Positions 1 through 48,695 of a stretch of DNA of 48,695 nucleotides are shown here, piece after piece; position 1 is the first letter of the stretch, and each line of letters opens with the position of its first letter. This DNA is from Deltaproteobacteria bacterium (GTDB taxonomy: Bacteria; Desulfobacterota; DSM-4660; Desulfatiglandales; HGW-15): positions 1 to 48,695 of the forward strand of contig JAFGGA010000030.1 of NCBI GenBank assembly GCA_016930835.1, given 5' to 3'. A program made the position numbers and the translations under genes. The notes below the pieces were generated by a model, which saw nothing but the letters and a program-made list of their open reading frames with translations, was not told the origin of the DNA and searched no databases.

Positions 1-563
1 AAGACCTTTTATATCGATTTCTATGGGACCCTTAGTGAAAAGGATTTTTTTCATATTTTTTTCAAGAGCTTTTCACGGGTGGAAACAAAGATCGAAAATC
101 CAGGTGGTATATTGAAGAGCTTGTTTGTTGGTGTTAAACCCAAAATCACTTTTGATCCCGAAACAGGACAAATGGATATCACACCTTCTTATGATCCCGA
201 AGATAGACCTCTGGTATTTAATGAAGCATTGGACGCTCTGGCCAAATATGTAGATGACACAGTCAGGCAGGTTGAATCTCAAATACTTATTCTTCGTCAC
301 AATGAATACGCAAACCCCTGGGATAATCTGAGCCTGAACCAAAAAAAGCCTGCGTCCTGATTATCCACTCAGGTGGAAAAAATATTTATTATACGGGAGA
401 AATTCAAAAAGCAGGGCTCAAAAGCCCCTCCCAAGCCAGAATGGCCGCGGAATATTTGTTAAAGAATGGCATCATTTCAGTGATATCATGTTTAAAAAAT
501 GGGTCACCCATACGGTTTAGGGTCAAAGGCTTCCGTATGGACATTAAAAACAATCCGCCTTGA
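1..563 (+). pseudogene. Probable decayed ATPase-like gene (5' end outside window), frameshifted
   Basis: A reading frame enters from the left edge and stops at 358-360. In the -1 frame, coding-like sequence continues without a stop from 348 to the TGA at 561-563 (71 codons) but has no usable start codon. The first part (containing YIDFYGTLSEKDFF and PKITFDPETGQ) resembles the middle of prokaryotic AAA-type 'archaeal ATPase' proteins. The second part (GLKSPSQARMAAEYLLKNG) resembles the winged-helix region near their C-terminus. The Walker B part expected between them is not visible, so an internally deleted and frameshifted remnant is the simplest reading. Family assignment is by eye and tentative. 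A programmed -1 frameshift at the A7 run (341-347) or a sequencing error there are alternatives. Confidence 0.45.
342..373 (+). other. Slippery heptamer A AAA AAG followed by a stem-loop
   Basis: In the zero frame of the left-edge gene the bases 342-348 read A AAA AAG, the classical -1 slippery heptamer known from dnaX. Seven bases later a perfect 5-bp stem (CCTGA 356-360, TCAGG 369-373, loop of 8) encloses the zero-frame stop codon. A -1 slip here would join the two coding pieces. The geometry fits a frameshift signal, but the stem is short and the surrounding gene looks decayed, so function is uncertain. Confidence 0.3.
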
Positions 564-642
564 ATTCGCTCGACTCTCGGAAAGGGTCTTCGAGGCCATT
601 CAATCAAAGCGACTTTAGGAGAGGGCATAGGACGGATTTTTT

Positions 643-671
643 TTGACTTACAAAAGCCGATTTCATATAAT
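643..671 (+). promoter_or_regulatory. Sigma-70-type promoter of the AprAB-like operon
   Basis: TTGACT at 643-648 (5 of 6 consensus) and TATAAT at 666-671 (6 of 6) are separated by exactly 17 bases. Transcription would start near 678, leaving a leader of about 50 bases before the small zinc-finger gene at 730. This is the best promoter match I found in the window and points to strong expression of the three downstream genes. Confidence 0.7.
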
Positions 672-729
672 CCCATCACCAAAAATAGAGTTTGTACCAT
701 CTCATCTTACAACAAACAGGAGGAAGATA

Positions 730-939
730 ATGGCAAAAAATGAAAAGTGTGAGTATTGTGGACGGCCCCTTAAGAGAGGGCCTGAAATCAGAATTCGTAG
801 GGGCAAAAAACACGTATATTGTTCCGAGTTTTGTTTCAGGCTGCATTTTTATGATGTTCCCACTATAACGCACAAAGATCTACAAGAGTTTTACCAATTA
901 CGAGCAGTAAGCGTCCCGTTTATTCCTAGATACAAATAA
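730..939 (+). CDS. Small treble-clef/TRASH-like zinc-finger protein (69 aa)
   Basis: The start is the ATG at 730, preceded by a good Shine-Dalgarno (AGGAGGAA, 718-725). A longer in-frame start further upstream would lie inside the promoter. The protein has a CEYC pair (Cys7, Cys10) and a CSEFC pair (Cys31, Cys35), a C-x2-C...C-x3-C arrangement typical of TRASH/YHS or MYM-type metal-binding fingers, within a basic stretch (RIRRGKK). It lies 21 bases before the AprA-like gene and shares its promoter, so it may be a metallochaperone, assembly factor or metal-responsive regulator for that enzyme. This role is inferred from position only. The end of the protein (about residues 40-69) has no recognisable motif. 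Confidence 0.8.
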   Translation: MAKNEKCEYCGRPLKRGPEIRIRRGKKHVYCSEFCFRLHFYDVPTITHKDLQEFYQLRAVSVPFIPRYK

Positions 940-960
940 TCAATCAAAAGGAGAATAAAA

Positions 961-2754
961 ATGGTCGATAAGCTTGAGCAATTAGCTGATGAGGTCATCG
1001 AAACAGACTTCCTCATCATTGGTGGAGGTTTGGTTGGAAGCATGGCCGCCATTCGTGCGAAGAAAAAGAGCAAAAAGATAGACATTACGATAATCGATAA
1101 GGCAACCATGGAATACAGCGGTGACGGCACCGGTCTGGATAATTTTCTCCAAGTCCCGCTACGTAAAAAAGATTCCAAGAAAAGAGCGGTTGACAATGAG
1201 GAGGCAAAAAAGTCGGTATTTGGCAGCGACAGATTAAAAGGGCTCACACAGACAAAGCTGGATGCCATACAGATGGAAAATGCATTCTTATCCCAGCCGA
1301 TCCTGGAAGAAATCGGGGTCCAGGTCAGCGAAGATGACGGTACGAACAAGGTTATCCAGGGGTACAGAAGAGGAACGGTATGGGGTCGCGTGGAATATGA
1401 TGAAAAAGGAAAACCCACAGAGCCATTTTTTGGAACCATATCGAGAGGAACCGACCTTAAGGTTAGATTGGGAACCGCGGTACGCAAATCGGGGGTCAGG
1501 GTTTTTGACAGAACCATGGTGACCAGTGTGATCACACAGGAAGGAGAAGCCGTCGGGGCCACCGCATTGAATACAAGGACGGGCAGGTTCTATGTGTTCA
1601 AAGCCAAGGCCATACTTATGGCAACCGGTGGTATGAGCAGGCTTTATCCATATAAATGGGGTCCCTTTCCCAACAGGCTATTTTATACTTTGGCATCTCC
1701 GGTCCTGGACGGGGGTGGCCATGTTTGTGCGTACAATGCCGGGGCCAAGATGTATAGCATGGAAATGGCCGTGGTCTATAATGTTTCAAAAGGTATTAAT
1801 CACAGCAGCGGTGGTGGCGCTTGTAACTGGTATTTCAAGATGTACAATTCCAAAGGGGAAGTCCTTGAGGATAAATATCCCGATATGGTCGTGACCAAGG
1901 CAGGCGGAATGATCCCGGGGGTTAATTTCCTGTACTCTCCGAATATGCAGAACCCCGAGTTTGAACGCGAAGTGATCAAATCAGCGAAGCATAAGGCCCT
2001 GAAGGATGAGATCATCGGGACGTATTTTACAGCCGTGACCGAACCACCCAAGGCACTCAAATTCCACAAGCTCGCCGGAGGACTTACCAATGAGCCTCCC
2101 GCCGAATGTGTCTCGGTTATCATCGGCAAAGGCAATACAGGTAGCGGGGGCATATTCCGCGAGAACGAGCAATCCGAAACAAGTGTGAAAAATCTGTTTG
2201 CCGCGGGCAATGTTGTTGGTCGAGGCGGTTCCGGCGGGTTTACTTGGGGGTGCCTTATCGCCGACCACGTGGTGGAACTGGTCAAGGATAAAAACAAGCT
2301 TGCAGCATTCGGCAAGGACCAGTTCAAGCAAATCGATGAGGCGAAGAAATGGGTCTATGCCCCCTTGGGAAGGGAAGTGGCCCATCGGGTCAACCCCTTG
2401 GAGCTGGAGGATTATATTCGGGGTGTGAATGATACCTTTATCGGCATCCATAGGAACAAACCGAGATTGGAACGTGCCGTCGAGCTCATACAATTAGCCA
2501 AGAAGGGGGCTGTTCCCAATTTGGCCGTCAGCAACTGGCACGAGCTCATGCGCGCCATTGAGGTTCAGAATATTATTGATATCTCGGAGCAGCATGCCCA
2601 ATCCGCTCTGATTCGAACCGAGAGCCGTTTGCTCCCGATGCACTACAGGGACGACTTTCCCAATGAAGATCCCGTATGGGATGATATCGTCGTGACGGTG
2701 CAGAAGGTCGCGGGGAAAGCCAAATATCGAAAAGAACATCTAAACAAGGAGTAA
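961..2754 (+). CDS. AprA-like / fumarate reductase-type FAD flavoprotein (597 aa)
   Basis: This is a member of the FAD-binding flavoprotein superfamily that includes adenylylsulfate reductase alpha (AprA), fumarate reductase and succinate dehydrogenase. Visible features are the dinucleotide-binding GGGLVG (residues 21-26), the second FAD motif ILMATGG in the middle, and the late FAD motif LFAAGNVVGRGGSGGF. The C-terminal part, with HELMRAIEVQNIIDISEQHA and RTESRLLPMHYRDDFP, matches the layout of the AprA C-terminus (ESR...YRADF). The length is somewhat shorter than AprA (about 650). An SD (AAGGAG) precedes the ATG. It is followed five bases later by an AprB-like ferredoxin, so electrons probably pass between FAD and that protein. 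Substrate is unknown; sulfite/APS chemistry cannot be assumed, because the AprA active-site residues were not verified. Confidence 0.85.
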   Translation: MVDKLEQLADEVIETDFLIIGGGLVGSMAAIRAKKKSKKIDITIIDKATMEYSGDGTGLDNFLQVPLRKKDSKKRAVDNEEAKKSVFGSDRLKGLTQTKLDAIQMENAFLSQPILEEIGVQVSEDDGTNKVIQGYRRGTVWGRVEYDEKGKPTEPFFGTISRGTDLKVRLGTAVRKSGVRVFDRTMVTSVITQEGEAVGATALNTRTGRFYVFKAKAILMATGGMSRLYPYKWGPFPNRLFYTLASPVLDGGGHVCAYNAGAKMYSMEMAVVYNVSKGINHSSGGGACNWYFKMYNSKGEVLEDKYPDMVVTKAGGMIPGVNFLYSPNMQNPEFEREVIKSAKHKALKDEIIGTYFTAVTEPPKALKFHKLAGGLTNEPPAECVSVIIGKGNTGSGGIFRENEQSETSVKNLFAAGNVVGRGGSGGFTWGCLIADHVVELVKDKNKLAAFGKDQFKQIDEAKKWVYAPLGREVAHRVNPLELEDYIRGVNDTFIGIHRNKPRLERAVELIQLAKKGAVPNLAVSNWHELMRAIEVQNIIDISEQHAQSALIRTESRLLPMHYRDDFPNEDPVWDDIVVTVQKVAGKAKYRKEHLNKE

Positions 2755-2759
2755 GACAA

Positions 2760-3038
2760 ATGTATAATGTCAAGATAAATTACGGACCGAAAATCGACTA
2801 TAGATATTGTAATGGTTGCGGCATGTGTTACCAGAACTGCCCTTTGGATGTTTACGGATGGGATGAAGAAAAAAAGATGCCCACGGTGGCTTATCCCGGT
2901 GAATGCTCTTGCTGTTGTTTATGTGAGGTCATGTGCCCGGAAATGGCGATCGATGTGGAGCTTCCTTTACATGCCTTGTTGGACTTTGGGATTACGCCCG
3001 CATCCATCAGCAAATATGAGAAAACGCCATTGACTTAG
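2760..3038 (+). CDS. AprB-like 2x[4Fe-4S] ferredoxin (92 aa)
   Basis: Two cluster-binding motifs are visible. Cys17-x2-Cys20-x2-Cys23-x3-Cys27-Pro comes first, then Cys49-x2-Cys52-x2-Cys55-x3-Cys59-Pro, with two additional cysteines at 51 and 53 (ECSCCCLCEVMCP). The gap of about 20 residues between the motifs and the short C-terminal tail are reminiscent of AprB, though the protein is shorter than AprB. The SD (AGGAG) lies in the end of the flavoprotein gene. Co-transcription with the flavoprotein indicates it is the electron-transfer subunit. The extra cysteines in the second motif are unusual and could allow an alternative cluster ligand or a redox or metal function. Confidence 0.88.
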   Translation: MYNVKINYGPKIDYRYCNGCGMCYQNCPLDVYGWDEEKKMPTVAYPGECSCCCLCEVMCPEMAIDVELPLHALLDFGITPASISKYEKTPLT

Positions 3039-3049
3039 ATTTTATATCC

Positions 3050-3103
3050 AATAATCACACCCTTAAACCACGACACCTCGGTGGAACCCGGGGTGTGATT
3101 ATT
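3050..3103 (+). terminator. Long inverted repeat, probable terminator of the AprAB-like operon
   Basis: A perfect 13-bp inverted repeat (AATAATCACACCC, 3050-3062, against 3091-3103) encloses a 28-base loop that itself contains a short CACCTCGGTG hairpin. It begins 12 bases after the ferredoxin stop codon. The descending arm ends in GATTATTTG, a weak U-rich tail. It lies between convergent genes, so it may serve both strands. Confidence 0.6.
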
Positions 3104-3162
3104 TGCCCGCATATCGCGCATTGTTTATCCTATATCTCAGATCAAAATAAATCCCCGTTGAA

Positions 3163-4179
3163 TCAATCAGAAAAAGCATATTGCGCGGCTCCCAGTAATG
3201 CGGCCTGATCATTCAGGATCACCTTTACGGGGATCCTTTCCAAAAGGCCTTTGAATCGCCCTTTGTCCGTAAAGGCCTTCATGAAAAGGCCTTGTTTTAA
3301 TCGGGGTAATATCTTAGGGGGTATGCCGCCCCCCAGGTACACACCCCCGCGGGTCAAGCCGATCAAGGCCAGATTGCCGGCCACAGCACCCAGAATGGAA
3401 ATAAACATGTCCAATGCCTTCATGCATAAAGGATTGTTTCTCTCTAGGACGGCGCGGGTGACCACTCTGGCCGCGTCCATTTCCTGGAACATCCGGGTCA
3501 GATAACCAGGCTCCGGATAGGATGTATTCTGCTTTAACCATGAATATATACTGACCAGGCCCGGCCCCGATACGATCCTTTCCACACTGACATGCCCCCA
3601 TTCACGGTGTAAATATCGCCATAACGAGATCTCCTCCTCATTGGTGGGTGCAAAATCCACGTGTCCACCTTCGGAAGACAAGGGGATATGAACTCCATCC
3701 CTTACAACAAGCAGGGCCTGACCCAGTCCCGTCCCAGGGGCAACTACGGCGAGAGGGGCTCTTTTTTGAACCTTCGCCTTGTTTAATGGGGTAAGATCCT
3801 TCGCCGACATCAAAGGAACCGCCATGGCCGTGGCCGCCAGGTCATTGATCAGGCGTATGGATTGCCAGCCAAAACGTTGCTTGATCCGCCTTTCTGACAC
3901 AATCCATGGCAGGTTGGTGGTTTTGCACCGGCCGTTGATCACCGGACCGGCGATTCCGAAACAGGCGCTTTGAATCTCAACGGGATGGTGTTCTAAAAAC
4001 CGGGAGATAATATCCTCCAGGTTGGATGATTCACCACTGGGATAGGTCTCCAAGATCTGAAGGACCGGCCTTTTTTTGCCTTGATGAAAGACTCCCAGAT
4101 TGGTCTTGGTACCCCCGATGTCGCCGGCGAGAACCAGTATTTTTTTGTTTTGTAAACCATGTAAAGCCTTCCTCACCAT
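3163..4179 (-). CDS. glk: Glucokinase
   Basis: ATP-dependent phosphorylation of glucose to glucose-6-phosphate in the cytoplasm. The bacterial Glk family is recognised by GDIGGTKTNLGVF near the N-terminus (phosphate-binding loop), NDLAATA (catalytic aspartate), APGTGLGQA and SEGGHVDFAP. I place the start at the ATG at 4179 (338 aa, close to the about 320 of E. coli Glk). An in-frame start at 4215 would add 12 residues encoded partly by a low-complexity C-rich repeat, so I disfavour it. It is the last gene of the minus-strand gnd-zwf-pgl-glk cluster and supplies the substrate of Zwf. The 302-base gap to pgl holds GC-rich hairpin repeats, so coupling to pgl may be partial. Confidence 0.88.
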   Translation of the reverse strand: MVRKALHGLQNKKILVLAGDIGGTKTNLGVFHQGKKRPVLQILETYPSGESSNLEDIISRFLEHHPVEIQSACFGIAGPVINGRCKTTNLPWIVSERRIKQRFGWQSIRLINDLAATAMAVPLMSAKDLTPLNKAKVQKRAPLAVVAPGTGLGQALLVVRDGVHIPLSSEGGHVDFAPTNEEEISLWRYLHREWGHVSVERIVSGPGLVSIYSWLKQNTSYPEPGYLTRMFQEMDAARVVTRAVLERNNPLCMKALDMFISILGAVAGNLALIGLTRGGVYLGGGIPPKILPRLKQGLFMKAFTDKGRFKGLLERIPVKVILNDQAALLGAAQYAFSD

Positions 4180-4481
4180 TTTTTTGAACCCCCTCCCCCT
4201 AACCCCCTCCCGCAAGGGGAGGGAGAGTCAGTTTCAGATTATGCAAACGCCAATATGGCCAAAAATCGAATTCATGATGCTTATACATAGCTGTTAAAAT
4301 GTCCACAGGCTCCAGACCCCTTTCCGCAAGGGGAGGGGGATGAATGCACGGGCACTAACTGGTTGCCGGGTGAATCTGGATGTCCGCATTTGGATAGCAA
4401 ATGGAAAAAGATTTTTTTATCTCTCGTCCAAGATCCAGCATCCAGTGGCGCATCGCACAGGTTATAAAAGATATCATGCCT
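4180..4481. repeat. Gap between pgl and glk with CCCTCCCGCAAGGGGAGGG hairpin repeats
   Basis: A hairpin CCCTCCC (4205-4211), loop GCAAG, GGGAGGG (4217-4223) lies next to a second C-rich run at 4187-4208. A second, diverged copy of the right half (TTTCCGCAAGGGGAGGGGG) lies at 4321-4339. These resemble the short C-rich/G-rich intergenic repeats found dispersed in many bacterial genomes. No gene is evident in the stretch on either strand. Confidence 0.5.
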
Positions 4482-5237
4482 TTATTCGTCGATCTGGAGT
4501 GGAGTATCGTTCATGAGTGCCGACGCCGCCTCCTCATCCATAAGCCAAATCAAATCTCCATGCACTGGCTGGATTCTTTGGGCAGGCAATATTGCCCCTT
4601 TATCATGAAAAATCTTTTCTACGATCTGTGCTTTTTCTTTCCCGGAAGCCAAGATGATAACATGCTGTGCTGCATTCAGAATCGGCAGGGTGAGTGTGAT
4701 CCTAAAAACATTTGGGCGACCACCCTTAACGGCAACGACCCACTTTTTCGTATTGTTTAACGCCCCGTGCCCCGGGAAAAGCGAGGCTGTGTGTCCATCC
4801 GTACCGATCCCCAGTAGGATAAGATCAAAAACCGGATCAATCTTTCCTCTTGAATGAAAGAATGTCTCCAGTTCTTTTTGATATTGTTCGGTCCCCTTAT
4901 CAGGTCGGACATCTCCCCGCATGGGATGGATTTGATGTTTCGGAATAGGGATTCTATCCAAAAAATCCTTTTTCGCCGTGCCGTAATTACTGTCCGGATC
5001 TTCTGCCCTCACACACCGCTCATCCACCCAAAACAGATGAAAAGCACTCCATGGCATCTCGGACAAATACGGTTCTTCTTTGAATAGCCGATGCAAAGGT
5101 CTCGGTGTAGAGCCGCCGGATATGGCCGACAAAAAAAATCCTTTCTCTGCAACGGCCTCCTTTGCCCAGGTCAGGATCATCCCGGCCCCTGCCCGGGCCA
5201 ATTCTTCCGATTTTTTGTGAATAATGATTTCAGTCAT
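4482..5237 (-). CDS. pgl: 6-phosphogluconolactonase
   Basis: Hydrolyses 6-phosphoglucono-delta-lactone to 6-phosphogluconate, the second step of the oxidative pentose phosphate pathway. The 251-aa protein is of the DevB/Pgl type (not the beta-propeller YbhE type): AISGGSTPRPLHRLF near residue 40, FWVDERCV followed by DPDSNYGTA, and LLGIGTDGHTASLFPG around residue 145 are the family signatures. It lies downstream of zwf on the same strand but is separated from it by a 267-base gap that contains a palindromic repeat element. No strong SD is visible before the ATG at 5237. Confidence 0.9.
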   Translation of the reverse strand: MTEIIIHKKSEELARAGAGMILTWAKEAVAEKGFFLSAISGGSTPRPLHRLFKEEPYLSEMPWSAFHLFWVDERCVRAEDPDSNYGTAKKDFLDRIPIPKHQIHPMRGDVRPDKGTEQYQKELETFFHSRGKIDPVFDLILLGIGTDGHTASLFPGHGALNNTKKWVVAVKGGRPNVFRITLTLPILNAAQHVIILASGKEKAQIVEKIFHDKGAILPAQRIQPVHGDLIWLMDEEAASALMNDTPLQIDE

Positions 5238-5320
5238 TACTGTCTAAATAAAATCCACATCCTCAGGAAAAACTTCCACTCTTATATCCGAGCAATGCCC
5301 TTGGAGATGATTTTTTTATT

Positions 5321-5497
5321 TGTAACAATTTAGTTTTTCTAACTCCAAACGATTGGATTCCGCGATCAAGTCGTGGAATGATCGTGCAAAAATCAGAGGT
5401 GATCATTTACCATCGCGTAACCAAAACTAGGCTGGTCATTCCGCGACTTGATCGCGGAATCCATGGGTCTGCGCCAAGTTTTTCAACAATCTAAAAT
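5321..5497. repeat. Palindromic intergenic element, copy 1 (core in orientation A)
   Basis: The element has two 27-bp arms, 5355-5381 and 5436-5462, inverted to each other with one mismatch. Each arm is itself a near-palindrome (TTCCGCGA-TCAAG-TCGCGGAA type). The arms enclose a 54-bp core (5382-5435). Flanks starting TGTAACAATTTAG and ending CAATCTAAAAT are shared with a second copy at 11574-11752 in the same orientation, while the core is reversed. It has no coding potential and sits between zwf and pgl, where it could act as an mRNA hairpin. Confidence 0.85.
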
Positions 5498-5504
5498 GAG
5501 ACTT

Positions 5505-7052
5505 TTATTTTAGTTTCTCAATCTCCTCAGGTCCCCATGTACCGGCACCGTAAGGTAGTAAGATCCCGGCTTTTGCACTACATTCTTCGCATACCCTTAA
5601 GATAGGTGTTAAAAAAGACCAGCAAAGCTCTACTCCGTCTTGCCGCCAGAAAAGCATATGATCACCAAGCATGCAATCCATAAGCACTTTTTCATAGGCA
5701 TCCAATGAAGGCCCAGTAACACCTTGATCATAATGAAAGTCCATGGTCACGGATCGCAAACAGACCTTGGCGCCCGGATTCTTGGTTTGAAATGTCAGGG
5801 TAATGCGTTCCTCGGGATAGATGCCAAGGATCAGTCGGTTTGCCGTGATGTGCTCACCGAGTATCTGCCGGAACATGGAGTGAGGGACTTCTTTAAACTG
5901 GATGATGATTTCCGTTAATTTTTTAGCCATCCTTTTACCGGATGTGAGATAAAACGGCACTCCCTGCCATCGCCAGTTATCCAGAAATATTTTCATCATG
6001 GCAAATGTGGGGACAAATGATTGCGGACTCACGTCTTCTTCTTCACGATAGGCGGGAACCGGCATGCCATGTATGGTTCCGGACGTATATTGTCCAAGTA
6101 CGAGATTACCCCTCATATCGTCTACGGGGAAGGGCCGAAGTGCGCGGTAGACCTTGACTTTTTCATCAAGTACACGATCCGCCTCAAACCGTGAAGGAGG
6201 TTCCATGGCCGTAAGAGCCAATAGTTGCATCATATGGTTCTGAAACATATCCCTCAATACACCGGCCTGTTCATAATAGCCTGCTCGATGTTCCACACCG
6301 AGGTCTTCAGCCGCCATAACGGTTATATGATCAATATAGGTCCTGTTCCAGACAGGCTCAAAGATGGCATTGGCAAAACGAAACATCAAAATGTTTTGGA
6401 CCGTTTCTTTGGCCAGGTAGTGGTCGATTCTATAAATCTGATGTTCCCTAAAATGCTCATGAAGTGATTTGTCCAGGTCAACAGCTGTTTCCAGGTCTCG
6501 CCCGAACGGCTTTTCCACAACAATTCGAACCCATCCGTTTCCATTTTCTTGTTCCTTGGAGAGGCCCGCCGTCCCAATCATTCGGGCCGTTTGCCTATAA
6601 AGGGACGGCGGAATGGCCAGATAAAAAAGTCTGTTCCCTTGCGTCTTGAATTGTATCTCAAGCCTTTCCAGATCTTGTTTGAGTTTTAAAAAAGATGATA
6701 AATCATCATAGTCAATAGTTCGATAATGGAGATGGTGTGAAAAATGCCGCCACTTTGTTTCATCTATCTCGTCATCAAAGGGCAACGCATATCTCATTTT
6801 CTCTCGGAATCCATTGCCCCCCAGTTCAGTGCGGGCGCAACCGACGATAAAAAAACGGCGCGGAAGACCACTGTGTAGATATAGATTAAACAAGGCCGGG
6901 ATGATTTTCCTTCCCGTCAGATCTCCGGAAGCACCTACGATCAAAATCGCGCATGGATCACTCAAATGCTCCATCACGCATCGGTCAACGGGAGAGCCAT
7001 CCTGTATGTGGCCAATGACAATTGTTTTCCCATGGCTTTCTTTTTGATCCAT
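5505..7052 (-). CDS. zwf: Glucose-6-phosphate 1-dehydrogenase
   Basis: Oxidises glucose-6-phosphate to the 6-phosphogluconolactone with reduction of NAD(P)+. The cofactor fingerprint LIVGASGDLTGRK lies about 35 residues in, after an N-terminal extension compared with E. coli Zwf (491 aa; here 515). The active-site motif RIDHYLAKETVQN, with the catalytic histidine region, is intact. The C-terminal part shows the usual family blocks (TSGKRM, KEVPHSMF). The ATG at 7052 directly abuts the gnd stop codon (zero-base gap), implying translational coupling within one transcript. Confidence 0.95.
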   Translation of the reverse strand: MDQKESHGKTIVIGHIQDGSPVDRCVMEHLSDPCAILIVGASGDLTGRKIIPALFNLYLHSGLPRRFFIVGCARTELGGNGFREKMRYALPFDDEIDETKWRHFSHHLHYRTIDYDDLSSFLKLKQDLERLEIQFKTQGNRLFYLAIPPSLYRQTARMIGTAGLSKEQENGNGWVRIVVEKPFGRDLETAVDLDKSLHEHFREHQIYRIDHYLAKETVQNILMFRFANAIFEPVWNRTYIDHITVMAAEDLGVEHRAGYYEQAGVLRDMFQNHMMQLLALTAMEPPSRFEADRVLDEKVKVYRALRPFPVDDMRGNLVLGQYTSGTIHGMPVPAYREEEDVSPQSFVPTFAMMKIFLDNWRWQGVPFYLTSGKRMAKKLTEIIIQFKEVPHSMFRQILGEHITANRLILGIYPEERITLTFQTKNPGAKVCLRSVTMDFHYDQGVTGPSLDAYEKVLMDCMLGDHMLFWRQDGVELCWSFLTPILRVCEECSAKAGILLPYGAGTWGPEEIEKLK

Positions 7053-7973
7053 TCAATCACCCCGTTTTTTGTCAACCGACATAGTCTCATGCCCCCCGAA
7101 CTCTCTTCGTAGGGCCGCCACCACCTTGTTTGAGAAAGAATCCCGCGCCTGCGACTCAAACCGGCGCATTAATGACAATGCGATAACCGGTACGGAGACG
7201 CCTGCATCAATCGCCTGTTCTAAGGTCCATCGGCCTCCTCCTGAATCTTCAATCTGGCCCTTGATATCAGAGAGCCTTTCATTTTTTTGAAAGGCTCTCT
7301 CCGCAAGTTCCAAGAGCCATGATCTCACCACACTGCCCTGATTCCACAGGTGGGCCACATCGGCAAAAACGAGTGTATCGGCATAGGGAGACGCATTAAG
7401 GATATCAAACCCTTCCCCGTAAGCCTGCATCATACCGTATTCAATGGCGTTATGGACCATTTTCACATAATGCCCCGCCCCCACATCACCGCAAAGCAGA
7501 TAACCCTCTTCCGGTGCAAGGGTTTGAAATACGGGTTCAAGATATGTGAAGATATTTTTTTTGCCTCCCGCCATTAGGCAGTATCCTTTTTCCAAGCCCC
7601 ATATGCCGCCGCTCACTCCAACATCCATAAAACGGATATCTTTGTCACTAAGGAGATCAGCGCGCCGGATATCGTCTCGATAATAGGTGTTCCCGCCGTC
7701 AATCACCATATCACCGGGGGATAAGATCTCTTTAAAGCGATCGAGATGCTCATCAATGACTTGACCAGCCGGCAGCATGAGCCAAACAATGCGCGGGGAC
7801 CTGAGTTTTTCAACGACCTCTGGGATTGAAAAAGCTCCGGTCGCGCCCTCTTGTACGAGTTGCTCCGTCTTTTCTCGAGTACGATTATAGCCAACCACTT
7901 CATGACCGCCTTTTATTAGGCGTCTGGCCATGTTTATGCCCATTCGACCCAGCCCGATCATTGCCAGTTGCAT
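7053..7973 (-). CDS. gnd: 6-phosphogluconate dehydrogenase, decarboxylating (short form)
   Basis: Oxidative decarboxylation of 6-phosphogluconate to ribulose-5-phosphate. The 306-aa length is that of the short GndA/YqeC-like class rather than the about 470-aa classical enzyme. Motifs are IGLGRMGINMARRL (Rossmann), IDGGNTYYRDD, DVGVSGGIWGLEKGYCLMAGG (substrate site) and GAGHYVKMVHNAIEYGMMQ (with the catalytic lysine). The loop YNRTREKTEQ after the second strand matches the NRxxxK loop that binds the NADP+ phosphate in classical Gnd, so NADP+ preference is likely (inference). It has a strong SD (AAAGGAGAT) and is the first gene of the pathway cluster. Confidence 0.93.
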   Translation of the reverse strand: MQLAMIGLGRMGINMARRLIKGGHEVVGYNRTREKTEQLVQEGATGAFSIPEVVEKLRSPRIVWLMLPAGQVIDEHLDRFKEILSPGDMVIDGGNTYYRDDIRRADLLSDKDIRFMDVGVSGGIWGLEKGYCLMAGGKKNIFTYLEPVFQTLAPEEGYLLCGDVGAGHYVKMVHNAIEYGMMQAYGEGFDILNASPYADTLVFADVAHLWNQGSVVRSWLLELAERAFQKNERLSDIKGQIEDSGGGRWTLEQAIDAGVSVPVIALSLMRRFESQARDSFSNKVVAALRREFGGHETMSVDKKRGD

Positions 7974-8019
7974 GGGTATCTCCTTTAACAGATTTCGTTG
8001 TTTTCATAAACCAGTCATC

Positions 8020-8025
8020 ATTATA
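8020..8025 (-). promoter_or_regulatory. Candidate -10 element upstream of gnd
   Basis: A perfect TATAAT on the minus strand lies about 46 bases before the gnd start, at a plausible distance for the promoter of gnd-zwf-pgl-glk. No good -35 hexamer is present at 16-18 bases spacing, so this may be an activator-dependent promoter or a chance match. The rest of the 187-base gap to the kinase gene shows nothing else recognisable. Confidence 0.35.
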
Positions 8026-8160
8026 GGCCAAGAGTCCAATCACAAAAACCGGGGGTACGGTTCACCCTCCCGTCCTTTCCAATGGAAAAACCATGGATAA
8101 CCCTTTTTGACTTTATCGGAAAATATCCCTGGAGTAAATACCTTTCAGGCTCCGCATCAC

Positions 8161-11100
8161 CTACCTTTGGTCCAAGGCCTGACGTATCATTCTCAATAAC
8201 TCATTATTGTTAAAGGGCTTTTGTATCAGCAGAAAGCCCTTATCAAGAATGAAATGGGTATGCACGGCGCTTTCACTGTATCCACTCATAAAAAGACACC
8301 TGATAGCCGGGTTGACGGATTGAATCTCATCAAAAACCTCCCTGCCGCTTTTCTTCGGCATAACGACATCCAACAGCAGTAAATCGATTTTTTCCCCGCA
8401 GCTATGGTACATGCGAACAGCATCCTCTCCATCGACCGCCATGAGGACATGGTAGCCGGCGCTCCTCAAAATCTCATCGGTAACCAAGCGAATGTGCTCA
8501 TCGTCTTCCGCTATGAGAATGCTTTCGTGGCCTCCCGAGACAGGCCTTTCAGGTTCAAGAACAGCCGCCATCCTGATCGATTCAATGACCGGGAGGTAGA
8601 CGCTGAATCGGGAGCCTTTTTCTATTTCACTATAGACATGGATCATGCCGTTATGTTGTCGCACGATGCCGTAGACAGTGGCGAGGCCCAATCCCGTGCC
8701 TTCTCCCTTTTCTTTGGTGGTGAAAAAGGGCTCAAACGCTTTCATCCGGATCTCCGGGCTCATTCCACAACCGGAGTCTGTAACGCTTAAACGCACATAC
8801 CGGCCTGGTTCTACCGCTTCATTTTGTGCGCAATACCTATCACCCAGAACGACATTTCTGGTTTCGATCGCCAGTTGACCTCCTTGAGGCATGGCATCCC
8901 TCGCATTGATACAAAGATTCAGAAGCACCTGCTCCATTTGGCCCCGGTCGGCATTGACCGTCCATAAATCCTCTTCAGGATGGAGAGTCAACTCAATGTT
9001 TTCACCGATAAGGCGCCGGAGCATTTTTAAAAGATTATTCAACGCAAGGTTCAGGTTAAGAGGCCCGAGATGAAGCACCTGACGTCTGCTGAAAGCCAGC
9101 AGTTGACGAGTAAGTTCCGCCGCCCTCAGACCTGCCTTTCGTATTTCAGTTATTTTGGCGTGATCGCTCTCATGGAGGCTGGGGGAAGACAGGACAATTT
9201 CCGTATAACCAATGATCGCCTGGAGCATATTATTGAAATCATGGGCCACGCCTCCAGCCAGTTGGCCGACGGCTTCCATCTTCTGGGATTGACGAAGTTG
9301 TTCCTCAAGGGCTTTGCGGTCGGTGATGTCTCGCCCTGAGGTAATGACGGCCTTCACATGTCCGGATTGATCCAATTCCGGCATCAATATCCAGTCGATC
9401 CAGTTACCAGCAGGCAATCGACATTCAATACGGTGAACTTCTCTGGATTGAAATACGTGATCAATGGCCTCTTTCAAAAAGGGAGATTGGTGTTCGGCAA
9501 GGCCCACCTCTCCATAAACCTTTCCGATGAAGCCTTCCGCTGGTATCCCTGTCCGTTTTTCCACGACGGGGTTCACATAAAGATGGCGGTACTGCCGGTC
9601 AAAACGCATAATGGTATCGATGTTTTGCTCGGCAAGGGCACGAAACTTTTCTTCACTTTCCTTTAAAATTTTCTCGGCGGTCTTCCGGCTGGAAATATCC
9701 CGAACATTGGCAAGCACGACTTTTCGATTTCCCAGGGTGATTCCATTAAGGGCCACTTCCACATCAAATATAGAACCGTCATTCGGCCGCCTTGCCTCCC
9801 ACTCAAAAGTCAAGGACTCTCCCTGGAGTACCCGGTTCCACCGATCTTTCAGTTGACCAATAGGATTGTCGGGGGTTGAAAAATCTTCGGCGATGGACAT
9901 CTGAAGGGCCTGTTCTCTGGTTACGCCATACATATCAAGCAGAGTCTGGTTGACGTCCATGACCTTTCCATCAGTATCATGGATAAAGATCGCATCATAC
10001 GTGTTATCGAAAATGGTACGGAGGTTATTTTCCGATTCTCTTAAGGACTGTTCCGCCTTTTTACGTTCGGTGATGTCGCGGGCCAGAACGAGAATTCCCG
10101 CGGGTCTTTGGTCTTCATCGCGAAGAAAAGACAAGGTGTTTTCGACCCAGATCAGGGTGCCGTCTTTCTTGTACTCTTCCAGTTCCAGAATGCGGGTTCT
10201 CTCGGGATCGGCCCTGCCGGTATTTTCCAACGCCAGCTCTTCTTCAAAAACCTTGTTTACGACTTTTAAAGATTCGGGTGTCATCGTCTCTTCAAGAGTC
10301 TCTTTCATGGCTTCTTCGACGGTAAATCCCCGGACCCGCAGGATTGACGGACTCACAAAGGTATAACGAAGATTCATATCCAGTATCGAGATGATATCCA
10401 CCATGTTCTCCGCGATCAGGCGGTACTTCGATTCACTTTCCTTTTGTGCCTCTTCGGCCTTCTTCCTTTCCGAAATGTCCTGCAAGGTCCCCATCATCCT
10501 GCGGTTTTTGTCAAAGGAGAGGACCATGCCACCATCCTCTACATAGAGGTAAGAGGCATCCTTTTTTTGGAGACGATATTCGCAGCCATATTTCGTCCCA
10601 TCTTTTATGGCTTTATCCAGGGTCGAGGCCACCCTTTCTCTATCATCCGGATGGATCATTTCTCTCCATGCGGACAGATCGACCTCTTGAAACTCTTCAG
10701 CCGTGAAGCCCGTGATCTTTTGAACAGCCCCGGCCCATGCGATCTTCTCCGTATCCAGGTCCAGATCCCAGACCAGTTGGCCGGACAATTCGGTGGCAAC
10801 GCGGAAACGCCATTCACTTTCCATAAGGTTCCGTTCAGCCCGTTTCCTATCGGTAATATCTCGAGAGACAACCAAAATAACGGTGGGGGCCCCTTGCTGG
10901 TTCCGAATAAATGAAATATTATTTTCCAACCAGATACCGGTACCGTCCTTGTGGTATATTTCCAATTCCACCAGGCGGGTCCTTTCAGGGTCAGCGGTTC
11001 CGGAGGCCTCCAACACCATTTCCTCCTTATACACGGCGAATGCCTTTTCCAATGATCCAGGAGTCAATATCTGTTCGAGGGTCTGGGCAACGGCTTCCTC

Positions 11101-11346
11101 GGGAGTGACACCGCGGATGCGGGTAAGTGATGGACTGATGTAAACAAAATGCAAATCCATATCCATTATGGATATGATATCGGCCGTGTTTTCAGCTATG
11201 AATCGGTAGATCCCCTCGTGGTCCTGAAAGGGGTTAATAAAACCATTTTCTCCCACGACCGGTTGTTCCAATTCCTTTATTCTTTGCTTTAATCCGGCGA
11301 TCTCTTCTAATAAGGCTTCTTTATCTTCGGGGTTATGTTTTCTCAT
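8161..11346 (-). CDS. Soluble multi-PAS hybrid histidine kinase (1061 aa)
   Basis: Two-component sensor without transmembrane segments, hence cytoplasmic. After a short N-terminal coiled coil there are five PAS(-PAC) modules (roughly residues 45-170, 177-300, 307-430, 435-555 and 560-680). A HisKA domain follows with the phospho-acceptor box [11 protein letters not shown], then an HATPase_c domain (N-box [36 protein letters not shown]). A C-terminal receiver ([18 protein letters not shown], conserved K in IQKPF) completes it. PAS modules 1 and 3 are close duplicates of each other. Start at 11346 has GAGG eight bases upstream. No response regulator with an output domain lies nearby, so the signal and partner are unknown. 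No obvious haem or flavin residues were identified. Confidence 0.92.
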
Positions 11347-11573
11347 GCGAATACCTCATCATTCCAAAACGGATCAACCTTCCGTATGGAACATGGCAGT
11401 TTTCGGCGGTCCTCTGTAATGCCATTGTGTACGCCTTACCTGCTAGGGAAAAATTCCGATTGATGGACGGATCTACTCCTCCTGTCTCCCACTCGATTTA
11501 TGGAGGGATGAAGCGCGACCTTTTGAAGATCTCATACATTGGAGTAAAGGGGTGTTCATCCTATTTGCATTTT

Positions 11574-11752
11574 TGTAACAGTTTAGGTTTTTCTAAATCC
11601 AAACGATTGGATTCCGCGATCAAGTCGCGGAATGACCAGCCTGGTTTTTGGTTACGCGACTGTAAATGATCACCTCTGGTTTTTGCACGGTCATTCCGCG
11701 ACTTGATCGCGGAATCCATAGGTTCACGCTAAGTTTTTCAAAAATCTAAAAT
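11574..11752. repeat. Palindromic intergenic element, copy 2 (core inverted relative to copy 1)
   Basis: The 27-bp arms at 11609-11635 and 11691-11717 are perfect inverted repeats of each other and enclose a 55-bp core (11636-11690). The outer flanks (TGTAACAGTTTAGG... and ...TTTTTCAAAAATCTAAAAT) match copy 1 at 5321-5497 in the same orientation. The core, however, matches the reverse complement of the copy-1 core at about 48 of 54 positions. The element lies in the 495-base gap between the two kinase genes; the remainder of that gap (11347-11573, 11753-11841) holds no recognisable gene. Confidence 0.85.
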
Positions 11753-11841
11753 AATATGCATTTTTTAAACGTAGTTGCGAGGTCTTTTATCAAGGTTCAA
11801 CAAGAATCAACACTCAAACAGAAACGAGACCCATTGATCAA

Positions 11842-14379
11842 TCAATCGTCTTTTAGAATGCTTCTTAATTTTCGAGAAAGCTGCTTTAAGGTGTAAGGTT
11901 TCTGGATGAATCCGATACATCCCCGGTTGAGGATATCAGTGGCCTTGCCATCTATGCTGTATCCACTGGATAAAAGCACGGCAGCCTTGGGATTGATTTC
12001 CCTGAGACGATCAAAAATGATTCCGCCCCCCATATCAGGCAGGATCATATCTAAGATAATCAGATCGATGCGCGTATTGTGCTTTTCATATAGCTTGATG
12101 GCCATTTTCCCGCTTTCAGCCTTTAAGACCGTATACCCCAATATTTCCAACATGCGGGCCCCCGTTTCCAGAATGATGTCTTCATCATCCACTAATAGAA
12201 TGGTCCCCGTACCTTGAACGACTTCTTCCGGTTCCGTGACAGAAGTCTCAACGGCTTTTTTCGAAGCAGGCAGATATATTTTGAAAGTAGTTCCTACACC
12301 TTTTTCAGAGTCCACTTCAATGTACCCACCGTGACCTTTTACGATGCCATATACTGAGGCGAGTCCCAATCCGGTTCCTCTTCCCATTGCCTTTGTCGTG
12401 AAAAAAGGATCGAAGATTCGTTCCATGGTTTTTTGATCCATTCCCGAACCCGTGTCGCGTACGGTCAGTAAGATATAGTCTCCGGGTTTTGGCGCAAAAG
12501 GCTTATTGGACATCTCTTCAGATGACACATTATCGGTTTTCAAAAACAGTTCGCCGGCATCCGTCATTGCATCGGAAGCATTGATAAAAAGATTCATGAG
12601 TACCTGTTCCATCTGGGCAGGATCAGCTTCAATGGCAAAAAGGTCCATTGAAAGATCATGGTGAATGGTAATATCTTTTCGAGTGCGTTGGAAGGTCTCC
12701 GCGCTTTCCGAAAGAATATCATTGAGGTTAAGCGGCTTCACTTCATATTTGCCTTTCCTGGCATACCCGAGCAACTGACGGGTGAGTGAAGCTCCTCTCT
12801 CCACCTGCTTTTCAATATTGACTAGATATTTGTAATGATGATGGGATGTTTTCATATCGTACCGTATTTCGGTTACATTGCCCTGAATGGCCATAAGCAG
12901 ATTGTTGAAATCATGGGCGATGCCGCCGGCCAATGTCCCGATGGCCTCCATTCGTTCGATATGGTGGAGCTGGGTCTCAAGTCGTTTTCGTTCGGAAATA
13001 TCACGGAAAATAGCGAGCATGCCTGCCGGGTGTCCTTCATGGTCGTCATAACGCGAAGCGCTTAGACTGACATCCATCAAACGGCCATCTTTGGTCATTC
13101 GTCTGGTTTCAAACCCCTGACACGGCTTGCCATGATCAATGACCTTTTGTCTCATCTCCATGGTGGCATCTTGCTCGGATTCCGGAATAAAAGGAATTGA
13201 TCGCCCTTCCAACTCCTCTGATGCCCAGCCAAAAAGGGTTGTAAACATGGGACTGATATAGGTTACCCGATCTTCCAGATCGTAAATGACAATGGCATCG
13301 GCCGAAGAATGGATCAACGACCGGTACAACTCTTCAGCCCGTTTAGATTCTTCGTACAAGGCGCGTAATTCTTCCTCGCTTTTCTTTAGGGCCTCCTGAA
13401 CCTGCTTTAGCTCATTAACCTTTTTTTCCAGACTGCTGAACAGCGTTTTGAGTTGGCCCGACATACTATTGAATGCTTGTGCCAGCGTTCCGATCTCATC
13501 CTGCCTTTGTAGGATGTTGTCAGGAAGGGCCAGGTCCCATTTACCCTCCCCTAAATGGTCGGCCGTATCCGCGAGCTGCATAATGGGCATGATGAAGCGG
13601 GATGCCGCTTTTCTTCCCAGCAAATAGATGCCGTAAAAGGCCATCAGGATCACCGCGACGGCAACGATTATCAAAATAGACGACTGTCGGGCGATATAGC
13701 GTTGATAGAGGCGGACAATATTTTCGGCTTTGAGCTTCATATCCTTGACCGGTGTCGAGAACTCATCGATGTAGGTTGTGGCGGAGGCCATGACGGTGAT
13801 TCCGTGTAGCGGCATGCTAACCGGTGTGGTGGCCAGAAATTTTTGCCGTACTGATCCGTCCGGTTCAAGCCAATCATAATAACCGACGGTCTCATCACCA
13901 TCTATGGCCTCTTCGATGATTTTCCACCAGGTGGGCATCTGTTTAGCGAGAAATCTCATATCCCGGTCATTTAGTTTCTCATTGGGATGTACGCGAAAGA
14001 GATAGGTATATGCTTCAGTCACGGCAGTATAGCCTGTTTCCCCGACTTTTTGTATGGCGATATCCATGAAAACAGGGTCGTCACGCATCTCTTCAATGAT
14101 TTTATTGGGATACATCCGGAAATAGACCTCCAGTTGTTTGGCAACATCGCGGGCCTTCATGAGGATGATCTGCTCGCCTAATTCCTGCAGGTGATGCTCC
14201 GCTTCTTGATTCAGGTCTGAAGTCGATTGAACAATGAGATCGGCCAGATAATCTCGAGTGACCATTGCGCCGACTATAAAGACCGTAAATAATAACAAAA
14301 CCGGGACAATAGAAACAATAAAGTAATCCCGCCGGAACTGTGAGGCCAAAGAACGAAAACCGGATTGTTTCAAATTCAT
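11842..14379 (-). CDS. Membrane-bound hybrid histidine kinase: Cache-HAMP-PAS-HisKA-HATPase-REC (845 aa)
   Basis: The start is placed at the ATG at 14379, which has GGAG nine bases upstream and leads straight into a transmembrane helix (DYFIVSIVPVLLLFTVFIVG). The longer frame to 14604 has no comparable start. The order is TM1, an extracytoplasmic Cache-like sensor domain of about 190 residues (GETGYTAVTEAYTYLF, YYDWLEPDG), TM2 (SSILIIVAVAVILMAFYGIY), HAMP, a coiled coil, one PAS domain, HisKA (GGIAHDFNNLL), HATPase_c (DTGSGMD, GRGTGLGLA) and a receiver (VDDED, LIILDMILPDMGG, IQKPYT). All catalytic boxes look intact. Cache domains usually bind small organic ligands. The partner regulator is not in the neighbourhood. 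Confidence 0.92.
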   Translation of the reverse strand: MNLKQSGFRSLASQFRRDYFIVSIVPVLLLFTVFIVGAMVTRDYLADLIVQSTSDLNQEAEHHLQELGEQIILMKARDVAKQLEVYFRMYPNKIIEEMRDDPVFMDIAIQKVGETGYTAVTEAYTYLFRVHPNEKLNDRDMRFLAKQMPTWWKIIEEAIDGDETVGYYDWLEPDGSVRQKFLATTPVSMPLHGITVMASATTYIDEFSTPVKDMKLKAENIVRLYQRYIARQSSILIIVAVAVILMAFYGIYLLGRKAASRFIMPIMQLADTADHLGEGKWDLALPDNILQRQDEIGTLAQAFNSMSGQLKTLFSSLEKKVNELKQVQEALKKSEEELRALYEESKRAEELYRSLIHSSADAIVIYDLEDRVTYISPMFTTLFGWASEELEGRSIPFIPESEQDATMEMRQKVIDHGKPCQGFETRRMTKDGRLMDVSLSASRYDDHEGHPAGMLAIFRDISERKRLETQLHHIERMEAIGTLAGGIAHDFNNLLMAIQGNVTEIRYDMKTSHHHYKYLVNIEKQVERGASLTRQLLGYARKGKYEVKPLNLNDILSESAETFQRTRKDITIHHDLSMDLFAIEADPAQMEQVLMNLFINASDAMTDAGELFLKTDNVSSEEMSNKPFAPKPGDYILLTVRDTGSGMDQKTMERIFDPFFTTKAMGRGTGLGLASVYGIVKGHGGYIEVDSEKGVGTTFKIYLPASKKAVETSVTEPEEVVQGTGTILLVDDEDIILETGARMLEILGYTVLKAESGKMAIKLYEKHNTRIDLIILDMILPDMGGGIIFDRLREINPKAAVLLSSGYSIDGKATDILNRGCIGFIQKPYTLKQLSRKLRSILKDD

Positions 14380-14760
14380 TTCGAAAGGCTCCAATATTTC
14401 GAATTTTTTGAAAATGAGCTTTGAATCTTCATTGTTTAGAAAAAATGACAGCCTACCAAAGGTGGTGCAGCTTCCGAACGGAATGGGAAGAAGATTTGCC
14501 TGTATCTTTAAGTAGAGGAATTTCCGGGTCAGCAGGAAAAAGTCGACAATAATTATAGCATGGTTGATCTCATGCTGAAAGAGATATTTCTTGTAATGGA
14601 TCATGAAACATATTGATTATATTCATAAACTGTTATTGATACAGGGTTGAAACCATATGACTTAGAAACAACCTTCTTTACAGAGCCTTCATCTATTTAT
14701 AATATATCCCCTCATGCCTGTCCAAAAACCCCTTTTGGACAGGCAAGATAGGAGAAAAAA
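14380..14760. other. Divergent gap between a kinase gene and the nitroreductase gene
   Basis: The stretch separates two divergent genes and should hold both promoters. An open frame of about 75 codons upstream of the kinase ATG runs through it on the minus strand, but I regard it as non-coding. The only clear structure is the stem-loop at 14716-14744, listed separately. No convincing -35/-10 pair was identified. Confidence 0.4.
14716..14744. promoter_or_regulatory. Perfect 12-bp inverted repeat just upstream of the nitroreductase RBS
   Basis: GCCTGTCCAAAA (14716-14727) and TTTTGGACAGGC (14733-14744) form a perfect 12-bp stem with a 5-base loop. It ends six bases before the ribosome-binding site (AGGAG) of the ferredoxin-nitroreductase gene. 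There is no T-tract after it on either strand, so a simple terminator is unlikely. It could be a leader RNA hairpin controlling translation or a dimeric repressor operator. Confidence 0.6.
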
Positions 14761-15588
14761 ATGAGCCTTATACATATCGATGAAGTGAAATGTAAAAAAG
14801 ATGGTTTCTGCACCAAGGAATGCCCGGCCGCCATTATTCGTCTCAGGGATGGGGATGGCTTTCCGGAAATGGTGCCGGGGGGTGAGGCAATGTGTATCGA
14901 GTGCGGTCATTGCGTGGCGGTTTGTCCCCATGGCGCGCTGAATCATGAACGGGTGCCCTTAAATGCCTCTCCGGAAATCAACAGGGATCTCGCACTCTCA
15001 GCGGAACAAGTTATCCAATTTTTACGCTCCCGGCGCTCGGTTCGCGTCTTTAAAAAAGATCAGGATGTTGAAAAAGACAAGATAAAAGTCTTGATTGAAA
15101 TCGCCCGCTATGCGCCTACAGCCAGCAATGCGCAACCTTTGGAATGGCTTGTCATTACGGATAAAACGGAAATCAAAAGGTTGGCCGGAATGACCGTGAA
15201 CTGGATGCGCCGTTTAATCAAGGACAATCCGGATAATCCTGCGCTCATGTATATACCGCGCATTGTAGAGGCTTGGGACCTGGGATATGATGCTGTTTTA
15301 CGAAGGGCGCCCGTTTTGATCGTTGTTTCGGCTCCAAAAGAAGATCCCAATGGTTTGGTAGACATTTCCATTGCGCTTGCCTATCTGGAATTGGCTGCCG
15401 GCCATATGGGCTTGGGTTGCTGCTGGGCCGGCCTGTTACAGAACGCCCTGCGCTATGTCCCGGAAATAAAAAAAGGATTGGGCCTACCTGAAAGGCATAT
15501 CCATCATTACCCCATGATGCTGGGCTATGCGAAATTTCCCTATTATCGAATGCCTGAACGAAAAAAGCCAACAATAAGATGGAGATAA
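14761..15588 (+). CDS. Ferredoxin-nitroreductase fusion protein (275 aa)
   Basis: An N-terminal two-cluster ferredoxin module (residues 1-60) is joined to an FMN-dependent nitroreductase domain (about 80-275; RSRRSVRVF, ARYAPTASNAQPLEW, and GLGCCWAGLL). The second cluster motif is complete (Cys45-x2-Cys48-x2-Cys51-x3-Cys55-Pro). The first reads Cys11-x2-Asp14-x2-Cys17-x3-Cys21-Pro, with Asp in place of the second cysteine, as in Pyrococcus furiosus ferredoxin. Such fusions are widespread in anaerobes and probably reduce an organic acceptor with ferredoxin electrons; the true substrate is unknown. RBS AGGAG sits eight bases before the ATG. The lipoprotein gene at 15591 follows after 2 bases. 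Confidence 0.9.
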   Translation: MSLIHIDEVKCKKDGFCTKECPAAIIRLRDGDGFPEMVPGGEAMCIECGHCVAVCPHGALNHERVPLNASPEINRDLALSAEQVIQFLRSRRSVRVFKKDQDVEKDKIKVLIEIARYAPTASNAQPLEWLVITDKTEIKRLAGMTVNWMRRLIKDNPDNPALMYIPRIVEAWDLGYDAVLRRAPVLIVVSAPKEDPNGLVDISIALAYLELAAGHMGLGCCWAGLLQNALRYVPEIKKGLGLPERHIHHYPMMLGYAKFPYYRMPERKKPTIRWR

Positions 15589-15590
15589 AA

Positions 15591-16604
15591 ATGAGATCTT
15601 TCATCATTGTTTTTATGGTTTTTTTCTCTCTTATGTCATGTGGCGGCGGCTCAGAGGAATCCAGGGAATCTCCTGCAGAATGTCAAAAGACTGACCAAAT
15701 ACAGATCGACCGTGAGGATTACATCCCCCCCGGCGCTGATAAAGTGACCCCGGATAAGGATGCGGCGCCACCTGTTCTTCACCTGACCGATGAGTATGAA
15801 GACCCGGAACCTTTAGACGGCAACATGAATACGGCTGGCGCAGAGGATTCCCCCTTTTATGACATGGGTACCGATACCCTGTATTTCTTTTTTACGCCGG
15901 ATGTGGAGGTCCCTGCGGAAGGACAGGTTCTTGACCCCTCAACAGGTATCTATCGATCCGCACGTAATCTGAATACCTGGGAGGCGCCTGAAAAAATGTG
16001 GCTTTTTGATGTATTATCCCTTGAAGGCTGCGCATGTGTGCAGGGCGATTTCATCTGGTATTGCGCCGCGGTTTGCGGGACAACTGGTATCCACCATTAT
16101 TTTTCCGAGTTCATAAACGGCCGATGGACGAATGGTGAATTGGATGAGACATTGAATGACCCTGATTATGAAATCGGTGAGTTTCACATCACCGCCGATT
16201 GCAATACGATCTATTATCACTCCGATCGGGCCGGAGGCAAGGGAGGTAGGGATCTGTGGAAGGTTGAAAAAACAGGCGGGGTTTGGGGACAACCGGTCAA
16301 TCTGGAAGAATTGAACACATCAAGGGACGAAGGTTATCCGTTTCTCACAGCGGATGGTCAGGAGCTTTGGTTTTGCGGGGACAGCCGGATTGATATCAAT
16401 CCACCCATAGGGACACCGGACTATTTTGGGGCCATCTTTCGCTCCAAAAATACCGGGGGGACATGGGATACCCCTGAAGAAGTCGTATCCCAGTTTGCGG
16501 GGGAACCCACGGCGGACGGTGACGGCAATGTCTATTTTGTGCACCATTTTTATGAGAATAACCAGATGATTGAGGCGGATATCTATCTGATTCGAAAGAA
16601 ATGA
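15591..16604 (+). CDS. Predicted lipoprotein with PD40/TolB-like beta-propeller repeats (337 aa)
   Basis: The ATG at 15591 is chosen over an in-frame ATG at 15579, because the SD (GGAGA) lies between them and this start gives a clean signal peptide (MRSFIIVFMVFFSLMSC, lipobox cysteine at 17). The mature part begins with a Gly/Ser/Glu-rich linker and is acidic. Later segments (FHITADCNTIYYHSDRAGG, GYPFLTADGQELWFCGD, PTADGDGNVYFVHHFY) are spaced like PD40 blades, in which a predicted value is compared with display to the user of a WD40-like surface protein. Several cysteines (CACVQ, YCAAVCG) could form disulfides or a small metal site. It starts 2 bases after the nitroreductase stop, so is probably co-transcribed. 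Function unknown. Confidence 0.75.
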   Translation: MRSFIIVFMVFFSLMSCGGGSEESRESPAECQKTDQIQIDREDYIPPGADKVTPDKDAAPPVLHLTDEYEDPEPLDGNMNTAGAEDSPFYDMGTDTLYFFFTPDVEVPAEGQVLDPSTGIYRSARNLNTWEAPEKMWLFDVLSLEGCACVQGDFIWYCAAVCGTTGIHHYFSEFINGRWTNGELDETLNDPDYEIGEFHITADCNTIYYHSDRAGGKGGRDLWKVEKTGGVWGQPVNLEELNTSRDEGYPFLTADGQELWFCGDSRIDINPPIGTPDYFGAIFRSKNTGGTWDTPEEVVSQFAGEPTADGDGNVYFVHHFYENNQMIEADIYLIRKK

Positions 16605-16645
16605 TGATTTTGAAAACTCATTGGCTAATAATGTCCATGTAGATA

Positions 16646-16842
16646 AAATTGATGAACTCGTAAAAGGTCGAAAAACACTTATTTTTGTCATTCCGGCCTG
16701 CCTGTGCGTGTACGCACGCAGACAGGCGAAGACCGGAATCCAGCCTTTTCAAATAGTTACATGGAATCTGGCCCCGGGCCGCAGCTTATCCCGTACTTGA
16801 CATGGGACCGGGGTGACGGTTTTTTGCGAGACCATCAAAAAT
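16646..16842. repeat. Composite palindromic repeat with nested hairpins
   Basis: Outer imperfect arms (16646-16669, TTGATGAACTCGTAAAAGG type, against about 16814-16842, GCGAGACCATCAAAAATT) are inverted to each other. Inside, GTCATTCCGG (16687-16696) faces CCGGAATCC (16733-16741) around a GC-rich hairpin (GCCTGCCTGTGCGTG, TAC, GCACGCAGACAGGC). The structure resembles MITE- or REP-like elements common between genes in deltaproteobacteria (general knowledge, not checked here). It fills most of the gap 16605-16881 and carries no open frame of note. Confidence 0.6.
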
Positions 16843-16881
16843 TCTTATGAAAAAAACCTGTTAGAAGGGAGAGTTTATTGA

Positions 16882-17355
16882 ATGGACACGATTGATATTG
16901 CGGGTTTTGGCGTGCTGATCTTTGGTATCATTCCCATCATCATCGGCCTTATCCTATACCGTAAGAAGAAGAATAAGATCGCCGTCGCGATCAGGGTGCA
17001 GGGCCGGGTAACCCGGTTTAAAAAAAATGATCAAACCGTTTTTGTTGATTCCTCCGGAGAAAACGGTACTCTTTTCAGGGAAGAGCAAAATATGTTTCAG
17101 GGAGAAACCGTTGCGCCGGTTATTGCTTATCAAACATCGAAGGGCGAATCCCACGAGGTAACCGGTGTTTATTCCAGCAAGCCTTCATTGAAATTGGGAA
17201 CACCGGTTGATGTTCTTTATATGCCGGATCATCCGGAAAAGGCCATCATTGATACGTTCTTGAATAAATGGTTTGTGGAGGTGCTTTTATTGGGCATAGG
17301 TTGTATCCTAGCCCTTTGCGGGCTCCTGATGCTGTTTATATCCAGATTGGGCTAA
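16882..17355 (+). CDS. Membrane protein, DUF3592-like (157 aa)
   Basis: Two transmembrane helices (residues about 5-25, FGVLIFGIIPIIIGLILY, and about 133-155, VLLLGIGCILALCGLLMLF) flank a soluble beta-rich domain. That domain has the features of DUF3592 (VAIRVQGRVTRF, PVIAYQTSKGESHEVTG, LGTPVDVLYMPDHPEKA). The SD AGAAGGGAGAG lies upstream. Function of the family is unknown. It is in tandem with two other envelope-related genes but is separated from the preceding lipoprotein by a repeat element, so it probably has its own promoter. Confidence 0.8.
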   Translation: MDTIDIAGFGVLIFGIIPIIIGLILYRKKKNKIAVAIRVQGRVTRFKKNDQTVFVDSSGENGTLFREEQNMFQGETVAPVIAYQTSKGESHEVTGVYSSKPSLKLGTPVDVLYMPDHPEKAIIDTFLNKWFVEVLLLGIGCILALCGLLMLFISRLG

Positions 17356-17412
17356 TATAAAGGTTTTATTTTAGTAATCATTTATAAATCTTAGGGGAGG
17401 TTTTTGGAAGGT

Positions 17413-18132
17413 ATGGGTTCTATAATCAAAACGATAAGTTTATCATTGTTGTTGTTTTTGGGGATCGGCTCACTGACCTTTGGCGCGGGCGACCCTGCAT
17501 TAACGGGGACCTGGCAATACCGTGGATCTGAGGGGATAATCAACCTCGTTTTTCAATCCGATAATGTATTGGTGTTTGACGGGGAACCCATACAATATAG
17601 CCTCGTCCAGGGCGCCATCAGGATTCAGGACGATGGTGAAATAGTGGATTATCCCTACTCTTTTCAAGGACAAACCCTAGTGATCACATTTCCGGATGGT
17701 TATCAAATGCCGTTTGCCAGGGTAAGCGGGGAAATTTCACCGTCATCACCTTCCGTCCAGAGTGTTCCAGGTCAGGGCTCCGTGGATAGCAACGAACTGG
17801 CGCGTCAGATTGCCGGGATCTGGTGGGGGTATACCGGTTCTACCGAACGTAAAATTGGGCTCTGCCCTGGGGGAATCTATCACGATTACACCGAGTCATC
17901 ATACAGCGGTGGCTCCAGTGACTCCCTTGGGAACCCGTCCATGTCCTGGGGGGCCGCAGGTCAAAGTGGGGGTGCGGGCACCTGGCGTATCCAAGGTGAT
18001 TATCAACAAGGTCTTATTTTCGTTCAATACAATAATGGCAACCAGACTACCATTCAATACCAACAGTGTGGTGAGACCGGATGCTTACTGTTTAACGGCA
18101 ACAAACTATGCAGGGCCGGAAGATGCGAATAA
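17413..18132 (+). CDS. Exported protein of unknown function (239 aa)
   Basis: I choose the ATG at 17413 over a TTG at 17404; the SD-like AGGGGAGG at 17393-17400 is too close to the TTG. The N-terminus is a signal peptide (IIKTISLSLLLFLGIGSLTFG, cleavage near FGA-GD). The mature protein has two beta-rich halves, GTWQYRGSEGIINLVFQ and later a glycine/serine-rich domain with WGAAGQSGGAGTWRIQGDY, each with a 'GTW' motif typical of lipocalin-like or calycin repeats. Four cysteines lie at the C-terminus (CGETGC, LCRAGRC). I do not recognise a family. Probably periplasmic or outer-surface. Confidence 0.65.
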   Translation: MGSIIKTISLSLLLFLGIGSLTFGAGDPALTGTWQYRGSEGIINLVFQSDNVLVFDGEPIQYSLVQGAIRIQDDGEIVDYPYSFQGQTLVITFPDGYQMPFARVSGEISPSSPSVQSVPGQGSVDSNELARQIAGIWWGYTGSTERKIGLCPGGIYHDYTESSYSGGSSDSLGNPSMSWGAAGQSGGAGTWRIQGDYQQGLIFVQYNNGNQTTIQYQQCGETGCLLFNGNKLCRAGRCE

Positions 18133-18153
18133 AAACCCGGCGCTATTTAAAAT

Positions 18154-18176
18154 ACCCCATTTCCGTCTATTGGGGT
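18154..18176. terminator. Short hairpin between convergent genes
   Basis: ACCCCA (18154-18159) and TGGGGT (18171-18176) form a 6-bp stem in the 73-base gap between the exported protein gene and the convergent MFS gene. It may be a weak bidirectional terminator; there is no strong T-tract. Confidence 0.3.
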
Positions 18177-18205
18177 GCAATGATCAAGTAAGGTGATTTA
18201 GGGTT

Positions 18206-19429
18206 TTAGGGGTGGGATTCCGGTTTAACGTTCAATATCAAGACAATGGAGAGGAGGAGAATACCTGCGGCTGCGTACCAGATGAAGTGATAGCTTCCAT
18301 AAGTATCATAGATCCATCCCGTAAAGGTCGGTCCGATGATACCACCAATTGACGAGACTCCCAGCATGATCCCGATCATTCGCGGGAACAGTTTTCTACC
18401 GTAATATTCCCTCAGGATTGAGGCCCTGATCACCGCGAGTCCTCCGTAACCGGAAGAGAATAACAGGATGAAGAGGGCCAAAATAAATTGGTTATTCGCA
18501 AAATTTAAGAGAAAAACCCCTGTAGCCATGCATACATACGCAAGGCTCATGATATAGCGTTTATCATATCGATCCCCCAATCCGCCGAAACCGAATCGGC
18601 CCAGGATGCTGAGTAGGGGCAGGCTGGCTGTGACCAGACCGCCCGTGGATCGCGAGATATTTATTGTGGTGAGATAGGGCATGATATGGAGGAGTATGGA
18701 GCTTAGGACCAAAAAGCGGATGGATTCTGTAAGATTGATGAACAGAAACGATCTTTTCCGAAATGCCTTGATAAAAGGGAGATCGGTCTTTTCCTCTTGC
18801 GCACCTGCATCTTTATCAGTCGGATCGCTTTCAACACCATCGGGGAGATATCCATATGGCTCAGGATTGTCCCTGATAATAAAGGAAAGGGGGATACCCA
18901 GTGTCCACATTCCCACCCCCAAAATGATCAGGGTGTTCCTCCACCCATAAGCATCGATGAGAAAGACAACGAGGGGGATTATTAAGCCGCTACATCCAAA
19001 ACCGGTTGACATGAAGCCCAAGGCTTTACCGGAATTTTTATTAAACCAGTTGGTCACTGCCGTCATATTGGTCACATTGGTGCAGCCACCTGCTCCGAAT
19101 GATATAAGAAGGAATGCGGCATAAAACATAAGTAGGGATTGGGTCCTGCTGAGAAGGATCATTCCAAACCCGATGATGATGACACCGCAGAAGATGAGCT
19201 TCCTGGACCCGAAACGATGAACCAGAAAACCCACCAAAGGGGCCAGCAGCCCCATTTCAAGCCCCCGAAGACTGGAGGCTAGGGATATCTGGGCATAGCT
19301 CCACTTAAACTCCTCGGCTATGGGTTCAAAAAAGGCCGTGAAGCTGTAAAAGATTGTGCTTCCCACATAAAGGCTGATCAAAAAGCAGGAAAGAACGATC
19401 CACCATCCGTAAAAGATCTTCTGTTTCAT
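18206..19429 (-). CDS. Major facilitator superfamily transporter (monocarboxylate/oxalate-formate type)
   Basis: The start is set at the ATG at 19429 (407 aa), because the region further upstream has only a TTG and a non-membrane leader. About twelve hydrophobic helices are visible. The opening FYGWWIVLSCFLISLYVGST and the loop HRFGSRKLIFCG between helices 2 and 3 are typical of the MFS subgroup that includes oxalate:formate and monocarboxylate transporters. A hydrophilic central loop (about residues 190-220, NPEPYGYLPDGVESD) separates the two halves. The substrate cannot be deduced. It is divergent from the aldo/keto reductase-like gene, with 84 bases between the two starts. Confidence 0.85.
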   Translation of the reverse strand: MKQKIFYGWWIVLSCFLISLYVGSTIFYSFTAFFEPIAEEFKWSYAQISLASSLRGLEMGLLAPLVGFLVHRFGSRKLIFCGVIIIGFGMILLSRTQSLLMFYAAFLLISFGAGGCTNVTNMTAVTNWFNKNSGKALGFMSTGFGCSGLIIPLVVFLIDAYGWRNTLIILGVGMWTLGIPLSFIIRDNPEPYGYLPDGVESDPTDKDAGAQEEKTDLPFIKAFRKRSFLFINLTESIRFLVLSSILLHIMPYLTTINISRSTGGLVTASLPLLSILGRFGFGGLGDRYDKRYIMSLAYVCMATGVFLLNFANNQFILALFILLFSSGYGGLAVIRASILREYYGRKLFPRMIGIMLGVSSIGGIIGPTFTGWIYDTYGSYHFIWYAAAGILLLSIVLILNVKPESHP

Positions 19430-19513
19430 GGGGAGGGAACGTATCAGAACGGAAGGACATAGACAATAGACAATTGATATTTTAGAATGTATGAACAATA
19501 ATATTTTGAATAG

Positions 19514-20344
19514 ATGGGAACCAAAGCTATGAATGACAGCTTCTTATATCGGGATGTCCCGACATTTGGGAAACAGGTTTTTCGGCTCGGACTGGCAACC
19601 AATTATGGCATTGACGGCGATGATCTGGAATGGGCACTGGCTCAAGGCATGAACTATCTGTTTTGGACATCCCGGGCACGAAAGGTTACCCCAGCACTTA
19701 AAGCTGCCCTTAAAAGAGATCGGAAGCCTGTTATTTTGGCTTGCGGGCCTTTACTCGGATTTTTTGGTGGCAGTGTCAAGCGGGGTTGCGAACAGATACT
19801 TAAGGAGCTTGACACGGATTATATCGATATTTTTCAGCTCTTTTGGCTTGGTCGCACCAGCGCACTGACCCCGGCCACATTAGAAACCTTGATAACCCTT
19901 CGGGAGTCGGGTATGGTGAGGGCCATCGGTGTCAGTATTCATGATCGAGAGCGGGCGGGAAAGCTGGCCGGCGATTCTCCTTTGGACATGTTTATGATCC
20001 GTTATAATGCCGCCCATACCGGGGCGGAGCAGGACATATTCCCTTATCTGGCCAGGCGGAGGCCCGCTATGGTGGCCTACACAGCCACACGATGGGGCGC
20101 CCTCCTGAAACGTCCGAAAGGCTGGGAGGGGCCGGTGATGACGGCGGCTGATTGCTATCGTTTCTGCCTGAACAATCCCAATGTCGACCTGGTTCTGACA
20201 GGCCCGAAAGATCGTCGGCAACTCCAAGAGAATTTGAATCAGCTTCGTGAAAAAGGGCCATTATCAGAGGAGGAGCACAAATGGATGCGTGAATTCGGGC
20301 GGGTTGTCCACAAGGCAAGTTCCAGATTTACATTTGGATATTAG
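19514..20344 (+). CDS. Aldo/keto reductase-like protein lacking the catalytic tetrad (276 aa)
   Basis: Overall layout is that of an aldo/keto reductase TIM barrel: LKELDTDYIDIFQLFWLG, LRESGMVRAIGVSIHDRE, MIRYNAAHTGAEQDIFPYL and LTGPKDRRQLQENL are recognisable family blocks. The residues that normally form the tetrad appear absent. GMNYLFWTSRARK replaces the 'DTAxxYG' segment (no Asp, no Tyr), VILACG lacks the lysine, and LFW replaces the 'HWP' histidine. The cofactor-binding end is partly preserved. Starts at 19514 and 19529 are both possible; neither has a clear SD. The EFR1-type flavodoxin-ferredoxin gene begins 11 bases after it, suggesting joint function. Confidence 0.8.
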   Translation: MGTKAMNDSFLYRDVPTFGKQVFRLGLATNYGIDGDDLEWALAQGMNYLFWTSRARKVTPALKAALKRDRKPVILACGPLLGFFGGSVKRGCEQILKELDTDYIDIFQLFWLGRTSALTPATLETLITLRESGMVRAIGVSIHDRERAGKLAGDSPLDMFMIRYNAAHTGAEQDIFPYLARRRPAMVAYTATRWGALLKRPKGWEGPVMTAADCYRFCLNNPNVDLVLTGPKDRRQLQENLNQLREKGPLSEEEHKWMREFGRVVHKASSRFTFGY

Positions 20345-20355
20345 GTCATTTCAAT

Positions 20356-21246
20356 ATGAAGAGCATTGTTATCTATTTTTCCCTTACTGGGAGCACAAAA
20401 AAGGTCGCAAGGGCCGTTTATCAAGGTATGAGGGGACATTCGGACTTTTGTGATATAGCCAAAATGAGTGAAATCTCCGCCCACCGGTTAATCGATTATG
20501 ACTTAATTGCCCTGGGGAGTCCGGTTTGGGGTGGTGTTCCGTTAAATGTCAGGCTTTTCTTTAGCGCCGTCCCTTCTCTTAAAGGAAAACACGCTATTGC
20601 CTTTTGCACGCATGGTATCTTACCGGAGCCTTTTTTCCCACAGGTCATAAGCCTGCTAAAGAAAAAGGATCTTATCATCATCGGTATGAACGACTGGTAT
20701 GGGAGTGTGTTTCGACCGACGCTTCCGAAGCCATATTATACAGACGGACATCCCGATGAATTGGACTTGAAGGAGGCCGAGGTATTTGGGAGGGAAATGG
20801 TTGAATTGAGTCGGCGGATTGATAATGGTGAGACCGAACTCATTCCTACATTCCCCGAGACGCCCGAACTCCCACCCAGCAATCTCCCAAAACCTATGCC
20901 TACTCTGATGAAAGAAAAATGCCGCTTTCCGGAATGTCGGCTTTGCATGGATAACTGCCCGATGGAAGATATTGATCTCTCCGTGTCGCCTCCAAGATTT
21001 GCGAGGAACTGCACAAGTTGTTTTTTCTGTGAGATGATATGTCCCACCGGTGCTGTATACATAGATTATGAGGCCCGGGCCAAGGCGTCGCTGGGACGTG
21101 TGAAAGAGGTGTTCCTAAAACGATTGGAACAAGCGGAAGCGGAAGGGCGTTTTAGAAGACTTGTACCGAAAGAAGATATTGATCCCACGACACCCTATTA
21201 TAAGGTCTTCGATAAGCATCCCCGTTATGTAATCCCGGGAGACTGA
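20356..21246 (+). CDS. Flavodoxin-ferredoxin fusion (EFR1-type) electron-transfer protein (296 aa)
   Basis: Residues 1-150 form a flavodoxin-like domain with the FMN phosphate loop SLTGSTKKVA (9-18) and the GSPVWGGVPLN segment. Residues 185-235 bind two [4Fe-4S] clusters: Cys189-x4-Cys194-x2-Cys197-x3-Cys201-Pro (first spacing four instead of two) and Cys219-x2-Cys222-x2-Cys225-x3-Cys229-Pro. Proteins of this EFR1-like architecture are found in anaerobes; they probably carry electrons between ferredoxin and a flavin or radical enzyme. The gene starts 11 bases after the aldo/keto reductase-like gene. A proline-rich linker (FPETPELPPSNLPKPMP) joins the domains. Confidence 0.88.
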   Translation: MKSIVIYFSLTGSTKKVARAVYQGMRGHSDFCDIAKMSEISAHRLIDYDLIALGSPVWGGVPLNVRLFFSAVPSLKGKHAIAFCTHGILPEPFFPQVISLLKKKDLIIIGMNDWYGSVFRPTLPKPYYTDGHPDELDLKEAEVFGREMVELSRRIDNGETELIPTFPETPELPPSNLPKPMPTLMKEKCRFPECRLCMDNCPMEDIDLSVSPPRFARNCTSCFFCEMICPTGAVYIDYEARAKASLGRVKEVFLKRLEQAEAEGRFRRLVPKEDIDPTTPYYKVFDKHPRYVIPGD

Positions 21247-21441
21247 TGAAGAATATGCGTTTCTTCTGATCTTGCTGGTTCAAAAAGAAGAGCATTTGTT
21301 GACAAGATCGAATAAATACTTGCATATTCAACCAATTGATATAATAATTTCAGTCCTGCGTCTCGCATCGGTTTTATCCCCGGGTGCTTTAAGAATTCCG
21401 CTTTCTTTTCTAACATGCCAACCTTTTGTAAGGAGGTTATT

Positions 21442-22110
21442 ATGCACGTTGGACGTATCATGAAGACGGACCTTGTGACGGTTTCTATGGAGACCTCTTT
21501 GTTAGAGGCTCGAGAGATCCTTATGGAAAAAAAGATAGCCCATCTATTGGTTGTGGATAATAACAAGAAACTTCTCGGCGTGGTTTCGGACAGAAACCTT
21601 AAAGAGAATTGGGCTTCAAAGGTCACCACATTGAGTGCGCACGAGTTGAACTATCTTTTAGACAAGGTAAATGTCGGAATGATCATGAGTAAGGCCGTTA
21701 TTACGACGACACCGGACACAACCATTGAACGCGCCGCGCATATCCTTCAAACAAACAGGATCAGCGCGCTCCCTGTCCTTGCAAATGGAGATCTGGTTGG
21801 TATCATCACGACCAATGATGTCCTCGGCATCATCCTTCAAGCCATCGGAATCAACAAAGAAAGCCTGAGATTCTCTGTCCTAGTAAAAGATCACGTGGGG
21901 GTGATGGCTGATGTGACAAAGATATTAAAGGATGAAGATGTGAACATACGGAGTTTGTTCACATGGCCTGAAAAGGAATATCCGGGCGTTTATCAGCTCG
22001 TGATGCGAGTGGATGCCAAGGACGGTGAAAAGGCGATAAACGCCTTAACCGATCATGGTTATAAGGTACTAAAGGGATATACGAAGGATTTGTCTGCCTT
22101 TTTGCCCTAG
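21442..22110 (+). CDS. CBS-ACT domain protein (AcuB-like, 222 aa)
   Basis: The ATG at 21442 has an ideal SD (AAGGAGG), so I reject the longer frame from 21415. Two CBS domains occupy residues about 1-140 (MKTDLVTVSMETSLLEA and MSKAVITTTPDTTIERAA). A C-terminal ACT domain follows (about 145-215, SVLVKDHVGVMADVTKILKDE). CBS pairs sense adenylates and ACT domains sense amino acids or other small ligands. The family is often called AcuB in other bacteria, but its role there is not well defined. The gene is preceded by a 195-base gap and appears to be a single-gene unit. Confidence 0.85.
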   Translation: MHVGRIMKTDLVTVSMETSLLEAREILMEKKIAHLLVVDNNKKLLGVVSDRNLKENWASKVTTLSAHELNYLLDKVNVGMIMSKAVITTTPDTTIERAAHILQTNRISALPVLANGDLVGIITTNDVLGIILQAIGINKESLRFSVLVKDHVGVMADVTKILKDEDVNIRSLFTWPEKEYPGVYQLVMRVDAKDGEKAINALTDHGYKVLKGYTKDLSAFLP

Positions 22111-22331
22111 GCCATAAGAAAGGCTCAGGGCTGAAGGCGCAGGGCGCAAGGCCCGTAAAAAAAATCTATTCATTCATGACCCTGGATTTTGTGCCATATG
22201 CCTTGAGCCTTGACTTCATGCCTAACCTTCGCAACTCGTAAGCGACGTGATTTCTTTCTGGGGTAAACCAAAGCAGGGTTGCTTCAGCATCGGGCCTCCT
22301 CTAAAGTCATGAGGGTCTGATACCCTTAAGC
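22111..22331. repeat. Convergent gap with degenerate GGCGCAGGGCGCAAGGC-like repeats
   Basis: The stretch starts with a degenerate 7-mer-like tandem (GGCTCAGGGCTGAAGGCGCAG followed by GGCGCAAGGC, 22124-22151). A partial inverted match follows (GCCTTGAGCC, about 22201-22210). This pattern recurs between genes of many deltaproteobacteria as non-coding filler (general knowledge). No gene or clear terminator was seen. Confidence 0.35.
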
Positions 22332-23855
22332 TTATTGTGAACCCCCATATTGTTTTTTGATCCTTGCCCTGTCAGGGGATCCGTCCTCAAGCAGGGGGAA
22401 ATCCGTCACAAACGCCACATATTGGGGTTTCTTAAACCGGGCTATCCGTGCTCCCACGAAATCGATCAAATCCTCTTCCTTGATGCTTTCTCCCTTTTTC
22501 AATTTGCAGACCGCTTTGATCCCTTCCTTCCATTTGGGATCCGGTACGCCAAAAACCACTGTTTTTTCAACGGCAGGATGTTGAAGAATCACTTTCTCCA
22601 CCTCGGCGGGATAGACATTTTCCCCGCCGGGTTTGATAAGCTCCTTTTCAGGTTTGCGCCCCGCATACCAGAGAAAACCGTCTTCATCAAAACGGCCGAG
22701 ATCACCGGTGTGGTGCCAGCCTTCTCGAAATGTATAGGCCGTATCTTCGGGAAGATTCCAATAGCCCTTAAATACCATGGGGCCTTTCATGGTGATCTCC
22801 CCTATGTCACCAGCCGGAACCGGATGATCATAGTCATCCACCAACCTGACCTCCGCCAGGGGAATGGTTTTACCAGAGGAGCCTTTCCGATCATCATAGG
22901 CGCCGAAGGTCGCCACACAGGATGTCTCCGTCTGACCGTATAGGCAGTAAAAGGTGCCTCCGGTCATCTGCTGATATCTTTCAATGGTCTCCGGCGTCTC
23001 AATGCCTGTGGCGATTCTTAACGAAGCGATATTCTTGTTGGCCTTTCCGCATTCATCAAGAATGGATGAAAGCATGGGGGTGAATTCCATGAGGATGGAG
23101 ACCTTTTTCTCTTCAATGAGTTGTACGGCCTGGCCGGGATTGAAATTTTTCATGTTAACGTTCAAGGCCCCCGCATGGAAGCTTGTGGTAGCCATGAAAA
23201 GCCCGCCCGCGTGAAAAAGGGGAAGAAAGCTCAAGTGGACGTCTTGGGGGCTCAGATGATATCGATAACTGAAATGCATATTACCCAGCAGGATATTTTC
23301 ATGGCTTAATAAGGCCCCTCTAGGTCGGCCGGCCACGGCCGCAGTGTACATGATGATAAATCCGTCATCGGATAAGATTTCCTCTGGCTTGAAGTCACCA
23401 GGATTGTCTAGGAGCAAGTTAAGCTCCTGGAAATCTCCTCCTTCCCTCTCAAGATTGTAATACGCCTTAATAAAGATGAGGTGTTCTTTCAGCCCTTTGA
23501 TGAGATTCTGATATTCCATGTCCGCGAATAGAATGACAGGTTCACAGTCTTTCAGATTGAATTCCACTTCAGCAGGTGAAAGCCTCCAATTCAAAGGCAC
23601 GACAATGGCTCCAATGGCCGAGGCCGCCCCGTAAAGCAAAAAATATTCAAGGCTGTTCTTCCCTAATACGGCTATTCGGTCTCCTTTTTGAACCCCCGCC
23701 TTTTGAAGGCCACAGGCCAAGCGATCCACTTTGTTTTTAACTTGAAAGAAGGTCAGGGTTCGACCGTCTATCACATCCAACCAGGCATCCTTGTCTTTGT
23801 GTATAACCGCGTTTCGATTGATGACGTTATAAAACGTAAAGTCATAGATTCCCAT
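22332..23855 (-). CDS. AMP-dependent acyl-CoA synthetase-like protein with non-canonical motifs (507 aa)
   Basis: The ANL-superfamily fold is clear: YGQTETSCVATFGAYD, GWHHTGDLGRFDEDGFLWY and KPGGENVYPAEVE are the expected core motifs. The ATP phosphate-binding loop reads YTAAVAGRPRGALLSH instead of the usual YTSGTTGxPKG. The C-terminal A10 motif ends LLEDGSPDRARIKK, where the catalytic lysine of '(T/D)GK' is replaced by serine. A related 'AAVxGRPRGA' subgroup exists, so this is not simple decay. Activity may be altered. Last gene of the liv operon; SD AAGGAG present. Substrate unknown. Confidence 0.85.
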   Translation of the reverse strand: MGIYDFTFYNVINRNAVIHKDKDAWLDVIDGRTLTFFQVKNKVDRLACGLQKAGVQKGDRIAVLGKNSLEYFLLYGAASAIGAIVVPLNWRLSPAEVEFNLKDCEPVILFADMEYQNLIKGLKEHLIFIKAYYNLEREGGDFQELNLLLDNPGDFKPEEILSDDGFIIMYTAAVAGRPRGALLSHENILLGNMHFSYRYHLSPQDVHLSFLPLFHAGGLFMATTSFHAGALNVNMKNFNPGQAVQLIEEKKVSILMEFTPMLSSILDECGKANKNIASLRIATGIETPETIERYQQMTGGTFYCLYGQTETSCVATFGAYDDRKGSSGKTIPLAEVRLVDDYDHPVPAGDIGEITMKGPMVFKGYWNLPEDTAYTFREGWHHTGDLGRFDEDGFLWYAGRKPEKELIKPGGENVYPAEVEKVILQHPAVEKTVVFGVPDPKWKEGIKAVCKLKKGESIKEEDLIDFVGARIARFKKPQYVAFVTDFPLLEDGSPDRARIKKQYGGSQ

Positions 23856-23930
23856 GTGTACTCCTTGATTTAATTATAGTTAATCTCTTTTATAAAAAGT
23901 TATACAAGAAGGCATGATGGTTTTTTACCC

Positions 23931-24752
23931 TTACATCCAACGCTTTCGCCTTTTGTAGGATTTGACTTCTTTAAAAGACTTTCTTCCCCCGCCTTGTGTG
24001 ATGCCCATGTAAAATTCTTTTACATCCGGGTTGTCCTTTAGGTCCTTGGATAATCCTTCAAGGACGATTTTCCCGGATTCCATGATATAGGCGTAAGATG
24101 ATATCTCAAGGGCAATCTTGGCGTTCTGCTCCACTACAAGGATGGTGGTGGCTGTTTCTTTATTAACATTTTTTACATTTTCAAAGATTTCTTTTACCAG
24201 TAAAGGCGCCAAACCGAGGGATGGTTCATCGAGCATCAACATTTTGGGGGCCGCCATGAGGGCCCTGGCTATCGCGATCATTTGCTGTTCTCCGCCGGAA
24301 CAGTACCCTGCAAGTCGATTGGTGACTGGCCTCAGGGGCGGGAAATGATCATACATCTGCTGAATATCCATTTTAATATGTTGAGAACTATCCCTTCGGG
24401 TGATGGATCCGACCCGGATGTTTTCATCGACCGACAGGTGCTTAAAGACCCTTCTGCCTTCAGGCACCATAACCGCGCCCAGTTTTACGATTTCGGTCCC
24501 GAGAAGGTTGGTAATGTCTTTGTTATCGAATCGAATAAATCCATCTTTAATAAAGCCATTCTCCGGCTTAAGCAAACCGCTGATGGCTCGAAGCGTCGTC
24601 GTTTTGCCCGCACCATTGGTTCCCAGAAGGGCAACGATATCCTCAGCCCGTACATTCAGGCTGACCCCTCGAAGGACCTGGATGATATCGTTATAAACAA
24701 CTTCTATGTTGTTTATCTCCAGGAGAATAGGATTGGCGTCGTTTGTTTTCAT
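23931..24752 (-). CDS. livF: Branched-chain amino acid-type ABC transporter ATP-binding protein LivF
   Basis: Cytoplasmic ATPase of the HAAT (hydrophobic amino acid transporter) family. Walker A GTNGAGKTT near residue 42, signature YCSGGEQQMIAIARAL, Walker B MLMLDEPSLGLAP and the switch histidine region (VVEQNA) are intact. Length (273) exceeds the usual about 235 by an N-terminal segment (KTNDANPILLEINN) and a basic C-terminal tail (SFKEVKSYKRRKRWM). In the minus-strand operon it follows livK after a 98-base gap that contains a hairpin. The second acyl-CoA synthetase gene follows. Confidence 0.93.
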   Translation of the reverse strand: MKTNDANPILLEINNIEVVYNDIIQVLRGVSLNVRAEDIVALLGTNGAGKTTTLRAISGLLKPENGFIKDGFIRFDNKDITNLLGTEIVKLGAVMVPEGRRVFKHLSVDENIRVGSITRRDSSQHIKMDIQQMYDHFPPLRPVTNRLAGYCSGGEQQMIAIARALMAAPKMLMLDEPSLGLAPLLVKEIFENVKNVNKETATTILVVEQNAKIALEISSYAYIMESGKIVLEGLSKDLKDNPDVKEFYMGITQGGGRKSFKEVKSYKRRKRWM

Positions 24753-24800
24753 GGTCTTAGATCATAAGGGTTCTTGGTCAGGTGGTTTACCGTGCTGGAT

Positions 24801-24822
24801 GGCATCCCCGAAAGGGGATACC
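24801..24822. promoter_or_regulatory. Intercistronic hairpin between livK and livF
   Basis: GGCATCCCC, loop GAAA, GGGGATACC forms an 8-bp stem with one C/A mismatch and a GNRA-type loop on the plus strand (TTTC on the minus transcript). Hairpins downstream of binding-protein genes often protect the upstream mRNA and lower expression of the following genes, which would fit the high binding-protein demand (established pattern for binding-protein operons; applied here by inference). Confidence 0.5.
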
Positions 24823-24850
24823 ACCCGATCCTGCGACAGGAATAAAATAC

Positions 24851-26173
24851 CTATTTAACCTTTTTCACAAATTCCGACCTGAAAGGGACACCGATCGCCT
24901 GAAACACACCATCTTCAACCCGATAAAGCTGCAGGGTATCCACGCCCTGCTGATCGTCTTTTGAGAAAGTCACGGGTCCCACGGTTGTCAATGGATAATA
25001 GGCATCATAGCCGTTCATGGCCAAGAGTTCCTCATAAAGGGACTGCCGATCGATTTCGTTACCTTTGGCCTTGGCACGGCGAATGGCTTCAACGGCGATT
25101 TGGGCTACCTGTACCCCGTTCGTATAGTTCTGTGAGTTGGCTGTTTTCTCGTCTCGACCATATCGTTTGGCCAATGCAAGTTGTGCGTCGGCCCCCTCAT
25201 CTTTATAGGACGTTAGTTTATAGGAGGTCGTCCAATAGTAACCTTCGGCTGCTGAGCCGGCCAAGGTGATCAGGTCAGGGCCGCCTGCATAATGCAAACC
25301 CAGAAATGTCAATTTACCCGGTTCTCCATAGGTTTTGGCCGCTACACCAAGGGCCTGCGCGCTTTTTAAAAGTGTCGCGACAGGTGGCTGAACGGTATGG
25401 CAGATGACATATTGCACCTTTTTCTCCAACAGGCGTTTTAACAAGGCCGTGTTATCCAGATCCTGCCCATGCTCCACCACCTCCAGGATATCCATTTTCA
25501 AGCCGGCGGCAACTGCCTTCTTAAGGTCATCCACAGGCCCCCTCCCGAAAGCGGATGGATTAATAAACATCGCCGCCTGTGGTGTGCCTTTTTTATGGTT
25601 GGCGACAATATATTCCGATAATGAAATGGCCTGATTGGAATATGAAACAATTGGCAGAAAGATGTAATGGGAACCCTCCAAATTCCCCGCGTGGAATGAA
25701 GCCGGTATGACCGGAATTTTTTCTTCTTCAAAATCATTTTTTAAAGCCAGGGTGCTGCCCGTTGAATAATTCAAATAAAGCACGATGCCTTCATCAAGAA
25801 ATTCTTCAAAATTTCGTTTTGTCGCCTCGTTTTCATATCCATCGTCCTTGATAAAACACACCAACTTGCTATCGCCGAGGAGTTTTTCGTCATTGACATA
25901 TTGGACATAGTCTTCTACCCCTTTTGAATAAGGATTCCCCGCATCCGATGTGGGCCCTGTAATGGCCAGTGAACATCCAAGTTTGTAAACCTGTCCCTCC
26001 CCGACTTTTTCCTTAAGGGCCGTGAGGTCTTTCTGCAAGGTTGTATTTTCAGAGGTTAATTGTTCTACCTTTGATTCCAAGTCAGCAACTTTTTCACCTT
26101 CACCGCATGAATAGAATAAAAGACCGCAGGAAATCATAAATATAAACCAGAACATTTTTTTTACCGTTTTCAT
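24851..26173 (-). CDS. Periplasmic ligand-binding lipoprotein, LivK/HAAT family (440 aa)
   Basis: The SD AAGGAGG lies upstream of the ATG at 26173. A lipoprotein signal (MFWFIFMISCGLLFYSC, probable lipid-modified Cys23) is followed by a heptad-like coiled coil, VADLESKVEQLTSENTTLQ and further (about residues 29-60). Type-I periplasmic binding domains come next (LGCSLAITGPTSDAG, IPVIPASFHAGN, VEHGQDLDNTALLKRL). It is longer than E. coli LivK (about 370), mainly because of the coiled coil. The protein captures a substrate in the periplasm for the LivHM pore. The acyl-CoA synthetase genes in the operon suggest the ligand is an organic acid rather than an amino acid (inference). Confidence 0.9.
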   Translation of the reverse strand: MKTVKKMFWFIFMISCGLLFYSCGEGEKVADLESKVEQLTSENTTLQKDLTALKEKVGEGQVYKLGCSLAITGPTSDAGNPYSKGVEDYVQYVNDEKLLGDSKLVCFIKDDGYENEATKRNFEEFLDEGIVLYLNYSTGSTLALKNDFEEEKIPVIPASFHAGNLEGSHYIFLPIVSYSNQAISLSEYIVANHKKGTPQAAMFINPSAFGRGPVDDLKKAVAAGLKMDILEVVEHGQDLDNTALLKRLLEKKVQYVICHTVQPPVATLLKSAQALGVAAKTYGEPGKLTFLGLHYAGGPDLITLAGSAAEGYYWTTSYKLTSYKDEGADAQLALAKRYGRDEKTANSQNYTNGVQVAQIAVEAIRRAKAKGNEIDRQSLYEELLAMNGYDAYYPLTTVGPVTFSKDDQQGVDTLQLYRVEDGVFQAIGVPFRSEFVKKVK

Positions 26174-26230
26174 TTTTTCCTCCTTTTGTTGTAAGGGGTA
26201 AAAGGTTAATAATCAAGGCTTCAATGATAA

Positions 26231-27325
26231 TCAATATCGAAAAGGCCACAACTTTACATAGGAACGAGCAATTCGCCACCAATTCGCAATACCCCTGGGT
26301 TCAAACATCAAAAACAGGACGATGACCAGGCCAAAGGTTAATGGACGAAAGGCCGTGGCCAGGTCCATGGTTACGGTCAGAAATTTTCCGATGACCTGGG
26401 AAAGGTTTTCAACCTGTAAATCCAGCATGATCATCGCGGCAGGTCCGAAAAATGAGCCGATAAGCGTGCCCAGTCCTCCGACAATGGCCATGGCCAGATA
26501 CGATATGGATTGATGTAGAGTGAATGATTCATAGCCCACCCCCCGCCACAGATAGGCGTGGAGTGCGCCGGCCACGCCTGCGAAAAAGCCGGATAGGGCA
26601 AATGCATATACCTTCGTAAACCCCGGATGTATGCCCATGGCATCAGCGGCGCGGTCATTGTCTCGTACCGCTACCAGGCATCTTCCGTATCTCGTACGGA
26701 GCAGATTTCGAACGGCAAAACTGAACAGTATCACAATGGAGAGCGTGACATAGTACCAGAAAAGATAATGATCATTCCGGCCGATTTGTCCCGTGAACCA
26801 AGATACCCTGCCGACCGAGATGGTTTGCCCCTGGTTAAAGAAGGTCATAAAATTGATGGTCCATTGGAAGATCATCTGAAAAGACAGCGTTGCGATGGCC
26901 AGATACAGATGTTTTAGGCGGAACGCAGGCAACCCCACAAAAGCACCCATGATCGTTCCAATGAGGCCCGCGGCCAGGATCATCAAGGGCCAACCATGGG
27001 TGAGCAGTAGATGGGAATCACCCAGTACCCGTGAAAAGGATGCGACGGTATAGGCCCCCACGCCTACAAATGCCGCGTGACCGATGGAGATCAATCCGGC
27101 AAAACCAGTGAGGATATTCAATCCCAAAATCGCAACGATGGCGATGAGGATGTTATCGATAACCAGCATTTGCTTATTGCTGACTTCCACGCATAACGGC
27201 CAGACAAACAAGACAACAAGGAGGCAGATGAAAATCAGCCGGTCCAAGTGGGTGAGAAAGATCCTTTGCTCTTGCCTGTAGGAAGTGAAAAAGTTGCCTG
27301 TTGCCAGCCAGCGGTTTTGAGACAT
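26231..27325 (-). CDS. livM: Branched-chain amino acid-type ABC transporter permease LivM
   Basis: Integral inner-membrane subunit with about nine to ten hydrophobic helices. The family hallmarks ILTGFAGLISIGHAAFVGVG, PAFRLKHLYLAIATL and the coupling-helix region AVRDNDRAADAMGI (EAA-like) are all present. The first 30 residues form a cytoplasmic extension. It begins three bases after the livH stop and probably forms a heterodimer with LivH. Downstream, livK follows after a gap of 57 bases. Confidence 0.92.
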   Translation of the reverse strand: MSQNRWLATGNFFTSYRQEQRIFLTHLDRLIFICLLVVLFVWPLCVEVSNKQMLVIDNILIAIVAILGLNILTGFAGLISIGHAAFVGVGAYTVASFSRVLGDSHLLLTHGWPLMILAAGLIGTIMGAFVGLPAFRLKHLYLAIATLSFQMIFQWTINFMTFFNQGQTISVGRVSWFTGQIGRNDHYLFWYYVTLSIVILFSFAVRNLLRTRYGRCLVAVRDNDRAADAMGIHPGFTKVYAFALSGFFAGVAGALHAYLWRGVGYESFTLHQSISYLAMAIVGGLGTLIGSFFGPAAMIMLDLQVENLSQVIGKFLTVTMDLATAFRPLTFGLVIVLFLMFEPRGIANWWRIARSYVKLWPFRY

Positions 27326-27328
27326 GCG

Positions 27329-28222
27329 TTACACCCGCTCAATCTCATGGGTCCCGAAAAGACCATGAGGCTTGAATAATAGGATAATCAAAAGGATGAT
27401 ATAGGGCAAAACGTTGGCCGTACCGTTCAAGCCCCAATGGCCGTCAAGATAACCGGCGGCGAATTGCTGGATCAAACCCATGATGATGCCTGCCACAATG
27501 GCGCCGAAGATGGAGTCAAGCCCGCCAAGAATGACGACCGGGAACACGATAATTCCAAACGCGACCAGGGTATCAAAATTAAGCCCCGTAATATTTCCAA
27601 TAATCCCTCCGGCGGCGGCCGCACTAAAACCGGCGGCGGCCCAGGCCAGGCCGAAAACCTTGGGGATGGATACCCCAATGGACATGGAAGCCAGTTGATC
27701 ATCGGAGACCGCCCGCATGGATATCCCCAATGTAGATTTTTTAAAGAACCACGAAAACCCCGCTATCAACATGAAGGTGATAATCACGCCCACGAATTGC
27801 GTCCATGAGATCGATACACCGCCCATGGTAATGGGTGTTTTGGGCAGGAATTCGGGGAAAGAGAAATTTTCCGTTCCAAAGGGTGTCAGGTAAATCAAAC
27901 CGTCCAGGATCGACATCAAACCGATGGTCACCATGATAACGGAAATCACCGGCTCTCCGATTAACCTGCGTAGAAATACCCGTTCCACGCTCATGGCCAT
28001 GAAAAAAGTGATAATCATGCTGATGATAAAGGACAGGTAAATAGGAATTCCCGCCCAGACGGTCAGCGCGAACGTAATAAATGCCCCGCAGGCGATAATC
28101 TGTCCGTGAGCCATGTTCAACACCCGGCTTGATTTGTATATCAAGACAAAACCGAGGCCCGACAGGGCATAGATGGATCCTACGACCGTGCCGCTCACGA
28201 CGAGTTGAAGAAAGTAGATCAT
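27329..28222 (-). CDS. livH: Branched-chain amino acid-type ABC transporter permease LivH
   Basis: Integral inner-membrane subunit (297 aa, about eight hydrophobic helices). Recognisable blocks are GTVVGSIYALSGLGFVLIYK at the N-terminus, LNMAHGQIIACGAF, SMRAVSDDQLASMSIG (coupling helix) and the glycine-rich C-terminal segment VVILGGLDSIFGAIVAG. The ATG overlaps the stop of the preceding acyl-CoA synthetase gene by four bases (ATGA), so the two are translationally coupled. It pairs with LivM to form the pore. Confidence 0.92.
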   Translation of the reverse strand: MIYFLQLVVSGTVVGSIYALSGLGFVLIYKSSRVLNMAHGQIIACGAFITFALTVWAGIPIYLSFIISMIITFFMAMSVERVFLRRLIGEPVISVIMVTIGLMSILDGLIYLTPFGTENFSFPEFLPKTPITMGGVSISWTQFVGVIITFMLIAGFSWFFKKSTLGISMRAVSDDQLASMSIGVSIPKVFGLAWAAAGFSAAAAGGIIGNITGLNFDTLVAFGIIVFPVVILGGLDSIFGAIVAGIIMGLIQQFAAGYLDGHWGLNGTANVLPYIILLIILLFKPHGLFGTHEIERV

Positions 28223-30147
28223 GTATCCTTTCCCATTGTATAAAAAGATATTCTGGTTTCGACCATCGCGGTCTGACCGTCCTGATATTGATAGGATGCC
28301 TTCACTAATTTTTCCCGGACATTCTCATCGTAAAGGGCGTCAAACAGGTCTTTATATCGGTCCTTTACGAATCCTCTCCGGATCTTTCCCGTTTTGGTCA
28401 ATTCACCGTCATCCATGTCGAGAAGTTTATAGAGCAGTGCGAAACGATAAATCTTGAAATGTTCCTTTTCAGCATTTTTATTGATGGCCTGAATCTCTTT
28501 TCCAATCAGATCCGCCACATCCGGCTTGGATGACAGGTCCATGTAGGTCGTAAAGGATATACCCCGGTCCTCGGCCCACTTACCCACCACGATGGGGTCA
28601 ACATTGATAAGCGCCGATACATAATCCATCTGATTTCCGAAGATAACGGCCTCTTTGATGTAGGGACTGAACTTCAACCGGTTCTCCAGATACATGGGAC
28701 TGAACATCTCTCCCTTGTTGTTGTACATCACATCCGCGACACGATCGATCACCACCAGGTGCCCATCCTCATCCAGGTAGCCGGCGTCGCCGGAATGGAG
28801 CCAGCCGCCTCGCAACAGTTCCTCTGTTTCAGCGGGGAGATGATAATAACCGCGACAAACCGAGGGGCTTTGGGAGAGTATTTCTCCTTGCTCCGATATC
28901 TTGCACTCGGTTCCGGGTAAAGGTTTACCCACCGTATCCGGCCGGATATCGCCGTCTCGATGCATGTAAGCGATACCCGTTATCTCCGTTTGACCGTAGA
29001 TCTGTTTTAGATTCACGCCTATAGCCTGGTAGAAAGTAAACAGCTGAGGGCCTAAGGCGGCCCCGCCGGTATACGCCCTTCTTATGCGTAACAGGCCGAT
29101 CTGATTGATCAGGGGTCTAAAGACCAGTACGTTCCCCAACCAGGCCATTATCCTCAGCATGAGCGGCATGCTCTTTCCGCCCATACGAAAGATGGCAGCC
29201 TTTTCACCGATTTTGATAAAGAAATGATAAAAGGCCTTATTGATCCAATAGGACTCATCGATTTTTAACCAGATCTGTGAACGAATGGTCTCGTATATCC
29301 TGGGTGCGCCGAACATAAAATGGGGCCCGATCTCGATAAGATCCTCCATGATGGTTTCCAGGGATTCGGGGAAATTAATGGTGATACCGGCGGCCATGGC
29401 AACCCCGAAGGAATTCATCTGTTCACCGATCCAGGCAAAGGGCAGGAATGAGAGGTATTCGTCCGTTTCATTAAGGTAATCTACCTTGGTGATCTGGACT
29501 CCCATGTTAATATAATTGACGTGTTTCATCATCGCGGCCTTGGGTCGACCCGTGGTCCCGGATGTCAGACAGAGGTGACATACGTCTTGCGGTTTCCCTT
29601 GTTTCACAAGGGAATCGAAAAGATCCGGGTTTTCCTCATGCGCCTTCTCTCCCATGGCATAGAGATCCTCTATAAACATAAACCACCCGTCTCTTCGATA
29701 ATTTCTCATCCCGCGAGGGTCTTCATAGATCACCTTAATGATTTTCGGAATCCTGTCGCGGATTTCAACCACCTTATCCACCTGCTCTTGATCATCGCAA
29801 AAGACAATGCGAACATCCATGTAATTCAGTAACTCGGCTATTTCATCCGGTAGAGTGGTCTGGTAAATTCCCGCTGAGATCGCGCCGATGGACTGGGCGC
29901 CGATGGAAACGAAAAGGACTTCTGGGATATTATCACTGATCAGGGCGATTTTATCCTCTTTTTCGAGGCCTATCTCCCGCAGGCCCAAAGCGGTTTTACG
30001 AACCTGATCATGATATTTTTTCCACGTATACGTCTTCCAGTAACCAAAGTCCTTTTCACGTAACGCGACCTTATCTCCGGTGGATTGTACCCGCCATTGT
30101 AAAAGCTGGGGAATGGTGTACTTCAGCAAGTCATTTTTATCCTGCAT
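28219..30147 (-). CDS. Long-chain-type AMP-forming acyl-CoA synthetase (642 aa)
   Basis: Activates a carboxylic acid as acyl-AMP and then acyl-CoA. The ATP-binding loop LTSGTTGRPKAAMMKH is canonical, as are YGQTEITGIAY, GWLHSGDAGYLDEDGHL and the C-terminal lysine motif ELTKTGKIRRGFV. The length, and a region of about 60 residues following HFMFGAPRIYETI, match the long FadD15/bubblegum-type group rather than the 500-550-aa medium-chain group. It is located between livG and livH, with a six-base gap to livG and a four-base overlap to livH, so the enzyme is made together with the transporter and probably traps the imported acid as a CoA ester (inference). Confidence 0.92.
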   Translation of the reverse strand: MQDKNDLLKYTIPQLLQWRVQSTGDKVALREKDFGYWKTYTWKKYHDQVRKTALGLREIGLEKEDKIALISDNIPEVLFVSIGAQSIGAISAGIYQTTLPDEIAELLNYMDVRIVFCDDQEQVDKVVEIRDRIPKIIKVIYEDPRGMRNYRRDGWFMFIEDLYAMGEKAHEENPDLFDSLVKQGKPQDVCHLCLTSGTTGRPKAAMMKHVNYINMGVQITKVDYLNETDEYLSFLPFAWIGEQMNSFGVAMAAGITINFPESLETIMEDLIEIGPHFMFGAPRIYETIRSQIWLKIDESYWINKAFYHFFIKIGEKAAIFRMGGKSMPLMLRIMAWLGNVLVFRPLINQIGLLRIRRAYTGGAALGPQLFTFYQAIGVNLKQIYGQTEITGIAYMHRDGDIRPDTVGKPLPGTECKISEQGEILSQSPSVCRGYYHLPAETEELLRGGWLHSGDAGYLDEDGHLVVIDRVADVMYNNKGEMFSPMYLENRLKFSPYIKEAVIFGNQMDYVSALINVDPIVVGKWAEDRGISFTTYMDLSSKPDVADLIGKEIQAINKNAEKEHFKIYRFALLYKLLDMDDGELTKTGKIRRGFVKDRYKDLFDALYDENVREKLVKASYQYQDGQTAMVETRISFYTMGKDT

Positions 30148-30153
30148 GATGGA

Positions 30154-30915
30154 TCAGTCTTCTCCAATATAGGCTTCGATCACCCTGGGATCGGATGAGA
30201 CCTCCCTGGGCACGCCGGCGCCGATGACCAGCCCAAAGTCAAGCACATAGACATAATCCGAGATATCCATGACAACGCCTAAATCATGCTCAACCAGAAC
30301 GACCGTTATATTCCACTCATTGTTAATATCCAGGATATAGCGGACCATATCCTCTTTTTCTTCGATGTTCATGCCGGCCATAGGCTCGTCTAAAAGGAGC
30401 AGTTCCGGGCCAAGGGTAAGGGCGCGAGCGACCTCCACGCGTTTCTGGATACCGTAGCTGAGGCTTCCGACAATCTTTTTCCGATAGGGCTCCAGCTCCA
30501 TGAAATCGATAATTTTCTCGACATAACCCCTGTTTTCAGCCTCTATCCTGGATGCCTTACCAAAGTAGAAGACGGCTTGAAGGAAGTTGTAACGAAGGTT
30601 TTTGTGGCGGGCCAACAAGAGATTATCCTGTACGGACATCCCTCTAAAAAGTTCCAGGTTTTGAAAGGACCTGGCAATACCAAGGCTTGAGACCGTATGG
30701 GGTGAAGATCGTGTGATCTTGTGCTCACCATAATAGATGTGACCTGAAGACGGGATATAGAAACCTGAGATGCAGTTCAAAAGGCTGGTTTTCCCGGCCC
30801 CATTTGGACCGATGATCGAAGTGATCCGGGCTGTTTGGATCTGCATGTTGACTCTGGATAAGGCATTGAGCCCTCCAAAAGAGAGCGTGACATTTTTAAT
30901 GATCAGATCCGCCAT
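30154..30915 (-). CDS. livG: Branched-chain amino acid-type ABC transporter ATP-binding protein LivG
   Basis: ATPase subunit of the HAAT-family transporter. I set the start at the ATG at 30915 (253 aa, MADLIIKNVTLSFGG), because the longer frame to 31038 runs into the promoter and has no family similarity. Walker A GPNGAGKTSLLNC, signature SLSYGIQKRVEVARAL (the family's SYG variant) and Walker B LLLLDEPMAGMN are intact; VVLVEHDLGVVMDISD contains the switch histidine. It is the first gene of the seven-gene operon. It works with LivF on the cytoplasmic face of LivHM. Confidence 0.92.
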   Translation of the reverse strand: MADLIIKNVTLSFGGLNALSRVNMQIQTARITSIIGPNGAGKTSLLNCISGFYIPSSGHIYYGEHKITRSSPHTVSSLGIARSFQNLELFRGMSVQDNLLLARHKNLRYNFLQAVFYFGKASRIEAENRGYVEKIIDFMELEPYRKKIVGSLSYGIQKRVEVARALTLGPELLLLDEPMAGMNIEEKEDMVRYILDINNEWNITVVLVEHDLGVVMDISDYVYVLDFGLVIGAGVPREVSSDPRVIEAYIGED

Positions 30916-31009
30916 ATATCCCTTTACATAAGCGATAAGGCCAAAAATGTTTATGCCGGCTATGAACGCCTGATTTGAATGTTCTTTTTGGAAAGAATAA
31001 ACATTGGTC

Positions 31010-31038
31010 AATAAAATTGAATCCGGCAAGAAAGTCAA
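31010..31038 (-). promoter_or_regulatory. Candidate sigma-70 promoter of the liv-acyl-CoA synthetase operon
   Basis: On the minus strand TTGACT (31038-31033) and TTTATT (31015-31010) are separated by exactly 17 bases. Predicted start of transcription near 31003 leaves a leader of about 88 bases before livG at 30915. The -35 matches at 5 of 6 positions and the -10 at 4 of 6. Confidence 0.5.
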
Positions 31039-31182
31039 GTTCTAAAAATTCACGGGAAAATCATGAAGGTTTAAGGATAATGCCTTCATATTCTGAGACA
31101 TGACAGGGCCTTGGTAGTTTCTATTCTGGATTTTGCTGCTAACCGGTTGCCCCTGGCCATATGGGAATAAACTTTTCGCAAT

Positions 31183-31398
31183 GTGGTTCGCCCAAATGCC
31201 TTGTCCTTTGCTTGGCCCGGGCAACAAGCCAAAAATAGCCTATCTATTCTCCAGGGAGATCCATATCGCATAGCGCCTCCATATGAAAGACTGGTTGGTA
31301 GCCTGGCCGGCGCATGTACCCGCAGGGTGAATATTCAACGTCGAAATATTTACCAAATTCTGGATGATATAAAAACTGTTAAAATGATTGGTATATAA
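31183..31398 (+). pseudogene. Remnant of a YoeB/Txe-like toxin gene
   Basis: The frame from a GTG at 31183 ends in PPYERLVGSLAGACTRRVN and QILDDIKTVKMIGI. This closely follows the C-terminal half of Txe/YoeB toxins (family pattern PPYEKLVGDLSGxxSRRIN, then H-R-L-V-Y-Q-V and K-V-x-x-x-W-T-H-Y). The usual N-terminal about 25 residues are missing, the H-R-L-V-Y segment reads R-R-N-I-Y, and the final W-T-H-Y catalytic tail is absent because the frame stops at MIGI. No antitoxin gene was found upstream. I read this as an inactive relic. Confidence 0.6.
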
Positions 31399-31399
31399 C

Positions 31400-31574
31400 A
31401 ACATCTTAGAAATATCATCGGCGAACCATGAAATTTACAAGGACTGCGTTACACGCCCGGCCTGCCATGCCCGTGAGTGAAGTGGAGGATATCGGTGGAC
31501 TATGATATTTCCATGGCCCATCATATTTTTATGAAAATGACGCCCTATATGAAACCTTCCAGATGGCACTCTCT
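31400..31574. other. Non-coding stretch between two gene relics
   Basis: No gene, terminator or repeat was recognised here. The only short frame, starting at 31429 (MKFTRTALHARPAMPVSEV), stops after 25 codons and resembles nothing I know. The surroundings suggest eroded accessory DNA. Confidence 0.4.
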
Positions 31575-31721
31575 CTATGTGAGACCGCCAAGGACTTTTA
31601 GCTTTTTTTGGTAGGGGCTACCTTGGTTGTGGCGTTCGAGGCGAGAACCCATATCCTGTGATGATCCCACATAATACGTCCCGTCTTTTAAACTTTGGAT
31701 GATGTAAACATAATGAGGCAT
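31575..31721 (-). pseudogene. Truncated GIY-YIG nuclease-like gene (48 codons)
   Basis: A minus-strand frame beginning at 31721 encodes YVYIIQSLKDGTYYVG, followed by RLERHNQGSPY. This is the start of the UPF0213/GIY-YIG endonuclease-like family, including the Y-V-Y and Y-Y-V-G core and the R-L-x-x-H helix. After RHNQG the family sequence is lost and the frame ends at TAG (31575-31577). The normal protein is about 80-100 residues, so the second half, with its catalytic glutamate, is missing. Relic, probably frameshifted. Confidence 0.65.
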
Positions 31722-31754
31722 GCAATAGTTGTAGAATTAGAATGCTGACCTGTC

Positions 31755-31786
31755 AAATAAAAAGCCCATCTCAGTGAGACAGGCTT
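31755..31786 (-). terminator. Terminator after the tRNA-Val/tRNA-Asp genes
   Basis: On the minus strand AAGCCTGTCTCA and TGAGATGGGCTT pair around a single-base loop centre, with two mismatches in the middle, and are followed by TTTATTT. It begins 10 bases after the tRNA-Asp 3' end, in the orientation of transcription from lon and the tRNAs. A good intrinsic terminator shape. Confidence 0.65.
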
Positions 31787-31796
31787 CGGATTTTTC

Positions 31797-31873
<77 letters not shown>

Positions 31874-31950
31874 GATTTATAACATCATTTTAATTCAAGC
31901 GGCTTGGCCGCGTTTGATAAACTCATCTCGAGGAAAGGATTTTTTATTTC

Positions 31951-32026
31951 TGGTGGGCGGAACAGGGCTTGAACCTGCGACATTCGGCTTGTAAGGCCGA
32001 CGCTCTCCCAGCTGAGCTATCCGCCC
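31951..32026 (-). tRNA. tRNA-Val (TAC)
   Basis: The minus-strand sequence beginning GGGCGGATAGCTCAGCTGGG folds as a cloverleaf with a GGGCGGA/TTCCGCCC-type acceptor stem. The anticodon stem is TCGGC/GCCGA, the loop CTTACAA carries TAC, and the T-arm has GGTTCAAGCC. CCA is encoded (76 bases). It lies 52 bases after the lon stop on the same strand, so it may be part of the same transcript. Confidence 0.96.
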
Positions 32027-32078
32027 GAAAAAAGATATCCGCTTCTCTCATAAATATATGACAGTTGTCAAGGTTAAA

Positions 32079-34532
32079 TTAATGGGCGGTCATTTCCGGT
32101 GCAGCGGGCTTCGGTTCCTGGTCGGGTTCAATGCAAAATGGCTTCCAGGAATCTTCGGGAGCAAAAAGCTCTTCACCCTCTTTTAGGGCCAGTGCCTCCC
32201 TAAGGACTGTATCCATATGTTCCACCAATACGATCTCAACCTTTTTTAAAACCCTTTTAGGGATCTCTTCCAGATCCTTTTTGTTTTCAAAAGGGATGAG
32301 GACCTTATTAATTTCTCCCCTATGGGCGGCCAGGATCTTTTCTTTAAGCCCACCGATGGGAAGGACTCGACCTCGCAAGGTGATCTCGCCCGTCATGGCT
32401 ATGTCATGTTTAACAGGTTTTCGGGTTAAAGCTGAAACAATGGACGTGGCAAGCGCGATACCAGCCGAAGGCCCATCCTTGGGAATGGCCCCCTCTGGCA
32501 CATGTATGTGGATATCAATCTTCTCATAAAAACCCTTCGGAAGTCTTAATTGGTTTGCCCTGGACCGCACATAACTCAAAGCGGCTTGCGCGGATTCCTG
32601 CATCACTTCGCCCAATTTGCCTGTCAATACCAGATTCCCTTTTCCCGGCATGATAGCCGCTTCGGTCTGGAGTAGTTCTCCTCCCACATCGGTCCAGGCC
32701 AATCCGGTTGTTACGCCGATCTGATCCTTATCCTCTGAGCTGCCGAAACGAAACTTGATCACACCCAGATATTTGTGCACTGAATTTGCACTGATATTGA
32801 CTTTGGTTTTTTCCCCTTTTTTCACAATCTCTTTTGCAACTTTTCGGCAGATACTGGATATCTCGCGCTCCAGGTTACGAACGCCAGCTTCTTTGGTATA
32901 ATTTCGAATAACAGTCAAGATCGCCTGGTCCGAAAATTGGATATTATGGGGCTGAAGCCCATTTTGTTCGATCTGCTTTTTGATAAGAAACTGCTCAGCG
33001 ATGTTTAATTTTTCCAACTCTGTATAACCCGGCAACCTTATAATCTCCATCCTATCCTGTAATGGCAGCGGAATATTGTAAAGGGTATTTGCGGTGGTAA
33101 TAAAGAGAACATGAGAGAGATCATAATCCAGGTCAAGGTAGTGGTCATTAAAGGCAAAATTTTGTTCTGGATCCAAAACTTCCAAAAGGGCCGCTGATGG
33201 ATCTCCTCTAAAATCCATGCTCATTTTATCCACTTCGTCCAAACAGAAAACAGGATTATTGGATTTCGCCTTTTTAAGATATTGGATGATCTTTCCGGGG
33301 AGGGCGCCGATATAGGTCCTTCGGTGTCCCCTTATTTCGGCCTCATCTCTCACGCCCCCCAAAGACAGACGTACGAAGTTACGTCCCGTGGCCCTGGCCA
33401 CGGATTTTGCCAAAGATGTCTTACCCACACCAGGAGGGCCCACCAGACATAGGATCGGGCCTTTGATCTTTTTTGTCAGTGTTTGAACCGCCAGATACTC
33501 CAAAATCCTTTCCTTGGGCTTTTTTAAGCCAAAATGATCTTCTTCCAAGATAGCTGTTGCTTCTTCTATGTCCAGTTTGTCTCTAGTCTTGTCATACCAA
33601 GGAAGTGCAAGAATCCAATCGATATAGTTTCTTACAACAGTGGCCTCCGCAGACATGGGAGACATCATCTTTAGTTTCTTAAATTCCTGCCAGACTTTTG
33701 CGTTCGCCTCTTTGGACAGCTTTTTCTTCTTGATCTTTTTTTCTAGTTGGTCGAGTTCCGCCTTGAAATCGTCTTTGGTGCCCATCTCTTTTTGGATCGC
33801 CCTCATCTGCTCATTCAGGTAATAATCCTTTTGGGTCTTTTCCATCTGCTTCTTGACCCTTTTCTTGAGGCGTCCTTCAAGGGCAAGGATATTGATTTCA
33901 TTGGTCAGTTTTTCAAAGAGCTTTTCTAGCCTTGTGTTGACATCTTCACTCTCTAAAAGCTCCTGCTTATCGATGACCTTAAGAGCCAAATGGGCTGTGA
34001 TGGTATCAGCCAAGCGGGAAGGATCTTCGATAGATAAAACGGTAGTTACGAGGTCTTTTCCAATCTTCTTGTTTAACTTTGCGTATTCATCAAAGCTTTC
34101 ATTAACTGCCCTCATCAAAGCAACGGTCCTGGCATCCGGTATAGAGGTGATATGCCGTTGTTCAACCTCGACCATAAAAAATTCTTGGTTATCCAAAAAC
34201 ATTTCTATCTTGGCCCGATGCTTTCCCTCTATAAGGGCTTTGACGGTACCATCCGGCAATCTTAATAATTGCAGGACCGTTCCCAGGGTGCCAAAGAAGA
34301 AAATATCTTTTTGTGTGGGATTATCCACCTTGGCATCCTTTTGCGCTGCGAGAAAAATATCTTTTTCATGTGACATCGCATATTCGAGGGCCTTGATGGA
34401 TCTATCTCTGCCAACAAAAAGAGGAACGACCATGTTTGGAAACACCACAACATCTCGCAGAGGGAGAAGGGGGTACATGAATTTCTCGCCTTCTAACATG
34501 TCAATCGGATTTTTTTTAGTGATATTAAACAT
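32079..34532 (-). CDS. lon: ATP-dependent protease La
   Basis: Soluble hexameric AAA+ serine protease that degrades misfolded and regulatory proteins. The N-terminal substrate-binding domain opens with [20 protein letters not shown]. The AAA+ module has Walker [14 protein letters not shown] and Walker [11 protein letters not shown]. The protease domain has [14 protein letters not shown] (catalytic Ser) and the catalytic Lys in [11 protein letters not shown]. Length (817) is normal for LonA. The ATG at 34532 is two bases from the clpX stop; M12 and M19 are alternative starts. It is the last protein gene of the tig-clpP-clpX-lon cluster. Confidence 0.97.
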
Positions 34533-34534
34533 TT

Positions 34535-35779
34535 TTAAGCATAACCTGCCTGATTTTCATAAAGCAATAATGGAGGCTCTCCATTCACAATCACTTCCTC
34601 GCCGATGATGCACTCTCTTATCCCGGTCATACTCGGGATATCATACATGATGTCCATCATTACTGATTCAAGGATGGCTCTTAAGCCCCGTGCCCCAGAC
34701 TTACGCTTAAGGGCATCTTTTGCCACGGCCAGATACGCCTCCTCGGTGAATTTGAGTTCCACCCCTTCCAGCTCAAATAATTTTTTGTACTGTTTGGCCA
34801 GGGCGTTTTTGGGTTCGGTCAAGATCCTGACCAGAGCGTCCAGACTCAGGTTGTTTAAGGTCGCGAGGATCGGGATGCGGCCAACAAACTCTGGGATGAG
34901 CCCAAATTTGATAAGATCCTCCGGTTGAACAAGCGGCATGATCTTATCCATGTCATCTTCTTGCTGGCTATGGATTTCAGCTTCAAATCCCATGGTCTTG
35001 CTACCAGTGCGGTTTCTTATGATCTTATCTAAACCGTTAAAGGTACCGCCGCATATAAAAAGGATATTGCTTGTATCCACCTTGACGAAATCTTGTTGCG
35101 GATGCTTGCGACCTCCCTTTGGCGGGACGCTGGCCATGGTCCCCTCAATAATCTTAAGGAGTGCCTGTTGCACACCCTCACCCGATACATCTCTTGTAAT
35201 GGAAGGGCTATCGGATTTTCGGGCGATCTTGTCGATTTCATCAATATAAACGATTCCCTTACAAGCTGACTCAACATCATAATCAGCAATCTGGACGAGG
35301 TTCAGGATAATGTTTTCCACGTCCTCTCCCACATAGCCTGCTTCCGTTAATGTCGTTGCATCGGCAATGGTAAAAGGGACCTTTAATATCCTGGCTAATG
35401 TCTGCGCGAGTAAGGTTTTTCCGGAACCGGTTGGACCTATGAGAAGGATATTACTCTTTTGAATTTCCACGTCTTCCATATCCACACGGGTACCGATCCT
35501 TTTGTAATGGTTATGAACGGCAACGGAAAGTATTTTCTTCGGTCTTTCCTGTTCAATGACATATTGATCCAATAACTCCTTAATTTCAAAAGGTTTTGGC
35601 AGATTGGTCCTTGTCTCTTTTTCCTGGCCGTATTCTTCAGCGATGATCTCAGTACACAGCTGAATACACTCGTCACAGATATAAACAGATGGCCCTGCTA
35701 TGAGTTTTTTGACTTCGTCTTGACTCTTGCCGCAGAATGAACATAGCAGATCATCATTGACGTTATCTTTTTTTTGCAT
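34535..35779 (-). CDS. clpX: ATP-dependent Clp protease ATP-binding subunit ClpX
   Basis: AAA+ unfoldase that feeds substrates to ClpP. The N-terminal zinc-binding domain has Cys13, Cys16, Cys35 and Cys38 (C-x2-C...C-x2-C). Walker [14 protein letters not shown], Walker [12 protein letters not shown], and [16 protein letters not shown] near the end (sensor-2 region) are intact. The length (414) is standard. It lies 11 bases downstream of clpP on the same strand and immediately before lon, the common order tig-clpP-clpX-lon. Confidence 0.97.
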
Positions 35780-35790
35780 ACATCTCTCCC

Positions 35791-36393
35791 CTAATTCTTT
35801 TTCCCTTCGATGATTTCACGCATGGTGATCACTTTATCGACAAGCCCGTATTCCAAGGCTTCCTGGCTGCTCATAAAAAAATCCCGTTCCGTATCTTCCT
35901 TGATCTTTTCCAAGGATTGTCCGGTGTGCTTTACGAGGATTTCATGAATGGTTTGCTTTATTCTCATTATTTCTTTGGCCTGTATATCAATATCCGTAGC
36001 CTGACCCTGGACACCGCCTAAGGGTTGGTGGATCATAATCCTGGCATGAGGAAGAGAGTAACGTTTTCCCTTGTTCCCGGAGGCAAGAAGTAACGCCCCC
36101 ATACTAGAGGCCTGGCCCATACAGATTGTGGTCACATCAGGTTTGATGTATTGTATGGTATCATATATGGCTAGCCCCGCTGAAACAGCCCCGCCCGGTG
36201 AATTGATATATACATTGATATCCTTATCCGGGTCTTCAGATTCAAGGAAGAGCAATTGGGCGATAATGGTGTTGGCCATACCATCATGCACTTGTTCGCC
36301 AATGAATACAATACGATCCTTTAAAAGACGTGAATAAATATCATAAGCACGTTCACCACGACTGGTTTGTTCAACAACGATAGGTATCAGCAT
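35791..36393 (-). CDS. clpP: ATP-dependent Clp protease proteolytic subunit
   Basis: Tetradecameric serine peptidase. I set the start at the ATG at 36393 (200 aa; [20 protein letters not shown]), the common ClpP N-terminus, with AAGGAG about 12 bases upstream; an earlier start at 36429 would add 12 residues. The catalytic Ser is in [15 protein letters not shown], the His in [10 protein letters not shown], and the Asp in the C-terminal third (DTERDFFMS). The IG-loops for ClpX docking come from the partner. Follows tig after 78 bases. Confidence 0.97.
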
Positions 36394-36471
36394 ATTCAGA
36401 AAAAACTCCTTGTTTTTAGCCTGCCGCATGACTAAAACGGACGATTTGCGGCATGTATTTTTATAAAAATT

Positions 36472-37785
36472 TTATGTCGCTCTTGGTATTTTTTCCGCAT
36501 TTACCTCAACAACTTTAGCATTTTCCACTAGATAATTCAAGGTCTTTTCTTTTAGGAGCGATTGTCTGTAAGAATCCATCATATTGTTTGCTTCGTAATA
36601 TCTACGCAATACAGCGGGATCGTACCCCATCTCCTTTGAAATCTCGTTAAAACCTTCTTCAATGTCTTGGTCACTAACCTGGAGGTCGTTTTGCTTAGCT
36701 ATCTCTCCTAGTATAAAAAAGTTCTTGACCTTCTTTTCCGAGATCGGTCTGAATTCCTCACGTAATTTCTCCTCATCCAAGCCGCTTTTTTCAAAATCCG
36801 ATCCGGCCTGAACAAGATTTTGTTTCACGCTTTCGATGCCGGCAGTCGTTTCAGCATCCACCAGACTCTCAGGCAACTCGAAATCGGCTTTCTTGGCGAT
36901 TTTGTCCAAAAGCCTTTCTTTTAATTGCTTATTAATCCGCTTTTCTTCCCTGGATAACAATGATTCTCTGATCTTCTGCTTTAATTCATCAAGATTTTGA
37001 ACTTCTTCTCCCAATTTTTTAAATAACTCTTCATCTAATTCCGGGAGTTTCACTTCCTTGACCTCGATGATTTGAACATCAAAGGTTACCCTTTTCCCGG
37101 CTAATTTGGTATGGAAATAATCATCCTCAAATTCAACCAATTTCGTGAAGGATTCACCTTTTTCACGACCAACCAAGGCATCTTCCACATCAGGATAAAA
37201 TCGTTTCTTTCCAACAATCAACGAAAAATTTTGGCCCTTGATTCCCTCAATCGGTCCATTATCATCTTTTCCCTCATAATCAACAACTACATAATCACCT
37301 TCCCGAATCCCTCTTTTTTCAGACAAGGGGTTCAAGATCGCATTGGCCTCTCGGATCGCTTCAAGCTGTTTGGTTACATCCTCATCCGTGATGGAACATA
37401 TCTCTTTTTCCACTTCAATGCCCTTATACTCTGCCAGGTCAAATTCAGGTTTGACCTCCATGATGGCGGAATAATGGTATTCAGAGCCTTTTTTGAGCAC
37501 TTCATTCTCGATTAGTGGAATATTCAAGGGCAACAATTTGGTCTCATCAAGGGCTTTCGGCAATGTCTCTCTAACCAATGAATCGGCTACTTCCTCAATG
37601 ATTTGCTTGCCGAAATAGTTTTCCAGTATCTTTCTGGGTATTTTTCCAGGCCTAAAGCCCTTTATCTTGGCCTTCTTTCCATAATCACGAAATGTTTTGT
37701 CTACTCTTTTCTCTACCTCTTCCGCATTGATCTCAATCATCAATTTTTTCTTTACAGAAGTCAGATCTTCAACCGTTGTCTTCAT
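36472..37785 (-). CDS. tig: Trigger factor
   Basis: Ribosome-associated chaperone and peptidyl-prolyl isomerase. The N-terminal ribosome-binding domain has the signature KGFRPGKIPRKILENYFG (around residues 40-57). An FKBP-type isomerase domain (REGDYVVVDYEGK) follows, and then a long charged helical C-terminal domain. 437 aa is the usual length. It begins the minus-strand block tig-clpP-clpX-lon, and its upstream gap probably holds the promoter. Confidence 0.95.
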   Translation of the reverse strand: MKTTVEDLTSVKKKLMIEINAEEVEKRVDKTFRDYGKKAKIKGFRPGKIPRKILENYFGKQIIEEVADSLVRETLPKALDETKLLPLNIPLIENEVLKKGSEYHYSAIMEVKPEFDLAEYKGIEVEKEICSITDEDVTKQLEAIREANAILNPLSEKRGIREGDYVVVDYEGKDDNGPIEGIKGQNFSLIVGKKRFYPDVEDALVGREKGESFTKLVEFEDDYFHTKLAGKRVTFDVQIIEVKEVKLPELDEELFKKLGEEVQNLDELKQKIRESLLSREEKRINKQLKERLLDKIAKKADFELPESLVDAETTAGIESVKQNLVQAGSDFEKSGLDEEKLREEFRPISEKKVKNFFILGEIAKQNDLQVSDQDIEEGFNEISKEMGYDPAVLRRYYEANNMMDSYRQSLLKEKTLNYLVENAKVVEVNAEKIPRAT

Positions 37786-38152
37786 TGTTATTCCTTCACA
37801 AGTCTAAATGGGTTATGGCCAAATCAACAGCATATCAATTTTGATTCATTGATTGATCTTATCTGTCGAATTTTCCAAAAATTAATAATGTTTTAAAAAT
37901 TTGCAAGCTGAGAAAAAAGGAGCCTATTAAAAACAATTTGTGGTGTCAATCTTAAAGATTCCAATTTTTTGATGCGATCTATGAGACCGGACCAATCATT
38001 CATCATGGTGGCAGCAGGAATCATGCCAAATAATTACATTGATCTCCTCAATAATAGTCTTGAAACGGGTTTTTATGGGATATGGATCACCGATGCTTTT
38101 TCATTAAAGGTAGGCGGAAAGGCTGAAGTATGATTGAAGCTTGCCAAATCCT
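37786..38152. other. Gap upstream of tig with a possible 53-aa open frame
   Basis: No clear promoter could be fixed for tig, although AT-rich TTGCAA/TAATTT-like hexamers occur on the minus strand. The only structure of note is a plus-strand frame at 37972-38133, listed separately. Confidence 0.35.
37972..38133 (+). CDS. Possible small protein, or relic (53 aa)
   Basis: An uninterrupted frame from ATG 37972 to TGA 38131-38133 encodes a plausible-looking peptide (FIMVAAGIMPNNYIDLLNN, then GFYGIWITDAFSLKVGG). The upstream region has no convincing SD and I know no family. It might be a remnant of a larger gene. It is convergent with the small gene at 38153. Low confidence. Confidence 0.2.
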   Translation: MRSMRPDQSFIMVAAGIMPNNYIDLLNNSLETGFYGIWITDAFSLKVGGKAEV

Positions 38153-38452
38153 TTAGGATGATTTGTTCTGTTCTTTAACCAGTTGGATAAACTCTTCCAG
38201 ACTCTTTTGTGTACCGAAAACATCCTCGAATAGACGATCACTCCATATGTTGAGCCCCAATATAAATATATGATGAATCAGCTTATCAACTCCTTCGGGT
38301 CCATGGATCTTGGTGATCTGGTACAACAAGTCGTCCGGCACATTGATGGGGTAAACTGCTTTCGAGGTTGTCTTTTCAGATTTTAAGTACTCTTGGACGC
38401 TTTTAAGTATCCTTAGGTTGATGTACTTTCTTTGAAATTCTTCGTCATCCAT
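38153..38452 (-). CDS. Small protein of unknown function (99 aa)
   Basis: I take the ATG at 38452 (MDDEEFQRKYINLRILK); the extra 16 residues of the longer frame to 38500 would lie in a region without an SD. The sequence is mainly helical and charged, with a basic N-terminal part (KSVQEYLKSEKTTSKAVYP) and an amphipathic middle (VDKLIHHIFILGLNIW). No signal peptide, membrane helix or known motif was seen. It precedes tig on the same strand but is 367 bases away. Confidence 0.6.
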   Translation of the reverse strand: MDDEEFQRKYINLRILKSVQEYLKSEKTTSKAVYPINVPDDLLYQITKIHGPEGVDKLIHHIFILGLNIWSDRLFEDVFGTQKSLEEFIQLVKEQNKSS

Positions 38453-38579
38453 TCTCTTATCGCCTAAAAATCCGGTGTTCAGTAAAAAACCAATTCTCAA
38501 CGTTTAGACTGACAGTATAATCCTTATTTATCATTAGGTCAATAGGTGGACGTTTGTCTGTTTTGAAAGTGAAAATCGT

Positions 38580-40040
38580 CTATCCGACAATCGCCCTCAT
38601 ATCCTTTTTGGGAATGGTGACGGTGAAAATCATATCATCTTCATGGCTTCGCGAGAAGGATAAAAGCCCTCCCATTATTTTCAGAAGTCGGTAAGAAATG
38701 GGGAGGCCGACCGCCTGGTCCCTTTCGCTAAAAGGCATAATAAAGGGTTCCGTATCTTTCGCCTCTATTTTGTGACCGCGGCTTTTAAATTCAACATGGA
38801 GGCTGTTATCACTCTCAAAAGTACGGATGTAAAGAATTCCCCCGCTATTCATCTCCTTTAGGGCGTTCAAGATCAATTCGACAAAGATTCTTTCTAATAT
38901 GTCTTTATCTATGGAGACAACAGCAGTCGATTTGTCCAAATTGAGCTGGTAGGTTGAACCGTTTTTCTCCAGTTCATGGGTAAGCCGTTCCATGCAATGG
39001 ATGAGTATGCTGTTTATGGAACATTCTTCATAGCTTACCTCTACAGGCTTGAGATATTCTTCCAGTCGCTGGAGCATGTCTTCCAATCTTTTAGACTCCC
39101 GCAGAATAATATCTCCCTCGTGCAGGTCCGGGAACTTTTTCCGAATACGCCTGGCAAAACCACCGATAGATACCAATGGATTTCGAATTTCATGGGCAAC
39201 CTCTGCCGATATGGAACTTAGCATTTTGAGTTTTTCCTTTTGAACCATGGACTTTTCCAAAAATACACGATCCGTTATATCTACAATAATACCCTGAATC
39301 TTGTTTAACTTTCCTGTATTTTCAACATCTTCTTGGGCCATGGAACTTATGATGGCATGGATCACATGCCCTTCCCTATGAATGAATCTGCATTCATTTG
39401 AAAACCGAGCATTGCCCGAAGAAAAGGCTGAAAGAAACAATTTCTCTATTTTTTCAAGATCATTTGAATGGATCCTACCGAGAAGCCATAAAGGGTCCGA
39501 CATGGCCTCCTCTGGCGAATAACCCAACATGCCTTCACAGGCTCGATTGATAAAGTCCAATCGAAAATTCCTTTGTATAACAAAGATAACCGATGGAATG
39601 TTATGCACCAGATGGAAATATTTTTGCTCGGCAAGCCTTGCTTTTTCTTTAAGTGCGTAACGTTCATAAAAACGTTTCAGGCATAGCTGTATTTCGTTGA
39701 TACCGAAAGGTTTTCGTAAGTAATCATAGGCGCCGATCTTGATGGCCTGAATAGCGTTGTCAAACGAGCCATAACCAGTAATAAAAACCACTTCACTTAA
39801 TGGATCGTTATTTTTAAGCTCAGACGCCAATTCAAGACCGCTCATTTCAGGCATGTTAATATCGACAAAGACCAGGGAGAAATGTTCTTTTTCGGCCGTC
39901 TTCAAAGCGGTTTGGGGCTCATCATGGATAACGGGTTGATATCCTTCCTTAATGAGAAAATCGGCCATTAATCGACCGATGGAAGGATCATCATCCACCA
40001 CCATAATCTTGATATCTTTTGATTCCAAGGAGCTGGACAT
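38580..40040 (-). CDS. Receiver-PAS-histidine kinase with degenerate ATP-binding site (486 aa)
   Basis: The N-terminal receiver is intact (MVVDDDPS, LVFVDINMPEMSG, LRKPFG; phospho-acceptor Asp in VDINMP). A PAS domain follows (about 140-265; PSVIFVIQRNFRLDFINRA). The HisKA region has EVAHEIRNPLVSIGGFARRI with the phospho-acceptor His. In the C-terminal HATPase domain the N-box (ELILNALKEMNSGG) and a G2-like segment (VGLPISYRLLKIMGG) are visible. The G1 box, expected as DxGxG, reads FKSRGHKIEAK, so the ATP-contacting Asp is missing. Activity is doubtful. No partner is nearby. Confidence 0.85.
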   Translation of the reverse strand: MSSSLESKDIKIMVVDDDPSIGRLMADFLIKEGYQPVIHDEPQTALKTAEKEHFSLVFVDINMPEMSGLELASELKNNDPLSEVVFITGYGSFDNAIQAIKIGAYDYLRKPFGINEIQLCLKRFYERYALKEKARLAEQKYFHLVHNIPSVIFVIQRNFRLDFINRACEGMLGYSPEEAMSDPLWLLGRIHSNDLEKIEKLFLSAFSSGNARFSNECRFIHREGHVIHAIISSMAQEDVENTGKLNKIQGIIVDITDRVFLEKSMVQKEKLKMLSSISAEVAHEIRNPLVSIGGFARRIRKKFPDLHEGDIILRESKRLEDMLQRLEEYLKPVEVSYEECSINSILIHCMERLTHELEKNGSTYQLNLDKSTAVVSIDKDILERIFVELILNALKEMNSGGILYIRTFESDNSLHVEFKSRGHKIEAKDTEPFIMPFSERDQAVGLPISYRLLKIMGGLLSFSRSHEDDMIFTVTIPKKDMRAIVG

Positions 40041-40267
40041 TCGGGTCTCCCAGCAATGGTTAGGTATATTATTTCATGAGGGATGGGGTTTATCAAAAAG
40101 GAAAAACGTGGTACTTGGTTTAGCGGATCAAATCAACATATCTTGGAGACGGATTATGATGAGGATATCAGCAAAAAGTCATCATCCCCTTTACAATTTG
40201 TACATTTTTGATAAATTATATCACAGAACCGAAATAAACCGTTATTATAAAATTCGACTTTTTCCAT

Positions 40268-40627
40268 ATGCCTATTTACGAATACCAATCCTTCAAGTCT
40301 CAAAACGGATGTAATCAATGCCTAAAAGGTTTTGAGATCTTTCAAGGCATCCATGAAGATCCTCTTTCCACCTGTCCGTTCTGTGGGAACAAGATAAAGA
40401 AGGTTATATCATGGTGTCGTTCAGCCATCTCGGAAACACCACAAGAACAACGTTTTGTGGAGAATAGGGTTAAGGAGTATGAAAAGGCAGGCCTGTGGAG
40501 TCATGCCGCTGAGCTGGCGGACAAGCATTCCGACAAAACAAAAGATAAAAATCTTCAAATGAGGGCTCTTGATAACTACCAAAAAGCGGGCTATAACTCC
40601 GACTCTCTTGCTAAGCACATAAAGTAA
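40268..40627 (+). CDS. FmdB-like zinc-ribbon regulatory protein (119 aa)
   Basis: The N-terminus MPIYEYQSF, with cysteine pairs C-x2-C (GCNQC) and CPFCG about 20 residues apart, is the FmdB/CxxC_CxxC zinc-ribbon pattern. The rest (residues 55-119) is a charged helical extension. FmdB-like proteins are named after a putative regulator of formamidase; actual roles are uncertain. The upstream gap of 227 bases is divergent from the kinase gene. A convergent gene (40630) starts two bases after its stop. Confidence 0.8.
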   Translation: MPIYEYQSFKSQNGCNQCLKGFEIFQGIHEDPLSTCPFCGNKIKKVISWCRSAISETPQEQRFVENRVKEYEKAGLWSHAAELADKHSDKTKDKNLQMRALDNYQKAGYNSDSLAKHIK

Positions 40628-40629
40628 GG

Positions 40630-42339
40630 CTAATTGCCCGCTTTTTTAAAAAAAAATCTTGTGAATCGATAGTCAAGGTTTTCCATGTTTACCCATGCAT
40701 ATTCATCCGAAAATTCCCGCCATAATACTATTAATGCCTCTCTAACCTGATCGCTCATTTCATTGGGAATACCCCGTGCAAATGATATCAGATTTTCGAT
40801 GAACACATTCTGGTGAGCAGCCATTTTAAAGGGTGGGGTCTGCTCATTTCCCCTTAAAATAACAAACAGATGACGAAGTTGTTCAATGGATAGGGGCTGT
40901 AATCCCGGTCCCAGCCCCAATTGTGTTCCAGCCCAAAAATGAAAGATAAAAGGGTAAAAGGATAAAAAGGGATCATCAAATACATCCTCATCCAAAGGAT
41001 AATTCGAATAAATACACCCCATGAGTTGGTCCAATGCCGTTACATGATTCAAGATGATCCGGCAGTTTTCGATTTCAGAAAATCTCTCAAAACCTCGATA
41101 GGCTTCCGCCCCTTCCAGGCCGGTGTTAAAAGCCGGTATATTTTGCGAGAACCCTTCCAATACAGCTCCCCATTGGTCACCCCAGAAATCGAATCCCAAA
41201 TCATGCTTCTTAAACCAGGCGTGTTTAAGCCATCTCTCCATTTTCCATTTCAATTCCAAGGCAAGCCCAAATCCGGCCTGAAATATGGATATGAGCGGGT
41301 TATTTTTTAGAAAACGCTCAGCTAAAACCGGGTCTTCATCAGACACCTTCTCCAGACCTAGATTGATATAACCGGCTGTTTTTCGACAAACCTTGATCAA
41401 CACATCCATCTCATCCAGCGGTGTACCATCAGCGGACAGAATTTGGTTACATAAGCCGGCAAATTCCAGTCGAAGTCGATCCAGCAAGCCCTGATCGCTT
41501 ATTTGAACGATCGCCCTTGTCAAAAGATTGCTTCCCCGGGTGTGACTAAAGGGCAACATGGGAACCATGGCCTTTGAATCATCATCTTCAGGGGTAAAAA
41601 GCCGATAGGGTGACTGATCCGCTTCCAAAAGATCGGCTTTTTTATAGGCATAGACGGATCGAGCCTCTTCAAAGGGCAGATATCCCACTTCAGCCAAGCG
41701 CACCCCCTTGAGCCGATACATCTCTTCTTCCATTTCGGCGGGTATGATACCGGTGAGACCCTGTATGAACGTTTGATACCGAGAAAAATCCACCTGGGCC
41801 ATATATCGGATAATGGCTTCGGTGATTTCCTCATGATCTTTATCGAGGGTTCTGATATAAAAAACGTTATCCAGGGAAAAAAAGTTTTCAGGGATGACCT
41901 GATCGTTGTCGGTTTTTATGATTACTTCAAGATTCTTGAAAAACAAATAATACCCTAAGGGATTGTCTTCCTCGTAAAACCAAGCCGCCAAACGATCCGG
42001 ATCCGCCTTGAATAATCTATTCACCCAGTTTGCAGCCTTTATCAAGTCAATTCGATCCCTTTGCCAAATGTCCATATCGATAAAGTGCTGCCACTGTTCA
42101 TTGGAGGCCAAGCGCAATAAGGGAAGCGCATCGTCTTCGCCGATTTTCTTTACCAACCAAAAAAGGTCCACGCGCGGCAAACCCTGGATCAACCGGCCGG
42201 GGTCTTCATGATTTAAGATATGATTAAGGGCATCCATTCCCGAAAGGGGCAGCAATTCTCTTATCAATGCCCGGCTCGATGTTATTTCGGGCGAATGCTC
42301 TTCGGTATGATCCGATGGTTGTTTTTCTTTGTCCGACAT
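40630..42339 (-). CDS. DUF6178-like protein (569 aa)
   Basis: A long helical, acidic protein with no signal peptide or membrane helix. Its opening (LIRELLPLSGMDALNHILNH, then ENPGRLIQGLPRVDLFW-like EDPGRLIQGLPRVDLFWLVKK) and TFIQGLTGIIPAEMEEE match my memory of DUF6178, a family common in deltaproteobacteria. No catalytic motif is visible. It is divergent from exbB. An N-terminal segment of about 20 residues (SDKEKQPSDHTEEHSPEI) is disordered. Function unknown. Confidence 0.7.
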   Translation of the reverse strand: MSDKEKQPSDHTEEHSPEITSSRALIRELLPLSGMDALNHILNHEDPGRLIQGLPRVDLFWLVKKIGEDDALPLLRLASNEQWQHFIDMDIWQRDRIDLIKAANWVNRLFKADPDRLAAWFYEEDNPLGYYLFFKNLEVIIKTDNDQVIPENFFSLDNVFYIRTLDKDHEEITEAIIRYMAQVDFSRYQTFIQGLTGIIPAEMEEEMYRLKGVRLAEVGYLPFEEARSVYAYKKADLLEADQSPYRLFTPEDDDSKAMVPMLPFSHTRGSNLLTRAIVQISDQGLLDRLRLEFAGLCNQILSADGTPLDEMDVLIKVCRKTAGYINLGLEKVSDEDPVLAERFLKNNPLISIFQAGFGLALELKWKMERWLKHAWFKKHDLGFDFWGDQWGAVLEGFSQNIPAFNTGLEGAEAYRGFERFSEIENCRIILNHVTALDQLMGCIYSNYPLDEDVFDDPFLSFYPFIFHFWAGTQLGLGPGLQPLSIEQLRHLFVILRGNEQTPPFKMAAHQNVFIENLISFARGIPNEMSDQVREALIVLWREFSDEYAWVNMENLDYRFTRFFFKKAGN

Positions 42340-42454
42340 TGACCAAGCTCCTTTAGACCATTTTTTGAAAAATCTTCGACGAAGTCAAGCATTAGATATC
42401 ACCACGATGGTTAATCATGGTTATCATTCTTGACTTTCAGGACCTATTGCATGT

Positions 42455-43108
42455 ATGGTTGATCATGATCACTTTTCAATGGGAGATTCGGGTTTGATCG
42501 ATCTGATTGTTAAGGGTGGGGTATTCGTCTACCCCATTATCCTATGCTCTATCATAGCGCTGGCTGTTTTTCTAGAAAGATTATGGGTCTTGAGACGGAA
42601 ACGTATCCTCCCTGAAGATTTTATTCGCAATGTAGAAGAACAGATTAGAAGAAACAAGATTTCCGAAGCCCTTTTTCTCTGTCAGGGAGATAATTCATCG
42701 ATTGCCAAGATTTTTGGGGATGGGCTCAAAAATGCAGGCCGCGGCATGTGGCTGGTAAAAGAAGCTATCGAAGAAAGGGGCGGAAGGGAAGCTGTCATTT
42801 TGGAAAGAAACGTGGGAATATTATCGACCATCGCGAATCTAACCCCCCTCCTGGGTCTATTGGGCACTGTATCGGGCATGATTAAGACCTTTAACGTCAT
42901 CTCATTGCAAGGGGTGGGTAACCCGGCACCATTGGCCGGGGGCATTGCGGAGGCTCTCATCACGACCGCCTTTGGCCTCAGCGTGGCTATTCCCACCTTG
43001 GTTTGCTATCGCATACTCAAAGACAAGGCCAAATCCCTTATCTTTGAAATGGAAGAGAACTCCATTAAACTTGTCGAGATATTGGAGAATGTTAGCAAAC
43101 AGGATTGA
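42455..43108 (+). CDS. exbB: MotA/TolQ/ExbB proton channel family protein
   Basis: Inner-membrane proton-channel subunit that powers TonB- or Tol-type outer-membrane work. Three membrane helices: residues 18-40 (VYPIILCSIIALAVFLERLW), a second with LLGLLGTVSGMIKTF, and a third with LITTAFGLSVAIPTLVCY; the conserved motif GGIAEALITTAFGLSVAIP is characteristic. Two starts are possible: ATG 42455 and ATG 42479. A candidate -35 (TTGACT, 42430-42435) overlapping this region would favour 42479. exbD follows after 26 bases. Whether it belongs to an ExbB or TolQ system is open, since no tonB/tolA gene is near. Confidence 0.9.
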   Translation: MVDHDHFSMGDSGLIDLIVKGGVFVYPIILCSIIALAVFLERLWVLRRKRILPEDFIRNVEEQIRRNKISEALFLCQGDNSSIAKIFGDGLKNAGRGMWLVKEAIEERGGREAVILERNVGILSTIANLTPLLGLLGTVSGMIKTFNVISLQGVGNPAPLAGGIAEALITTAFGLSVAIPTLVCYRILKDKAKSLIFEMEENSIKLVEILENVSKQD

Positions 43109-43134
43109 CAAATTATCCGATAGAGTGATTTTTT

Positions 43135-43554
43135 ATGCGATTCATCAAGACTTATGAAGAAGAACCCAATATAAGCATAGCCCCCCTGATTGATATCGTT
43201 TTTCTGTTGTTGATCTTCTTTATGGTGACTTCCCATTTTGATATGGCTTCGGGTGTTCAAATCAGCCTGCCGGAAGTGGCACAACGTTTGATTCATGAAG
43301 AAAAAAAAACCAGGGTCACCCTTGTGGTTGACAAATCTTCGGAAGTCTACCTCGAAGGCCAAAAAGTGGAAATAAAAGACCTGCGGGAAAAATTGATACG
43401 ACATGTACAGGGGAAAGAGATTCTTCACCTCGTCCTGCAGGCCGATAAAGAAGTGAGTCACGGGAAGGTGGTTGAGATCATGGACCTTGCAAAGAGTGCG
43501 GGTATTCAATCCATTATCATCGCAGCAAAATGGAAACCTGAAAAAATGATATAG
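43135..43554 (+). CDS. exbD: Biopolymer transport protein ExbD/TolR family
   Basis: Single N-terminal membrane helix (LIDIVFLLLIFFMVTSHF, with the conserved Asp of the proton path in PLIDIVFLLLIFF) and a periplasmic domain (139 aa in total). It partners with the ExbB-like protein upstream. The periplasmic domain pattern (VTLVVDKSSEVYLEGQKVE...HLVLQADKEVSHGKVVEIMD) is the ExbD/TolR fold. The ATG is preceded by GAGTG. FtsB follows 28 bases downstream. Confidence 0.93.
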   Translation: MRFIKTYEEEPNISIAPLIDIVFLLLIFFMVTSHFDMASGVQISLPEVAQRLIHEEKKTRVTLVVDKSSEVYLEGQKVEIKDLREKLIRHVQGKEILHLVLQADKEVSHGKVVEIMDLAKSAGIQSIIIAAKWKPEKMI

Positions 43555-43582
43555 ATGTAATGCATAAATATTTCATCTCCAG

Positions 43583-43933
43583 ATGAACATCGATCATGGG
43601 ATTCGATTGGAAGTCACCAAAAAAAAATTTTTAAAATTTTTCTTTATAGCCATCGTTTTTTTGGGCCTGATCATTACCTGGCTTGGATTCGGTGATCGGG
43701 GATTTTATCATTTATATCGGATGGAGCAGGAAAGGCGTGCATTCCTAGAGAAGATCCGACGCCTTGAAGCGGCCAACCAATCATTATTGGAGCAGATCGA
43801 ACGCTTACAAAAAGATAAAGAATATATTGAATCCGTGGCAAGAAGGGAGTTGAATTTAGTCAAGAAAGATGAGATTATTTATCGATTTGAGCAAGATCAG
43901 AAAGATCAAAATCAAGAAGCCAAACAAAAATAA
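43583..43933 (+). CDS. ftsB: FtsB/DivIC-like septum formation initiator protein (116 aa)
   Basis: A bitopic inner-membrane protein with a short basic N-terminus, one membrane helix (FLKFFFIAIVFLGLIITWLG) and a periplasmic coiled coil (RRAFLEKIRRLEAANQSLL, IERLQKDKEYIESVARRELN). It ends with the family's IExxARxELxxVKxxE motif. FtsB bridges FtsL and FtsQ in the divisome. No ftsL or ftsQ lies here. It is 28 bases from exbD, so may be co-transcribed, which would couple it to the ExbBD genes only by proximity. Confidence 0.85.
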   Translation: MNIDHGIRLEVTKKKFLKFFFIAIVFLGLIITWLGFGDRGFYHLYRMEQERRAFLEKIRRLEAANQSLLEQIERLQKDKEYIESVARRELNLVKKDEIIYRFEQDQKDQNQEAKQK

Positions 43934-44008
43934 GATTACGATAAGATATGCCCCTCAATCATGAATCCTCTGGATGAGCCTGGCGGGAAAGTGAAAGGAG
44001 TGTGAAAA

Positions 44009-44758
44009 ATGGAAAGTACAAATGATCTCTTCAACATGATCTTGGCCAATGGGCAACCTTCTCCTGAGACCTTTTTTCTTGTCCTTTCAAGAATGAAAGA
44101 GAAGGGACAATTGGAAGATGTGGTTCGGGAATCGAAAAGAGCCCTAACTCTTTTCCCTCACGACCTTCAGATCCGACGACTGCTGGCTGAGGCGTATTTT
44201 GATTTGGGACGGACATCGCAAGCTGAAGAGGAAATTGGGCGGGTCACGGAACAGATTACACATCTCGTGTCGGCATATAAATTTCAGGCTCGGATCCTCC
44301 AAAGCCAAGGGAAAGAGAGTGAGGCTGCTAGAGTTCTTCAGTTCTATTTAATGCATCATGCAAACGATGAGGAAGCTCTTCAGTTTATGGATACGCTCAG
44401 GCCTCAACATGAGATGCCTATTCCCGCCGAAGATGCATTGGAGGAGATGGCCATATCGGATAGAAAAGGATTACTGGAGATTGCCACACCTACGCTGGCT
44501 GAGATTTATTTTGATCAAGGCCAACTGTCAGAGGCCATTGAGATTTATGAAAAAGTCGTTTCACAGAATCCAGATGATACGCATTCCAAACAACGGCTAG
44601 AGGATCTAAAGGCGATGGCCCAAGCAGAACAGAGGGTCATGGAAGATAAAGAAAAGGTGAATGTGATGCGACAAAAGAAAGAAAAATTACTTTCCGTTCT
44701 GAATGCCTGGCAAGATAATATACGCGAAAATCTTGGGAGATCCGCCTCTTCAGCATAA
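44009..44758 (+). CDS. Tetratricopeptide repeat protein (249 aa)
   Basis: An SD AAAGGAG is followed by ATG 44009. The protein is all-helical with TPR units, e.g. LEDVVRESKRALTLFPHD, IRRLLAEAYFDLGRTSQA and LAEIYFDQGQLSEAIEIYE near the C-terminal half. It then shows a charged coiled coil (AQAEQRVMEDKEKVNVMRQ). No signal peptide, so probably cytoplasmic scaffold. It is followed 19 bases downstream by the MetE-like gene, after an intervening overlap-free junction. Confidence 0.82.
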   Translation: MESTNDLFNMILANGQPSPETFFLVLSRMKEKGQLEDVVRESKRALTLFPHDLQIRRLLAEAYFDLGRTSQAEEEIGRVTEQITHLVSAYKFQARILQSQGKESEAARVLQFYLMHHANDEEALQFMDTLRPQHEMPIPAEDALEEMAISDRKGLLEIATPTLAEIYFDQGQLSEAIEIYEKVVSQNPDDTHSKQRLEDLKAMAQAEQRVMEDKEKVNVMRQKKEKLLSVLNAWQDNIRENLGRSASSA

Positions 44759-44777
44759 CTGGCGAGTTCAGACAATA

Positions 44778-45830
44778 ATGACAAATCATTCCTCTCAATT
44801 CAGGCTCAAGGCTACCGGCATTGGAAGCGTTCCATGGACGGATATTAATAGAACCTGTTCAACCATCTTAAAACAGCTTCCCCACATCCCTTTTTGGCCA
44901 CAATTTGTTCAACGCAGTTATTTCGAGGACATGATTGTTCAATTTAGTGAGGGACTGCCATCATTACAGATTCATGGGAATGAAAAAAGATTAACCGCTC
45001 ATCTTGACAACGTGGAATCCGAGCTTGTGACTTTTTACGATCATTATTTGAAGGATGATCTGGATTACTTTGCCATTAGCAGAGAATATGCTTGTGGCCT
45101 GAGTGAGATGGTTCGGTTGATCAGCCAAGAACCGGACCGGTATGGCCCTTATATCAAAGGCCAAACCGTCGGGCCGGTCACTTTCGCCGCGGCAATAAAA
45201 GACCCGGATGGTTTCTCCATCATTCATCACCCGGATCTCGTGGAGGCGACCACCAAGGGACTGGCCATGAAAGCCCTTTGGCAGGTGAAAGAACTTTCCA
45301 AGACCACTAAGAAACCTATCATATTTATCGATGAACCTTACCTTTCCGGTTTCGGATCCGCCTTTTCTCCCATCGAGAGGGATGATGTGATACGCCTGCT
45401 TAAAGAGGTTATAGATTATTTAAGGGATAAATCCGATGCTTGCATCGGCATCCACTGCTGTGGCAACACGGATTGGTCCATGATCATAGAGACGGGTCCT
45501 GACATCCTTAACTTTGATGCCTTTAGCTATATGGATTATTTTCTATTATACCCGGAAGATATCACCCGATTTATCCAAAATGGCGGGACCATCGCATGGG
45601 GAATTGTCCCCACCTCGGATTTTTCCGGTAATGAAACCATTGAAGGGCTCTTCGCCAAGCTTAAGCAAGGATTGGCGCGTCTCTATGAATGGGGACTGGA
45701 GCCTGTGACGATTGCCAATCAATCCTTGCTCACACCGGCCTGTGGATTAGGCACTATGGATCCCGTGGACTCAGAGAAGGTTCTAAATCTTTTATCCGGC
45801 CTATCCCGGAGGTGTCATGATCTTGATTGA
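44778..45830 (+). CDS. MetE/URO-D-fold methyltransferase-like protein (350 aa)
   Basis: I choose ATG 44778; the longer frame from 44703 overlaps the TPR gene. The fold is the TIM barrel of the cobalamin-independent methionine synthase/uroporphyrinogen decarboxylase superfamily: TGIGSVPWTD at the N-terminus, IFIDEPYLSGFGSAF, GIHCCGNTDW and LTPACGLGTMD. The His-x-Cys in HCCGN and the Cys in PACGL match the zinc ligands of MetE. The third acidic ligand is less clear. The length is that of 'core-MetE' proteins rather than the about 750-aa full MetE; core-MetE is thought to use methylcorrinoid. No corrinoid protein lies here. Confidence 0.75.
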   Translation: MTNHSSQFRLKATGIGSVPWTDINRTCSTILKQLPHIPFWPQFVQRSYFEDMIVQFSEGLPSLQIHGNEKRLTAHLDNVESELVTFYDHYLKDDLDYFAISREYACGLSEMVRLISQEPDRYGPYIKGQTVGPVTFAAAIKDPDGFSIIHHPDLVEATTKGLAMKALWQVKELSKTTKKPIIFIDEPYLSGFGSAFSPIERDDVIRLLKEVIDYLRDKSDACIGIHCCGNTDWSMIIETGPDILNFDAFSYMDYFLLYPEDITRFIQNGGTIAWGIVPTSDFSGNETIEGLFAKLKQGLARLYEWGLEPVTIANQSLLTPACGLGTMDPVDSEKVLNLLSGLSRRCHDLD

Positions 45831-45849
45831 TAATGATGTGAAAGGAAAT

Positions 45850-47337
45850 ATGAACGAAGACGCCCATTCATCCATATCCAATCAACGCGCTGAGAAGCCC
45901 CGGTTCCTATCCAATACGCGATTTGATGAGCTGAATATCCCTGACCAGATCCTGGATGGATTGAGGGATGCAGGCTTTACTTACTGCACACCCATTCAGG
46001 CCCAGACCCTGCCGATCTCTCTGAGCGGAAAAGATGTGGCCGGGCAGGCTCAAACTGGAACCGGAAAGACAGCGGCTTTCATGGTCACGGTATTTGCAAA
46101 ACTTTTATCCCTCCCTGACCGAGACATCCATATGCCGTCCGCACTGATCGTCGCCCCCACCCGTGAGTTGGCCTTACAGATATATCATGATGCTGAAATG
46201 ATCGGCCGTCACACGGACGCGAGCCTTGCCCAGGTCATTGGAGGGATCGATTATAAAAAGCAGGCGGATATTCTTCGAAAGGGTGCCGATATCGTCATAT
46301 GCACACCTGGCCGAATCATCGATTATATTAAACAAGGTATCTTTCAAACCAGCGGAATCAAGGTCGTCGTCATTGATGAGGCGGACCGTCTGTTTGATCT
46401 CGGTTTCACAAAAGATATGCGATATATCCTACGAAAGCTGCCCCACTATGAAAAAAGGCAGTCCATGTTGTTCTCGGCTACTCTTACTTACCGCGTTCTT
46501 GCCTTAACTTACGATTATATGAATCTTCCTGAATTCATCTCCGTTATACCGGATGAAGTGACGGTGGAGGGCGTTGATCAAAGAATATTCCATGTGGGGA
46601 AAAATGAAAAGTTCTCCCTGCTCCTGGGTTTGTTGCAGCGTGAATCTTGGAGCCGTATGCTCATCTTTGTGAATACTAAATCCGGTGTGGAATGGCTTGC
46701 CCAGAAACTCAAAGGAAACCAGCTTCCCGCCGAGGGCATAACAGGTGACGTACCGCAAAGAAAGCGCCTTCGACTCATGGAACAATTTAAGCACGGCAAG
46801 ATCAAGATCCTGGTGGCAACGGATGTGGCGTCACGAGGCATCCATGTGGAAGACATCAGCCATGCCGTTAACTATGACCTTCCTCAAGATCCGGAAAACT
46901 ACATCCACAGGATTGGAAGAACGGCCAGGGCGGGGAAAAAGGGCTCGGCCATCTCCTTTGCCTGTGAAGAGTATGTGTTTCACCTAGAGCCCATCGAGGC
47001 GTTGTTGGGCCATAAAATTCCGGTTGTCTGGCCGGAAGATGATTGGTTTTTAGAAGATAAGGCCGGGCCTGTAAAGATGGGGCAACCGCATATGAAAAAA
47101 CCGGCCACGCGTGGTCCATACAGGGAGAAAAAAAGACCAGCTCGAAACAAAAAACCCCAAAAGGTTTCCACCAGCTCCCAACCCGGTGGGATATTCGGGC
47201 TGGCACCCGGACCCAAAGACAAAAATGAGTCAGGCGCGTCCCTGGAAAAGGAGGGAAAAAGAAAAAGAAAAAGACGACCCAGAAAGCGACTGCCCCAAAA
47301 GAAAATGGAACCTACCGGGATGGACCTGTTATCATGA
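45850..47337 (+). CDS. DEAD-box RNA helicase (495 aa)
   Basis: The ATG at 45850 is preceded by AAAGGA; an upstream start at 45817 would overlap the MetE-like gene. All motifs are present: Q motif CTPIQAQTLP, motif I AQTGTGKT, Ia PTRELALQ, II VIDEADR, III SATLT, V TDVASRGIH, VI HRIGRTARAGK. A basic, lysine/arginine- and proline-rich C-terminus (from about residue 415, e.g. RPARNKKPQ, EGKRKRKRRPRKRLPQKK) likely binds RNA. RhlB/RhlE-type helicases act in rRNA processing and mRNA decay. The preceding gene overlaps its upstream region, suggesting operon transcription. Confidence 0.92.
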   Translation: MNEDAHSSISNQRAEKPRFLSNTRFDELNIPDQILDGLRDAGFTYCTPIQAQTLPISLSGKDVAGQAQTGTGKTAAFMVTVFAKLLSLPDRDIHMPSALIVAPTRELALQIYHDAEMIGRHTDASLAQVIGGIDYKKQADILRKGADIVICTPGRIIDYIKQGIFQTSGIKVVVIDEADRLFDLGFTKDMRYILRKLPHYEKRQSMLFSATLTYRVLALTYDYMNLPEFISVIPDEVTVEGVDQRIFHVGKNEKFSLLLGLLQRESWSRMLIFVNTKSGVEWLAQKLKGNQLPAEGITGDVPQRKRLRLMEQFKHGKIKILVATDVASRGIHVEDISHAVNYDLPQDPENYIHRIGRTARAGKKGSAISFACEEYVFHLEPIEALLGHKIPVVWPEDDWFLEDKAGPVKMGQPHMKKPATRGPYREKKRPARNKKPQKVSTSSQPGGIFGLAPGPKDKNESGASLEKEGKRKRKRRPRKRLPQKKMEPTGMDLLS

Positions 47338-47680
47338 GGATTCGGTCTTTCATGGGTGGCTTTAATGAGCTTTCGGAAATAACCGTCGTTCTCAGCGATT
47401 CATAAAATGGGATGGGGACAATGGTTATATAATGGTAGCATGGTTATCAAGGACTTTATGATGTAGACAAGATAACAAGCCACGACCATATCTCTTCCCT
47501 CTATCGAGTGTCCACTAAAAGGGGACACGATTGGTTAAAAGAGATGAGAATTTATGCGGAAAGTGGCGAGATAATTTGACAAAACCGATTAAGCGATGTA
47601 GTCTCCCGAATATAACGGCTATAGGGTATTGGTTTTGTATTTCATGTCCCGTGTAACATTTTAACAAGGAGGAAAGAGCA
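47338..47680. other. Gap before the HU-like gene
   Basis: No gene is apparent. The stretch holds a hairpin (GTGTCC 47508-47513 against GGACAC 47523-47528) and, closer to the HU gene, a perfect -35-like TTGACA at 47576-47581. A weak TAGTCT lies 17 bases further on (47599-47604), which is a possible promoter for the HU gene. Confidence 0.35.
47576..47604 (+). promoter_or_regulatory. Candidate promoter of the HU-like gene
   Basis: TTGACA (47576-47581) matches the -35 consensus perfectly. At 17 bases distance lies TAGTCT (47599-47604), which matches the -10 consensus at three of six positions. The start would be near 47611, leaving a 70-base leader to the HU start at 47681. Confidence 0.3.
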
Positions 47681-47950
47681 ATGAACAAAGGTGATTTGGT
47701 GAATGAAGTGGCAAAGGTAACGGGCACGAAAAAGGCGGCCCAAGATGCGGTGGATTGTATTTTTACGAGTATTACAAAGGCGTTGAAGAAAAAGGACACA
47801 GTCACACTAGTGGGATTCGGGACCTTTTCCGTAAGCAGCCGTAAGGCCCGAAATGGTAGAAACCCCCAAACCGGTGAAAAAATCAAAATCAAGGCCAAAA
47901 AGGTCCCGAAATTCACCGCGGGCAAGGCATTAAAGGATGCTGTAGCTTAG
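47681..47950 (+). CDS. hup: HU family DNA-binding protein (89 aa)
   Basis: Small nucleoid protein that bends DNA. MNKGDLVNEVAKVTG at the start, LVGFGTFSVSSRKARNGRNP (beta-arm) and the tail KAKKVPKFTAGKALKDAV are the HU signature. The length of 89 is typical. SD AAGGAGG lies 11 bases upstream of ATG. A GC-rich inverted repeat follows the stop, suggesting a single-gene unit. Confidence 0.96.
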   Translation: MNKGDLVNEVAKVTGTKKAAQDAVDCIFTSITKALKKKDTVTLVGFGTFSVSSRKARNGRNPQTGEKIKIKAKKVPKFTAGKALKDAVA

Positions 47951-47971
47951 ATCGATCGGCTTAGAAATCTC

Positions 47972-47998
47972 GGCTGGGTTGCTGGGTGTGACCCAGCC
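47972..47998 (+). terminator. Hairpin after the HU-like gene
   Basis: GGCTGGGT (47972-47979) and ACCCAGCC (47991-47998) form a perfect 8-bp stem with an 11-base loop, 21 bases after the HU stop. There is no T-tract immediately after it, so termination may be weak. Confidence 0.5.
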
Positions 47999-48057
47999 CA
48001 TGAAAATGGAATGGTTACAAAATCGATTTTTTATCATTCTTAAAGGAGATAAAAATC

Positions 48058-48462
48058 ATGCCTAAGAGGGGATCTATTATCTTATTGATTGGCCTACTTG
48101 CCGCTATCGTATCCTTGGCTGCGTGCAAAGGGACCGTTGTGAACACGCAAGGTCAAGTGCCCTATGAATTAAAACGGAGCATGACAGCGCCAAACTATTG
48201 GGAAACATTCGTCAATGGGGATATTGAAACGATTCATTCCGCTATTTTAGCCGGGATAGGGGATCTGGGATTAACCGTTAAGGAGGATACTTATGACAAG
48301 GTGTCCGGGATCGTGGAGGGTTCTTTTGCGGACAACTCGAATTTTACGGTAAAACTGGCCCGTGAGGCGGATGGTACCATTCAAATACGTATTAAAGTGG
48401 GATTGACGGGGAATAAGGATCGGTCAGTGCAATTATTCCAAGCCATGTCAACCCATTTCTAA
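48058..48462 (+). CDS. DUF3568-like lipoprotein (134 aa)
   Basis: The ATG at 48058 has an SD (AAAGGAG) eight bases upstream. The signal peptide ends with SLAAC (lipobox, lipid-modified Cys23). The mature part (SMTAPNYWETFVNGDIETIH, LAGIGDLGLTVKEDTYDK, IQIRIKVGLTGNKDRSVQLF) resembles DUF3568, a family of small lipoproteins in Gram-negative bacteria. Function unknown. It is followed by the tRNA-Ser genes on the opposite strand. Confidence 0.82.
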   Translation: MPKRGSIILLIGLLAAIVSLAACKGTVVNTQGQVPYELKRSMTAPNYWETFVNGDIETIHSAILAGIGDLGLTVKEDTYDKVSGIVEGSFADNSNFTVKLAREADGTIQIRIKVGLTGNKDRSVQLFQAMSTHF

Positions 48463-48467
48463 AAAAA

Positions 48468-48561
48468 TGGCGGAGAGAGAGGGATTCGAACCCTCGGTAG
48501 AGCTTGACACCCTACACTCGCTTAGCAGGCGAGCGCCTTAAGCCAACTCGGCCATCTCTCC
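48468..48561 (-). tRNA. tRNA-Ser (GCT)
   Basis: The minus-strand sequence beginning GGAGAGATGGCCGAGTTGGC folds as a class II tRNA with a long variable arm (94 bases with encoded CCA). The acceptor stem GGAGAGA/TCTCTCC, anticodon GCT within CTGCTAA, and GGTTCGAATCC in the T-arm are present. Confidence 0.96.
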
Positions 48562-48609
48562 AAAAAATTTTGTAAAAACAATTGATATAAAATCACCCTG
48601 CGATTTTTT

Positions 48610-48695
48610 TGGCGGAGGGAGTAGGATTCGAACCCACGGAGCTTTCGCTCAACGGTTTTCAAGACCGCCGCCTTAAACCACTCGGCCATCCCTCC
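48610..48695 (-). tRNA. tRNA-Ser (TGA), complete up to the window edge
   Basis: The minus-strand sequence beginning GGAGGGATGGCCGAGTGGTT folds as a class II tRNA with a long variable arm. Its anticodon loop contains TGA and the T-arm has GGTTCGAATCC. The 5' end is the last base of the window, and CCA is encoded (86 bases). It lies in tandem with tRNA-Ser(GCT), 48 bases apart. Confidence 0.95.

Follow-up and report, generated by a model that had tools for sequence, protein, structure and literature searches.

Among described proteins, those closest to the barrel protein reported here are aldo/keto reductases (AKRs) of the AKR11 type (AKR11C1, 1ynp; IolS/AKR11A, 1pyf) and AKRs with a C-terminal ferredoxin-like domain, a group that we take to be COG1453 and that has a member, L106, in the genome under study. 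AKR17A1 of Anabaena is a cyanobacterial AKR set up as a family of its own, and its catalytic tetrad is reported as intact (Asp50, Tyr55, Lys88, His130; PMC4570671). PA4992 is likewise reported to retain the catalytic residues (PMC3539698). As both keep these residues according to their papers, they were rejected as nearest relatives, as was Kv-beta, which turns up as a fold match only.

The barrel protein is encoded in a 48,695-nucleotide contig of a Deltaproteobacteria bacterium (the window, meaning the whole stretch of DNA analysed). A first-pass annotation of the window had described an AKR-like protein in which the catalytic Asp, Tyr, Lys and His appear replaced, and had suggested that such a pseudoenzyme could be a docking or substrate-binding partner of an adjacent flavodoxin-ferredoxin protein, or a new kind of oxidoreductase subunit.

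The gene pair and the predicted barrel fold

The two genes are encoded as follows.

19514..20344, plus strand: AKR-fold gene without the catalytic tetrad, 276 aa (ORF, PF00248, AlphaFold2 model, structural match to 1ynp, family alignment)
20356..21246, plus strand: gene for a flavodoxin plus two-[4Fe-4S] protein, EFR1-like but under the family cut-off, 296 aa

Both ORFs lie where the first-pass annotation had placed them, on the same strand and with 11 bases from the barrel-gene stop to the flavodoxin-ferredoxin start, and the CBS-ACT and MFS flanks that it reported are real. Translation of the barrel ORF probably begins at 19529 (271 aa) rather than at the first ATG at 19514, because orthologues align from codon 6, its second ATG. 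Because promoter-like matches are found upstream of the barrel gene and a search between the two genes revealed no terminator-like site, their co-transcription in the source genome is plausible and indeed probable; a functional link does not follow from it. A nitroreductase-ferredoxin fusion is encoded at 14761-15588, 4 kb from the barrel gene in the window.

The barrel protein scores 61.8 bits against Pfam PF00248, above the curated cut-off of 24, and its AlphaFold2 model, built from the 44-row family alignment described below, has a mean pLDDT of 92.5 and a pTM of 0.90. The model matches AKRs in Foldseek at 5.9e-15, the best VIA-align match is AKR11C1 (1ynp; Z 24.7, rmsd 2.9, 254 residues aligned, 22% identity), and in both searches the matches listed are AKRs throughout. 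By predicted fold and Pfam match, the protein is an AKR-type (beta/alpha)8 barrel and a member of the AKR superfamily. Examination of the tetrad in a structural model, which the first-pass annotation had called for, thus gave a confident AKR barrel with the tetrad positions replaced.

All four catalytic positions are replaced in the window protein

For comparison we used 26 tetrad-bearing AKRs found with PF00248 in the relatives of the window (its own order), leaving out 3 of 29 PF00248 rows whose match to the family profile was weaker than 1e-12. These 26 were aligned jointly with 44 family members (43 of 44 matches plus the window protein; L020, which is cut by an in-frame stop, was left out) and, in a larger alignment, with 77 members (the 44 plus 33 more). 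Twenty-seven of the added rows, L166-L184 and eight proteins fused to HEAT repeats, come from the matches listed in the phylum of a second genome. Three of the replaced positions map to the following features.

19661..19666, plus strand: Phe50-Trp51 at the end of strand 2, with F50 in the catalytic Asp column (D or E in 26/26 tetrad AKRs and 0/77 family members; W51 in 65/77)
19745..19747, plus strand: Gly78 at the end of strand 3, in the catalytic Lys column (K in 26/26 tetrad AKRs and 0/77 family members)
19841..19846, plus strand: Phe110-Trp111 in strand 4, with F110 in the catalytic His column (H in 26/26 tetrad AKRs and 1/77 family members)

At the four catalytic columns the tetrad AKRs carry D/E (26), Y (26), K (26) and H (26), and the window protein has F50 (Asp), R54 (Tyr), G78 (Lys) and F110 (His), which bears out the reported replacement of all four residues. 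In the 44 family rows, the Asp column holds F (26), Y (16), V (1) and L (1), the Lys column G (21), Q (15) and others, and the His column G (23), Y (9), F (7) and L (5), and the catalytic Tyr is found in none (0/44). The larger alignment extends the loss to the whole family for Asp (0/77) and Lys (0/77); a His stands at position 110 in one member, and a Tyr five residues past the Asp position survives in part of the clade (8/77, 7 of these HEAT fusions). The Tyr column is uncertain by one to two residues, and the two alignments place it differently. We therefore checked residues 51-60 of the window protein to cover the loop uncertainty and found no Tyr anywhere among them, so that the call of Tyr loss does not hang on the exact loop alignment. 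An intact tetrad elsewhere in the protein was rejected, since both the model and the alignment to tetrad-bearing AKRs pin down the barrel positions.

Given the Tyr that seven of the eight HEAT fusions retain at the catalytic spacing, and the His at 110 in a single member, the loss, as read from the alignments, appears to be stepwise and incomplete across the clade. Of 14 pairs, 13 gave dN/dS estimates of 0.06-0.18 and one was saturated; the values indicate strong purifying selection on the barrel gene, and by them we rejected a pseudogene. A replacement common to the whole clade, together with strong purifying selection, excludes chance or decay.

A different residue set is invariant at the predicted barrel mouth

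Outside the tetrad columns, the alignments revealed three conserved stretches that follow strands 5 and 6 and precede strand 8.

19934..19948, plus strand: Ser141-x-His143-x-Arg145, after strand 5 (H143 in 77/77 and R145 in 76/77 family members; R145 in 2/26 tetrad AKRs)
20000..20017, plus strand: Arg163-Tyr-Asn-Ala-Ala-His168, after strand 6 (R163 and H168 in 77/77 family members and 0/26 tetrad AKRs)
20156..20161, plus strand: Tyr215-Arg216, in the helix before strand 8 (Y215 in 76/77 and R216 in 77/77 family members; R216 in 10/26 tetrad AKRs)

His143, Arg163, His168 and Arg216 are present in all members (77/77), Arg145, Tyr215 and Pro231 in 76/77 and Glu172 in 75/77; the nearly invariant positions besides are Ser141, Tyr164, Asn165, Glu172, Tyr215 and Pro231. 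Two of these features are inherited rather than new: 15 of 26 tetrad AKRs have His143, and 16 have a basic residue at 216. The secondary structure of the model places His143 and Arg145 after strand 5, Arg163 at the end of strand 6 and His168 beyond it. Read from these strand ends, most of the invariant set would lie at the barrel mouth, on the side that holds the nicotinamide in AKRs, and the residues probably share one pocket. Aromatic residues stand at the ends of strands 2, 4 and 7 (F50, W51, F110, W111, Y189, W194).

Parts of the AKR cofactor site are still recognisable: Ser141, Tyr/Phe189 and a G-P-x-x-x-x-Q-L-x-E-N stretch after strand 8. With such partial traces in the sequence, the barrel protein may bind NAD(P). 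In many AKRs a Gln in one further column binds the nicotinamide; this column has Gln in 16/26 tetrad AKRs and M, H or L in 44/44 family members, and an Arg follows at 163. The earlier label of pseudoenzyme stands in one part, in that the canonical residues are gone; a dead site is doubtful, since other polar residues at the barrel mouth are invariant, which argues for a site that was rebuilt.

The family forms a separate clade across phyla

In the tree, a single branch separates all 77 family members from the 26 tetrad AKRs (SH-aLRT 100), with a stem of about 1.2 changes per site. This test draws its tetrad AKRs from the window's own order alone and does not fix the root of the clade. Family matches were found at 1e-30 in 24/395 genomes of the window's phylum, and at 1e-25 in 19/85 genomes of its order, in 13/24 genomes of one family and in 52/282 genomes of the phylum drawn around the second genome. 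Nostoc plasmids encode relatives (35-36%) that are annotated as aldo/keto reductase and keep the new residue set. A search of the open-access literature revealed no published description of a tetrad-less barrel family of this kind, and we consider the family undescribed, cross-phylum and made up mostly of stand-alone barrels. In one genome (G048) the barrel gene is interrupted by a single in-frame TAG (L048:7339-8187), and copies in other genomes are intact.

Eight loci of the second phylum (L185-L192) encode a tetrad-poor barrel behind a long N-terminal region. Scans of five of these proteins assigned both PF00248 and, at 1e-18 or better, Pfam HEAT_2. The remaining three are classed as HEAT fusions on similarity and length only. 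All eight cluster together in the tree (SH-aLRT 99), and the model of one of them, of moderate confidence (pLDDT 76.5, pTM 0.46), has a helical-repeat array followed by the barrel.

A proposed rebuilt pocket and its alternatives

The reading that we favour, at what we judge to be even chances, is that the AKR pocket has been rebuilt to a basic, aromatic-lined site and that the protein is an uncharacterised enzyme or ligand-binding protein. In this mechanism the carbonyl-reductase site of the AKR barrel would be remodelled such that F50, W51, F110, W111, Y189 and W194, together with the Arg and His residues, make up a basic pocket with an aromatic lining that accepts a planar anionic ligand. 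The Arg residues would clamp the carboxylates or phosphates of this ligand, with His143 and His168 as a polar or acid-base pair. Such a protein would catalyse a different reaction or serve as a dedicated binder; NAD(P)H-dependent carbonyl reduction would not be its function. Between an enzyme and a sensor, we infer an enzyme. A more specific proposal, which we put forward tentatively and hold somewhat short of even chances, treats these proteins as a new family of enzymes built on the AKR fold. The tetrad would have been dismantled stepwise, with a Tyr still kept in HEAT-fused members, and the His143/His168 pair and an Arg145/Arg163/Arg216 clamp would act on a planar anionic substrate by other chemistry. 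The family would span at least three groups of bacteria, and in some lineages a HEAT-repeat scaffold would tether the barrel.

The same traces of the cofactor site would suit a non-catalytic sensor or scaffold, a barrel that binds a nicotinamide dinucleotide or a similar molecule without turnover and signals or docks through protein contacts. The eight members fused to a long N-terminal region, with HEAT repeats (a protein-binding scaffold) in the five scanned, point in this direction. However, 69 of the 77 aligned members are not HEAT fusions, neighbours are not conserved, and the invariant His/Arg set at the mouth exceeds what a binding remnant would need. We consider a sensor or scaffold unlikely, though the likeliest of the alternatives. 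Somewhat more doubtful is that the protein is still an NAD(P)H-dependent reductase in which His143 or His168 replaces the missing acid. All top structural matches are AKRs, and His143, Ser141 and Tyr/Phe189 are common to tetrad-bearing cousins, as such a reductase would lead one to expect; the loss of Asp and Lys in 77/77 members, and the M, H or L (44/44) with Arg next at 163 in the nicotinamide-Gln column that is Gln in 16/26 tetrad AKRs, argue against it.

A rebuilt pocket would matter beyond this locus. Because fold and Pfam match are the usual grounds for assigning AKRs, members of the clade are annotated "aldo/keto reductase", as the Nostoc genes are, and despite this annotation they cannot use the known AKR mechanism. 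The lost tetrad, the clean replacement signature and the apparent intermediates would together make a case study of the re-tooling of a catalytic barrel, and the clade offers a small set of residues that mutagenesis could test directly.

Neighbouring genes are not conserved

Across the barrel family loci we found no conserved neighbour of any kind, and the neighbours that recur do so within limited groups. A flavin reductase gene neighbours the barrel gene in three genomes of one family (f30), and nitroreductase-ferredoxin genes lie about 1-4 kb from it in three loci of one genus (L049, L059, L060). At one locus (L195:1-2737), a gene for a molybdopterin-binding subunit is followed by one for a molybdopterin-dehydrogenase FAD subunit, whose end the barrel gene overlaps, as if in one operon. 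In three loci of one genus (L056, L058, L061) the barrel gene leads rubrerythrin, peroxiredoxin and desulfoferrodoxin genes in a common order that resembles an oxygen-defence operon.

This gene order, and a rubrerythrin near the barrel gene in two other families (3 lineages vs 0.6 expected, P 0.024), would be consistent with a role in the oxygen or peroxide defence of anaerobes. The rubrerythrin family, however, was picked after the neighbours had been seen, the genes run in the same direction in one lineage only, and the association covers 5/41 loci overall; we regard this role as improbable and the association as no more than a lead.

The flavodoxin-ferredoxin protein has a flavodoxin domain followed by two 4Fe-4S motifs (CX4CX2CX3CP and CX2CX2CX3CP in its translation), with PF12724, PF12641 and PF12838 above cut-off. 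This architecture agrees with the EFR1 type that had been assigned to it, but its EFR1 (NF038196) score of 66.7 bits is below the NCBIfam cut-off of 75 and the label is approximate. Outside the window the pairing was not found. No flavodoxin-ferredoxin homologue (E 1e-3) lies near the barrel gene in 63 other family loci (0/63; 54 with at least 1 kb and 43 with at least 3 kb of downstream sequence), no barrel gene lies near the flavodoxin-ferredoxin gene in nine carrier loci (0/9), barrel orthologues at 72% identity are also without such a gene nearby, and no adjacent pair was seen elsewhere among the 395 genomes and the family loci. At the level of whole genomes the two genes co-occur mildly (5/395 vs 1.4 expected, P 0.009), a signal that weakens to 4 vs 1.3 expected (P 0.03) when the window's genome is removed and to 3 (P 0.09) when one genus is also collapsed. 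The first-pass annotation had named lack of co-occurrence as the finding that would speak against a partnership; adjacency is not conserved, and the partnership with the carrier is not upheld.

The nearest relative of the flavodoxin-ferredoxin protein (L120) is 83% identical and is found in a genome of another family, G048, on a different contig from the barrel gene of that genome. Since its own paralogues in the source genome are 53-54% identical, this suggests that the gene has moved between lineages, which fits a recently arrived neighbour, and the adjacency seems to be coincidental and local. That the barrel protein is a pseudoenzyme which docks onto or feeds the flavodoxin-ferredoxin is very improbable, with the 11-base gap on the same strand in the source genome, the mild co-occurrence and the C-terminal ferredoxin-like domain of the nearest tetrad-bearing cousins in the source genome on its side, and the lack of the pairing elsewhere (0/63 family loci and 0/9 carrier loci) and the fall of the co-occurrence to P 0.09 against it. 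In the rebuilt-pocket mechanism, the flavodoxin-ferredoxin would be a recent and local addition beside the barrel gene, with no obligate partnership between the two proteins.

Comparison with known systems

The flavodoxin-ferredoxin neighbour resembles the EFR1 family (NF038196) in having a flavodoxin domain and then two 4Fe-4S motifs, but falls under the family cut-off and is unlinked to the barrel family in other loci. For the barrel protein, AKR17A1 offers a likeness as an AKR set up as its own family, unlike the barrel protein in that its tetrad is reported as intact (PMC4570671). The AKRs with a C-terminal ferredoxin-like domain are the highest-scoring tetrad-bearing cousins in the window's order and share with the barrel protein S-x-H-D after strand 5, Q/R-Y-N after strand 6 and Arg216. 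They keep the tetrad, whereas the barrel protein does not, and the Cys-rich 4Fe-4S C-terminal extension of the cousins L106 and L145 is missing from the 276-aa protein. The AKR11-type proteins have the same whole barrel fold (Z 24.7 for AKR11C1, 1ynp, and 22.5 for IolS/AKR11A, 1pyf) and a profile match to the barrel protein at 4e-22, with the structural residues Asp105, Gly133 and Ser141 conserved in common. The barrel protein differs from them in that its catalytic Asp, Tyr, Lys and His are replaced, and in its new Arg145, Arg163 and His168.
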